In this document: positions 1 to 64,000 of the stretch, one piece after another
How the letters are laid out: every line of letters begins with the position of its first letter
How positions within the stretch are numbered: the stretch's first letter is position 1
DNA from: Magnolia sinica
Lineage: Eukaryota; Streptophyta; Magnoliopsida; Magnoliales; Magnoliaceae
DNA length: 64,000 nt
Assembly (NCBI RefSeq): GCF_029962835.1
Contig: NC_080582.1
Span: 15,074,032-15,138,031, forward strand
Direction: 5' to 3'
The notes under the pieces: generated by a model
Seen by the model: only the letters and a program-made list of their open reading frames with translations
Databases searched by the model: none
Told to the model about the DNA's origin: nothing
Position numbers and translations under genes: made by a program

Positions 1-640
1 ATCAAAACTTACATTACCAATGTAGACTTCTATCTATGTGAACAATATATTAAGGGTATAAATATCCTTACTTTTTCAACTACTTTTATCTGAAAACCAG
101 ATGTATTTTTATCCAAACCATCTTTTCCTACATGAAAATTTTACTTTTGTAACATAAATTTTCAGCCGTTCAGAAAAGAAAAAATACATAAAAAATAAGC
201 ATCTACAGCGCTAATTTTGTCGTCTATCACATAACATGGGTTTGAATGTAACATTTAAGGCTGTTAGTGGACCATTAGAAGGGTTCCAAATGGATTTGGG
301 TATCTTGTCAGGTCCAAGTGGATCAACATCCATGCCCAAATGCACGTGCCACCACACATGCAATATCGTAGCCATCTATTAGAAGGGTTCCAATATGTAG
401 ATCTCCTATCCCCAAGAATCATGTCATCCACTGGTTAGATAGACCACAATTAATTGAACAAAAGTAAGATTGAGAAGATTAGCTAAAGAAATTTTTAAAC
501 CACCAACTTATTTTTAATATCATGACACACCGACTGAATGCACTGCCTTTATCCTTTGGCAATAACATGTGAACCGGACAATTCACTTCCCTCATATGCC
601 ATGCTGGCATATACGGTGAGGTGTGCCTTAGCTTACTTTG
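1..640. other. Intergenic sequence, nothing recognised
   Basis: AT-rich sequence with no supported gene, RNA or repeat terminus. A short minus-strand open frame near 479-730 has no recognisable similarity and overlaps the start of a MITE. Confidence 0.6.
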
Positions 641-658
641 TAGGTAGGGGCACGATTT

Positions 659-1110
659 TGGTGGATTCCTAACTATGGGCCCACTACGATGTATTTTCCT
701 TACATCCACACCATCCATCCATTTTGACAAATCATTTTAAGGCATGTTTTTTTTTTTAAAAATGAAATAGTTCAAATCTTAGGTGGACCACACCATGGGA
801 AGTAGTCATAATTGAATCCTCACCGTTAAAAACTTAATGCGAAAACTGGGATGTTTATTTGCCATCCAACATGTTCATAAGGTAAAAAAGACTTAAATGA
901 AGAGACTACACAAATATTAACTTGATCCATAACTTTTGTGGCCTACAAGAAGTTTTTAATGATCAATTACCATTGTCTCCGCTATAATCCACTTGAGATT
1001 TAGATTTGCTTCACTTTTGGGATCATGCTTTAAAAATGAGTTTTTAAAATGGATGGACGGCATGGATACAAGTAACACACATCAGGGTGGGGTCCACAGG
1101 GATCCACCCA
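659..1110. mobile_element. Fold-back MITE, Mutator-like family, copy 1
   Basis: The two ends are long imperfect inverted repeats: TGGGCCCAC..CATCCATCCATTTT at the left, and AAAATGGATGGACGGC..GGGTCCACA at the right. The interior has the family's conserved blocks: GTGGACCACACCA, TTAAAAACTT and TTTTGTGGCC. It is non-coding. Ends are set by where the complementarity fades, so they are approximate to about 15 bp. Confidence 0.7.
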
Positions 1111-1899
1111 ACTCAGTGGATTTGGCAATGCAACTAAGTGAGACCCATGGGCTTAACAAAACTTTAAAATATCACAAAAAATATACTTAAAAACGATGAT
1201 GTACTTGTTTCAACATGCTTTTAGCTTCATTTTAGCACTTGATCGATCAATAAGCATGCTTAAATTTTAAGGTTGAACCCATCCCATGAGCCTAATACAC
1301 AAGTTTATGCCCGACCCAATTTCTAATCTAATTCAATCAATGATCCAAGTGGATAAAATAGATCTAATAACTAGTTAAACTCAAAATGTAAATTCATATT
1401 TATATAGAGTATCCACTAAGAAGGATAATTATAAAATTTTATTTGCCTTATGTGGAGGGTAAGATCTAGATTATCTATTTGTTGTAGACTCTGAAGAAAA
1501 TCCAAAGCGTCCAATCGTGTTTTGTTTTCTTTTTCATTAGGGATAAAAAAAAAATTTCTCTCACCAAAGCAACTAATGTCTTTTATTCTCATTAAGGATT
1601 TTTATCTTTTCTTACCAAAACAACCCGTCTTTTATTTCTTATATCATGGCAAGGATGGTCCTATCGATACGACTTATTGTTTATGGCTGGAGCCCATGAA
1701 ATGTACTATTTAGATGTGACCTTCAAGCCATTTGTACGCCAACCCATGTGGAGAATTGGTTGATTAGCTTCTTATCCCAGTCTCATCATCAATGAGCCAC
1801 CTTTATACATTAAAAAAAATGTACAATTTAGATACTTAGCCAACTGTTCCAATCAATATACATGGTATAATTTAAAGAGTCATGTTTCAATAATCATAC

Positions 1900-2402
1900 A
1901 AGTCTGTTTGGAACAGAGTAGGTGGTATGAGTATATGGTATGGAATTGCATTTTGCCGGCTGTAAATTTTATCCAGTGTTTGGAATAGATGAGAATGGTT
2001 GAGTTAATACAAGTATCTTATCATCCCAATTTTGAAGGAGACATTACAAGATTTCTGGCATATTTCAAAATCTATTAGATTCATGGGCCTTGCATTGATG
2101 CATGCATTTTATCTATGTTGTCTTTCTATATGCATCATTTACACGTGACAATCAAATTATATATACTTACAAGTAACCAACATCAGTTATAAATCTAATT
2201 TGATTATAATCTCTTGGTCTACTAAACATATGTTTCACTTAATACAATACTTTTTTCTATATGAAAATTTTAATGCCAAATATACGATTAAATAGCCAAA
2301 ACACTGTAGTATTTTCAAATATATAATCATTATGAAATAATAGTATTAATACCACCTAATATAATTTGACATCATTTAATATCGCATTCCAAATAGGTCC
2401 TA
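1900..2402. mobile_element. Possible Harbinger-like MITE, degraded
   Basis: The ends GTCTGTTTGGAA and TTCCAAATAGGTCC are roughly inverted and match the termini of the better-preserved Harbinger-type MITEs in this window. The AT-rich 500-bp interior is non-coding. No target duplication can be read, so this is tentative. Confidence 0.35.
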
Positions 2403-3149
2403 GGCAGTAAGACGGAGTTCATTGTTGATAAAGAATACCAAATAAATAAATAAAATAAAATAAAAATATGCTATTATTAATAAATGATATAAAATAAATA
2501 AATAAATAACTTTCAGTTAGTCCATTTGGTATGGTCTACAGCCCCAGTAACACGGAAGTCTTAAGTCAGGTAAGTCATGAAGAGGGTCAATCCCCATTGC
2601 AACCCTAACTACAGGGCATCAAAAGATGTGAGCAGTGTTCCTAATAATAGTAGTTTTATCATGCTTGTTTACCATCATTTAAAGTTAGTAGAGGCCTTTT
2701 AACCATCCAAATGGTATAATTTTACTACTGTTTAGATAATCTAAACCGAAATAGAGATACAGTATAACATAAAAGTTACACAAAATGAAATGGCCATTTA
2801 GTTCTTCACTTAAAATTTCAAACTATCAGCTTTGCCTTTTAACCATCCAACTGATGGCTATATTTGCTTGGCAGTGCAATTTTATAAATACAATTTATAA
2901 AAAATGTGTCAGCAAGTTGGATGGTCTTAACGTATGGTGGTGAATATTTTTATCATACTTGTGGTGGAATTTTAGGGTACTTCAGGATTAACAAAATGTT
3001 AGTTCTTTTTTATTTTATTTTATTTTTATTAAACTACAGACACTGACACTATTGTGTGATTTCACTTGAATGGGTATTATAACCACTGACCATGTGTTGA
3101 AACTCTTGTATTACATGTAAAGTAAGAGTCCGGATCCTCTGTTATCAAG

Positions 3150-3272
3150 TCAACAGAGAATTCTTGATACCCAAATTCTCATTGGTCCACGTCACCACTC
3201 ACTAAAAAAATTAAAAAAATAAAAAATAGCTTCGGACGCCAAACCATTAGGGTAACAGGAATTCTCTGTTGA
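3150..3272. repeat. Short inverted repeat, probable MITE remnant
   Basis: A perfect 14-bp inverted repeat, TCAACAGAGAATTC (3150-3163) and its complement (3259-3272), encloses about 95 bp of non-coding AT-rich sequence. It abuts the target duplication of the truncated SINE immediately downstream. Confidence 0.4.
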
Positions 3273-3292
3273 CCAACAAAATGCTAGTTCAA

Positions 3293-3394
3293 ATTTATTT
3301 TTTTTAATTAGCTTGTCAGTACACCCACTGTCAGTCCACACTTCAGTGTTAGCCGCCCCCACTAGAGAATCGATACCAAAACCTCATTGTTGAA
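3293..3394 (-). mobile_element. tRNA-derived SINE, 5'-truncated copy (copy D)
   Basis: On the minus strand this reads from the box-B-like region (GGTATCGATTCTCTAGTGGG) through ACTGACAAGCTAA into a short A-rich tail. The tRNA-like head is absent. A perfect 17-bp target duplication, ACAAAATGCTAGTTCAA, flanks it (3276-3292 and 3395-3411), so it was probably truncated at insertion rather than eroded later. Confidence 0.8.
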
Positions 3395-3832
3395 ACAAAA
3401 TGCTAGTTCAATTGTAAATGAAGAATGACTCGAAAGTTACACTTTTATGCAAAATGCATCTCATTTTACCTTTGGAGTTCAAGTCTTTTATTTTTAACCA
3501 TCTATTTTATAACAATGAATCGGATAATTAGGATCAATTGATAAATGTGTTTTCAAAGGTGGAAAACATATGGAATATTAGAGGCATCATAGGTTATGAT
3601 ATAATTATTTCTAGTTTAATGTGTTGTATGTGTATAAGAAATTAATAAGATGGTCTTAATTGATCAATAGTTTTAACTTTTTTAAGGATTGGATGTTATG
3701 ATCAAGCATACCGGTGGGTACCATTAAAATTGCAATTATTTTAAATTTGTGTAAGAGTGACATGCTTTAACCAGGTTACAAGTACAATGTCCTAATTGAA
3801 CTAGGAATGTTAAAATTGTGTAAAGCCTTTAA

Positions 3833-4194
3833 GGGCCTATTTGGCCTGACCAATCCCATAGTATTAGGAAGGATGATATCGCCGTATTCCGAGATATGCA
3901 TGACAAGCCAAACAGACTCGGTGAACTTGTATCGGGATATAAGCAATCCCATGGATTTTAAAACAATCCACAAACATCATCATCATTACCTTAAAATTGA
4001 TCCCATTCCTTGGTTGAACAGATTGGAAGGTAAAATCACGGGATATGTTGGGTGTGCCTAATGGACCCAGAGAACTTGTCCTGAGATATAGCAATCCCAT
4101 GGATCTTAAACCAATCCACTGACACCATCATCATTACCTTAAAATCCATCCCATCCCTCCTAATCCCGTGGGATTTGCCCAGCCAAACATGCCC
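3833..4194. mobile_element. PIF/Harbinger-type MITE
   Basis: Termini of about 26 bp, starting GGGCCTATTTGGCCTGACC and ending GCCCAGCCAAACATGCCC, are inverted with roughly 20 matches. TAA flanks both sides (3830-3832 and 4195-4197). The interior contains two tandem copies of a segment of about 85 bp with the motif AGCAATCCCATGGAT (from about 3920 and 4070). Short open frames across it are chance. Confidence 0.72.
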
Positions 4195-4199
4195 TAAGG

Positions 4200-5190
4200 A
4201 GAGTAATTTCAATAAATTTCAAACTTCTGTCTCTTGTAACTATACTTCTAAAGCTATTTTTCCACCCTGATACTTATCAAAGGATGTAAGTGCAAAGGAT
4301 TATAGAAATAAAAAATTAGAGATGACATCTCAACCCAATATGATTTTAATTCTATATTATCTATCTCATGCACCATTCAATCCTTCCATTTTTTCAAAGC
4401 TATAATTTCACATCTCATTCTTGCAAAATATGATATGATATGAGGCGGATAATGTCAAGATCAATGAACATTTGAGCCTGTGACGACATACCGAAGACAC
4501 GAAGACACGGACGTAAGTTAGCGGATTGGTTTGATTTTAAAATCACATGATCATCATGGTATGGCCCCACTATTTCTCCGTATTAGATATTCTACATATG
4601 TAATAGGAAAATTGTCTTCTCATAATTTATGATGGTTAGCTACATTCAAAATGGACCCTTTGCATAAGTGACACTATTTTGAGAGGAGGCAAACTTTAAT
4701 TATCCAGTGGAGCATGATAGTGATGTCTAAGTACTTCAAAAATTAGTTTAAAATTGCATGCATTGTGAATAAATAATTAAAGTTAAACAGTCTAAAATAT
4801 AGGTCAGATTTAAATATGTTATATGTTATGCATAAAATATCATATTAATTTGATTATTTGACCATCGTATTCATGGCATTAATTGGACAATTAAAAATGA
4901 AAAATAAAAAATATCAACTGAAATAGAGGTTAGGATTGTTCAAGAAAACTGATTTTGAGAATGGGGGATGGAGGAATGGAGTTAATAAATACTGTGTATA
5001 ATTTTTGAATGCCTGTGTATCAAGTGTCATGGTCATCCAGAGTATAAATATAACTTTCCTTAACAAAATGGTGGTGAACCATCACAGTAGTAACGTAAAA
5101 AATAAAAATACTAATCTTTTCCTTTAAATTTTTTGACAGCAGCAGTGGCGGTGGTTTAATCATCAAGGCTCGTCTATTGATGAAGGCGTG
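4200..5190. other. Upstream intergenic region of bHLH49
   Basis: About 1 kb of AT-rich sequence with no gene or transposon terminus that I can recognise. It presumably includes the proximal promoter of bHLH49. No individual regulatory site beyond the TATA candidates can be supported by eye. Confidence 0.5.
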
Positions 5191-5191
5191 A

Positions 5192-5198
5192 GTATAAA
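5192..5198 (+). promoter_or_regulatory. Putative TATA box of the bHLH49 gene
   Basis: A TATAAAT motif lies about 30 bases before a pyrimidine-rich stretch (TC repeat near 5226-5248) that would suit a plant transcription start. It is the best-placed TATA element ahead of the first supported exon. Another TATAAAT lies near 5043, so the choice rests on spacing to the TC-rich leader. Confidence 0.4.
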
Positions 5199-5221
5199 TG
5201 CACAGCTATTCCCATTTTACT

Positions 5222-6339
5222 CATCTCTCTCTCTCTCTCTCTCTCTGATTGAATGCTCCGATCTCGCTTCTCTTTTTTTCCTTTTCTTTCGTGAGTCTCC
5301 TCTTCTTTTATCAGATCACGAAACATTGCGGAAAGTAGTAGTCTCCCTCTCTGCTGCTGTGCTGCTGTGGTGCTGCCGTTGCTGAGAAAAGCTATTCAAA
5401 ATGGAACAAAGGCAGCAGAGATGCATAAAAGAGGAAGGAATCTGATGTGGGTATTTCTCTTTTTCCTTCTACTTTTAGTTGGGTTCTTTGGTTTCTAAGG
5501 CCTGACTGCTTGTGGGGTCTTTGGAATGGGCTATTTTGGTATCTGAAATCCATGTCTTCCGATTTTGGTTGTGATTGGTTTTGATTATTGTATGTCTCCT
5601 CTTTTCTCTATCTCTCTCTTATCCTTTTGGAAGCTCTTCTGTTGAAGTGGGCTTTTTTTTTTTTTGAGGTGTTCTTGAAGTTTACTCGTTTGGTTTTCTT
5701 TTCTTTCCTTTTTCTCTTATTGGTTATTGGGATTTTTGGGGACATTTTGAGGATTTTGGTGTGTAATTTGGGTGGTTTATTAAGTTTTTTGATTTTGGGT
5801 TTTTGGAATAGAATCTGAGATTTTGATAGCTGCTGTATTGGTGTTTTTAGCTCTTGGGTTGAAGTGGATGCTTGTTTTAAGGCTTTTAAGCTGTAATTGG
5901 GTGTTTTTAGCAGTTTATTTGATATGGGTTCTGAAAATGTGATTGTGACTTTAATGCTTTTAAGCTGAAATTGGGTGTTTTATAAGTTTATTTGATTTTG
6001 GTTTTGAAAATAGTGTGGATTTTCTTTTTTGATCTTTGTTCCTTTTGAGTTGCATAAGTTTTGTGATTAGGGGTTGGGATAGATTTGTAAATTTTCCTTA
6101 AAAAAAAAAAAATGGTTTTCTCAAGTTATTGATCTCTGAATGAATTGGCTTTTGGTGATCTTTGAGCTCTCAAGTGAAGTGGTTTTGTCTGTTTTTCTTT
6201 ATCTAATGCAGGATGGGGGAGATTCTCGAATTTCAGTGATTTGGGTTTTGAATCATTTGATTAGTTCTGTTGAGTATCTGGATTTTGAACGAAAAGAAGA
6301 TCTGGTTCTTGTGACTGTTGTTGGTTTGATTGAGGAGCG
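5222..6339 (+). other. 5' leader of bHLH49 with a probable leader intron
   Basis: The stretch before the start codon holds a TC microsatellite and a CTG-rich run (about 5350-5385). A T-rich tract follows that looks like an intron. A likely donor lies near 5446-5451 (GTGGGT or GTATTT), and a likely acceptor, TCTAATGCAG, ends at 6211. The second leader exon would run 6212-6339 into the ATG at 6340. Long leader introns are common in this transcription factor class. The transcription start and donor are inferred; the acceptor is the strongest signal. Confidence 0.5.
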
Positions 6340-9300
6340 ATGGATTTGAGCGAGAAGGATAAGTTTGGAATGGAGAAGAGTAGTGGTGGGGATCATTTGA
6401 ACTATCACACGTCCAATATCTCTTCTGACTGGCGATTCACCGGTGGGCCCAATCTCACAAACCCGTCGATCGGTCTGGTGCCCACCGAAAACCCCATAGC
6501 CAATCCGCCGATGGGTTCTCCGTCATGTTCATCTGTTTCAATGGTGGATACGTACTGCCCCAGCCTTTGGGATCACCACGGTTCACAGAACTTGGGTTTC
6601 TGTGAAAACAATATTCAAACCAGCACAAGCACCTCCAACACAGTATCTATTAGGAAATCGGTTTTTGGTTCATCGAGATCGGGTGTCGAGAAACCGCTTG
6701 AGGTGGGATGGAATCCTTCGATGTCGAAAGGGGGTGTCTTTTTGCAACCGGGTGTGGGGATCCTTCCACAGAGCCTATCTCAGTTCCCTAGTGATTCTGG
6801 TTTCATCGAGCGGGCTGCGAGGTTCTCGTGCTTCAGTAGCACGAATTTCAACGATATAGTGAACCCGTTCAGTGTTTCTGAATCTTTGAGCCCTTTTTCT
6901 AAGGGTGGAGGGGTTCAAGCGCAGGAGGTTCTGTCGGTGAATGGTTCGAAAGGTGTCATCGGTGGGACACAGTCGCAGAAGAACGAATCGCATGGGAAGG
7001 GAGTGGCCAAGGATGTTTCTCTGGCTGTTGATTGCGGGGCAATTGAAGGGAGTTCGATGAAGATGGAAAGAGAAATTGGGAGCATGTTAAGGTCATCGGA
7101 TGATGGTAAACATGGCATTGGAGGGTCAAGCAATGAATCTGATGAAGCTGAGTTTAGTGGCAGCGGGCAAGATGATCTATCTATTTTGGAGAACACTGCT
7201 GGGGAGCCTTCGGCTAAGGGATTTGGTGCCAAAAAAAGGAAAAGGGGAAATCAGGTAGAGTGCTTAAGATTTTCTTTTTGATGATGGCCTAATGCTTCTA
7301 TCTGTTATAAGTGTAGATTTCATTCATGAGAAATGCTGAGGAGATTTGTTTGAAGGCAGATCGAAGTGGCGATTCACGGCACAAGCATTTGAGACGTAGG
7401 CCGTTCATCAGGCGGGTCAACACATGAGGTGGGGGCCTGCACGTGTATGAGAAGTGGATGGTTTGGAAGAAAATAACCATCACTCCATATATGATGTATA
7501 TGTGTTGCCCACCTGATGAGTGGACCAACCTGATTTACGGGCCAGGGCACGTTCATGGTGGGCCACATAATCAATGGTCCAGATCTTGTGGCACATGTGC
7601 CATGTATCTCCTTAGCATTTCTCTATGTGATAAAAATGTTTCTAAATTAAATTTCATGGTAGGATATGGAATTGGACCAAGCTAAAGGAGCCCCGCAAGT
7701 ATCAGTTGAAACCACAAAGGAGAATGCGGAGAATAAACCAAAGGGTGAACAGAACTCAACGGCAGCAGGTAATAAGAATAATGGGAAACATGGGAAGGAT
7801 GGCTCCCAAAATTCGGAGGCACTGAAGGAAGATTATATTCATGTGAGGGCACGACGAGGCCAGGCGACAAACAGCCACAGTCTTGCTGAAAGAGTAAGCT
7901 TTTTTGTAGAAGTGGCAGTTTCCATTGAATCTATCTCTTGTTGCCCTGTAATTAAGAAAGCTAATTTGGTTGGAGCCTCTCCCATGCATGGTTTTGAACA
8001 TAGCGACAAATCTTGTTCAAGGGAATTTTTCATTCAGGAAATTTCTTGGGTGATTTTCAAAATTTGAGGTTTTTCTTGGGATATTATTGGGAAAATCCTA
8101 TCGAAAATATGAAGTATTTAAAAGTATTTATTGTAAATTAATAAATAAAATGTAAATTTAAATATATGGTTACGCGACAAATTCCTATAGTTTGAAAATC
8201 TTGCAATAATAGCGAGATAATATTGTTTAGTGTAATTTTCGTGATTTTATCATGAGATTTTCAGATTTTCAGTGATATTTTTCATACATATTAAATAGCA
8301 GCTATGGAGTGTGAATGGTTTGCAGATTGAAACCGGAGTGGCTTGCCCTGGCTTTGTTCCATTTCTGTCCTCCTTCAATCTGGTGACTCTTTTCATTGCC
8401 CATTGAAACAAAGACATCTCGGTTGAGTTGACCTGTTTTTGGACTATTTTGGAACCATGGCATGTCGAAAAGAGGGAGGTTGTTGTCTGGTGGTTTGTTT
8501 GTAAAGCTTTCACTGATCTACCATTTATAATCCAATCCAAAGTTGCTGGGATGAGGCTGAGATGCTGATGGTGATGATTGATTATGTTGTTGAAGCTAAC
8601 TTGGTTGGACTGGCTCAATTTGAATCACAGGTGCGGAGGGAAAAGATCAGCGAGCGGATGAAATTTCTTCAAGACCTTGTACCTGGTTGCAGCAAGGTAT
8701 TCTTCTAGAACTGTTTTAAGGTGGCTAGACTATGAGAACATGTTGGTGTTCCCCACGGAGGTTAGCTGTTGTGCTTATAATCCAACCTGGGTACACACGT
8801 GGTAATATCCGAGCCATGTATATACTCTAGCCCAGAGATCAGCCAGTTCACTCATCAGGTGTAGTGCAGTATGAATAAATGGACACTTAAAAAATCTCGC
8901 TTTAGCTGGCAATTTGTTCAAATTCACTAAAGCCCACTTAAATATTTGACTGGCCTGATTTTTGGGAGTATCAACTGGTGGGTCCCATCACTCCCACGTG
9001 TGAATATCCTCAATCTCCAACACGTGCCATGCTGGCATGTATGCTAGTATGGCCCTTGTGCTGGATCATTGAATTCGAACCCCTTCGCTATGTATGTGAC
9101 TTTGTTCTGGACATGTACGCAATGAACCTTGGAAAACATGTTTTGTGTAATCTTAGTTGATAAATGCTTAGGACCTGTTTAGTTATATAAATTTATCTCA
9201 TATTTTGTGTAACCTTAGTTGATAAATGCTTAGGACCTGTTTGGTTAGCTTAAAAAATGAGTTAAATCTCATTTTAATTAATGGTTATTACTCATTATGT

Positions 9301-11887
9301 ATTAGAGATCTTTTTATTTTCGTAGGGATTAAAAATGATCCTGATAACCAACAATTTATGTAAACCTTGATCTCTAATATGTAATTTCCTCTAACTAGAA
9401 TGAGTGAACTCATTTTTAAGTGGAAGCCAAACAGGCCCTTATAATATAAAAATAATGTATCTACATGACTAGAAACATATAAATACTGATCGTCATCATT
9501 TTTATTTTTATTTGGAGAGATAATGACGATAATCATCTAAGCCTTGTCCCAAATTATTGGGTTTGGCTACATGAATCATGTTCTGCCAAAATGTATAAAT
9601 ACTGGTAATACAAGAATAAATTTTTTAATAGCTGTATCCTGTGCCTCTGTATTGGGTTGCCATATTTTCAAGCCATGGTGTGTCATTGTTATATGGAGGT
9701 TAATTATAGTTACCTTTGGATATGTTGTTTGCAGGTCACCGGCAAGGCAGTCATGCTAGATGAGATCATCAACTACGTACAATCACTGCAACGACAGGTT
9801 GAGGTATGCTCATACAACTCTGAACAGGAAATCTGTTTGGCTTTCCATTTATTGAGTTTGGAATCATTCTGAATTTGGTATGGAAAAGCCAAAGCTATGA
9901 TGTGGGGTCCAAGGATAGTCTTACCCATGGGTCTTGGCATCTACTTCACATGTTTTTCCTGGCTTTCTTGCTGATGGTAGATCTGCTTATTTCCATAGTC
10001 TCTGTGTTTAATCAGTCTGAGAGAGCCAAGTCTGAGATGTTTCTCTTTCCTGGTTGTAGTTTTTGTCTATGAAGCTTGCAACTGTCAATCCACGACTGGA
10101 CTTCAACATAGAAGGCCTTCTCTCGAAAGATGTAAGTAAAGACAATACCTGTTGAAATACCTACCGTTGCAATAATTGAATTAGTAAAGTGGAAATGGCC
10201 TCGATGAGGAATTACTGTTGTCAGCGTCCAACTTGCAATACATGGAATTGTGATTAGAGGTTTGGTCGTCATTATGAACTAAAATGGTGCCTCATTCCCA
10301 CTGTTAAAAGAATAGGAGACTCGGATCGATTCGTCGGGCCCTGGGTTAAATTGTGTTCAAAATCTTGTTAAACTGAATTGGGTGTTGAATCCGAGTCGGC
10401 TCAGACTAGTTGGATCCGAGTATTAAAACCATGCCCATTTCGTCTATGTTGAATTTGATTCTTTTGATTTAGATACATTGCGTATCCAGATGTCCTGTGT
10501 GATTCTGGACCTGTATGAGGTAGCTATGATGAATGGGGGTGTATTTTAACAAATTAACAATTCCAAGATCAATTGATTAATATAATAATTTTGTCCATTT
10601 CAGATTTTTCAGCCACGGGGTGGCACACCATCTACAATTGGGTTTTCTCCAGATATGAGTATGGTACATCCTCAGCTACATCCATCTCAACAAGGATTGA
10701 TTCAAGCTGGAATTCCTGCGATGGGAAACCCCACAGAGACACTTAGAAGAACCATCAATTCTCAATTGGCGGCCATGAATGGATACAAAGAACCCGGATC
10801 TCAGGTTTCCCACCGTTACCAAACTAATTCATCCACATTTGGAAATTGAAATAGTTAGCTAGTTCTCTGTGTGCCCTGGACTAGTGCGTGGCATGTGAAG
10901 ATTTGAGTCTTAAACTATATTACCATGGTGTTCTCACTCGAGTGCTTTTTCACATATGTATCATGTGATACACTCGATCAAAATCAATGGCACACATTAT
11001 CCCTGCCTCTTCCGTTAACCTAAGCTGTTGATCTGGTGGGCCACATCATGGTACAGGCCATGCTGTTGAATGACCTTCCTAAGGGGGATGATTCTAGCCA
11101 TTCGATGGAAGTGGACAATTATAACCAAGAGGTTGAATTGATGGTTACTCTAGGGCATCTGAGTCCGCATCAGCATCTCCCATCTACTACTTGGCCCACC
11201 ATTTGAACAATTTGGATCACTAAACCGTGGCTGCATATGCACTTTTGGGCCAGGATAAACGCTTGATTAACCTGACTTGACTAGATATTCATTTGGGTCA
11301 AGAGAACCTGAACACATGAGTCGATTTGACTCTATATTTAAATAATTAAATCTGTTAATAACACATGTTGAAATGCATGAGTATAAAAAGAGTCATGGTT
11401 AATCAAGCGTGCATGCATGGCAAGTTGGTAACACGGCACGCCCCTTTATTGTGAGGTTGCCTGTTCGAATCTTACCACTACAGTGAGTTTCCTAGTGTGA
11501 ACTGGCTTGAAACCTCAGCATTTGAGTTGCCTCGGCTGAGTTTTGAGTCGAGCCACTGGGTTTTAGAACTACAGATATATTTCCTTTTATCCACAAACCA
11601 AACAAAAAATCTCAGAACTCCCATCTTCTCATGCATCTTGATTTTTGACAGATACCGAATGTATGGGATGATGAGCTCCACAACGTCATCCAGATGAGCT
11701 TCGGGAATGCCCCTTTCAATCCGCAAGAGATAAATGGTAAAAAATAAAAATAAAAAATAAAAAATCTTGATGATCTTCCCAAATGAAAACCTCTGATTCA
11801 TCATCTGAATATTGTAGGACAGCTATGAAGATCTCATTTTTCTTTGCAGGTCCACTGCCTCCGGGCCATATGAAAGTTGAGCTTTGA
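6340..11887 (+). CDS. bHLH49: bHLH transcription factor, bHLH49 (ACE1) type, eight coding exons
   Basis: Coding exons I can join by GT-AG rules and frame: 6340-7254, 7663-7893, 8631-8696, 9735-9803, 10060-10131, 10604-10804, 11652-11736 and 11850-11887, giving 558 residues. The start MDLSEKDKF, the segment [13 protein letters not shown] and the C-terminus MKVEL match what I know of Arabidopsis bHLH49 (At1g68920), a nuclear activator of cell elongation. A basic, lysine-rich patch (KKRKRGN) closes exon 1. The bHLH domain spans about residues 371-427 over exons 2-4. His377, Glu381 and Arg385 form the H-E-R signature of E-box/G-box binders, and helix 2 reads [18 protein letters not shown]. The next exon ([16 protein letters not shown]) extends the dimer interface. 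All introns are phase 0 except the last, which is phase 1. Introns carry MITEs and a LINE tail but splice sites look intact. The family call is secure; one-to-one orthology with bHLH49 rather than bHLH62/78 rests on the N-terminus. Confidence 0.93.
7328..7623. mobile_element. MITE in intron 1 of bHLH49
   Basis: A 296-bp insert is bounded by 18-bp terminal inverted repeats, GAGAAATGCTGAGGAGAT and its complement, with one mismatch. The interior has motifs such as GGCCCAC and GGGCC but no coding potential. I see no clear target duplication, so the superfamily is unassigned. It sits between a good donor (7255) and acceptor (7661-7662) and should be spliced out. Confidence 0.65.
9233..9438. mobile_element. 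Tourist/Harbinger-type MITE in intron 3 of bHLH49
   Basis: A 206-bp fold-back element starts GGACCTGTTTGG and ends with CCAAACAGGCCC, flanked by TTA on both sides (9230-9232 and 9439-9441). A three-base TTA/TAA duplication with this terminus is typical of PIF/Harbinger MITEs. The left flank contains an earlier tandem copy of about 63 bp (from about 9145) that repeats the first bases of the element. Confidence 0.7.
9505..9600 (-). mobile_element. 3' tail of an RTE-type LINE in intron 3 of bHLH49
   Basis: Read on the minus strand, this is the conserved plant RTE tail: a stretch equivalent to ATGTAGCC..CCCAATAATTTGGGACAAGGCTTAGATGAT, followed by a GAT-rich run. Only about 100 bp of the 3' end remains, as usual for 5'-truncated LINE insertions. 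Confidence 0.5.
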
Positions 11888-12460
11888 TCCATGCATCCAA
11901 TGCAACCTTTTGCATTTACATTCCTTCTGTTTTAAGGAGAGAGACGATAACGTGACAAAGTTATATATTCCATTCAATATTTTCTATTGGAAGATCTGTC
12001 CATTTCTCATCACCGTCGAAACCAAACCTGCACCGCCGGGCTTCCTTGTATAGCGAATTGAGGCGAGGCGGTTCCAATATATCATACACAACCACCATTG
12101 TTTCTTTCTTTGGATGTTACTACATAGAGAAATCCATGTTTGTGAAGATATAGCTAGTGGGGCCCACTTTGAATGAGAGATGGGTCTTTATTGCTGTGTA
12201 AAATGGATCTTCATAATCAGGTGTGTTGTAGCAAAAGAAACACAAGATGGGTTGTGGCATTGGCTATGTATTCATGGGCTGTTTTGAGAGAGAAGACAGC
12301 ATCAGGTTGTATTTTGGATTTGCAGATGAAAGGATGGTTGTAGCTATCTTGTTTTAAACCTTGAGGAAGGAATGGAAGTTGTAAGCTTCTTATATAGTAA
12401 CAAATCAAAATCTATTTCATTATTCTCTATGGTGGCACTGTCTACATGGATTTTGTTTGG
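11888..12460 (+). other. 3' untranslated region and downstream flank of bHLH49
   Basis: Sequence following the TGA at 11885-11887. The leader of this region has ordinary mRNA-like composition and no repeats. The poly(A) site cannot be fixed by eye. Confidence 0.45.
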
Positions 12461-12464
12461 TCAG

Positions 12465-12712
12465 AATTCATACACATCAAGCAAGCTGCATCCTTTTTCT
12501 TTTTTCTTTTTAATAGACTTGTGGAAATTACAAGGGAAAGATGGTGCACGCCTCTTGCACGGAGAGGCCGTGCATGCATACTACCCATCACCCAAGAATC
12601 GGTTTTCATACACATCAAGCAAGTTGTTTTAGTGAACTTGTGGAAATTACTGGTGCACGCCGGTTGCACAGACGGGCTGTGCATGCATGCTATCCATCAC
12701 CCAACAATCATG
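12465..12712. repeat. Two-unit tandem duplication of about 120 bp
   Basis: Two adjacent units share TACACATCAAGCAAG, CTTGTGGAAATTAC, GGTGCACGCC, TGCATGCAT and CCATCACCCAA in the same order (first about 12465-12600, second about 12605-12712). Open frames that run through the units are by-products of the repeat. Confidence 0.7.
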
Positions 12713-13364
12713 GATGTGAATCTGAGTCGCTGTGACAAACTGTCACCTGGAGATTTTGAAATTGTGAGGAAGAAGCCAAATGGTGACATTGCAAAATTTG
12801 AAAAATATTGGCAGGTTTTAATTTTTAGTGATTTTATTGTCAATTATCTTGATATTAATGCAAAGATTCCAAATATTTTGGTTAATTTAATATATAATTC
12901 TTAAAATTATTTATTAATTGATTGTTTATAAAATAGTGGAAAGAGAAAGGGAACAACATATAAAATGAAACATAGCGGAGAATGAATAGACTTTTCCCAT
13001 TTTATTCTCTTATATTATGAAAGGTTTATGATTACATATATATTATGAAAATTTTATGATTACATAAATTTAACTAATAATAAATGTAAAAAATTCTTTT
13101 ATATTCGAAAGTAATCCAAGTGAAATTTTGGAAGTTTATATTACGCTCATTAATATTCAGGCTGAAGCAGGGATATTATATATGCCAAGCTTGGAATATA
13201 TGCGTACCCTACTTGGAAGGTAGAGTCTTGGTGAAACATTAAAAAGTTAGTCCTAAGATAGAACACAAGGAATAGAGACTTCATCGTATAGAAATTTTTT
13301 CATATATGAAGTGACAGTCAACTTTAATGTGTTTAATTCTTTTGTAATAGGTTGGATTGTTTGC

Positions 13365-13535
13365 ACACCCAGATCCATAGCTCAACTGGCAGACTGAGTG
13401 GAGATACCTCGTTTCAACACTTGAGGTCTTGTATCGATCCCTAGTGGGGGTGGCTAACATGGAGTGTGTGTACTGACATGGGTGTGTACTAACAAGCTAA
13501 CCCAAAAAAAAAAAGCAAAAAAAGAAAAAAGAAAA
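13365..13535 (+). mobile_element. tRNA-derived SINE, full-length (copy A), inserted in a copia fossil
   Basis: The head CCAGATCCATAGCTCAACTGG has an A-box (TAGCTCAACTGG), and a B-box-like GGTCTTGTATCGATCCC lies about 50 bp later. A tRNA-unrelated part ends ACTAACAAGCTAACCC and then an A-rich tail. A 16-bp target duplication, AGGTTGGATTGTTTGC, flanks it (13349-13364 and 13536-13551). The host sequence on both sides is copia RNase H coding DNA, so the SINE is younger than that copia. Confidence 0.88.
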
Positions 13536-15598
13536 AGGTTGGATTGTTTGCTATGTGTGAAGCAATTTGATTGTCACAATAACTGCATAGGTAGGCACGT
13601 TGTAAATTCCATTTCCTACAACAATTTTTTTTTTTATTCCACATCAATTCACAAAAGGTGTAAGCCGTTGCTTTGTTGCTTGATCAGACCACTATATTTT
13701 GTTTCTTGCTTTTTTATGCTATTATGACTAGATTTCTTTTCACAAATGTACAGTATCCACTTGTGGATCATCTATTTAATAAGGAACCTATTGAGTCTAC
13801 ATTTGAATATCCTGTAACTTATGATGCTGATTTCGTTTATCCAAAATTTATGGACTTGATACTCTTTTAGGGTAATACAAAATTTGAATAATTATTTTCA
13901 TTTAAGGTATTTTTGGAGAACTCATGAAGTGGCTTACTACACTCATTATATAAAATATGTCTGATTGACTAATAGTTATGTTAATAAGTTTTCTATCCAA
14001 TTTTCTCTACTTTCCTGATCCTCCATTGTATCTCCTTAATTACAAGCTTGTGATTAGGATCTATTGGAGTGTCAACTAGCTTGGTCCTAAAAAGGATCCA
14101 TCTCAAAGAGTAATTCTAGAACACACTTTTGTTAAGATAGATTAACTCCTTTGGATCTAGCTACTTTTATTCCAAGGAAGTATTGAAGATGACCCCAATC
14201 TCTTGTTAGAAAATACTATCGAAGGTACTTCTTTAATTCCTTAATCCATTTATTCTTCTAATAATAACAATATCATTCACATATACTACAAGTACTATGA
14301 AACTCGAGATACCCTTCCACATGAAAGTGAAAGGATTAATATGACTTCGAATAAAACAATAGTTTAATAAAACATTGTTGAACTTGTCACAATTTGCATG
14401 TGGAGACTATTTCAACTTATAAATTACTTTTAACAATTTTCACACTTTGTCAAAGCCCCCCGCAACAAATATGGGTGGAGCACTCTATATAAACTTCATT
14501 TTTTAAAATTATTATGAAGGAATGTATTTTTTTAAAATATAAATTTGGAAGACAGTCTGGCCATAATGAATAGATATAGACAGTATAACCTAAATGAAAT
14601 TGAACTTCGTTAGAGAAAAATGTTTTGCTATAATCAATAAAAGGTATTTGAGTGTATGACTATCTTTATCGACGAGGCAAGCCTTCAATTGTTCGACTGC
14701 ACCATCAGAATGAAGCGTAATTGCATGGACCTATTTGCAAGCCGCAACATGTTTGCTAGTTAGAAGAGTGGCAGGTTTTTAAGTATTATTCCAATAAAGT
14801 GCATTTATTCTCTTCCTTTATGGCTTACTTCGACCCATTACGTAATGGAACTTTTTTATATGACTTGGGAACAAAGTAAGAAGATAAGGGTATGTCAAAA
14901 TTGAGAAATTTTAAACCTAAGCAATGAAACAAAATATATTTAGAGATGGGATGATTGATACATGTATGGTTATCTTTTGTTAGAGTAATAGGAATGTTAG
15001 ATATATCTGAAAAACTTAGCAGGCTACAAATCTTTGAAGAAGATAAATTGGATGGTAAATCATGACCAATTATACTAATTGTTCATTTTCGTCATGAGTA
15101 AATCTTCAACTGAGACACATCGAGAACGGAAGATGTAGTAGATAATGGATGTTGCATATAATTGTTAACCGCAGTAAGTATATGAACGATTTCCTGACAC
15201 AGGGAAGGACGTAATGAGGTTGAGCACCGTCTTCCTCAAGGATAACCACTCTAAATCTACGGAGTTTCTCTAGATTCCTCATAGAGATTCCTCGAAGCCA
15301 CGAGAGGAGATAAAAAAAATAGAAATAAATTCTAAATAAATTTGAAATAAATTGATTGGTGATTAAAAAAAACGAGTTTACAATCCCTTAAATAATGATG
15401 TGAACCATAAGAAGAAGTTTTAGAATCAAACTACAACTTAAACTCCCTAAAATTGTAACTTACTATAAATAGTAAACTTACTATTTATAGACGGTCATGA
15501 TTCCTACTAGAGTTCATGGTTTTCGGCCAAAAATAGTGTCCTATTTGGCTTAACCATGTTAGTCTCCTAATTTTTCTAAGCACTTTTCATGTTGGACA

Positions 15599-16213
15599 TA
15601 GAGCTGTACACGAGTTGAACCGATTCGAGCTTGGCACAACTCGACTCGGCTGGGCCACTAGCTAACCCCATCTCGAACTTGGCTTGGTCCTCGAGCCTAA
15701 TTGGCCAGCTCGGCTTGGTTCGGTTAGCAACTCGGGCCAGTTCGAGCCTTTGCAGCATTTTTTCAAACACATGGAGTGCACCTTTAATTTCTCACAGTAT
15801 GCAAAACAGCAGCGATAGTTTACATGTATTTTATCAAACACTCAGTAGGCAACATCAAAATCAAGATACAATGATTGTTTTATCATATAATGTTTGTTTT
15901 TTGGTAGTGATTTGTTTCATATCCAAACCTTCCTCGTCACCGGCCGATCCCGTGAAGAATGTATGCACCTGAAATAACACTTCGTTGAGTCATTTCATCA
16001 AACACTTGGTGAGTAACATCAATATCAAAATAACCAAGTCATAAAAGTAGTTCGATTCGAGTCAATTTGAGCTCGGACAAGCTCAAACGCGGCTCGAAAT
16101 TTTTTTCCAGCTCCAAAAATTAGCTTGACTCGGCTCAAACTAAATCGAATCGAGCTTTTTTCAAGTCGAGTCGAGCGAGTTAACCGTGCTAACTCAGTTC
16201 ATGTACAACCCTA
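15599..16213. mobile_element. hAT-type MITE, copy 1
   Basis: The ends TAGAGCTGTACACGAG and TTCATGTACAACCCTA are inverted repeats, and an 8-bp target duplication, GTTGGACA, flanks them (15591-15598 and 16214-16221). Both arms are rich in ACTCGACTCGGCT-like runs. An 8-bp duplication with a TAGGG..TGTACA terminus indicates the hAT superfamily. The 615-bp length exceeds the 407-bp sister copy because of extra internal sequence. Confidence 0.82.
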
Positions 16214-16584
16214 GTTGGACACAACCCCTAAAGCTCAAAGGATGAAGAGTTACAATTAAACTAAAACTTATTATAAATAGTAAAAACAAAATAAAATGAA
16301 TTTTCGATCGTCGATCTAAAGGAATCTCATAGATTCGGCGTGGGTAACCCAATATGGCAGGGTTGGTTGGATAAAGTAACTTCTCCTACCCCAAAATCAT
16401 ATATGGTACGTCAAATAACTCATTTCAGTTTGTGAGATATGTTTGTTTCAGGGTTTTAACGATCTTGATAACTTCCACCTCTAATCGGGCCTTCTTTGGT
16501 CCATCTTGGCCATGAAATTGTCGGCGACCTGGTCTACATCCCATAATTTGGTCCGTCGGGTTACTAAGATTGAGTTATTTGAGT

Positions 16585-16740
16585 TTTAAGGTTTGAATTA
16601 GGGTTTAGGGTTTGGATTGGGGTTTTGGATTTGGATCAAGGTTTGGATTAGGGTTAAGGGTATGGATCAGGGTTAATGGTATGGTTCAGGGTTTGGAACA
16701 GGGTTAAGAGAATGGATCGGGGTTTCTGTTCAATCAAGCT
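16585..16740 (+). repeat. Degenerate telomere-like repeat
   Basis: A run of variants of AGGGTTTGG and GGATTAGGGTT is spread over about 150 bp. It is too degenerate and too internal to be a telomere; a decayed interstitial array or transposon part is more likely. Confidence 0.45.
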
Positions 16741-18596
16741 TATCGGCCTAAGGTGGGGTGTCTACATATCCCTGTTAAAAAAATTTAACTAAAAGCATGT
16801 GATATGTACTTTGTACTATCAAGCCAAAATATAATCACTTTCGAATTAAATTAATCTTGTACTTCTATATTAAAAGTCTTAAAAATAAAAATAATTTAGA
16901 TATATCTTCATTAAATAAAGTCGTTTCATTCTCGTATAATTATCAACAAATGTAAAAAAAAAAAAAAAAACTTAAATCCAAGCCTATTAAATATTTTAAC
17001 TAAACTCGTATCTAAATGGTTTAAAGAGAAATGAACTAAACGATACTTTTTAATACATAATAGAAAAGTAACAAGGTGATGCTTACTCAACTAAAAAACC
17101 TTACACTCTATACATGACATTGATGATAAGAAAAAAATGACACCTTAAGAATATTCAATAATGGATGACTGAGATGGTGGTGCCATTGATAAATTGAGAT
17201 ATTATTTTATACTATTGCATCCACAACGTTACAATCAAGAGAGTACAATCTATCATATTCATGTCCTCTATCAATCTTTCTCTTCATATTTGGGTCTTGG
17301 AAAACACAATTTGAAGTGTAGAAAGTAACACAATGGTTAAAAATTTTGGTAAATTTGTGAACAAATATAAGGCTTCAAGGAAATTTTGGAATAAATAAAA
17401 CATAGGATCATGAAAGAGATGAACTTGTATGAATGGTACCCATTCTACATGCTTTTGATTGGCTCCATCTACCAGAGTGACAGTAATGAGCCATCAATAG
17501 ACAAAAACATACTATATTGACTTGTCATATGGTTAGACACTTTGAAGTCAATTACCCATAAAGTATGAGACGTGGATCCTAACCTAGTCATATATGATGT
17601 CATGAATGTAGCTGTAGGGCTGAAAGTAGCTACAGGGCTGAAAGTACTTGCATAAATAGTAGTAATAAATTGATTTTGTAAATTATTCAACAACTAGGAA
17701 TATTTTGCTTGAGTTAGAGTACTCATTTCACCAGTCATACATATTTGTGGAGCAGTAGATATATAATTAACTAGAGGAGGCATAATGTTTTCTAGTGTGG
17801 GAGCTTGATTAGCCCATGCAGGTTTCCTATGGAGGTCCTAGTATTTTTCAATAAAATGATTGGAGAGTTCACAATGCATGCACTTCCTATTTTCTTGACT
17901 TTTGCCATGACCACCTCTTTTACCGTGGCCCTGGCTAGAGAACAATTCTAGAATCGAGCTACCATTGGCTCTACTTATAATGCCCAAAAGATACATACTA
18001 GAAGCGTGTATATACTTCGTTTAAAGATATATGACACATATTTCCACCCAAAATCTATGCACGAATGAGTTTATACTCACGTTTTAATACAAATCGGAAT
18101 TTTACTACTTAAAACTTTTCATGTTGATGACATAGTTTCTTCAAATTGGTAGCCAGGGGTTGATACACCATTTAACTCTTCCCATATTTATTTGAATTTG
18201 GAATAGTATTCACTCAATAATTTATCTCCTTGTTAGAGCTTAAATATTTCTTAATATAATTGATGAATACGAGAGATGGTTTTATTAAATGAATACATAT
18301 TTTGTAAAGCGTTCCTCACTTCTTTAGTCATATCTAAAAACATAGCATTTGCACTTATGGAGGGTTTCATACTATTCCAGAACTAGGTCATAATTTATGC
18401 ATTTTTCTAGATCCATTGGTTATAAATATTGGATTCTTCATTAAGTTTCTCTGTGGTCAGATATCTCAATTTTTCTTTAGTTGTGATAAAAGCTTAGATT
18501 AACTTAAACTACTATAAATAATTTATCTCATTTAACTTAATAGAACTTTTATGGATTCTTAAAAATAAGATAGGTTTATAAATGCATATTTTGAGT

Positions 18597-18700
<104 letters not shown>

Positions 18701-19172
18701 ATAATAAATTGAAGAAGAATACCTTAAAAGTATCAATGCACGCTTACCTAACACAATTGATGAGCATCACACTTAAACACTTCACATGATCCACACATCA
18801 ACTCAGACATAAGAATCAACCCACATGTCCACTACTTTCAACTAGTTGTGGAGAAATATAGTCGCAAACAACACATCCAACACAGATAAATAGGTCACAT
18901 GTTTATGACAATCACACATGAAGTAATATCATTCAAGAAGACGATTTCTTTATTCCCCCATGCACACATAAGCTATCAAAAGGTCTGACATATAAAAAAA
19001 AAAAAAGAAGAAGAAAACCCTAAGTTTCTCATGAAATTCTCAGTACAGGCGAGATAAAGGGCACCGTGGGATAAAAGAAAAGAAGAAATAAAAAAATTTA
19101 AAGAAGAAAAGGATCATCAACGAAGAACTCTAATACCATCTAAAATAGTGAAAATAGAGATGATGAAGAATA

Positions 19173-19176
<4 letters not shown>

Positions 19177-19234
<58 letters not shown>
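19177..19234. repeat. (GA)n microsatellite
   Basis: Pure GA run of about 29 units just outside the C1 primer binding site, in what is probably the remains of its 5' LTR. Confidence 0.95.
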
Positions 19235-19237
<3 letters not shown>

Positions 19238-19300
19238 GGCTATAGTTAAGGTTTCACACCCCCTCTCATTATTAAGAAAGTTTCTTAATTATAAAATTGT

Positions 19301-20378
19301 CATTAATAATAATAGAAAATTTCTCTATATTTCTTAGACCAAAATAACCTATTTAAGTGTATCTATGTTGGCCAATATCATGTTTATTCACAATAACGAA
19401 TATTATATTTTAAAATTTTTAAAATTTATAGTTTTTTAACTGATAATATAATGAGAAGAAACCCCAAACTATGAAAATCTCTCAAAAATTTGTTATATCT
19501 TAACTTGCATTTTAACATAAAAATTTCAAAGTTTTGAGATGCCTATGAAGCTTTAAAATGTCTATATATTCTTTTAGGTAATCTCTAACGATGGGTGATA
19601 TTATGCAAACCAACTTTATATTATTGGAGCACATGGTGGGTGATATTATGCAAACCAACTTCATATTATTAAACCACATTGAGTTCTCATGGTTCTTGCA
19701 CTCATTGTTGATGTCGTTGAATGTCCTAGTTGTTATATATGTTGCACTAATTATTCTTCTTTGAGGCCTCATCTTTGGTAGTTGAATATTGTTTTCCTAT
19801 TCCTCACTTAGACCTTGTTTGAGAGTAGTAGAAGTTTAGTCTCAGGCTTGTCTAGGACTTATTTTTCCAAGTTATGTTATCTTGAATAAGAATTGTTTTT
19901 CCAAGTTTAGTCTCAGGCTCATTCAGGGCTTGTTTTTCCACGTTATTCTTATATAGTATGTTAAATACTTTGAATAAGAACTATTTGACATTTCATGTGC
20001 ATTAAAAAACTGGTACATTTGGCATATATGTTACATTTGAAAATGTATGATGTATATGTCGTGCGTGCAGAGTGCTTGACGAAATATAATGTCATTATAA
20101 CACATGCGTCGCATATACAACCTGATATATATGAAAAATGTACCATGTGAAGCACACTTTTAAGTTGAATATGATCATATTTGTAGTGCTTGAAGATGGG
20201 CAATGACACATTGCCATATCTTGTGCATGAAAGGTCCTTACTCATGGCTTAGTGGTAGACTTACAAGAGTTTCAACACTAAAGTCATGGGTTTAAGTACC
20301 CATTTTGGTGTGTATGGGTGTGAGGGTGTGTGCCTAGAAAAAAAATCATGTCGATGAGTACCATAAGTGAATAGTTTG
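19301..20378. other. Gap between two copia elements, no gene seen
   Basis: AT-rich DNA with two small local duplications: a 45-bp tandem repeat containing GGTGATATTATGCAAACC (19592 and 19637) and a diverged repeat with TTTAGTCTCAGGCT (about 19845 and 19900). No conserved coding sequence is visible. Confidence 0.6.
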
Positions 20379-20383
20379 ATGTG

Positions 20384-20605
20384 TGAAGAAGTAAAGAGAA
20401 AAGAAAGAAATAGAGAAATTGTCAAAGAAATTCTGTATCTCAATGTGTGTGTAAACTATACAAAGAGGGCTTATTTATGTGTGAATGAGGTCAAACAATT
20501 ATACAAAGACAATAAATACAAAGAATAATATTGTAATATGCCAGAGAATATTATTGTAATATTCTGGCACATGTATGGGAACAAGATCACACAAATATTC
20601 TAACA
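20384..20605 (-). repeat. 3' LTR of copia element C2
   Basis: 222 bp, same length as the partner at 25177-25398. It ends in TAACA next to the polypurine tract and is preceded outside by the ATGTG target duplication. Confidence 0.93.
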
Positions 20606-23600
20606 TCCCCCCTCAAACTCGAGATGATGAAGTCAACTTGAGTTTGGAAACAAGATCACGTAGTCGACTAGGTGGAAGAGACTTCGTGAAAATATCGGCA
20701 AGTTGATCCTTGGAGGAGATGGATTGAAGATGTAGTATACCCTGTTGGAGTTGGTGCCGAATAAAGTGGCAGTCAATCTCAATATGCTTGGTCCGCTCAT
20801 GAAAAACATAATTGTGAGCAATCTGAATGGTGCTCCAATTATCATAATAAAGAGGGGAACTAGTCGGCTGAGAGACATCCATGTCTGTTAAAAGCCATCG
20901 TAGCCACAAAAGTTCAGCTGTAGTATCAGCAAGTGCACGGTACTCAGCCTCAGTACTGGATCGGGCAACAACAGTCTGTTTCTTACTGCGCCAAGAAATG
21001 AGAGAAGTACCAAGTAAGAAACAATAACCCGTAGTGGAGCGACGATCAGTAAGATCACCGGCCCAGTCAGCATCAGAATAATAGCAGAGCTCTAGAGATG
21101 AGTGCGATGAAAAGTGAAGACCATGAAATAAAGTCCCCTTGACATAGCACAAGATACGAAGAACGACAGCATAGTGCGTAGAGCGTGGTGCACTCATAAA
21201 CTGGCTAACCAAGTGAATAACGTAGGAAATATCTGGGCGAGTAACTGTGAGATAGATGAGACTACCGATCAATTGCCTATACAGAGTAGTATCTAGAAGA
21301 GATTCACCGTCAGTAGCAAGAAGCTTAACATTATATTCAAGAGGAGAGGTGCACGTTTTGCTATCAGTCAAGCCTGCTTTAGGAAGCAAGTCAGAAGTAT
21401 ACTTAGCCTGAGATAAATAATAATCATCTGAATCAGAAGTCACCTCAAGACCAAGGAAGTAATTAAGCTGCCCTGAGTCCTTCATCTCAAAATTCTGACT
21501 CAGAAAATGCTGAAGATGTCGAATACCAGAGAGATCATCTCCTATAATGATCATGTCATTAACATAAAGAAGAATAAGAATAGTACCAGCACCAGTAGTC
21601 CGGAGAAACAGTGCAGAGTTATATGCACTAGAGACAAAGCCCTATTGAGCAACAACAAAACTAAATTTGACAAACCAGGCTCGAGGGGCCTGTTTGAGAC
21701 CATAATGAGCACGACGAAGACGACAAACTTTGTGAGGAAGATAATCATAGCCAGGTGGAGGATGCATATAAACTTCTTTAGTAAGATCACCATTCAAGAA
21801 GGCATTTTTCACATCCATCTGAAAAAGTTGCCAATGACGCACAGCAGCTACTACAAGTAAAGATCTAACAGAGGTAAGTCGAGCAACAGGAGCAAAAGTC
21901 TCCTCATAGTAAATACCATACTCTTGAGAGAAACCCTTCACAACAAGGCGAGCTTTGTATCGTTCCACTGATCCATCTGCCCGAGTCTTGATTTTGTAAA
22001 CCCACTTACAACCAACTGCAGACTTTTCGAAAGACAAATCTACCAGGTCCCAAGTATGAGTTTTGGTAAGAGTATCTAGTTTATTAGACATAGCTTTCTG
22101 TCAAAGAGGGTCAGTACTAGCCTCACGATAAGTGTGAGGTTCATGAAGAGTAGCAAACGCATAAAAACAATGATAGTCTTGAAGATGAGAAGGAGGGGCT
22201 CTTACTCTAGTGGAGTGACGAAGTGCAGGTACCTGGACAGGCTTAGGGGCAGTTGATGTAGCAGGAGGATCAGCAGACGTGTCAGTTGGATCAGGAGCAG
22301 CCGTAGAAGGAACGTCTGAGGAGCTTAGCATCTCTGTAGAGGAGTCAGGTACTAGAGCAATAGATGGATCAGTAAAAATAGGAGCATAACTGGAAAAGGA
22401 CTGTGGAAAAGGAGAATGACTCGTAAACATCTTATGTTCCCAAAACTCCACATGACGAGAAAGATGAAGATATTTGGCTATGAGATCATAACAACAATAA
22501 CCTTTCTGAGTGAGACCATAACCAAGAAGGCAACAGAATCTGAATCGTGGTTCAAGTTTGGTGCGTTCATGTGTAGGAAGAGTGACAAAACAGACACAAC
22601 CAAAAACTCAAAGCAAGGAATAGTTAGGAACTGTACTATGGAGAAGCTAAAAAAGAATTTTATTGTAGATGGTGGGTGAGGGAACACGATTGATAGTGTA
22701 GACAGCAGTGAGAGCAGCTTCACCCCAAAAGCGTTTTGGAAGAGAAGCAAAGACAAGAAGTGCTCTTACCGTATCTAGAATATGACGATGTTTACGTTAT
22801 ACTCAACCATTCTGTTGAGAGGTGTAAGGACAAGAATGATGAGAGACTATTCCATTTTGTTGTAAAAAGGGAAGAAAAGATTTATCTTTGTATTCCATAG
22901 CATTATCTGAACGAAAAGTTTTAATGATATAAGAAAATTGAGTTTGTACCATTTTGAAAAATTTATGGTAAACATTTATGAGTTTAGACCGATACCGTAA
23001 AAGATAAATCCAAGTATAACGACTGTAATCATTTTCAAAGATAACAAAATATCGAGATACCCCTCAATTGGAATCGGGGCGGGACCCTAAATATCATAAT
23101 AGACTAAGTCAAAAGGTGCAGAAGAAAAAGATTCACTTTTATTAAAGGGCAAATATGTCTGTTTTTCAAGACGACACGAAATACAATCAAATGACTGAAA
23201 ATTAACTGATCTTAGATGACCTTGAGAGGCCAAGAACTGGACGCGTGGAAGCGAGACATGACCCAAGCGGGAGTGCCATAAACTGGAAGTGACGGTGACA
23301 GCAGCCATGGAAGTGGTTGTTGAAGAAGGAAGCTGCAGATATGAGAGCTCGAAAAGACGTCCAACTTTATGGCTTGTCCCAAGTAGCTGACCTGTCTGTG
23401 AATCCTGTACATCAACACCCTTGCGAGAGAATTTCAGTTCAAGACCTAATTCACGTAGTTGTCCAATGGAAAGAAGGTTTAAAGATAACTTAGGAACAAA
23501 GTAAGTATCACCAACAGATAAATTAGAGGTAGAAATAGACCCTATATGACTAACAGACATATGAGAACCATCGGCAGTGTATATGGTAGGATTGGGAGAG

Positions 23601-25176
23601 AGAGTAGTTTTATGGTAGAAGATGGTGGAATCAGATGTTATGTGATTACAGCAGGCAGAGTCTATAAACCACTGAGATTTACCTGGGGTGACGGACATGA
23701 CAGTTGAGGATTGGGACAAAACCTAGTGAATTAAGTCCTTCACGTCAGTTGTAGTAAGAGAAGTGGACTGAGGTGGAGTCTCAAGTACAGGAGGATCAAA
23801 TGAAGCAACCGTAGCTATCTGCTGGGAAGTTCTTTTCTGCTTATAATACTAAAACTTGTGGCATTCATCGATGGTATGACCATTTCGTTTACACCACTTG
23901 CAAAAACCAGGCTTGGAGGTGGATTGAGAGGAAGAACGTCCAGCAGAAGACTGTGAAGTACCATGAGAAATGGTGGTCATAACCATGTCAGAAGATTGCA
24001 TCTTCATATTGGAACGTCGAGTTTCTTCAGAGATGAGTTCAGCAACTGCAGCATCTAATGTTGGAAGTAGCTGACGGTGAAGAAGAGAAGCTCGAGTAGA
24101 TTTAAAATCATCTTGAAGAGCCATCATGAAGTTCATAAACTTCTGTCAATCAAGCCAACTGCAAACGTTTGAATGTCTTTAGAACATTCCAACGTAGGGT
24201 CTGCGGCAGATAATTGTTCCCAAAGATGATTAGTTTGAGAATAAAAATTAGCAATAGACTGACTTGGGTCTTGACGCATTTGATAGAGTTTAGCTTCCAG
24301 TTGAAACTCCAATGAAGCATCATAGGTGCAGTTGTATCGTTTTGCCAGAAAGTCCCAAGCAACTTTAGCATTCCCAAGTCATGGAAGAAGACTATTGATG
24401 GATGGAACGGAAGTGTTGATGAGCCAAGACAAAATTTTGTAGTGAATACTGTCCCACTCTTTTTGACGAGATGTAAAGGCATCTTCTTTCTCACCATCAT
24501 TCTACATTGGTTGAGGGACTGCTCCAGTCACATAACACCATAATCGACGTCCTTTTAAAAAGACTTCCATATTCTGAGCCCACAGACTATAATTGGATTA
24601 ATCCAATATAAGATCAATAGGACGGACAATTGAATCAAGACTTGAGGCAGATTGAGACATATTGAAGGTGGCGTAAGCGGTAGATGACATGGCGTGAGAT
24701 GGCTAGGGCTGGCGTGTCACGTGCGGAATGAGACACATGGCAGATGTAACACAGCTGGTGCGTGCAATTGAAGGCTGGAGAGTGAGGCACGTGGGCGGCA
24801 CTCTTAGAGATGTTGTCGGTGCGTGGGGGTAAGTGCGGCGTCTGAATTGGCTGTTCTCGGCGGGGTTGAGCTCGTCAGTGAATGAGCTTGCCAACTGTGG
24901 TATCACCATGGTGAAACACCTGCTGGAACGGTGCGTAGTGGAAATTGGCCGAGAAGGAGGGTGGCGCGTGGTGGCGCGTGAGGCGGAGATAAGTAGAGAT
25001 CTTTCACGGGAGGAAAGTCCCGTACCTTACGAATCTGTTTCTGGACTTAAAGTTTCAGATCGGACTGCAAAAAGGCGGAAAAGAACTCCAAATAGCCACT
25101 ACCTTCACAAAGAGAGAGCATTGAAAATTCGCCAGAAAAAAAAATTATAGGCCACAAGAACCTGGCTTTGATACCA

Positions 25177-25398
25177 CGAAGAAGTAAAGAGAAAAGAAAG
25201 AAAGAAAGAGATTGTCGTAGAAATTCTGTATCTAAATGTGTGTATAAACAATACAAAGAGGGCATATTTATGTGTGAATGAGGCCAAACAATTATAGAAA
25301 GACAATAAATACAAAGAATAATATCGTAATATGCCAGAGAATATTATTGTAATATTCTGGCACATGTATGGTAACAAGATCACACAAATATTCTAACA
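25177..25398 (-). repeat. 5' LTR of copia element C2
   Basis: 222 bp, adjoining the primer binding site at 25161-25176 on the inner side and the ATGTG target duplication on the outer side. Confidence 0.93.
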
Positions 25399-25403
25399 AT
25401 GTG

Positions 25404-26029
25404 TATCGTAATGGGGATAACTAAGTATTAAGAATTGTTAATAAAATGATGTACAATAAAAGAATATGATAGGAAATGTCTGTGTTTAATTTATTTTTCA
25501 TTATAAAAAAGATTTTAAAAAAATTCAATTAGAGAAACAAAAACATTTTTTTTTTTTTTTTTGGAGAATGAATAGTTGAAGTTTAATACAGTTTGAACTA
25601 AAAAAGAAGAGTGGAAAAAAGGGCAAATATGTGTCCCATAAAAATAAAATTAAAATATAAAAAAATTAATAAAAATAATTAGAATTTCAATATGCATGAG
25701 CAACAACGTATGTAGACAGCCGGATGGTGTTCTTTGCCTTAAATCCTTCCATTTCAAGTAATCCTTGTATAAATTGATTTGGCTCTTGCCAATTTTTAGA
25801 TTTTATTCAAGTTTATCCATGGTTGTTGACCACTAATTTCTATTTTTTAAATGGCCTTAGAAATTTTTTTTTTCAATAAAATGGGTATATTAGTTGAAAA
25901 AATATGGACAACTTGTCTCTGTTTATATATATATATATATATAAGAGTTACAAGTCAAAACCATTAGCTAACTAATTAGTTAGATATTGAACTTTCGTTG
26001 TTATCGCTTATTTCCTTTGTTTAAGTACT
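25404..26029. other. AT-rich spacer, no gene seen
   Basis: Contains poly(A) and poly(T) runs near 25545-25562 and a short (TA)n near 25925-25941. No coding or transposon signature is recognised. Confidence 0.6.
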
Positions 26030-26335
26030 TTAACCTTATTCATTACCCTTTTCTTAGCATTAGAATTACTTTAAAACTAATTGTGATGGTATTGTTCTCC
26101 GTTCTAAGTATTTCCACACATCCATCTTAATATCATCTTTGCGACGCTTGATTTTGCTCATGTTACCTTTTAACTATCCAAGACTTTGCCCCATGTAGCA
26201 TAATCATGCCCAGTAGCTTCATTGTAAAATTTCAACTTAGATTTGTATATGCTTATTATTTTTTATAAGTATTGGAAGAACAATATAAAGGCATATCCTC
26301 ACTTCATCCACCAATCTCTATTTTTAGTAAAATCA
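26030..26335 (-). pseudogene. RTE-type LINE reverse transcriptase fragment
   Basis: On the minus strand the translation contains WWMK, KLKFYNEATGHDYATWGK and VAKMILRWMCGNT. These match the C-terminal reverse transcriptase region of plant RTE LINEs (consensus GWMKWR, LKFYKTAIRPAMLYG, VAEMRMLRWMCG). In-frame stops follow the segment corresponding to the GAECW region and again shortly after. Only about 100 codons remain, with no 5' part or tail adjacent. Confidence 0.62.
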
Positions 26336-27990
26336 TTTTGCTAAATCACTCCAATCGACCTCTACATTCTTTAAAAAAAAAAAATAGAGCCATGCTAATG
26401 AAACAAATTACTTTAAGAACCTCTTGGCTTGTCTAGATATCTCCTTGTTATTTTTGTTTTTTGTTTCAATGAAAGGAGGGACCACACTACTAGTATTTTT
26501 ACTAATAAAGAAAAAGAATGCAACTGAGGGGTGGGAACCTTTTATAAGCATTCCTAAAGAAATTGTGTTGAAAAAAAAAAAATACCTTGTTCATTTTAAC
26601 AGTTTTTCACCCTCTAAGACTATAGAGCTTTCCTTAATACACCCATTAACGGTTGCAGACAAAAAAAAATGGAGAATTAGTTGCTTGTGGGGCCTACAAT
26701 GGTGTTTATATGGCATCTAAACCATGAAAATAAAATGCCCTAAAAATCAAGCCGATTCCTGCACGTGGATTTGGAAAACAATGAACGAACGACCCAAAAA
26801 CAACCATATTCACATTGGCCCTAGTGATGGATGGTTAGATTAATTTGATTTTTGGAGTGTTCCATTTTCAAAATGAAATAACCTCTCTCAATGATAAGAA
26901 AATTTTACCTTTAAAAATTTTGTACTCCAAAAAAATACTTCTTACCTTCTCAAAACTATTTGACTTTCAAAAATAAAATTTTACCTTAGAAAAAGATTAT
27001 CTTCCAAAAAACTTACCTTAGAAAAAAAAATAAAAAATTATTACCTACTAGAAAAATGAAGGTGGTCCACTTATCAAGTGGGCTGCACTATTAGAAAAAA
27101 GTAAATATGTGTGTGGCCCACTTGATAATTGGATGAACCTAATTTTTGTGGACAATGATATTTAAGTTGGAGCCAAGCTTTTGGACAGTTCAGATGTCAT
27201 ATATCAGGTGGACGGTAGCTTTCCCATCCATTGAGCTGTATTGGGCATTGCTTTGAACTATACACCATATCTTGCCTACAGTCCATCTCCATCATCCAGC
27301 CCGATCACATGCCCTGCGATCTTGACCGTTGCCCATAATATCTGATATCTGTCCAAGAGTAGGTCACTGAATAGACGGCTAACAACGTTTCACTGGTGCA
27401 AGTGGCCCCATGCAAGATGTAACCATGGAATGAACAAATGGGCATGTGGAATTGGATGGTTGAGATGGCTTGTATAATGATTTTAGTATATAGTGCAGGG
27501 TAGGAGGTATTCGGTAAGATGGGCCCCACCATGGATGTGACTGAATCCAAAAATCAGGTTAGGTGGACGATCCTGAACGTTGAATCTGCCTGAGGATATG
27601 GACAGTTAAATAAAAGCTGACCATTGGTTTCCATATAAAGGTTTAAAAAAAATCAGCGGCTAGGATTGATATTTTGGTGGGCCTCTTAGATGAACGGCTT
27701 GGATGTGAGAAAGGTGTGCCAGCAGGAGTGGCAATCATGGTTTTAAGATCAGGAGACTCGTCCAAGTCGAGTCGTATTGAGTAGTATCCAATCACGAGTG
27801 ACACCTGACTCGGGTGAGTCGGTCCGAGTTAGCCCCAACTCGGTTGAGTCCTGACTCGACTCAGGGCTGAATGGGTCCATATGATTCACTGAGTTTGGCA
27901 ATGGGTTGGGCTTAGGTCCAGGTCAGCCCATTCCTGACTAGTTCAGTAAATGTGGGCCAACAATTCTAGGGCACGGTTTGAGCAGTCGGT
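26336..27990. other. Intergenic stretch without recognised genes
   Basis: Low-complexity AAAAT-rich sequence near 26880-27060 is followed by sequence rich in TGGGCCCACC and GGTGGAC motifs (27060-27560) that resembles the fold-back MITE vocabulary without an alignable copy. A degenerate run of GAGTC and ACTCGG motifs lies at about 27750-27860, similar to one in intron 5 of bHLH49 near 10315-10430. Confidence 0.5.
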
Positions 27991-27999
27991 GGATCTTTA

Positions 28000-28612
28000 A
28001 CCGCTGAGTCTACTGTGATTTATGTTCCCTAAATGCACACCGTCCATTCATTTTGAAAGCTTATTTTAGGGCATGATCGAAAAAAATGAAGTAGATTAAA
28101 ATCTTAGGTGGACCACGAGAAATGGTAATGATTGAATCCTCGGCATTAAAAACTACGTGGGGCCATTGGAATGTTTATTTGCTTTCCCACTTGTTTTTTT
28201 GTTTTTTGTTTTTTTTTTTTAAAAATTATTTTTTCAGGTTAGCTTGTTAGTACACACCCATGCGTGTACACATACTCCATGTTAACCACCTCCACAAGGG
28301 ATCGATGCCAAGACCTCAAGTGTTGAAACATGGTATCTCCACTCAGTCTGCCAGTTGAGCTATGCATCTGGGTGTCTATACCAACTGTTAATAGAGTCGT
28401 AGATACCTATATGTAGAGACCACACAAATATTAGCTTGATCTAAAACTTTTGTGGCCTGTAAGAAATTTTTAATAGTCCGTTACTACTGTTTTTTGTATT
28501 ATAGTCCATCTAAGATTTGTATTTACTTTGTTTTTTGAATCATGCCCTAAAATAAGTATTCAAAACGGATGGACAGACTGAATATTAGACAAATACATTA
28601 CAGTGAGCCCCA
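28000..28612. mobile_element. Fold-back MITE, Mutator-like family, copy 2, split by a SINE
   Basis: The left arm has CACACCGTCCATTCATTTT and the right arm AAAACGGATGGACAG followed by CAGTGAGCCCCACAG. Conserved middle blocks (GGTGGACCACGAG, ACTTTTGTGGCC) are present. The SINE at 28194-28376 interrupts it in the block that usually reads GCCATCCAAC..GTT. Confidence 0.72.
28194..28376 (-). mobile_element. tRNA-derived SINE, full-length (copy B), inside a MITE
   Basis: The minus strand reads ACACCCAGATGCATAGCTCAA, then the box-B-like GGTCTTGGCATCGATCCC, then ACTAACAAGCTAACC and a long A-rich tail (T-rich on the plus strand, 28194-28240). The flanks CCCACTTGTT and CCAACTGTT are the probable diverged target duplication. 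It shares its whole structure with copies A and C. Confidence 0.82.
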
Positions 28613-29150
28613 CAGTCAGATTTAGGCTAAATTTGCACCCACAGTGTGAACCTAACCTAACCCACTTGAAACTAATCAAGCCCAAGCACTTCCAAACCCG
28701 AGCACTACCAAACCCGACTCACTTAATTGTAAGGGATCAAACTAAGATCCATCGAGCCTAACTCGACCCAACTTAGATTTAAGAAGTGGATACAACGCAT
28801 GGTGTTGGATGACCAAGTTCGAATTAGGTCTACACACATACATCATCACTATCTTGAGCCAAACACCATTTACATTTATGTTTTGATGCGCCTACGTGGG
28901 CTCCATCCGATCAGAAAAATAGGTGCTAAAATACTACCTTATGAAAACAAATTAAATTGGTTCCTACAAAATTAATAATTTTTTTTAAAAAAAGTAAGCA
29001 TGAAAACTCCTTGCGAAAGGGTATCCAAACAGGTCCTAAAGGAGTGGATTGAGTTTGGTATGCTCAACCCAATCTCAACCCATTTACTTAGTAAATGTTC
29101 TAGCAAAATAGGTGCTTAAATGCTACTTCATAAAAATTAATTAATTAATT
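28613..29150. other. Intergenic stretch, local duplication only
   Basis: No gene. A segment of about 75 bp containing ATAGGTGCT and TACAAAATTAA occurs near 28918-28985 and again, interrupted by SINE copy C, near 29106-29345. Confidence 0.5.
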
Positions 29151-29151
29151 T

Positions 29152-29310
29152 ACACCCTGATCCATAGCTGAAGTGGAAGACTGAGTGAAGGATACTCGTT
29201 TCAACACTGAGTTCTTTGGTACCGATTCCCTAGTGCAGTTGCTAACAGTGGGGTGTACTAACACAAGCTAATAATAATAATAATAATAATAATAAGATAA
29301 AAAAAATTAA
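29152..29310 (+). mobile_element. tRNA-derived SINE (copy C)
   Basis: It starts ACACCCTGATCCATAGCTGAA, contains CGTTTCAACACTGAG and TGGTACCGATTCCCTAGTG, and ends with CTAACACAAGCTAA followed by a tail that has become (TAA)n and A-rich. Flanking ATTAATT sequences are too simple to define a target duplication. It is more diverged from copy A than copy B is. Confidence 0.78.
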
Positions 29311-29649
29311 TAAAAAAAATATTAATTTGGTTTTTACAAAATTAACTTACAGGCAGGCAGGTATAAAAACCCCATTCGTAGAAATCCTCTTTTGCATATG
29401 GATCTAGGGCTTAGGGTTTAGGGTTTAAGGTTCAACGTAGTTCCGTAGATTGATTTTGGTACGTTCAACTTAGGCTCTTTTTTGCTTTGATGCTGGTTGC
29501 GTTGGGTTGGGTTGGGCTGAATTGGGTTTAACATGAGTGCGGTTCATTTACTTAAAAGGCCATATTTTCTAAGCTACTGACCCGATACCCGTTTAGCTGG
29601 GCCCAAACCAGAATCAGAAGCGAGCAGACCCGACCCATCGCCGCCGCCT

Positions 29650-30150
29650 AATTAGCATCTTGGACCACCGGATCTGTATGGTCCAGTCTGCGGTTTGAAT
29701 AATAGAGTCCATGCTACAGTAATCCAGACCGTTGGTCTGATGGCCCCCACCGTGAATAGACGATGTCACAGATAACTCCCTCTGGAAAATCCAGACGGTT
29801 GGTTTGGTGGGACCATGGTTCAATTATCCAGTCGGTTGGTCTGATGGGCCCTACCCTGGATAGACAATGTCACAGATATCTCCTTTACTGGAAGATCCGA
29901 ACGGTTGGTCTGACAGGACCATGGATCAGTTTTCTAGACCGTTGGTCTGATGGGCCCCACCCTGTATAGAAAATGACACAGAAATCTCCCGCACTGGAAA
30001 TCCGGACGGTTGGTTCAGTTATCCAGATGGTGGGTCTGATATGTCACAAATATCCACGTCACTGAAAGATCTAGACGGTTGATCTGATGGGCCCCACTGA
30101 GGATAGACAATGTTACAAATATCTACCAACTGGAAGATCTTAGCCGTCCT
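29650..30150. repeat. Minisatellite, about 105-bp unit, around five copies
   Basis: The motif GTTGGTCTGATGG recurs at about 29731, 29835 and 29941, with shorter units after that. Each unit also contains ATAGACAATGTCACAGATATC and TGGAAGATCC blocks. The array ends about 730 bp before the PPR start codon. Open frames across it on either strand reflect the repeat. Confidence 0.78.
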
Positions 30151-30195
30151 ATCTCTTGCTTCTGTTCAGTTGCGGTATCTCTTGCTCTCTATCTA

Positions 30196-30723
30196 GAAAC
30201 GGATTGGCTACTCACCCTGCCACTAATCATTGGTCAGTAGTCGGTGGTCTGTGGGCCCCAACATAATGTATTTGTCTAATCCATGCCGTCCATCCATTTT
30301 TTCAGATAATTTTATGAAATGAGCCCAAAAATGAGTTAGATCAAATTCTCAAGTGGGCCACACAGTGTTGATTGAACTCTCACCATTAAAAACTTCTTGG
30401 GGCTACAAAAGTTTTGGATGAAGCTGATATTTGTTTTTTTTACCTTCATTCAGGTCTTTATGACCTAATCTACGGGTTGGATGTCAAATAAACATTACAG
30501 TGGGCCCCAGGAGGTTTTTAACGGTAGACATTCAATCACTACTGTTTTCCCATGGTGTGGTCCACCAGAGATTTTTCCCTGCCTCATTTATGGGAGAGAA
30601 TATTAAAATGATGTGTAAAAATGGATGGATGGTGTGGATAAAATACATAGATCATGGTGGGGCCCACAGAGCACCGACCACTAGCCACCTGGCTAGTGGC
30701 AGCGTAACTAGCCAAACCGCGTC
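30196..30723. mobile_element. Fold-back MITE, Mutator-like family, copy 3
   Basis: It is flanked by an exact 11-bp target duplication, CTCTCTATCTA (30185-30195 and 30724-30734). The ends GAAACGGATTGGCTAC and GTAACTAGCCAAACCGCGTC are inverted, and the complementary arms extend through GTGGGCCCC and CCGTCCATCCATTTTTT. A 9-11 bp duplication with long inverted arms points to a Mutator-like MITE. It lies about 155 bp before the PPR gene and may contribute to its promoter or leader. Confidence 0.82.
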
Positions 30724-30878
30724 CTCTCTATCTACATATGATTTCTGGTCAGCATATATGGACGGTGAGAGATTCTTGGTGCATAATCTCTTGTGTATCA
30801 ACTGCAACACGTGTCATGCTATTTAATTTTTTTTAAAACAAAACGGTCTGATTTTTTGAAACTTCCCTCCATAGAACC

Positions 30879-33107
30879 ATGTCATCTGTTTCAAACTACT
30901 ACTCTTCCCTCTTGAAATTCTACTTGGAATCCAAAAGCCAAATCCAAGCAAAGAAGCTCCATTGCCTCATAATCAAAACCCTCAAATCCCCAGAGACCTT
31001 CCTCTTCAACAACCTCATTAATGCGTACTCTAAATTCAACAATTTAAGCTACGCACACCATGTGTTTGATCAAATTCCCCAGCCAAACCTCTTCTCATGG
31101 AACACCCTCCTTTCTGCTTATTCGAAATCTGGACGCCTTTCTGAAATGGAAAAAATCTTCAAACGAATGCCCATTCGCGATGGTGTTTCTTGGAATTCCG
31201 TCATTTCGGGCTATGCCAATGATGGGTTGTACCATGATTCAGTAGAAGCATATAAACTGATGTTGGAGGATGGAGTAAGTCCAAATCGGATTACGTTCTC
31301 TACAGTGCTGATTTTGTCATCGGGTCAGTCTTGGATTCGATTGTGTAGGCAGGTTCATGGTCAGATAATGAAATTTGGGTTTGGTTCATATGTGCTTGTC
31401 GGAAGTCTGTTGATTGATATGTACTCAAAGGCCAGGGTTGTTGATGATGCTAAACGGGTTTTCGATGAAATGGATGCAAGAAATTTGGTTGTGTACAATA
31501 CCATGATCACGGGATTGTTCAGGTGCGGGATGGTTGAGGAATCAAAGCGTTTGTTTGGTGACATGCGGGAAAGGGATTCAATTTCATGGACAATAATGAT
31601 TACAGGATTTAAGCAAAATGGGTTTGATAAAGAAGCAATTGATGTCTTTAGAGAGATGAGATTGGAGGAAGTTCCAATCGATCAGTTTACATTTGGAAGC
31701 GTATTGACTGCTTGTGGTAGTCTTCTGGCATTGGAACAAGGCAAGCAGATTCATGCTTATATAATCAGGACTGATTATAAGGATAACATCTTTGTGGGTA
31801 GTGCTCTTGTTGACATGTATGCCAAGTGCAGAAGCATAAGAATGGCGGAAACAGTTTTTAAGGGCATGGCACTGAAGAACATTGTGTCATGGACAGCTAT
31901 GCTTGTGGGTTACGGTCAAAACGGATTCAGCGAAGAAGCTGTTAGAAGTTTCTGCGAAATGCAGAGAAATGGGATCGAGCCTGATGATTTTACCCTTGGG
32001 AGCGTGATCAGCTCTTGTGCTAATCTGGCAAGCTTGGAAGAAGGTGCTCAATTCCACTGCCGTGCCTTAGTTTCCAGCTTGACTTCATTTAGTACAGTGT
32101 CTAATGCGATTGTTACATTGTATGGAAAATGTGGGTGCATTGAAGATTCGCATAAGATGTTTGATGAAATGCAGGTTAAAGATCAAGTCTCATGGACTGC
32201 ATTGGTTTCAGGGTACTCTCAGTTTGGAAAAGCCAAGGAGTCGATAGATCTGTTTGAAGGAATGTTGGCTGAAGGGCTGAAACCAGATGGAGTCACGTTC
32301 ATTGGCGTTATTTCAGCTTGTAGTAGAGCAGGGCTAGTGGAAAAAGGGCATCAATATTTTAATTCTATGGTAGAAGATCATCAAATCATCCCCACAGATG
32401 ATCACTATGCTTGCATGATTGATCTTCTCAGCCGAGCAGGAAGAATAAAAGAGGCAGAAGATTTTATTAAGCAAATGCCTTGTCAGCCCGATGCTATTGG
32501 GTGGGCCACCTTGTTAAGCTCATGTAGAGTACATGGTAACATGGAAATCGGGAAGTGGGCTGCCGAATCACTACTTGAATTGGATCCACACAACCCTGCG
32601 AGTTATATCTTGCTTTCGAGTATCTATGCTGCCAAAGGAAGATGGGACGACGTGTCCCGTTTGAGAAGAGGGATGAGAATTAAAGGCGTGAAGAAAGAGC
32701 CTGGTTATAGTTGGATCAAGTACAAGAACAAGGTGCATATATTTTCAGCTGATGACAGATCAAGCATTTATTCCAATCAGATATATGCAGAGCTAGAAAG
32801 GCTTAATTGTAAGATGATAGAGGAAGGCTATGTGCCTGATATGAATTCCATTCTCCATGATGTAGACGAGTCACAGAAGATAGAGATGCTTAGCCACCAC
32901 AGCGAGAAGCTTGCAATTGCATTTGGGTTGCTTTTCATACCTGAGAGATTGCCCATTCGAGTAGTAAAGAATCTACGTGTGTGTGTAGATTGTCACAATG
33001 CCACCAAGTTCATTTCTAAGGTTGTTGGGCGAGAGATACTTGTAAGAGACGCCGTCCGATTCCATCTATTTAGAAATGGGACATGTTCTTGTGGAGATTT
33101 CTGGTGA
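30879..33107 (+). CDS. PLS-class pentatricopeptide repeat protein with DYW domain, At1g68930-like
   Basis: A single intronless frame of 742 residues. About residues 35-540 are tandem PPR motifs of alternating P, L and S types, for example LFSWNTLLSAYSKSGRLSEM, VSWTAMLVGYGQNGFSEEAV and DGVTFIGVISACSRAGLVE. E and E+ segments follow (about 545-640, including GYSWIK), then a C-terminal DYW domain. The domain has the cytidine-deaminase signature His674-Ser-Glu676 and Cys702-Val-Asp-Cys705, a second metal site Cys736-Ser-Cys738, and the terminal tripeptide DFW, an accepted variant of DYW. Proteins of this class act in mitochondria or plastids as site-specific C-to-U RNA editing factors; which organelle cannot be decided by eye. 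Wording throughout, including PETFLFNN and SGYSQFG, is close to what I recall of At1g68930. The full domain set, lack of interruptions and normal length suggest an intact gene. Confidence 0.95.
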   Translation: MSSVSNYYSSLLKFYLESKSQIQAKKLHCLIIKTLKSPETFLFNNLINAYSKFNNLSYAHHVFDQIPQPNLFSWNTLLSAYSKSGRLSEMEKIFKRMPIRDGVSWNSVISGYANDGLYHDSVEAYKLMLEDGVSPNRITFSTVLILSSGQSWIRLCRQVHGQIMKFGFGSYVLVGSLLIDMYSKARVVDDAKRVFDEMDARNLVVYNTMITGLFRCGMVEESKRLFGDMRERDSISWTIMITGFKQNGFDKEAIDVFREMRLEEVPIDQFTFGSVLTACGSLLALEQGKQIHAYIIRTDYKDNIFVGSALVDMYAKCRSIRMAETVFKGMALKNIVSWTAMLVGYGQNGFSEEAVRSFCEMQRNGIEPDDFTLGSVISSCANLASLEEGAQFHCRALVSSLTSFSTVSNAIVTLYGKCGCIEDSHKMFDEMQVKDQVSWTALVSGYSQFGKAKESIDLFEGMLAEGLKPDGVTFIGVISACSRAGLVEKGHQYFNSMVEDHQIIPTDDHYACMIDLLSRAGRIKEAEDFIKQMPCQPDAIGWATLLSSCRVHGNMEIGKWAAESLLELDPHNPASYILLSSIYAAKGRWDDVSRLRRGMRIKGVKKEPGYSWIKYKNKVHIFSADDRSSIYSNQIYAELERLNCKMIEEGYVPDMNSILHDVDESQKIEMLSHHSEKLAIAFGLLFIPERLPIRVVKNLRVCVDCHNATKFISKVVGREILVRDAVRFHLFRNGTCSCGDFW

Positions 33108-33453
33108 TGGGTAGCTGTTTGTGTTTAGAACATTGTTTGATCTATCATTTGATACCGGTGTGTATTGCCCAATACGTATCAGTATCGTCATGGGCAATAT
33201 GGCTGTATCGCTTCAACATGGGCCCAAGCTGGGGCGATACAGGACTTTACTACCTTGTATCAATGGTGAATGATATGATGTGGAAAAACCAATTTAAAGA
33301 CCATGATATAGGTACATTGAGAGATTTAAAACCAAGGATTCTATTATATTCCGACGGAGCTCTAGAAGTTTCAGATTCTAGCTCAGAGGAGTTTGGGGCC
33401 ATTTTGCGAGATTTGTGAATGTTAAGGATCTAAAAGGGCAAAGGGATGTGAAT
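33108..33453 (+). other. 3' flank of the PPR gene
   Basis: About 350 bp between the PPR stop codon and the chromovirus. It contains GTATCG/CGATAC repeats near 33176-33250. The last part, about 33300-33458, may be the broken-off upstream part of the LINE tail that resumes at 37688. Confidence 0.45.
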
Positions 33454-33458
33454 GTAGG

Positions 33459-34677
33459 TGATGGGGACATCACGCGCACATGCGCACTCATGCCGCCACC
33501 CCTACGCACGTACGTGCGTAGATGGAGGACCCCACCATCGATCTGCCTCGATGACGACGTCCAGGGAGGGCCTCCTAGATAGATGACAAGTTTTGGTTCA
33601 GAAAAGTGGCCCAATAGTCAAGAAAAGCCCACCATGGGATCTCATGATCGTGGCCCACTCGTCGGATTGGTTTTATATTTTAAGTTTTGCTTATTGTTAT
33701 TATTTAGAACATCGTGAACGCTTTAGATTTTGTTGTTTGGTTTTTATTTTAGTTTATTTCATCGCCAAGTAATAGGTGTCGCACATGGTGCGAGTTTTTG
33801 GGTATAGGGTTCTCCCTATAAATAGGCACCTTTTGTAGTTCTTTTGATTCATTGAAGTTAATAAAAAATTCCTGCTTTATTTTTCTGCTCTCTTCGTGAG
33901 TTGTGGAAGAATTCAAAAGTGGGTGCGAAGCCCTCCCTTTTCGAAGGGCTAACTACCGTGGTGCGAAGCCACATCGATCCCAATTCACCCCCATCTTCCA
34001 TCATCTTTTTTTTCCATCTTCCCCCACCATCCGTACTTCGAATTTGTCCTTCTGTTGCATCAGATTTCTTCATTGAAGCAGGTTTCCAGATTTCGGCCCA
34101 CAGGCGAGCTAAAACTTCGGCGGAGCACCACGCACAAACCGTACATCGGATCGAGCTGAAATTTGGAGGTTTTGGAGTCCATCCCTGGCCGACCAGGGTC
34201 AAGGTGGCCTTTTTCTGAATAGTGGGCCCCACACACGTGCGGCCGGGATCACGCGCACGTCCGTCTGGGCCATTGTTGCTGTCCACACGCGGGATCATCT
34301 TTTGGTTTAGGTTTTTATCCTCTTTTATCCTCTCATAGCCGTTTTTTTCATGAATTAACCCTAGATTACATGATCCCTAATTGATTTGCCCCTTTCTATC
34401 ACCTTAGGGTTCCTTGAATTGAAATTAGGAAATCTCTTGGATTAGGGACTGATTTTTTTATGCATGAGTAGTTGATTTTATTTCCTTTTGACATCGTTTG
34501 GTTTCTAATTTTTATTGGTCCAGTCCTAGCCTGTGTCGGCTTGGACCCGCATAGATTCCCCTTTAATTGAATGTTTGGATTTTCATGTGGGATGTGGAAT
34601 TTGCGTGATTGTTTCTGAATTGGTGTGATCTAAGCCTGAAATCTTGCATATCATATTTAAATTCACGTCCTGCATCA
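33459..34677 (+). repeat. 5' LTR of the chromovirus
   Basis: It begins TGATGGGGACATC and ends in CA. It includes CTATAAATAGGC near 33820, a plausible TATA box for the element's own promoter, and AATAAAAAATTCC nearby as a possible poly(A) signal. Confidence 0.94.
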
Positions 34678-35905
34678 AATTTGGTATCAGAGCCTAGGGT
34701 TCTTGTAGGGGAATTCACCACATATTTAGGGTTTAGTTTGTTTGAGTCCTTCATGCATTCAGTCCATCATATATAGCTGAATTTTAGTAACAGTGTGTAG
34801 TCTCCTTCATATAGAGTCTCGTAGGGTCATTTAATTTTTAGACGCATATAGTTGTCATAGAAGGTCTTTAGGTTGAGCAAGTCAGTGTATGCCCACACGT
34901 ACGGGTCGCGATTTCGGTTTGCACCCTACACTAAACATGGAACAATTGCAAGAGTCACTAAACAAGATATCTCAGACATTGGAGTCTATGATTAAGCGCT
35001 TGAAAATGGACCAATGCTGTGAACAGCTTGATGTACGCATTACCCGACTAAAGACCATCGCTAGGACAAACCCCACCATTGGGGTAGATGTCCAATCTCA
35101 AGCAGGTGGCCGGGAGGATACACCAATGAATGAAGTTGGTCAAGGAATCAATTATGGGTGTGCACCCAGACACCCACCCCATGAGAGATATAAAGACCAC
35201 TATTTTGAGGGGTACAACATGTGTGGCCTTGTGGCTGGAGAGAGTGTATCAACGGCTAGTGTAGAGTTACCCACTGAGGCTATTCCGGTAATGGATGAGT
35301 TACGTGATATCTTTTCTGATGATCTACCGGATGAGTCCCCTAGGAAGGATATAGAGCACACCAGAATATGGGACATCGTAATACCTACAACCGAGTTCAC
35401 GTTGAATAAGTTTGTCGATAGGTCCACAGGTTTAAGTCCTTGTGAAGTCGTTACTGATTATAAACCTAGGAAACTTATTGATCTTGTCCCTATGTCACTG
35501 TCCCATAGGCCGTCAGAGTCTGCAGAGTCTTTTGCGCATCACATTCATTCATGGCATCAAGAAATCAAGCAGAAGATCATGGCTAATAATGAACATTGCA
35601 CGTTTTATACAGACCAGTATAAATGTTTCAAAGGATTCAATATTGGGGACTCTGTGATGGTCTGCATCAGGCCCGAGCGGTATCCTTCGAGGGCCGTTCG
35701 TAAGTTACACGCGTGTAGCGCTGGACCCGTTAAAATTATAAAACGAAACGGTCTCAATGTGTATGAGATAGATCTTCCACCTTTCATGGGAATTAGTTTC
35801 ACATCCGATGTGGAGGATTTAGTTACTTTTCAGAGGACCACTGATACTTTGTCCGGCCTTTCGCCCACCCATCCTGATTCCTCATATTTATCCCTTGAAC
35901 CATGA

Positions 35906-36250
35906 CCCCTTCCCAACCCATTTTCCCAACCTCTACCTCCCATATCTACTTTTCCTAACCTTTCTTCACAGCCTCTACCTCCCATACCTACCCTTCTCGA
36001 CCCATTTTTCCAGCCTCTACATCCCATACCTACCCGTCCCAACCCATTTTTCCAGCCTCTACCTCCCATATCTATCCTTCCTAACCCATTTTTTCAGCCT
36101 CTACGTCCCATACCTACCCGTCCCAACCCATGTTCCCAGCCTCTACTTCCCATACTTACCCATCCCGACCCATCTTCCCAGCCTCTACCTCCCATACCTA
36201 TCATTCCCGACTCATTTTCCCAGCCTCTATCTCCCATACCTAACCTTCAC
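35906..36250 (+). repeat. 42-bp minisatellite inside the chromovirus
   Basis: About eight units containing CAGCCTCTACCTCCCATACC followed by a CCCAACCCATTTTTC-type spacer, with period 42 (for example 35969, 36011, 36053). A multiple of three keeps any reading frame open: the unit encodes a 14-residue proline-rich repeat in one frame. Long open frames on both strands here come from the repeat. Confidence 0.85.
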
Positions 36251-36465
36251 ATACCCAAAAAGGAAATAGAGGATATCCAGGACCATCAGATAGTTTCAAC
36301 GTCGGACGGCGGGTTTCAGAAGTACGTGGTTAAATGGAAGTTAAGCCCAGCTTCAGGCAGCACGTGGCTCACTGAGGAGGAGCTTCAGAGACTTGATCCT
36401 GACATCCTGAAGCGGTTCAGGAGTTTTATTTCTCCAGTGGCGAAATCTTTGCAGCCGGGGAGAAT

Positions 36466-37682
36466 TGATGGGGACATCACGCGCACATGCGCACTCATGC
36501 CGCCACCCCTACGCACGTACGTGCGTAGATGGAGGACCCCACCATCGATCTGCCTCGATGACGACGTCCAGGGAGGGCCTCCTAGATAGATGACAAGTTT
36601 TGGTTCAGAAAAGTGGCCCGATAGTCAAGAAAAGCCCACCATGGGATCTCATGATCGTAGCCCACTCGTCGGATTGGTTTTATATTTTAAGTTTTGCTTA
36701 TTGTTATTATTTAGAACATCGTGAACGCTTTAGATTTTCTTGTTTGGTTTTTATTTTAGTTTACTTCATCGCCAAGTAATAGGTGTCGCACATGGTGCGA
36801 GTTTTTGGGTATAGGGTTCTCCCTATAAATAGGCACCTTTTGTAGTTCTTTTGATTCATTGAAGTTAATAAAAAATTCCTGCTTTATTTTTCTGCTCTCT
36901 TCGTGAGTTGTGGAAGAATTCAAAAGTGGGTGCGAAGCCCTCCCTTTTCGAAGGGCTAACTACCGTGGTGCGAAGCCACATCGATCCCAATTCACCCCCA
37001 TCTTCCATCATCTTTTTTTCATCTTCCCCCACCATCCGTACTTCGAATTTGTCCTTTTGTTGCATCAGATTTCTTCATTGAAGCAGGTTTCCAGATTTCG
37101 GCCCGCAGGCGAGCTAAAACTTCGGCGGAGCACCACGCACAAACCGTACATCGGATCGAGCTGAAATTTGGAGGTTTTGGAGTCCATCCCTGGCCGACCA
37201 GGGTCAAGGTGGCCTTTTTCTGAATAGTGGGCCCCACACACGTGCGGCCGGGATCACGCGCACGTCCGTCTGGGCCATTGTTGCTGTCCACACGCGGGAT
37301 CATCTTTTGGCTTAGGTTTTTATCCTCTTTTATCCTCTCATAGCCGTTTTTTTCATCAATTAACCCTAGATTACATGATCCCTAATTGATTTGCCCCTTT
37401 CTATCACCTTAGGGTTCCTTGAATTGAAATTAGGAAATCTCTTGGATTAGGGACTGATTTTTTTATGCATGAGTAGTTGATTTTATTTCCTTTTGACATC
37501 GTTTGGTTTCTAATTTTTATTGGTCCAGTCCTAGCCTGTGTCGGCTTGGACCCGCATAGATTCCCCTTTAATTGAATGTTTGGATTTTCATGTGGGATGT
37601 GGAATTTGCGTGATTGTTTCTGAATTGGTGTGATCTAAGCCTGAAATCTTGCATATCATATTTAAATTCACGTCCTGCTTCA
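36466..37682 (+). repeat. 3' LTR of the chromovirus
   Basis: Nearly identical to 33459-34677, with about nine substitutions and one short indel in a T-rich run by eye. It ends next to the GTAGG target duplication. Confidence 0.94.
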
Positions 37683-37687
37683 GTAGG

Positions 37688-37823
37688 TAGTAGGAAAACA
37701 CTTGATGACCGATGGTCTAAAGGTTGACCCTTGATAGAGTGGAATGGCGGAATGGGATTCATGTAGCTGACCACAATTAATTGGGATGAGGCTTAGATGA
37801 TGACGACGACGATGATGATGAAT
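37688..37823 (+). mobile_element. 3' tail of an RTE-type LINE, cut by the chromovirus
   Basis: It contains GGATTCATGTAGCTGACC, then AATTAATTGGGATGAGGC, then TTAGATGATG and a (GAY)n run: the standard plant RTE LINE 3' end. A few upstream codons (RKTLDDRWS) fit the region before the tail. The chromovirus target site sits directly at its left edge, so the retrovirus-like element appears to have landed in an older LINE remnant. Confidence 0.6.
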
Positions 37824-38195
37824 CAAGATTTCTAAATCTTGCTTTTTGGTTTGGAATCTGGTAGAAGCTTATTTGTGGCCATTTCAAGGTGAGGTATTAC
37901 TGGGCAATGATGCATCAGGACATGAATAACATCTTGCTGTCTCAATCAGTACGGCGGGACTGATATTTTTGTGATCCAGACCAGTGATCTGAAAGGACTT
38001 CGTCAGTTCGATCAATGATTTATCATTCATGGATGTTAATAAGATCCTTCCATTTAGAAGTACCTTATGATGGCATAGCCTTAGCGTTAATGGCGAGATT
38101 CAAATGAGGAAAGACTTACGGTGGATACCTAGGCACCCAGAGTGGCTATGTATGGGATATACACCAGAGTCTCTCCTGGATTAGATAATTGCAAC

Positions 38196-38384
38196 TAGGG
38201 GTGTACACGAGTCAATCCGAGTCGAACTGGGCTCAACCCGGCCCGGCACGGTCACCGGGCCAACATGTTCAGCCTGAACTCGGCCCGGTCAGCAATCGGG
38301 CGAGTTTGGGCCAATTTTAGACCTGCTCCATCTACAAAGGGATGGACAGCGTTCTCACTTCTCTGTCTCAAATTATTAGGATAA

Positions 38385-38420
<36 letters not shown>

Positions 38421-38602
38421 GGCCGAGTCGGGCCAGGTCAAGTCGGGTTTCGGAACGAGTCAGGCCGAATTGGGACATGTTTGAACTCAGCCCGAATTCA
38501 GTTTCGGGCTGAAGAAAATGGCCCGTCCCGGCCCGAACTTTGTTCCGGGTTAGGCCGAGTCGTGCGAGTTAACCGGGCTAGCCCGGTTTGTGTACAGCCC
38601 TA
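38196..38602. mobile_element. hAT-type MITE, copy 2
   Basis: 407 bp with ends TAGGGGTGTACACGAG and TTGTGTACAGCCCTA, flanked by the perfect 8-bp target duplication ATTGCAAC (38188-38195 and 38603-38610). The arms are full of CCGGCCCGG and GAGTCGGGC motifs. A (TA)n tract at about 38387-38416 sits in the middle, at the same internal position as in copy 3. Confidence 0.9.
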
Positions 38603-38610
38603 ATTGCAAC

Positions 38611-39912
38611 ACTTCGATCAACGGTCTGACAATTTGAAGTTAGCAAAAATAAATAAACAATGGTATAGAAAAAGATGTGATGCCTAAAACTGTGTTGAGA
38701 CCCATTTTTTTGCCAAAAAGGAAAAGAGGAAATGTAGTGGTGTTTGGATGACACCTCTTGTGGAAGTGGTGTCCAGCCGAAATAAAATGCACGTTGTTTC
38801 TCATGGACACAGAATTGTGCGAGAAGGCCACTTTTCTTTTCCTTTTTTTTTTTGTTCCAGAAAACCTTTTTTTTTTAAATTTTTTTATGGATCTCGTGTC
38901 CTACTCTTTCTGTCGCTCTCCTCATAATCTCCCCACAATACCTCTCTCTCTCACTCTCTCACTAATATGACTTGATTTTCTTCATTGTTGTTATTTGTTA
39001 GATTTGATTAATGGAATGAAATTTCTCTTTCCTCTATTGATTCTGAATCATTTATTCCTTTTCAAATTGCTGTAATTTTGTAAATTCAGTCCTTTGCTGT
39101 AATTGTGTTTAGTTCCTTTACTGTTTATGCGAAGGCCACCCATCAAAGGGTTAGAATCATCCTACGTAGTCCTGAATCAGGTCTTGAGCTTGACTAATTC
39201 AGAAATTTATCCATGAAGAGAGTATGCTTTTACATTGAGTTTGTAATTTTATCTTTGAAATGCTGTAATTTTCCGCCCTCAAATTGCTATGGTAATTGAA
39301 GACCATGACACACCCAAATTACAAAAATGGATTTTGTACGTGTAGTTACAACAGGATGTCCAAATTCATACCAAATTACAGCAGGATGTCCAAAGCTGAT
39401 GAGTGTAGTATTGATTGAGCCCATGTTTATGAACTTGGATATCGTTGAACATGCATTTGGATGCAAATGTTGGTTAAGGGTTGTGAATTCTGGAAGAGTA
39501 TGATGTCTCTGCCAAGGGTTGAATCCCGCTCTGGATAGCATCAGACTTGATGTTTTAGTTTATATGCATCAGTTTTTAGGAGTATGTTTTAGTTTCTAGG
39601 ACCTCTCAATCCTGCAGTTGCGTCAGTTTTTTCTTTTCTTTTCTTTCTATACTGTCTATTTGGAAGCCACCAAGCAAAGTGTTAGAATCATTCTAAAGTG
39701 TTGAATGTCTTCAGCTGTAACTTGCGGAGAGAGCATGGCTTTATGTTGAATTTGCAAATGCCTTCACATACACATCCTTTTGTACATCTTTATAATAGCA
39801 GCTGCATTAACTTCAGCACTTGTGTTTAGTTTGGAAAGGAAACAAGCCAACTACACCGTTCACATACACCAAGGAGCCCAACTTTGTATGGGAAGGGAAT
39901 TTTGAGCTAAAA

Positions 39913-39915
<3 letters not shown>
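38611..39915. other. Intergenic stretch, nothing recognised
   Basis: Ordinary AT-rich sequence with T runs near 38840-38885 and a short TC run near 38945-38960. No conserved coding segment is recognised on either strand. Confidence 0.6.

Positions 39916-39916
<1 letters not shown>

Positions 39917-40000
<84 letters not shown>
39917..40000. repeat. (TA)n microsatellite, about 42 units
   Basis: Pure alternating tract. It yields mirror-image Ile-Tyr open frames on both strands that are not genes. Confidence 0.97.
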
Positions 40001-40004
<4 letters not shown>

Positions 40005-41308
40005 TATTTTGCACAATTTCTCAATGTTTAAATCCAAGGATGCCGAATGGGGTTGTTGCTAAAGGAATTTAGGCTGTTGGTTCTGTTTTTTTTGTTTATC
40101 GTCTGTTTTGTTTTCTGCTTCAGTTTTGAGTCCCTAGCTCCTTTCAATAAAATTATCAATTCTCAGAAGAAAAGAAAAAAAAGAAAAAAAAGATGGAGAA
40201 TATTAATGTACTTTTCTTCTTAACTTATCCAATTGCAAAATAGAAAAGTGGATGGGCCATGGCCAAATATCTTTGAGATTGGAAGACTCTAGCTCCATTG
40301 TTAGGACCCTAACAAAATCTGACGGGCCTTATCGTATTATATGAGGAGGCTGAGTCAATGTTGAAAAACCCCAATCTAATGATGGCATGCAGGAGTGCGT
40401 GGTTTTTCAAAATGGAATTCCATAAACTAATTTATGGACTGTCATCCAAACGGAACATAAAGACTATATCTAGGATCTTTCAATCTGGAAGATGTTTGGA
40501 ACACTTGTCCATTTTCGGGCCTATCATATTAAAATCATAGAGCCAGAAACTACATTTGTGTAGAAAAGGTGCATTAGGACACTTCATATTTTGATCCAAT
40601 GGGACCCTTCCAACATAAGTCTTATTGTTTGGACCAAAACTTAAATTCATTTGAACTTCCAAGTGACAGATTATGAATTTCGTATGAAGTGCATTCTTCA
40701 GGGGCATACAATAGTGCAGTCCACATATAAGTGTTTTAGTTAATGGTTAAGGGATGGAGTGGGGAAAACCATTTTTTGCCTACTCCTAAAGCTCTTAGAT
40801 ATAGAAAACTTTTCTTTTTTTTTTTTGAGCTATTTACAAATGGGGTTGAAAAAAGGTAGGTCATTTTCAGGGAGAAAAAAAAAGTAATAAAGTTTCCATT
40901 CCTCAAACTCTTAAAAACAAAATTTTTCTTTATTTCTTTTTCTTTCTTTTTCACTGGATCTTAACAAAAGATACGAAAAGAAATCCTTTAAATTATATAT
41001 ATATATAAAAGCGAGGGAGAAACGCTCGGCTGCACACCGGTTTGCACATCATTACGGGCATACCTTGTTGTCAACCGTCGGATCAGACGAACAGTCTGGA
41101 TGAATGCGCTGTTACATATGAGTTTGAGAGAGAGTTTCTATCTCCCGCATCAGTGAGAGACTCTCTCACTCGCATGCCTCCTCTCCCAATTCTCTCACAA
41201 GCAGACCTACACCTACTCGTCATCTTCTAAAATTAGAAGTACAATGCTTACGTTAGAAATTATCGGATATCTCTAATCGACAAGTGTTGGCGCTTTAAGT
41301 TTTGGCAC
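40001..41308. other. Intergenic stretch without recognised genes
   Basis: Includes A-rich and T-rich runs and a short (TA)n at about 40995-41007 followed by GCGAGGGAGAAACGCTCGG, a small palindromic segment. No gene or complete transposon is recognised. Confidence 0.55.
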
Positions 41309-41749
41309 GGGAAGCTAGGTGGGGGCCCTCGTGATGTTTATAAGAAATCTAACCCGTTCATCTATTTTTCCAGCTTATTTTAGGAGATGACACAAAATAT
41401 GATCTGGATCCAAAACTCAGGTGGGCCATAGAAGAGGAAATAGTGAGGATTAAATAACCACCATTGAAACATTCATATGGTTATGAAAATCTTCTATTAA
41501 GCTAAGTTTTTGTATTTTCAATTCATCTGAATAGGAATGACCTTATAAACGGTTTGGATGGCATATAGACATCAAGGTGGACCACATGAAGGTTTCAACG
41601 AAAGACATTTTTTCACCACTTTTTATTGTCATTCGGCTTACTTGAGTTTTGGATCTCCTTATATTTTGTTTCATGTCGTAAATTAAGCTGGTAGAATGGA
41701 TGAATGGGATGGATTTCTTACAAAAATCATGGTGGCCCACCAGCTTTCC
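41309..41749. mobile_element. Fold-back MITE, Mutator-like family, copy 4
   Basis: The left arm has GGAAGCTAGGTGGGGGCCC, and the right arm has GGTGGCCCACCAGCTTTCC in inverted orientation. Middle blocks (AGGTGGGCCATAG, ACCTTATAAACGGTTTGGATGG) match the family. No target duplication is read. A (CT)n run follows at about 41785-41812. Confidence 0.65.
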
Positions 41750-41779
41750 AATGCTGGAAGTCTTGGAAGCAATCCGCCT

Positions 41780-41813
<34 letters not shown>

Positions 41814-41887
41814 GTGGATTAGGTGTAACTTATGCCTCACCCAAGATAATGCAGCCCTTAACATAGGCCCATCATGATATATTTATT

Positions 41888-44700
41888 ATATGTGATACAT
41901 GTGGAGTAAAAAAGGGATACAGAAGAAAAATGGGGAGAGATTTAGAAGGGAAATGGAAAATGAGAGAGAGGCAAGGGTAAAGGTGGCAGGTATATGTAGA
42001 TGTGGGTTACACACAGAGGGGGTGGGAAAGATAATGAGTGGCCCATCCTTATTGTCTCACTGTAGCACACTCAAGTACATAATAATTAAATGCTTCACGC
42101 ATCCTACATATAGAGAAGAAAAGCACATATTAAAAAAGTTAAAGTGGGTTTGATGTAAGCTGTTCACAGCTCCTTGCGATAAAATTAAAACCATCCCTTG
42201 CCAAGTAACTATATTTTTATGATGGTTTTACCTACTAATAATCAATATTTTTAAGACTAACTACAAATGCAAAAGTCTACAAGATTATTGATTGTATAGA
42301 TATGATAAAATGATGGCATAGAGATAATGAGTGACCTATCCTCACTGAATCTCTTGTTTTGGCACACTTAAATTTTCGTTCCATTTAATTTTTAGGACAA
42401 TATCTTAACATAAGTTGCTAACAGAAGTACAAAATAGATGTTACATGGTCATCAGTATGGCTCTACAAAACCTTAGTTGCACGCTCTTCCTAATTAAACA
42501 CTTCTTATTACCTACACATAGAGGATAAGTCGGAGTAGGTAACATACATTGAAGAAGTTAAAGAAAGAGACTTCATTGGAAGATTTTTATAACTCCTTGT
42601 GTGATAAAATCATAATCATACTTCGTCAAGTATCTATATTTTTAACAATAGTTTTACCTACTAATAATCAACATTTTTAGAATTAACTAAAAATGCAAAA
42701 GTGTATGAGATTATCGATATTATAAATATAATTAAATGATAGTATTGATTATTGAATGTTCTTGTTTTAGTTTTAATTTTAATTTTAATTTTAATTTTTT
42801 TCTTATATAGAATTTCTTATAGGTAAGACTGTATGTCCATTCTCTTATTATGTGTTGGGCATGTTGTTGACATCATTGTGGATTCAATTTCTATTGAATA
42901 GTTGTCATCTTTATCATAGAAGAGCAACATTGAATCTTATTTAGGTTTTCATAATAATTCATGCATAGTCTGAAGAAGTTATCTATAGTGTTATTTATAA
43001 AATTCAACATTTTTATTTTTACCATGCTAAACATGTAATGACATTTAGCTATTTCTTGACAGGAGATGACACTTCAAAGTTTATACATGTAAAGTGTCAT
43101 ATTGTTTCCATTGAAAATAGTCATATGTTAGACATTTTAAATGAAGCGTTTAGACATTCTCAAATTGTCATTTAATTTTTATGTAATTTATAATTTTTTT
43201 AATGAACTTTTAAGATAGAATATCATATTTAGATGGACCACCTTTATTTTATGAAATTAGATGAAACTGTTCACAGTTTAGGTAAACGTTTGATTTGACT
43301 ACTTTTTATCTAAAATTGTCAAGAGTCATATCCATATAATAAAATGAATAAAGTAGCCAGATTTTTTTTTTTAAATGTTGAATTACTTTATAGATATTAA
43401 AATTTATGAATTCTCCATCCAGACATTATACACACTTGGTGCCACGATGCATCGATCAAACTATTTAGATTATCGATATTATGATACTATAACTATACAG
43501 ATTATAGATATTTAATTCAAGCCATCAGAAAATCAAATTTATGATGTAGACCATACAACTAATAATGTTATAACCTAAACCATTTAGATTATGGATATAA
43601 TAATCGATTCAATTCAATCAATTGATATTATCATGATTCATGTAGACTTTTTAGACATAAATTATAATATAAACCATCGGTATTAAGATTAAGATCATCC
43701 ACATATTATGACCCAGGACATCCAGAACGTTGCTACTATGATATGAAATTGTCTAGAGCATAATATTATTATATAAATCATTAAGACTATCAATACTATT
43801 ATCCGAAACATACTGTGATTTAAACCATCAGTACAATCAATATTATGATCAAAATCACCTAAACCATTATTATTATTATTTAAACCATTGTCGATATTAT
43901 GCTCTAAACTAGCCAATAGTTGATATTATATGATCTAGGTTATACAAACCATCGATATTATAATCTAGATCATCGAGACAATAGATGTTATGATCTAAAG
44001 AATCTTGGTCATTTATACTATGATATAGACCTTCGATAATTGGATCTTACCGATTTAAGTAATCAATATTATTTATCCAAACTATCTAATCTACCATTTA
44101 CATGATTCGAACCATTCATACCATAAGTATTATGATTCAGACCATATAAACCATTTATATTATGATCCAAACCATAAATACTTTTAATATTGTGATCCAA
44201 ACCATATGGATAATCAATATATGATTTAGACCATTGACATGATGATCTAGAGCATCCATATCATTGATATGATAATCAAGACCATCTAATTCATTGATAT
44301 TGTGATCCGAACTATCCAAAACATCTTTATAATTATTCAACATTTAGCATTGATATTACAATCGACACCATCCAAACCATAGATAAAATGATCGAGATGT
44401 TTTAGACTATCGATATTATGATCTAGACCATTCATACAGTCCACATTATAATCTAGACCCTAAAGAATGTTGATCTAGACCATTAAAATAATCAAAATTA
44501 TGATCTACACCATGTAGACTGTTGATGTAGACCATCCAAACATCCAACATTATTATCCAAACTATGTAGATTGTTGATCTTGACCATCAAACATCCAACT
44601 GTATGATCCAAACCATGTAGACTATTGATCTTGACAATACAAACATCCAACATTATAATCTAAACCATGTATATTGTTGATTTAGATCATCCAAAAGTTA
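41888..44700. repeat. Large duplicated unit, copy 1
   Basis: This segment and 46595-49240 share, in the same order and orientation: ATACATGTGGAGTRARAAAGGGAT; GAGGCAAGGG; two tandem sub-units of about 400 bp with GATAATGARTGACC and GAAGTTAAAG; CTTATATAGAATTT; TTGACATCATTG; and finally a 30-bp repeat array. The copies are well diverged. I do not recognise the unit as any known transposon, and no long coding frame is shared. Confidence 0.75.
43441..44700. repeat. Degenerate array of about 30-bp repeats, copy 1
   Basis: Units follow the pattern ACCATCNAAACCATCGATATTATGATC with frequent substitutions. Towards the right (about 44460-44680) they give way to units of about 52 bp with CATGTAGACTGTTGATCT and CAAACATCCAACATTATGATC. 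The minus strand shows short open frames of a 10-residue pattern such as LDHNIDSLNG, which I read as a by-product of the period. Confidence 0.75.
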
Positions 44701-44899
44701 CTTTTTTTTAAAAATGTAATATTCTTTTTTCAGAAGTTTGTGATATGGTTAAATATATTTTTTTTACTAAAAATGAATGTATTTTCTACTATATTTTTAA
44801 ATTGGATTCTAATGAGGATAACATAAATTGATAAAAGTATCGAATATATGGAGGTAAAGAAATTGATTTCGAGTAGTCCAACAGATAATATTCCAAGCT

Positions 44900-45260
44900 T
44901 ATATGATTTTTTTAGGAGCTTCTTCACATCATGTCAAGAGATGGTGGGTCTAGATTTCTTAAAGGTGGTATGTAATATGTTTAAATGGGATAAATTTTCA
45001 AAGAAATCTCAGAAGCTTTAGCCTATTACTTCATAAAATTGCTCAAGAGTTTTTTCCTAAGATTTTATCAAAATAGTAAAATAATATCTTTCTTGCACTC
45101 ATTTTTAAGGAATAAGAAGTGTTTATTTCTCAGAGAGATATTCCTGAAAAAAGTTGTTGGCTCATAAAATGGCACATGAGATTAATCGTCAAATGATTGA
45201 AAAAAAAAATGTTATCATTAAAATAGACATGGAACAAACTTATGATTTGCAGAATTATGT
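44900..45260 (+). pseudogene. L1-type LINE reverse transcriptase fragment
   Basis: The translated plus strand contains, over shifting frames, a segment like AHEINRQMIEKKNVIIKIDM followed by YD. It matches plant L1 reverse transcriptase (AQELVHDINR..NVVLKLDMEKAYD). Upstream residues around 44910-45100 fit the preceding L1 region. It is frameshifted and lacks both ends. Confidence 0.5.
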
Positions 45261-45489
45261 AGAAGCAAAAAAGAAATAGAAAAAAAGAAAGAAATGGAAA
45301 ATAGAAAACAAAGAGAGTAAACTTATTATGTAAGTAAATAAATAAATATATTAAAAATACTTCCCACCAAATTATAATATCACATGTATCTTTTATGTGT
45401 ACTTAATAAACTAACATATGGACATATAGAATACTAGGTGTGTTGGACCATTGTATGACCATTATTTCATTCATCCAGGTGAGTTGTAT

Positions 45490-46160
45490 AGTTGCACAAG
45501 CCGTATCCGTAACCATTAACATTCATCATCAAGTTGAAGCATAGATGTCGTCGATGCCTAGTTCGGAATAAATACATGCAGATAAATTATGGCCAAGAGC
45601 TTTGATGAATACACCAGTAAGTTGATTCTGAGGATGAACAAGTGACATAGAAATTTTACAATTAGCAACTTTCTCACAGATGAAATAATAGTCAACCATA
45701 ATATGTTCAGTTCTCTCATAATAAACTAGATTATTTGTAATATGGGATGTCATTTGATTATCACAAAACAATTGCATTATTGTTTTGCTGCAAAACTCAT
45801 TTCTAATAATGGTCTCTTGATCTGCACAAGCAAACAAATGGTATGAACCATTGTCCTATATATTGCTTTGGTGTTTAGTCAAGCTACAACGCCATTGTTT
45901 TTTACTATTTCATGTGACCAATTCCTCATATAAATATGTAGCACACAATAATAAATCACCTATTAGTACGAAAGTATGCTCAATTCGTATAAAAATATCA
46001 TGCAACTTGAATATAATTATTTTTTTTTATATAAAATTTTATAACTTAGTGCTCCTTTAAGGTATCACATAATATGAACAACTACATCCATGTGATACAT
46101 CTTACGAGAACTCATAAAATAACTTATTATACGCATAGTATAAAATATATACATGTGTGT
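45490..46160 (-). mobile_element. Copia fossil C3, RNase H fragment
   Basis: On the minus strand the last part reads LFCDNQMTSHITNNLVYYER, then TEHIMVDYYFI, typical of the copia RNase H end ([28 protein letters not shown]). More degraded RNase H sequence extends rightwards to about 46160. It is a short broken remnant with no LTRs recognised, lying between the two copies of the large duplicated unit. Confidence 0.75.
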
Positions 46161-46650
46161 TGTTTTTATACTTTAAAAATTGAAAAGCAATGAAAAATTA
46201 TATGAGAGATATAATTAAAAATTTTGCAGTGAATTATTTTTAAGGATGAAGTTCATTTTTAATTAAATAATTGGCTTCTCAGTAGCTATCGATATATGAA
46301 GTTTCTCTATTTTTCTCTTTTAATGATTATCATCTGAAAATGGGGTGTAAAAATTTGAAAAGTGGATTACAATCCGTCAATCATATTCTTTAGAAATATA
46401 AAAGATTCTCCTCTTTATTAGAATGAATTTTTTCAAGAAATCAAACACCATAAACAAAACCTCTTTTAATAGAAATTTTTTTATTTGAAAACATAACAAT
46501 TTCATGACCTCTCCTAAAATTTTAGGGAGCTAAATGACTCTTAAGAGGAAAAAATTTTCTTGGTATGTTGGTTATATGAATACTAGAGGTATGTATGTAT
46601 AATACATGTGGAGTGAGAAAGGGATGGAGAAAAAAATGGATAGAGATTTG

Positions 46651-46693
<43 letters not shown>
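46651..46693. repeat. (GA)n microsatellite
   Basis: Pure GA tract near the left end of copy 2 of the large duplicated unit. The equivalent site in copy 1 is only GA-rich. Confidence 0.95.
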
Positions 46694-46695
<2 letters not shown>

Positions 46696-47939
46696 CAAGG
46701 GAAAGGCGAGTATATGTACGTGTGTGTCACACACATAAAAGGCTAGAGAGATAATGAATGACCCATCCTCACTGTCTCCTTTAATATGGTACACTCGAGT
46801 TTTCAATTCACTTTATTTTTGGGACGTAGTCCTAGCATGAGCTACTAACATATGTACAGAGTGGATGTTAAACAGTTATTAGGATGACTCTATAAAACTT
46901 TTAATCAAACACTCGTCTTAATGAAATGCTTTAAGCAACCTATACATAGAGAAGAGAAGTCGGCGTGGGTATATATTAAGGAAGTTAAAGCAGTTTAATG
47001 TACGTTATTCATGACTTTTTATACGATAAAATTAAAACAACTACTTGCTAAGTCACTATATTTCAATAATAATTTTACGTATTAATAACTAATGTTCCCA
47101 AAACTAACGGCAAATGCAAAAGTGTATATAACTAATGATTGTATAGATATGATCAAATGATGCTTTAAAGATAATAAATGACTCATCCTCACTGTATCCT
47201 TTACTGTGATATACTCAAGTTTTTAATTCGCTTAATTTTTGAGGCGATGTCCTAGCATAAGCTGTTAATATATGTACATATATGGTTGATGTCACACAAT
47301 CATCAGAATGATTCCACAAAATCTTAATCACATGCTCTTCTTAATTAAATGCTCCTTTCAACCTACACATAGAGAAGATGATAAGTCGATGTGCATGACA
47401 CACATTAAAGAAGTTAAAGAAAACGAGTTTACATACTATTTACAACTTGTACAATAAAATTAGAACCACCTTCTACCTAACTATATTTTCAATAATAGTT
47501 TTACTCGCTAATAACTAGTGTTCCTAATATTAATTACAAAGGTAAAAATGTAGAAGGCCACTGTTTGTGTGTGTGTGTATATATATATATATGAATTAAA
47601 TGATGGTATTGGCTATTGTATATATATTCTTGTTTTGGTTTTTATTTTAATTTTTCCTTATATAGAATTTTTCCTAGATAAGGTTGCATGTCAATTCTTC
47701 CATTATGCATCGAGCATGCTATTGACATCATTGTCGATTCAACTTCCATCAAATATGTGTCATATTTATCATTGAAGAATAATATTCAATCTTATTCAAG
47801 TTCCTATAATGATTTATGCACAATGTGAACAATGTGAATAAGTTATATTTAGTGTTACTTATAAAGTTACCAACCTTTTATTTTTGTACTATATCAGATA
47901 TGTAGTTGGTTACTCATTGATTAGAGATGTCACTTCAAA

Positions 47940-49225
47940 ATATTTAATCTTAGTCATTCAAATATCAATTTTATGATGCAGACTATAGAAATTATTGATA
48001 TTATGATCTATACCATTTAGACCGTGAATATTATAATCGATTCCATCCAACCTATCGATATTATCATCTAGACTTTTTAAATTGTTGATATTATAATGTA
48101 AACCCTTGGTATTAAAATTAAGTTGTCCATTAATAATGACCCCCAACATCTAGAATGTTACTAATATGATCTAAAATTGTCCCTACCATAATATTATTAT
48201 ATACATCATCAAGATTATCAATATTATTATTCAAATCATTCAAACAATGAATACTATTATCTAGACCATTAATACTGTCAATATTATGGTCCAAACCACC
48301 TAGACTATCAATATTATTATTCAAATAATCTAGATTGTCGATATTATGCTTTAAAGTAGACAACAATTGATATTATATGATCTAAATCATCTAAACCTAG
48401 AGACAATAGATGTTATGATATAAAAAATCTAAGTCATAGATACTATGATATAAACTATCGATACTTGATCTCAATAATAAGTAATCAATATTATTTATCC
48501 AAACTATCTAATCTATCATTTTCATGATTCGAGTCATCCACACCATCAATATTATGATTCAAACCATATATACCATCCATATTATGATCCATACCATAAA
48601 AACTATTGATATTATGATCCAAACTATATGGATAATTGATATATTATCTAGACCATCTAGACCATTGATATGTTGATCCGGAACATTAATACTATTGATA
48701 TGATAACATTGATATTGTAAGTCCAACTATTCAAAACATTTTTATAATTATTTAGACATTCTTTAGCATTGATGTTACAATCGAGACCATCCAAACCATA
48801 AAGATAATATGATTTAGACATTTTGGACTATCAATAGTATGATCAAGACCATCATACAGTCCACATTATGACTCAGACCATGTAGAGTTTGATCTAGACC
48901 ATCCAACAACCAAAATTATGATTCAAACCATGTAGACTGTTGATTTAGACAATTCAAACATCCAATATTATGATCCAAACCATGTAGAACGTTGATCTTG
49001 ACCATTAAACATCCAATAGTATGATCCATACCATGTAAACTGTTGATCTTGACAATTCAAACATCTAACATTATGATCCAAACCATGTAGACCGTTGATC
49101 TAAACCATCTAAACATCCAACATTATGATCTAGACCATGTAAAATGTTGATCGAGACCATCCAAACATCAACATTATGATACCAAATGATGTAAACTATT
49201 GATCTAGATCATCTAAACTTTCAAT
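47940..49225. repeat. Degenerate array of about 30-bp repeats, copy 2
   Basis: Same pattern as the array in copy 1: 30-bp units with ATATTATGATC and GACCATC, changing near 48880 to units of about 52 bp with ACCATGTAGACYGTTGATCT. The minus strand carries short open frames such as 48130-48366 with LNNNIDSLGGLDHNIDSING-type decapeptides. Confidence 0.78.
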
Positions 49226-49562
49226 TTTTATTCACCAACACTTCACTTCTCTCCCTTTGGACGAACGAAAAATAATTTTTCTTTAATTTTATTTTAAAAA
49301 AAAAAAAAACTTTATAGATACTAGCATGTTAGATAAGCTACATTAAACCATCCCAACTTTGTAGAAGATATAGAGAGTGCGGTCCAGTTGTTGAACTACT
49401 TGGATCTTGTATGAAACTCCTTGCACATGCCTACTTTCACATATCACATGCAATGATAGGGTGACAAGAAAATTAACAACCTAAAATCATGAAATTAAAA
49501 AAACAAAAAAGATCAATAAGTTAAAATCAAGCAACCAAACCAATAAATGATGACACACTAAA

Positions 49563-50381
49563 CTAACGCTTCCGATTGGATTGGACTTCGCGAGCAATGA
49601 ATTGTGTGGCTGGATCGAGTTGTTTACACATAGTGAGATATGCAAGATACAACACCCGATCCTTCGCGCCCGTTCGATGGTTATTTGTGTGCTTGCAGAA
49701 GTACTTCAACTGATTCAAAGTGCAACATCCCATCATCTTCCCCAAAAACAAAAACAGCCAATTGATCGACCGTTTCTTCGGTGAGATCACCGGCTTTATG
49801 CAATTGGTCTGATGGCACATCTGGCAATCAGGTAGCTTTGGGTTCATCCACTCCTTCGGGGCCCGGTCGAACATCGCGTCGATGTTAGCAGTAATATAAG
49901 ATCTGATCTCCTTGAACTTGCTCTCCAAGTCATGCTCTATCTGGTACTTAGCCTCACACCTCCTGCATTTCATGTCACCCTTGATAGCAGTAATACCGGC
50001 CGAGATGAGGTAGCTGAGGGTGTGTACCATGGCGCGGCGGTCAGTCGCCCATTCGAAAGGCGCCGGCACACGATCATGCTTCTTTACACGTGGAGTTCTC
50101 ATTGGATTACGTTGTGGGCGTGTCGATGGTGGTCGACCCTTTCGATCATGTTGGCCGACCCCGATGGGTGGTGTGGATCGTCCATCAGCTGCTACAGGGG
50201 CTGGCAGTTGGTAGGGCCCAGAAGAGGAAAGGGAGAGATCGAGCTGAAGATTGGCTTCATCATAGTGCTTTTCAAGAGGTTTTGGGTTTTGAGTCTGTTT
50301 TCCCTTTCTTTTTCTTTCGGACCTAGTTTCAACAGCTTCCATGTCTTGCACTGAATTCTGACTTCTCGTCTTGCATGGCAT
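49563..50381 (-). CDS. DUF7086-type uncharacterised plant protein with EAR-like motif
   Basis: An intronless frame of 272 residues. The N-terminal third is basic and low in complexity (SERKRKGKQ, residues 21-29; RKGRPPSTRPQRNP, 80-93), which suggests nuclear location. Residues 45-51 read LQLDLSL, an LxLxL EAR repression motif. From about residue 108 comes the conserved domain: PFEWATDRRAMVH, a Cys139-x2-Cys142 pair, the helix KYQIEHDLESKF, then WMNPKLPDCQMCHQTNC (Cys186, Cys189, Cys194), the block KKRSINWLFLFLG followed by CC (219-220), and LKYFCKHTNNHRTGAKDRVL. I recognise this as the plant DUF7086 family. The cysteines suggest zinc binding. No biochemical function is known to me; the EAR motif makes a role in transcriptional repression plausible but unproven. 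The ATG is the first of the frame and the length is typical. Confidence 0.9.
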   Translation of the reverse strand: MPCKTRSQNSVQDMEAVETRSERKRKGKQTQNPKPLEKHYDEANLQLDLSLSSSGPYQLPAPVAADGRSTPPIGVGQHDRKGRPPSTRPQRNPMRTPRVKKHDRVPAPFEWATDRRAMVHTLSYLISAGITAIKGDMKCRRCEAKYQIEHDLESKFKEIRSYITANIDAMFDRAPKEWMNPKLPDCQMCHQTNCIKPVISPKKRSINWLFLFLGKMMGCCTLNQLKYFCKHTNNHRTGAKDRVLYLAYLTMCKQLDPATQFIAREVQSNRKR

Positions 50382-51171
50382 ACATATTTACGTAGAGATT
50401 TTGTACGTACACATGCATGAATGGTCGTGCACATCTATATGCTAGTGTATATGATACATAGCATATATTTGCAAGATCCAAGCCGTCCATCAGGTAGCCC
50501 ACAACATATAAAAACTATACCATATCAGATTAGCCAACTCATCAAGTTAGCCATAGTTGAAACAAATGGTTGTATAGATTCAGCTTTTTCCAACCATTTA
50601 TTTGTTTTATAAACTGTGATACACGTTGTAGGTAAACCTGCCCTATTTTTTTTTCCTGGAAAATCTACACTATGTCCCACTTCATGAACTGGTTGGAAAT
50701 TACACACGGTTAACATTGGCACACACGTGCAATGGCTTATACACGGAGTTATTACGTATGTGTGATTATTTTTGGTCTTTGTTATTTCAATTTTGCTTAA
50801 TTATAGAACCATAAAACCGAAAAATCATAGGGTTATCTTTTTATTTTACACGTGGAAGATGATATATGATTTTGGTTGTGATTTATGATTTAGACAGTCC
50901 ATCTAACTATTCTTATTGGTAGAGTACACAAGTAATTAACGATTCAATGTTAAGTTCAAAAAAAGAACAAAAATGGGATATATTTTTATCTAGTAGATTC
51001 CATTTTTAAGAGAAGAGTAATCGTTGATAGGTCCCACTAGCTGAACGGACACGATTGATAGATAACCATGTCATATGCTCTGTATAGAGATGACTCTCTA
51101 CCGTGTTACGCTTCTTCCCGCCTCCACCGTATCATTTGGGAAGCTCAAATTCGGATGGAGCGGTCGTGAAG
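50382..51171 (-). other. Upstream region of the DUF7086 gene
   Basis: Presumed promoter and leader for the minus-strand gene. TATATGATACATAGCATATATT near 50446-50469 is AT-rich and could supply a TATA element. Nothing else is recognised up to the first fold-back MITE. Confidence 0.4.
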
Positions 51172-51681
51172 GAAGCAGATTGCCTACTGATACTGGACGG
51201 TGATTGTGGACCCCACCATACTGTATTTATTTAATCCATACCGTTCATCCATTTTTTAATAACAATTTAGGAAAATATATCAAAAATAAGGAAGATGCGA
51301 GTCTCATCTTGATCACACCACATGAAACAGTGTGATTGAACGCCCACCATTTAAAACTTCTTGGGGCCACAAAAGTTTTGGATGAAGCTGATATTTGTTT
51401 TTTTTTTTAACTTCATCCATTTATGTGTGAACAATCAACAGTTTTTATGGAAAATAAACATTATAGTGGGCCTTAGGTAGTTTTTAATGATGGCCATTCA
51501 ATCACCACTGTTTTCCTTTGGTGTAGCCCACTTAATATTTGGATATGTCTCATTTTTGGTCTGGTACCCTAAAATGATCTTGGAAAATAGATGGACAGCA
51601 TGGATAAAACGAATATATCATGGTGGCCCAACATAGCACTGTCCAGTATCCACCTTGCTACTGCGTAGGTAATCCAAGTCC
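51172..51681. mobile_element. Fold-back MITE, Mutator-like family, copy 5
   Basis: The ends GAAGCAGATTGCCTACTG and CTACTGCGTAGGTAATCC are inverted, and the arms continue through ACTGGACGGTG. A probable 10-bp target duplication with one mismatch flanks it: GGTCGTGAAG at 51162-51171 and GGTAGTGAAG at 51682-51691. Confidence 0.78.
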
Positions 51682-51873
51682 GGTAGTGAAGGGATGGTCC
51701 GGTAAATCCGAGATTTATGTAAAAACTCTTAAAAGAAGTTTAAAAAATTTAAAAACTAAAAATCTCTTCACCTCGATCTATGACAACTTCCTCCTTCATT
51801 CACGATTCCTCTACTTCATGGAGTTTGACTCTCCCACAACAAGTTTTTGAATGGACGGTCATGATAACATGCC

Positions 51874-52327
51874 AAGAGGCTTTCCCCGTGAAGTTAGGTG
51901 AGGCCCACCACAATGTTTGTTAGAAATACACCCTGTCCAGCCGTTTTGGCAGCTCATTTTAAGGACATGTGACAAAAAATTTTAAAAATTAAAATAAATA
52001 AATAAAACTTCCCGTTGAAAACTTTTTGGGGTCCACCTTAATGTTCATATTTCATGCAAATCGTTTATGAAGTCATTTTCATTTGGGATGAAATGAAAGC
52101 ATGAAAAACTTAACCTTATATGAATGTTTCAATGGTGGCAGTTCAATCCCTACTGTTTCCTCTCGTGTGGCCCACTTGAATATTTTATCCACCTTATTTT
52201 TTGTTTCATGTAATAAAATGAGATTGAAAAATGGATGAACGGGGTGGATTTATTAAAAATATCACAGAGGGCCCCACTTATCTTACTTATCTTCCCATGG
52301 CAGGAACTTCACGGGAAAGGCTTTCAT
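51874..52327. mobile_element. Fold-back MITE, Mutator-like family, copy 6
   Basis: The ends GGCTTTCCCCGTGAAGTT and AACTTCACGGGAAAGGCTTT are inverted. The interior has the family's AAAACTTTTTGGGGTCCACC and GTGTGGCCCAC blocks. The outer ends differ in sequence from copies 5, 7 and 9, so this is a separate subfamily. No clear target duplication. Confidence 0.72.
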
Positions 52328-52364
52328 AGGTCCGTGTACTTTTCGAATTGAACGGTGACGGACG

Positions 52365-52766
52365 GAAGCGGATTGCGTCCTACCCCCGCCCGTCTCTAGC
52401 CCCGAACAGGCAGTTCTGTGGGCCTACTGTGATGTATCTATTTATCCAAGCCGTCCATCTCTTTTCTCATATCATTTTAAGGCATTAACAGAAATATAAC
52501 GCATATTCAACGCTAAAGTGGACCACACCAAATAATAAGCTTGGTTGCATTAAATTCACGAAACATTAAAGACAGTTGCATTGAATGCAAGAGTCTTATG
52601 TGGTGTGGTCCATTTTACTATTGGATCTGCCTCATTTTTGTACTAATACGTTAAAATGATCTTAGAAAAGGAATGAACGGCTTGGATAAAGAGATACATC
52701 ACGGTGGGCCCGCCTACAGAACTGCCCGTTAGGGGCTAGAAACAGGCGGGGGTAGGACGCAATCCG
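52365..52766. mobile_element. Fold-back MITE, Mutator-like family, copy 7
   Basis: Best-preserved inverted arms in the window: CGGATTGCGTCCTACCCCCG at the left matches the complement of the right end, and the match runs on for about 55 bp. A 9-bp target duplication with one mismatch is adjacent (TGACGGACG at 52356-52364, TCACGGACG at 52767-52775). Confidence 0.85.
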
Positions 52767-52773
52767 TCACGGA

Positions 52774-53163
52774 CGCAGATTGCTACTGACCAGGAGCTAG
52801 GTGGTACTGACAGTGCTCTGTGGATCCCATATGTATTTATTTATTTTATCAAAGCCGTCTATATATTTTTATAGATCATTATAGATCAAGATCCCAAAAA
52901 TGGGGCTGATCCAAGCCTCGAGTGGACCACACCACAAGAAAACAGCTGCGATTGAATGCCCACCACTAAAAACTTCATGAGGCTCACTGTAATGTTTATT
53001 TGTCATTCAACCTGTTGATTGTGTCACAAACACCTAGATGGAGATAAAACACAAATATCAGCTTAATTCAAAACATTTGTAGCCTTTAAAAAAGTTTTAA
53101 TGGTGAGTGTTCAATCACCGTTCTTTCTTTTGATGCGGTCCATATGAGATTTGGATTTGCCTC
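52774..53163. mobile_element. Fold-back MITE, Mutator-like family, copy 8, interrupted by copy 9
   Basis: It starts GCAGATTGCTACTGACCAGG and runs through the left arm and all middle blocks to the point where TTTGCCTCC would lead into the right arm. Copy 9 begins there. A possible degraded right end follows copy 9 near 53713-53750. Confidence 0.68.
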
Positions 53164-53174
53164 CTTTTTTTGGT

Positions 53175-53709
53175 AAACGGATTGGCTACTTCCCCTGACA
53201 CCAGCCCCGTGCCTGATGGTCGGTGCTCTTTGGGCCTCACCATGATTGTTATATTTCATCCACTACGTTCATCCATTTTTAAAGATCATTTTAGTGATTT
53301 ATTCAAAAAATTAGAGGTATATAAATATCAGGTGGACCACACCACATGAAAACAATAGTGATTGGATATCCATCATTAAAATCCTCCTAAAGGCCACTGT
53401 ACTGTTTATTTGACATCCAATCTGTTTATTAGGTCATACAGGCCCAGATGAAGGGGAAAAACAAAAATCATCTCGATCCAAAACTTTTATGGCCCCCAAA
53501 ATGTTTTTAATGGTTGACGCTCATTCAACACTGTTTCTTGTAACATGGTCCATTTCAGATTGGGATACAACTAATTTTTGGTCTCATGCCTTAAAATGAT
53601 CTTTAAAAATAGATGGACAGCATGGATGAAACACATACATCATGGTGGGGCTCATGGAGCACCGACCACCAGCCATTGGCTGGTGTAGGGGGAGTAGCCC
53701 ATCCGTTCC
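53175..53709. mobile_element. Fold-back MITE, Mutator-like family, copy 9, nested
   Basis: The ends TAAACGGATTGGCTACT and AGTAGCCCATCCGTTCC are inverted. The flanks CCTTTTTTTGG (53164-53174) and CCCTTTTTTGG (53710-53720) are the probable target duplication. It lies inside copy 8. Confidence 0.78.
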
Positions 53710-53879
53710 CCCTTTTTTGGAGCATGAAAAATGGATATTGTGGGGCCGGATTGGATTGAAACTGACCGAAGTGTGCTAGCTGCGGCGCGGATGGGTCCTC
53801 GTTTGAAGGATGATACACATGTGGTATTGAAATTCCAACCGATTTACCTCATGTGGGACTCGCTGGAATTGATTGATGG

Positions 53880-54400
53880 TGGGTTGGAAAAAGGATAATC
53901 ACAAAAGATATGGCTGAATGTAGGATGGATTTGTTCATCAGATAAATTTCAACTTTGCATGGTAGCCCTTGAAATGTATACTACATTTAGTGGGCGGTTT
54001 GGATCAATCTAGTGGACTGTCAGATTTGCCCAATACAAATAGGTGCACTATAACTTTATATTTATTTATTTATTCTTTTTATCAGACCTTGATTGGAAAT
54101 TAGGATCGAGTGCTTAATCCCTGTAATCTTACTTTCGTATGAGTGTTTCCAATCGGATAAACGGTTTGGATTATTGAAAGATGAGTCTAGCAAACCTCTT
54201 TCTTATCTCTCAATGAAACATATATGGAGCTCACTATTAAAAGAATTCCTGCAACGGTGTTCACATTCCATCCAATCCATTCATCTAACATGCCCCACTA
54301 TGATGAGGTCCATGTGGCACACGTGCCAATGTGGCACGTGACTGAAATCCTAGCCTTCTGACCAATGTTAACAGGGAATCATGTGAGAGGGAGGGCCCAC
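53880..54400. repeat. Segmental duplication, unit 1
   Basis: It shares long blocks in the same order with 55010-55815 and then 57671-57740: GCATGGTAGCCCTTGAAATG, GGTTTGGATCAATCTAGTGG, ATCGGATAAACGGTTTGGAT, ACATTCCATCCAATCCATTC, then GAGGTCCATGTGGCAC and AATCCTAGCCTTCTGA. This unit is uninterrupted, while the other is split by insertions. Confidence 0.72.
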
Positions 54401-54439
54401 CCTTGATTTACACAGGGACCCACATTAGCAAAGTCATGA

Positions 54440-54850
54440 GTCTTGAGCCGAAAAATAAGACAGATCTAAAGATCAACTAAACCACACTTAAAAAACCAGT
54501 GGGGGATTGAATGTCTACCATTGAAACTCTTTTGTGGTCATGGAATTTTCATGGTATTTGTTTTTTACTCTTTATCCAGTTATTTGTGACCTTATAAAAT
54601 ATATTTGTTTGGATAGAAAATAAATATTATGGTGTGTCTTATAAATGTTCCAACTGTGAGAATCATTATCCCACTGCTATTTGTGGTGTGGTCCACTTAA
54701 TATTTTTATATAACTCATTTTTGGGCTTATGTTCTAAAATGATCTCTTCAAATGGATGAACGGTAGATACAATAAATACGTTATTGTGTGGCCCATGTAA
54801 CTTTGATCTCCTTTTAACCACTGGTTGGTACACCAGCCAATCCACTTCCC
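54440..54850. mobile_element. Fold-back MITE, Mutator-like family, copy 10, left arm missing
   Basis: Middle blocks and the right arm are present (AAATGGATGAACGGTAG, GTGTGGCCCATGTAACTTTG, ending near CACCAGCCAATCC). The left arm is not recognisable. The right end matches the left end of copy 12 in inverse orientation, so these two are close relatives. Confidence 0.6.
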
Positions 54851-55254
54851 AAATATGGACGGTAAAGAGCATTTGTAAAAGTGAAATAAAGAAAAAAATA
54901 AAAAATCTAACCTACGATTTCATCCATTTATTTAATAGCTCCCATCGTAGAGTACTTATAATTCTAAATATTCACTTCTATTAGGCAGTTTTGAACATCC
55001 CATCCATGGATTGCAAAATGATGAAAAGACCAGGGCTGAATATAGGATGGATTCAATCCTTAGATCGGTCTCACTTTTGCATGGTAGCCCTTGAAATGTG
55101 TACTACACTTAGTGAGCGGTTTGGATCAATCTAGTGGACGGTCAAATTCACCATATACAAATAGGAGCACTATAACCTAATGTGCTTTAAGATCACTAGA
55201 GCATTTTTCAATATTATTTATTCATTTATTTTTATAACAACACATTTGTGAGTA

Positions 55255-55552
55255 TTACCGTTACAGCGGGGCCCACATTGATGATGTGTTGTATACCCAC
55301 TCCGTCCATCCGTTTCTTCAGCCCATTTTAGAAAGTGGTCTTAAAAATTAAGGAGATCCAAATCTCAAGTGGACCACACCATAGGAAACAGTGGTGATTG
55401 AGCACCTCAACGTTAAAAATTCCAAAAGGCCCATCATAAGATTCTCATAATGTTTATTTATCATCCAACCTGTTGATAATGTCAGGAAGAACTGGATGAA
55501 GTGAAATTGAAATATTAGCTTGATAAAGCTTTTGTGGCCCACAAAATGTTTT
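55255..55552. mobile_element. Fold-back MITE, Mutator-like family, copy 11, partial
   Basis: The left arm (CGGGGCCCACATTGATGATG, CTCCGTCCATCCG) and middle blocks are present; the right arm is missing. It lies within unit 2 of the segmental duplication, at a position where unit 1 is uninterrupted. Confidence 0.6.
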
Positions 55553-56065
55553 AAGATCTATTATATTATGTCCTCTTGATCAAAGGGCTGAAATACCACG
55601 ATTTAAGATCTATTACTTTATGTCCTCTGTCCAAGTAAGGCCCATCAGATAAACGGTTTGGATCATTGAAAGGTGACCCAAATACGTCTAGCAAGCCTCT
55701 TTCTTGTCTCTCAATGAAACAGACATGGATCTCACCATTAAACTATTCCGGGTTGTCTGCGGGCCCTACAATGGTGTACACATTCCATCCAATCCATTCA
55801 TCTAACATGTCCCACTAGGATGAACGGACGCCCCACAAAAAAAAAAAAAGAGGCCATCTTAAAACAAAGACGGGTCACTCATACCATTTAGAAATCTTAA
55901 GCATGGTTTTATTTTACACCGTTCCCTATGGTGTGGCCCACCTTAATTTGGCCCCGAAACAAGATTTGGGCCGTCAGTCAAACACTGGCCCAGAAAAAAA
56001 GGCTGGCCATATTAGAGAATTATGCAAAAAAGACGAGCACGGACGCTCCTCGAGCTCTGAGTTGT

Positions 56066-56598
56066 ACGAACGGTTCAAAGGAGATCAAAGTTACATGGGC
56101 CCCACAGTGATGTATTTATTATATCTACACCGTTCATCTATTTTAAGAGATCATTTTAGAGAATTATGCAAAAAATGAATCATATCCAAAGATCATCTCG
56201 GCCGCACCAAAAATAGCAATGGAGATAATGATTTTCATTGTTAAACAATTCGTAGGGCCCACCATAATGTTTATTTTCCATCCAATCTGTTCATAAGATC
56301 AAAAAGACCTAAATGAAGAGGAAAAACAAATTTCATATTGATCCAAAACTTCTGTGACCGCAAAAAGGGTTTCAATGGTAGATGTTCAATCCCCCACTAC
56401 TTTTTGTAGTGTGGTCCAATTGATAGTTATAACTGTCTTAATTTTAGTCTCAAGCCTTAAGACGAGCTCGTAAAATTGATAGACGGTTTAGATATAACAC
56501 ATACCTCATGGTCAAACCCACAGAACTTGCTAATGTCAATACACTAGCTATATATAATATAGCTGGTGTGAGGTACACCAACCAATCCGCTTCCATAA
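56066..56598. mobile_element. Fold-back MITE, Mutator-like family, copy 12
   Basis: The left arm has GGAGATCAAAGTTACATGGG and CACCGTTCATC; the right arm has GATAGACGGTTTAGAT and ends CACCAACCAATCCGCTTCC. All middle blocks are present. The hAT MITE starts a few bases beyond its right end. Confidence 0.68.
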
Positions 56599-56611
56599 CG
56601 GAAGTGTGTGA

Positions 56612-56851
56612 AGGGGTGTACATCGAGCCGAACCAAGTCGAATTGGGCTCAACCCAGCCCGCCTCGGTCACTAGCCAAACCCAGCCGAATCCGGCTTGGC
56701 CCGATCACCGGACCAACATATCCAGCTGGAACTCGGCCCAGTCAGCAATCAGGCGAGTTCGGGCCGAGTTTGGACCAGTTTCAAACCTTACAACAAATTC
56801 ATGGGAAGGGCTTTGATAAGTTCAAATGATTAGAGTAAGGATTTAGGATAA

Positions 56852-56895
<44 letters not shown>

Positions 56896-57437
56896 AAAAG
56901 GTACTATGCGCTTGACCTCATGAGTCCGTCCCATGAGGTCGAGCTGTATGGGCCCATCATGATGCGTTTCGAACATCTACCCCATTAGTCAGATGCACCA
57001 TTCCATTGTGGGCCTAGGTCTCAAAAATCAAGTCAATCCGTGACTTGTGTGAGCCACACCACATATAGAAGTGGGGAGGGGCCGTGCACCATTAAAACAT
57101 TCATAATCATATTTTGGGCCCACCAAGATGTGGTTTGCAAATCCAGCCCATCCATTATGTGTGTCTCAATTGGATGAGGGTTCAAACCAAGTTTCAACAG
57201 CATTAAAAACTCAAGTGGGCCCCACCAAGTGCTTTTATATGTTTTAACGGTGTCTTCATATGATTTTAGATGGTATGGCCCACCTGAGTTCCGTATACGG
57301 CTGATTTTTGGAATATCCCATAATTTAGAGGGGACCTATCAAATGCATAGTGTTGATGGTCGACACGCATCACGGTGGGGCCCACACAGCTCGACCTCAC
57401 TGGAGCTTATTGTGAGCTCGAGAGCATAATACCTTTT

Positions 57438-57526
<89 letters not shown>

Positions 57527-57681
57527 GGGTCGAGTTCGAGTCAACTCAGTCCGAACTCAGTTTCGAGCTGAAAAAAATGGCCCATCTCGAATGGAACTCA
57601 GTTTTGGGTCAAGCCGAGTCCAGCTTTTTCGGGCCGAGTTGAGCGAGTTAACCGGGCTAGCCCGGTTCATGTACACCTCTA
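56612..57681. mobile_element. hAT-type MITE, copy 3, with a nested insert
   Basis: The ends AAGGGGTGTACATCGAGCC and GGTTCATGTACACCTCTA match the other two hAT MITE copies, as do the arms (GGGCTCAACCCAGCCCG, GAGTTAACCGGGCTAGCCCG). A target duplication is not evident. The central (TA)n tract, also present in copy 2, holds another MITE (56889-57442), which explains the large size. Confidence 0.78.
56889..57442. mobile_element. MITE inserted in a (TA)n tract, Micron-like in habit
   Basis: Terminal inverted repeats of about 20 bp, TATAGGGAAAAGGTACTATGC and the complement of GCATAATACCTTTTCCTATA, bound 550 bp of non-coding DNA. The interior is rich in TGGGCCCACC motifs and has GTCGAGCTGTATGGGCCC near one end and GGGCCCACACAGCTCGAC near the other. 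Both sides are pure (TA)n (about 56852-56890 and 57441-57522). Rice Micron elements share the habit of landing in TA microsatellites; relationship by descent is not claimed. Confidence 0.75.
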
Positions 57682-57740
57682 GTCAAAACTGAGGTCCATG
57701 TGGCACGTGAGTGAAATCCTGGCCTTCTGAGCAATGTTAA

Positions 57741-59700
57741 TGTGTACATGCTGGTCCACTCTTTGGATGGGCCACACATAGAAAATAGGGAGCAATTAAC
57801 GATGGCAAATATTCCAGATTTTGATACACATTGATCACCGTACATGGAAAATGTGGGGCCCACATGAATTTCAAATGAAGCGTAATTTATACCTGGCCCT
57901 TCATCCAGATCAGATGAAGAACCTGAATGGTCTGGATTTCATATAAACCACACAGGGGTACCCCCGAGAAAATCAAGGGTGGACGCTCCCTCCCAAATTT
58001 TCCCTACGGTGCGGCCCATAAGAATCATCCTATCCTAAGGGTTAAATGCACTGAAGAATATGATGGACGGGTTGGATTCTATGCATGCATGCGGGCCCCA
58101 CATTTGCCTTGTACCGGCTGTGGTAGGGGGAAGATGTGTCGCCCATCCAACCCGTCCATCTGATGTGACACCTCATATTACCGCAGTATGTTAAAATTCA
58201 TCCTTACAAAACACACAAGTGGGCCCCAACACTGGTAACAATGAGATAGGGGACACCCAACCTGGACCCACTTGAATTTCAAACCAGATAAATGGTTTGA
58301 ATGGTCTGGATTTTCTATATACAACATGGCAGACCCTCCATGCAAATAAAGGGTGGGGAGTTTTCTCTCAAATTGTTCCCCATCCGAAAAATCAGCCTCA
58401 TTTTAGTATTACAGGGGTTACAGGTGCTTCCTAATACCATGAACGGTTGAATTTTTAGCACACATCATGTGGACCACTAATTTGCTTGGTCCCAATATTA
58501 CATAAGCCCACTCCTTCCATAAAAAACTGCTACCACCATTACATTTTTGTCCCACATTGAAATATACGAAAACCAAAATCCTTATTAAATGGGTTATGTT
58601 AGATGGTTATTATTATTAGACGTAGATTTAGTGGATCAGAGAACCACAGATATCGGTCGATGCGTGACATGGTGGGATGTGATCGGGTGACCGATCTTTC
58701 TTTCGAGTATCCGATTCGGATTGTCCTGTCGGTCGCCGCATCACAGATCCACCAACCTCAATGGTTCCCCGAATCCACTAAATCCGTGTCCTATCATTTG
58801 ATGAAGGGTTCATATTTGCCTATCGAGACCACCTAAGTGGGCCACATTGTGAGATGGACCATAAGTGCAAATCAAATCGATCAAATGGGCATAGTACGTT
58901 GAATTTGGATCATTTGATGATGGGCCCACATTTGGACGGTCCAGATGGAGATGCCTATGGTGTGTAGTTCATACGTAGCCACTATAGAGACTGTCTATGT
59001 TATGGACAGAGAGCAAGTGTACAGATGTCTACTTTGGTGGTTGGAATCATGATTTAGTGGGCCACCACATAGACCGTCTATATTCCATAGATATCTGATC
59101 AGGGCAATTCTCTATTGCATGTAGCTGTGAATAGGTGATCCTGCATTTCAAATGGTAAATGTAGACCGTCCATGCTCGTTTTGTTTGCCCAAGCTCTTTT
59201 TAAAACCGTCCATTTTGATTCCATTGATCTGGTTTCGTAGATGGCTCTGTCATGCATGATTTTTAGTTTATGGCCTGTACATGTGATGGTCCATCCGATC
59301 ACCAGTTCTAATAAGCATAGACATTCCAGGATGATCAGAACCATCGGTTTGGAGGGATACCACATGGACAAGCATTGCCCAGGGCCCACCGTCGTTGTTC
59401 ATCATTAGATGTTCGGTCGTGAATCTTGCCCATTTAATGTTGAATTTCTTTTTCATTGCCGGTTTGGGTGCCATTGTGATGTGATAGCGTGTCCATGTGG
59501 TATCTGATCACACTTTACATGACTGACACATGTACAGCAGAGATGCTCAGGCACACAAACCACTTTCATCGTTGCTCATTGTTGGAATTTTGGATATGTA
59601 AATTAGTAATTATAAATTTTTTAAATTAAAAAATATAAAAATAAAATAAAATAAAATTAGAAATTACAATAATGAAGAATTTTTAAAATTATTTAATTCG
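57741..59700. other. Intergenic stretch, no gene recognised
   Basis: Sequence with many GGGCCCAC, GGTCTGGATTT and ACGGTCC motifs, probably old MITE debris, but without alignable ends. Several short open frames (for example 59099-59389 on the minus strand) show no recognisable family. A fold-back at 58625-58784 is listed separately. Confidence 0.5.
58625..58784. repeat. Small imperfect fold-back
   Basis: GATTTAGTGGATCAGAGAACC at the left pairs imperfectly with TGGTTCCCCGAATCCACTAA at the right, with further partial pairing inward (CGGTCGATGC versus GTCGGTCGCCGCATC). The hairpin is about 160 bp. No target duplication is seen; it may be a tiny MITE. Confidence 0.45.
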
Positions 59701-60500
59701 AGGCATGACGAAAGTTACTCGTCTTGAGGTTGACTTGCTTTCTTTGAACGATGTTTGGTATCTCTTCACATCGGTGCACTTGATATACGAAGACTCAAAC
59801 CATCAATGTATGTCTAACTTAAAGTTGATCCAAGCAAACCAAAAATACAAAACCACTTGCATAATTTGGAAAGTCAAAGAGAGTTGATGAATTGAGTTAG
59901 TGTAAAATTTGAAACTTGAGAAGCCCTTTGTATAAACTTTAAAGGTTACCTTAAATGGATGTGTATGCACCCCTACTAATAGACATGGCTGTTGGGTTTT
60001 CAAAAGAGAAAACATTTCATTTTTTTTGCTCTGTTCAGAAATTTATAACAAATGATTGTTCATATCAACAGTTGTAAAACAGAATTTCAAAAGTAACAAA
60101 AAACGTTTAGGCTTACAAGTAGACTCGTGCGCGCCCGTATCACACCACATTGTGTCACGCACGTCCACATCCATGGCCTAGGCCCAGCCCGACTCGGCGC
60201 GCATGCACGTGTGTGGTTCATGGCATAAATTGGGATTGTTAGCATAGCCATCCCAACAACCAAAATCATATGGCCATGAAAGCTCTATACAAAATCTTAT
60301 TCTTATAAACCCAAGTTTTGCTTCTTGCATATCCAATGTGATGGGTGACTAAACCCACATTACTATAAGAAAAAATGCATTTGTTGCTTTTTGAAAATTT
60401 TGGAGAGAATTTACAATCCAAATAAAATATATAATTTTAAAATATCAAAATATAACAATCCCACACATATTTCAAAGTAACGACTTTCAAGTTAGTTAAG
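59701..60500. other. Spacer before the right-hand copia fossil
   Basis: No gene. 60100-60300 is locally GC-rich and could belong to the left LTR of copia fossil C4, but I cannot pair it with a second LTR because the element leaves the window. Confidence 0.4.
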
Positions 60501-60539
60501 AATAACTATATATTATATCAATGTCTAATAGACTTGAAT

Positions 60540-61164
60540 CGATATTTAGAATAGACAAGAGTTGGGTGACAGACAGTCTTGATCCAGATTCCTATTAATG
60601 TAAAATGATTATACATGTCGCTCACATAATTGTTTCGATACAGATGATTATGTGGTTTAATGTTTTTTTGTCATGCACATTTATCTGGATTTCACTAGTG
60701 CTCTAAAGAATTTGTCTAAATTCTTATAGGACACGGCATCACCTCCACATTAATATCTAGTATAAGTGAATTCCATCAATTGTACACAATAATTGAATAC
60801 ACCACCAACAAGTATTTGGCATGTGGATTCATTAAGAGTTTGAGACTCAACCTTGTTAATTGTCTTGCATTACCTATACCATAGAAATGGCTTTCTTATC
60901 GCAGTGCTAAACATTTTCTAGTGTCTCATTGTTTACCCATTTGAAACATATCTCATGTGATATCCATTTGTATAGGTTGAGTTACCAACATTGGTAGGTT
61001 ATGATATTGGACTTAGCCTCATTTCCTTCGATGCATTTACAATTAGTTGTTTACTAATTCCTTTAGTCAAAAGATTTGTCAGGTTGTTCTCTTATCTCAC
61101 AAATTCAACAGCTATCCATCATGTAGTAAATGTCATACTTTGTTATGTTTAGATGGGTTTTTTG

Positions 61165-61234
<70 letters not shown>

Positions 61235-64000
61235 CTATTATTCCTTTCTATAGCAGCTTGACAATCCTAATGCAGAGATATAGCTAAAACTACTTTTCAT
61301 TACAAAGGTATATCAACTAATAGATTTCTAATCTATTCTACTTCTGTTCCAACATTTTCCAAAGTAATGAACTTGAATTCCATAGTGAATTGAGCAATAA
61401 AAATTTATTTTATCAGTGTTCTGAGCAATGGCCTCTCCATCCAAAACAAAAACATATCTACTTATATATATACTTTATTTTATTTGAATCTGTAATTCGA
61501 TTAGCATCGTTATATCCTTCCAATACAACAAGGAAATCAATGTAATGTATACCAGATGTAATAGTACCTTTTAGGTACCTTAGGATTCTAAATAAAGCAT
61601 TCTAATGTCATGTTTAGAATTATAAGTATATCTACTCAATATATCTACTACATGAGTTATATCAGGCCTTGTGTATTTTATTAAGTACATCAGGTTACCG
61701 ATGATTTTAGATTATTCAAGTTGTGATACACTTTAACCTGTTTTTTCTTTAGATATATGGAATAGTCATAAAGAGTGTTAACAGGTATGCTATCAAATTG
61801 TTTAAAAAAATTTAACATTTTCTCAATGTAATAAGACTGAGATAGAATAAAACCAGAATCTTTTCTAATTATTTTTATTCCTAAAATCACATTGGCCTCG
61901 CATAAATCTTTTATATCGAAACGTGATGATAAAAATTTCTTAGTAGTGTTAATAAACTTACGACTAGTTTCAAAAACAAGCATGTCATACACATACAAAT
62001 AAATAATAATTCCTACATTACCTATGAATTTACTATATACATATCTATTTGCGCCATTTATTCGGTATCCATTAAATTTCAAAGCATTGTTAAATTTCTC
62101 ATGTCAATATTTAGAAGCTTATTTTAAATCATATGAGGATTTGATTAACTTAAATACTATGTTTTCTTGACCTTCAATTTTGTAATACTCAGGTTGATCC
62201 ATATACATTTTTTCTTTTAAATCTCCATTCAAAAAGGTTATCTTGACATTTATTTAATTTATAAGAAGTTTACATATAGAAGCTATAGTAAAAGGAACTC
62301 TAATAGTAGATCCTATAATATGTATTTAAGTAGTCTATCCCTCCCTTCTGTTTGAACCCTTAGCCACTAATATAGCTTTAAACTTGTTAAAGGTACCACC
62401 AGGTTTTAGTTTTTTCCTAAAAATTCACTTACATACTATTGTCTTATTCCCACACATAATAGATTCTAATTCATCAATTATAGCATCTTTTTAGAATTAT
62501 GCATTAGGTGAATTGATAGCTTTTATATAGGTTAAAGTATCATCCTCAAGGGAAAAAAAATATATCTTTCATAATCATTATGCTCATCATTGGCTCTATT
62601 TCTTTTACGTTTTCTCTTTTTATAGTCTTACTACTTGAGAAAATATTTGAAGCATCATTATTTTTAATTTTTTAAAATACAACTTTCTTTGAAAAAATAT
62701 TCTCTAAGAATTTTGCATCTCTTGCCTCATTGATAGTGTTAGGGTTTAGGGTGTTATTCTTAGATTTCAAAACTAAGAATATGTAGGCTGTAGTATTTTC
62801 TACGTATCCCATAAACACGTGGTCTGTTGTTTTCATATCCAACTTCCTTTTCTTAATTTTCGGTGACCTTACTTTTTCTAAACACCCTAACACTTGAAGT
62901 TATTTATAGTGACTAGGATATTTCTTCAATAGTTCAAAGGGTGTCTTACCTATAATCTTATAATGTATTCTATTAATGAAGTGACAAGTAAAAAAGAATA
63001 GTTTTTCCCCATATGTTTGAGGGTAAATCAAAACTATTCAATATTTAATTCATCATTTCATTCAAAGTTCTATTTTTTCGTTCCATTATATTATTTTATT
63101 TGTTTATAAGGGGCAGTGGTTTCATGTATAATGCCATTATTTTCACATAATTTCTTAAATTGTAAGGATTCATATTCACTCCCCCTATCTATTCTAAGTA
63201 TTTTGGTTTCCTTATTTAAGTGGTTTTCAACTTCTGTCATATAATTGATAAAGAACTTTAAGGCTTTCATCTTTATTTTTAAATAGATATACCCTAATAT
63301 ACCTTGAGAAGTCATCTATAAAGGTAATGTAATATTTTATTTTATTTTTCATTTTTAAACATGTGATTCTTAAAATCACTCAAATCGTTATGAATCAGTA
63401 TTAGATTTTCATATTCTAAAAATAAAATAAAAATTAAATTAAATTAAATTGTTTTTATGGAACTTGGATTCTACACAAGCTTAACATTTGTTTAGTTTTT
63501 GATTCGAAAAATCAGGTATAAGACATAGTTTCTTCATTCTTTTTAGAACATGTACATTTATATGCCCTAATCTATTATGTCATAAATCAAGTGACTCAAC
63601 CAAATAAGCAGAACATGAATTCATCTTATTAATATTAATAGAGGATATATTCAATATAAACAATGCATCACAACAATAACACTTCCCAACAAATGTTCCA
63701 TTCTTAGACAGTATAGCCTTATCTGAATCAAAAACTAATTTGACACCAACTTTATTCAGGAGGGAGCCAGAAATTAAATTCTTTTTTTAGGTCAGGCACA
63801 TGCAGAACATTATTCAGTATAATGGTCTTACCGAAAGTGAACTTTAAGATCACTTTTCTTTTTTCAACTACTAAAAAAAATTAAAGCATCTTCTATAAAT
63901 ACTTGTTCATCCCCCTACAGCTTAGTAGGAGGCAAACATGCTTTGATCCTTACAGATGTGACGAGTAACCACAGTGTACTCAATGCATTGTGTTGGTAAT
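60540..64000 (-). mobile_element. Copia LTR-retrotransposon fossil C4, runs off the window
   Basis: Minus-strand parts in copia order from right to left: pre-integrase near 63540-63640 (SLDLWHNRLGHIN), integrase near 62960-63330 (ILRIDRGSEYESLQF), a post-integrase region near 62670-62890 (DHVFMGYVENTTAYIFLV), reverse transcriptase near 61690-62480 (YLYVYDMLVF, ILGIKIIRKD), and RNase H from about 61690 down to about 61040 (LTKGISKQLIVNASK). It is broken in numerous places. A (TA)n tract interrupts it at 61168-61232. No LTR pair can be seen, since gag and the 5' end lie beyond the right edge. Confidence 0.82.
61168..61232. repeat. (TA)n microsatellite within copia fossil C4
   Basis: Pure alternating tract of about 32 units in the RNase H part of the fossil, producing a spurious Tyr-Ile open frame. 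Confidence 0.95.

What the first reader, a model, noticed from the sequence alone, without database searches (positions are those of the whole stretch)
33459..37682. Very young chromovirus that lacks its polymerase yet keeps a long open frame
Near-identical 1.2-kb LTRs, a clean GTAGG target duplication and intact primer and purine sites show recent movement. The 1.8-kb interior has no reverse transcriptase or integrase core. A 338-codon frame still joins gag-like and integrase-C-terminal-like sequence, followed by chromodomain-like sequence. That suggests a non-autonomous family spreading with a partner's enzymes, possibly with a selected short protein.
Basis: partly seen in the sequence, partly recalled or inferred. 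Interest (0 to 1): 0.7.

Follow-up and report, generated by a model that had tools for sequence, protein, structure and literature searches.

The report
Polymerase-less retrotransposon family, frame open
This is one copy of a large family of shortened jumping genes that lack their own copying enzymes, yet whose source copies seem to keep one long reading frame open, which raises the question of what that frame is for.

Summary
At 33459-37682 lies an LTR element with 1219/1217-nt LTRs (9 substitutions), a GTAGG duplication, primer site, purine tract, and a 1788-nt interior without reverse transcriptase or integrase core. It is not an accident: a 38-nt string across its main deletion junction occurs 450 times in the 1.84-Gb genome (control 0), and 59 of 60 loci cut from two overlapping interior searches keep the short arrangement at least up to the repeats. 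The '338-codon frame' is a broken piece: in 13 of 29 aligned copies one frame of 501-571 codons runs from a gag-position segment through the integrase C-terminal domain, proline-rich 42-nt repeats and a chromodomain. Sister copies down to 77% alike share the junction. Among variants carried by six or more of 69 loci, stop gains are 1 of 157 in the real frame against 20 of 320 in the other two, and 0 of 3 indels shift the frame; yet nonsynonymous changes are not reduced. So the frame, but not visibly its residues, seems kept. No full-length partner with these LTRs was found; that search stayed incomplete. Ordinary in kind (non-autonomous LTR family), unusual in what it retains.

The parts
33454..33458 (.). 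target-site duplication GTAGG, left
33459..34677 (+). 5' LTR, 1219 nt, TG...CA
   Evidence: 9 substitutions and one 2-nt gap to the 3' LTR
34682..34694 (+). primer binding site (initiator-Met tRNA type; the tRNA assignment is recalled, not tested)
   Evidence: LTR-end plus primer-site string found 574 times in the genome
34695..34936 (+). leader; replaced by a longer, repeat-bearing leader in sister subfamilies
34937..35905 (+). first part of the long frame in this copy (322 codons from ATG, then a stop that interrupts it)
34937..35340 (+). N-terminal segment in gag position; no gag profile match; its 3' limit and the RT-entry remnant after it are placed by recall of the family, not by a profile
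35348..35385 (+). 38-nt string taken across the main deletion junction (RT, RNase H and integrase core absent); exact breakpoint not known without a full-length relative
   Evidence: 450 places at 3 or fewer mismatches, reversed control 0
35363..35782 (+). integrase C-terminal part; SH3_Tf2-1 domain at 35645-35803
   Evidence: E 3.2e-9; Ty3 7q5b, E 2.2e-5
35907..36257 (+). 42-nt tandem repeats, 8.3 copies, coding a proline-rich linker; interiors of L012, L015, L020, L030 and L035 differ from 1788 nt by multiples of 42
36263..36421 (+). chromodomain
   Evidence: PF00385, E 1.9e-7
36457..36464 (+). purine tract before the 3' LTR
36466..37682 (+). 3' LTR, 1217 nt
37683..37687 (.). target-site duplication GTAGG, right

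Best explanation
It is a young copy of an older, large, diversified non-autonomous Ty3/chromovirus-type family. An ancestor lost reverse transcriptase, RNase H and the integrase core by deletion; what was left, a gag-position segment, the integrase C-terminal SH3 domain, a proline-rich repeat linker and a chromodomain, stayed in one frame. RNA copies are presumably packaged, reverse transcribed and integrated by enzymes of a pol-bearing element (inferred). Copies that became sources mostly kept the long frame open (supported statistically), either because the protein gives the RNA or particle some loosely specified help (for instance a chromodomain-bearing, non-catalytic subunit) or because being translated to the end protects the RNA (both inferred). 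This window copy carries one in-frame stop.
For: Family: 450 junctions; short arrangement at least up to the repeats in 59 of 60 loci; the match of L031 ends at 35688; 42 of 46 islands with two LTRs, interiors 1532-1984 nt. Retrotransposition: 5-bp duplications in 3 of 4 elements printed; the fourth lies inside a tandem array, its right 'flank' being the next unit's primer site. Missing domains. Diversification around the same junction: (segments 77-97% alike; 18 of 20 copies picked through the junction keep the flanking segments at least in part). Frame kept: stop gains among variants in 6 or more copies 1/157 in frame, 9/160 and 11/160 in the other frames (p 0.003); indels in 6 or more of 69 loci 0 frameshifting and 3 in frame, against 8 and 0 in the LTRs of 44 copies (p 0.006, different copy sets). 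Long open frames with the integrase C-terminal domain exist elsewhere in the genome.
Against: No partner with these LTR ends and primer site was found. N:S is not lowered in shared variants (123:33 against 250:100 in singletons) and omega is 0.9 or more in 24 of 36 comparisons (range 0.35-1.84), so a protein with conserved residues is not supported. Rarer shared variants show no such depletion: stops 14/323 and indels 5 frameshifting to 1 in frame in those of 2-5 copies. Variants are linked by descent and recombination, so the p-values are optimistic; the six-copy cut was mine.
Confidence: 0.75

Rival explanations
1. Passive cargo: the frame is only a relic. Copies are young enough, and come from few source copies, that an open frame survives by chance; nothing is selected but LTRs, primer site and purine tract.
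For: N:S is near neutral level; 16 of 29 aligned copies, the window's own included, have a stop or a frameshifting gap (in one of them, L020, the two gaps add up to 42 nt and 515 codons stay open); stops and frameshifts are common in rare variants.
Against: Stops and frameshifts are scarce among widely shared variants while the other two frames and the LTRs show none of this. Between subfamilies 4 indels stand against 290 substitutions in the coding segments, 73 against 301 in LTRs (these comparisons share the window copy).
Confidence: 0.35
2. The protein works as a real component, a semi-autonomous element: N-terminal segment plus integrase C-terminal domain plus chromodomain joins the partner's particle or integration complex and steers insertion.
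For: Both recognisable regions are held, at least in part, in 29 of 30 loci and 18 of 20; frame kept. A Gag-giving non-autonomous partner is proposed for RLG_Quinta (PMC11302176, passages).
Against: No residue constraint seen in either domain: omega 1.78 over the RT-remnant plus integrase part and 1.11 over the chromodomain for L075 against L021 (one chromodomain comparison, L076 against L021, is 0.35 on 11 changes). No expression data.
Confidence: 0.25
3. A single accidental deletion, copied once or not at all.
For: None found.
Against: 450 junction copies with control 0; 42 two-LTR elements of this build.
Confidence: 0.01

Closest known systems
RLG_Quinta with RLG_Cereba (einkorn wheat), PMC11302176, passages seen
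   Same: Shorter non-autonomous Ty3 family with one frame and no RT or integrase, long-lived, beside a pol-bearing relative.
   Different: Quinta encodes a clear GAG and an unknown domain and its partner is named; here no GAG profile matches, the kept domains are the integrase C-terminus and chromodomain, and no partner was identified.
RLG_Beth with RLG_Ava (oat), PMC13270711, passages seen
   Same: Non-autonomous family encoding a large protein without the transposition enzymes.
   Different: Beth's protein is described as of unknown function; here the frame holds recognisable Gag-Pol tail domains.
TR-GAG elements, PMC8704663, passages seen
   Same: Two LTRs, one frame, no pol; movement in ddm1 reported there for one such element.
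   Different: TR-GAGs keep a GAG frame; here GAG is at most a fragment.
Non-autonomous centromeric elements of Coffea, PMC5818461, passages seen
   Same: Non-autonomous derivatives of chromoviruses.
   Different: [quoted passage not shown] here the chromodomain is kept.
RLG_Sabrina variants (wheat), PMC9744471, passages seen
   Same: High-copy variants lacking RT and integrase, some with short proteins.
   Different: There the GAG-Pro region of the shorter variants is replaced by different sequence; here it is an internally deleted Gag-Pol.

Membership tests
Non-autonomous LTR retrotransposon family | Two LTRs, primer site, purine tract, target duplication | tested here: met
Non-autonomous LTR retrotransposon family | Many copies lacking the same enzymes | tested here: met
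   for the window copy; for copies with the same junction and length
Non-autonomous LTR retrotransposon family | An autonomous partner with matching LTR ends, primer site and purine tract (criteria as in PMC11302176, passages) | tested here: inconclusive
   none found; of 9 exact primer-site matches the window, C6:104086099 (junction 743 nt downstream) and C2:25938784 are short, 6 were not examined; the protein query did not complete
Chromovirus (Ty3) | Chromodomain at the integrase C-terminus | tested here: met
   SH3_Tf2-1 and Chromo in one frame, split by one stop in this copy
Chromovirus (Ty3) | RT phylogeny | not testable with these tools
   RT is absent from the element
TR-GAG | Single frame encoding a GAG protein | tested here: not met
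   no gag profile listed up to E 1
LARD / TRIM | No coding region (as described in PMC5818461, passages); interior sizes recalled | tested here: not met
   a coding frame of 501-571 codons is open in 13 of 29 copies

The most novel reading that the evidence does not exclude
The frame is selected for being open and not for what it spells: source copies need to be translated to the end (for RNA stability or packaging), while the residues, even of a chromodomain and an integrase C-terminal domain, drift freely over 15-20% divergence.
Probability: 0.25. Interest if true: 0.7.

Novelty: new variant of a known kind. Interest (0 to 1): 0.48.

Why it matters
Non-autonomous LTR families are well known in plants; those I met in the papers keep GAG, an unknown protein or nothing. 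One that keeps a gag-position segment fused to the integrase tail and chromodomain, in hundreds of copies and several subfamilies, is a natural test of whether a targeting module without catalysis is useful, and of whether translation itself, not its product, can be what keeps a retrotransposon RNA going.

Tried and rejected
Partner search. (1) Looking at loci of the best-scored LTR and interior matches: one solo LTR (L008), otherwise short elements or, for L031 and L061, pieces of them. (2) Exact primer-site matches lacking a 0- or 1-mismatch short junction downstream: the one looked into, C2:25938784, is another short element with an interior of about 2.1 kb. (3) PF24626 in the genome: only places and frame lengths came back. 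(4) A protein query with a less derived integrase tail (L081) was asked fifteen times and never answered. A DNA query from L071, meant for more sister copies, was asked seven times and never answered.

Structure prediction of the window protein was not taken up. Single accidental deletion: rejected. Gag identity by profile: no match. One search failed on a wrong frame and was replaced. One search read too few files and printed nothing; one search replaced it. One search used too strict a string (6 loci) and was replaced. One search stopped with an error after two of three segments (omega 0.89-1.67 there) and was not repeated; one search covers the question. Positive selection on the frame: considered because N:S among widely shared variants is higher in the real frame than in the other two (123:33 against 184:106, p 0.0009); not claimed, since CpG decay in arginine codons could do the same (not tested). 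only waited, and and waited after their tests.

Full report
What is there. The element at 33459-37682 has LTRs of 1219 and 1217 nt that differ at 9 positions (6 transitions) and by one 2-nt gap, GTAGG on both sides, a primer site four bases inside the 5' LTR and a purine run before the 3' LTR. The 1788-nt interior carries one frame whose first part is 342 codons stop to stop, 322 from an ATG. Pfam sees the SH3_Tf2-1 integrase C-terminal domain there and a chromodomain further on in the same frame, and no RT, RNase H or integrase core; Ty3 Gag-Pol matches the same stretch. About eight 42-nt repeats coding a proline-rich linker lie between. No gag profile matches; I call the first 134 codons 'gag-position' for that reason. 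That the few codons before the junction are the entry to the RT is recalled knowledge, not a call.

It is a family. In the 1.84-Gb genome that holds the window, LTR and interior queries give 3831, 1854 and 2221 unscored first-look candidates; the 40 scored in each are 96-100% alike. A 38-nt string across the deletion junction occurs 450 times with up to 3 mismatches, its reversed control 0 times. Thirty loci were cut from each interior search. Of the first 30, 29 match the window element through to the 3' LTR and the match of L031 ends at 35688. Of the second 30, which overlap the first, all 30 join the first segment to the integrase tail and 29 hold at least part of the chromodomain; L061 does not. 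Merged by place, these and the eight LTR loci are 46 islands; 42 show two LTRs, with interiors of 1532-1984 nt. Dropping five with fewer than 200 aligned LTR positions leaves 37, with LTR distances of 0 to 0.048; the window's is 0.0074, and the largest comes from a tandem array and is not a true pair. With the rate of 1.3e-8 quoted in PMC5818461 (passages) the window's value is about 0.3 million years; a slower clock would make it more. One search printed four elements with both sides of the outer LTRs held: three have 5-bp duplications (GTAGG, GCCTT, TATGT), the fourth lies inside the tandem array.

It is old and branched. L071 and L072, picked through the junction, have LTRs 77-93% alike to the window's and a different, repeat-bearing leader. 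Twenty further copies, taken from the two-mismatch rows on contigs 1 and 2, are 77-96% alike in the first segment; 18 of 20 hold all three segments at least in part, L084 and L089 do not. Since they were picked through the junction, only what flanks it is news. L070 and L081 look like mosaics of subfamilies.

The real frame is longer than the finding says. Of 29 copies aligned (30 loci less L031), 13 have neither stop nor frameshift from the ATG to the 3' end, with frames of 501-571 codons counted stop to stop within the interior; a fourteenth, L020, has two gaps that add up to 42 nt. The window copy has one stop, at 35903-35905. L075, 80% and 86% alike to the window in the first two segments and with its own LTRs only 90% alike, still has 527 open codons.

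Is the frame selected? Residues: no sign. NG86 dN/dS is 0.68 within the main subfamily, 0.71 within the second and 0.94 between them, and 0.77 and 1.30 for L070 against 44 copies in two segments. Corrected for transitions, L075 against L021 gives 1.09, 1.78, 0.89 and 1.11 for the four parts; over nine pairs of copies and four parts, 24 of 36 values are 0.9 or more, the proline-rich part is 0.72-0.94 in all nine, and one chromodomain value is 0.35 on 11 changes. N:S is 250:100 in singletons, 89:56 in variants of two copies, 107:57 in those of 3-5, 123:33 in those of 6 or more. Openness: yes, in the oldest class. Stop gains are 14/364 in singletons, 14/323 in variants of 2-5 copies and 1/157 in those of 6 or more; in the other two frames the last class gives 9/160 and 11/160 (1/157 against 20/320, p 0.003; against all rarer in-frame classes p 0.03). 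Indels: singletons 64 frameshifting and 13 in frame, 2-5 copies 5 and 1, 6 or more copies 0 and 3 (last against first p 0.007); in the LTRs of 44 copies the last class is 8 and 0 (p 0.006), though in the 45 matching islands alone no coding indel reaches six copies, so the three come from the wider set. Sixty-nine loci entered, one of them (L008, a solo LTR) without coding sequence. The tests treat variants as independent, which they are not, and the depletion appears only in the most widely shared class.

How it works, step by step. Shown: LTRs, primer site, target duplications, multicopy spread, missing enzymes. Supported: kept frame. Inferred: enzymes come from a pol-bearing relative. The genome holds 21971 unscored candidates for the integrase C-terminal domain; of 150 scored, open frames reach 1564 codons, but I could not read their other domains and none was tied to these LTRs. 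The LTR-end plus primer-site string occurs 574 times against 450 for the junction at the same tolerance, which leaves limited room for a large full-length family with exactly these ends; of its 9 exact places, the window, C6:104086099 and C2:25938784 are judged short and 6 were not examined.

Comparison with print. Five papers were seen in passages only: PMC11302176, PMC13270711, PMC8704663, PMC5818461, PMC9744471. Searches for a non-autonomous family that keeps integrase tail and chromodomain (listings and starts of abstracts) showed me nothing that states one; they cover an open-licence library only, and one search listed 20 of 23 papers. I file it as a new variant of non-autonomous LTR families. 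It works like RLG_Quinta or a TR-GAG in depending on others, but is not a TR-GAG because no GAG is recognised.

Noticed in passing
genome contig C8:12264531-12273489 (loci L016, L025, L054): Four copies of the short junction spaced 2967, 2971 and 2983 nt apart on one strand: a tandem array of LTR plus interior units, probably from unequal recombination.
   Followed up: partly
window 30852-33107: A long PPR-DYW frame (PPR repeats, E motif, DYW deaminase) ends about 350 nt before the insertion, so the element sits just downstream of a gene.
   Followed up: no
window 20613-23722, minus strand: Copia-type remnants: RVT_2, gag_pre-integrs and Pol_BBD matches in separate frames.
   Followed up: no
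window 49566-50387, minus strand: Frame with a full DUF7086 domain (E 7e-65), function unknown.
   Followed up: no
leaders of L070, L071, L072 (e.g. L072:683-1172): The sister subfamilies have a longer leader with internal repeats spaced about 80-280 nt, with no match to the window's leader beyond its first 102 nt.
   Followed up: no
69 loci, codons 1-309 and chromodomain: Widely shared variants are more often nonsynonymous in the real frame than in the other frames (123:33 against 184:106); CpG decay or positive selection, not resolved.
   Followed up: partly
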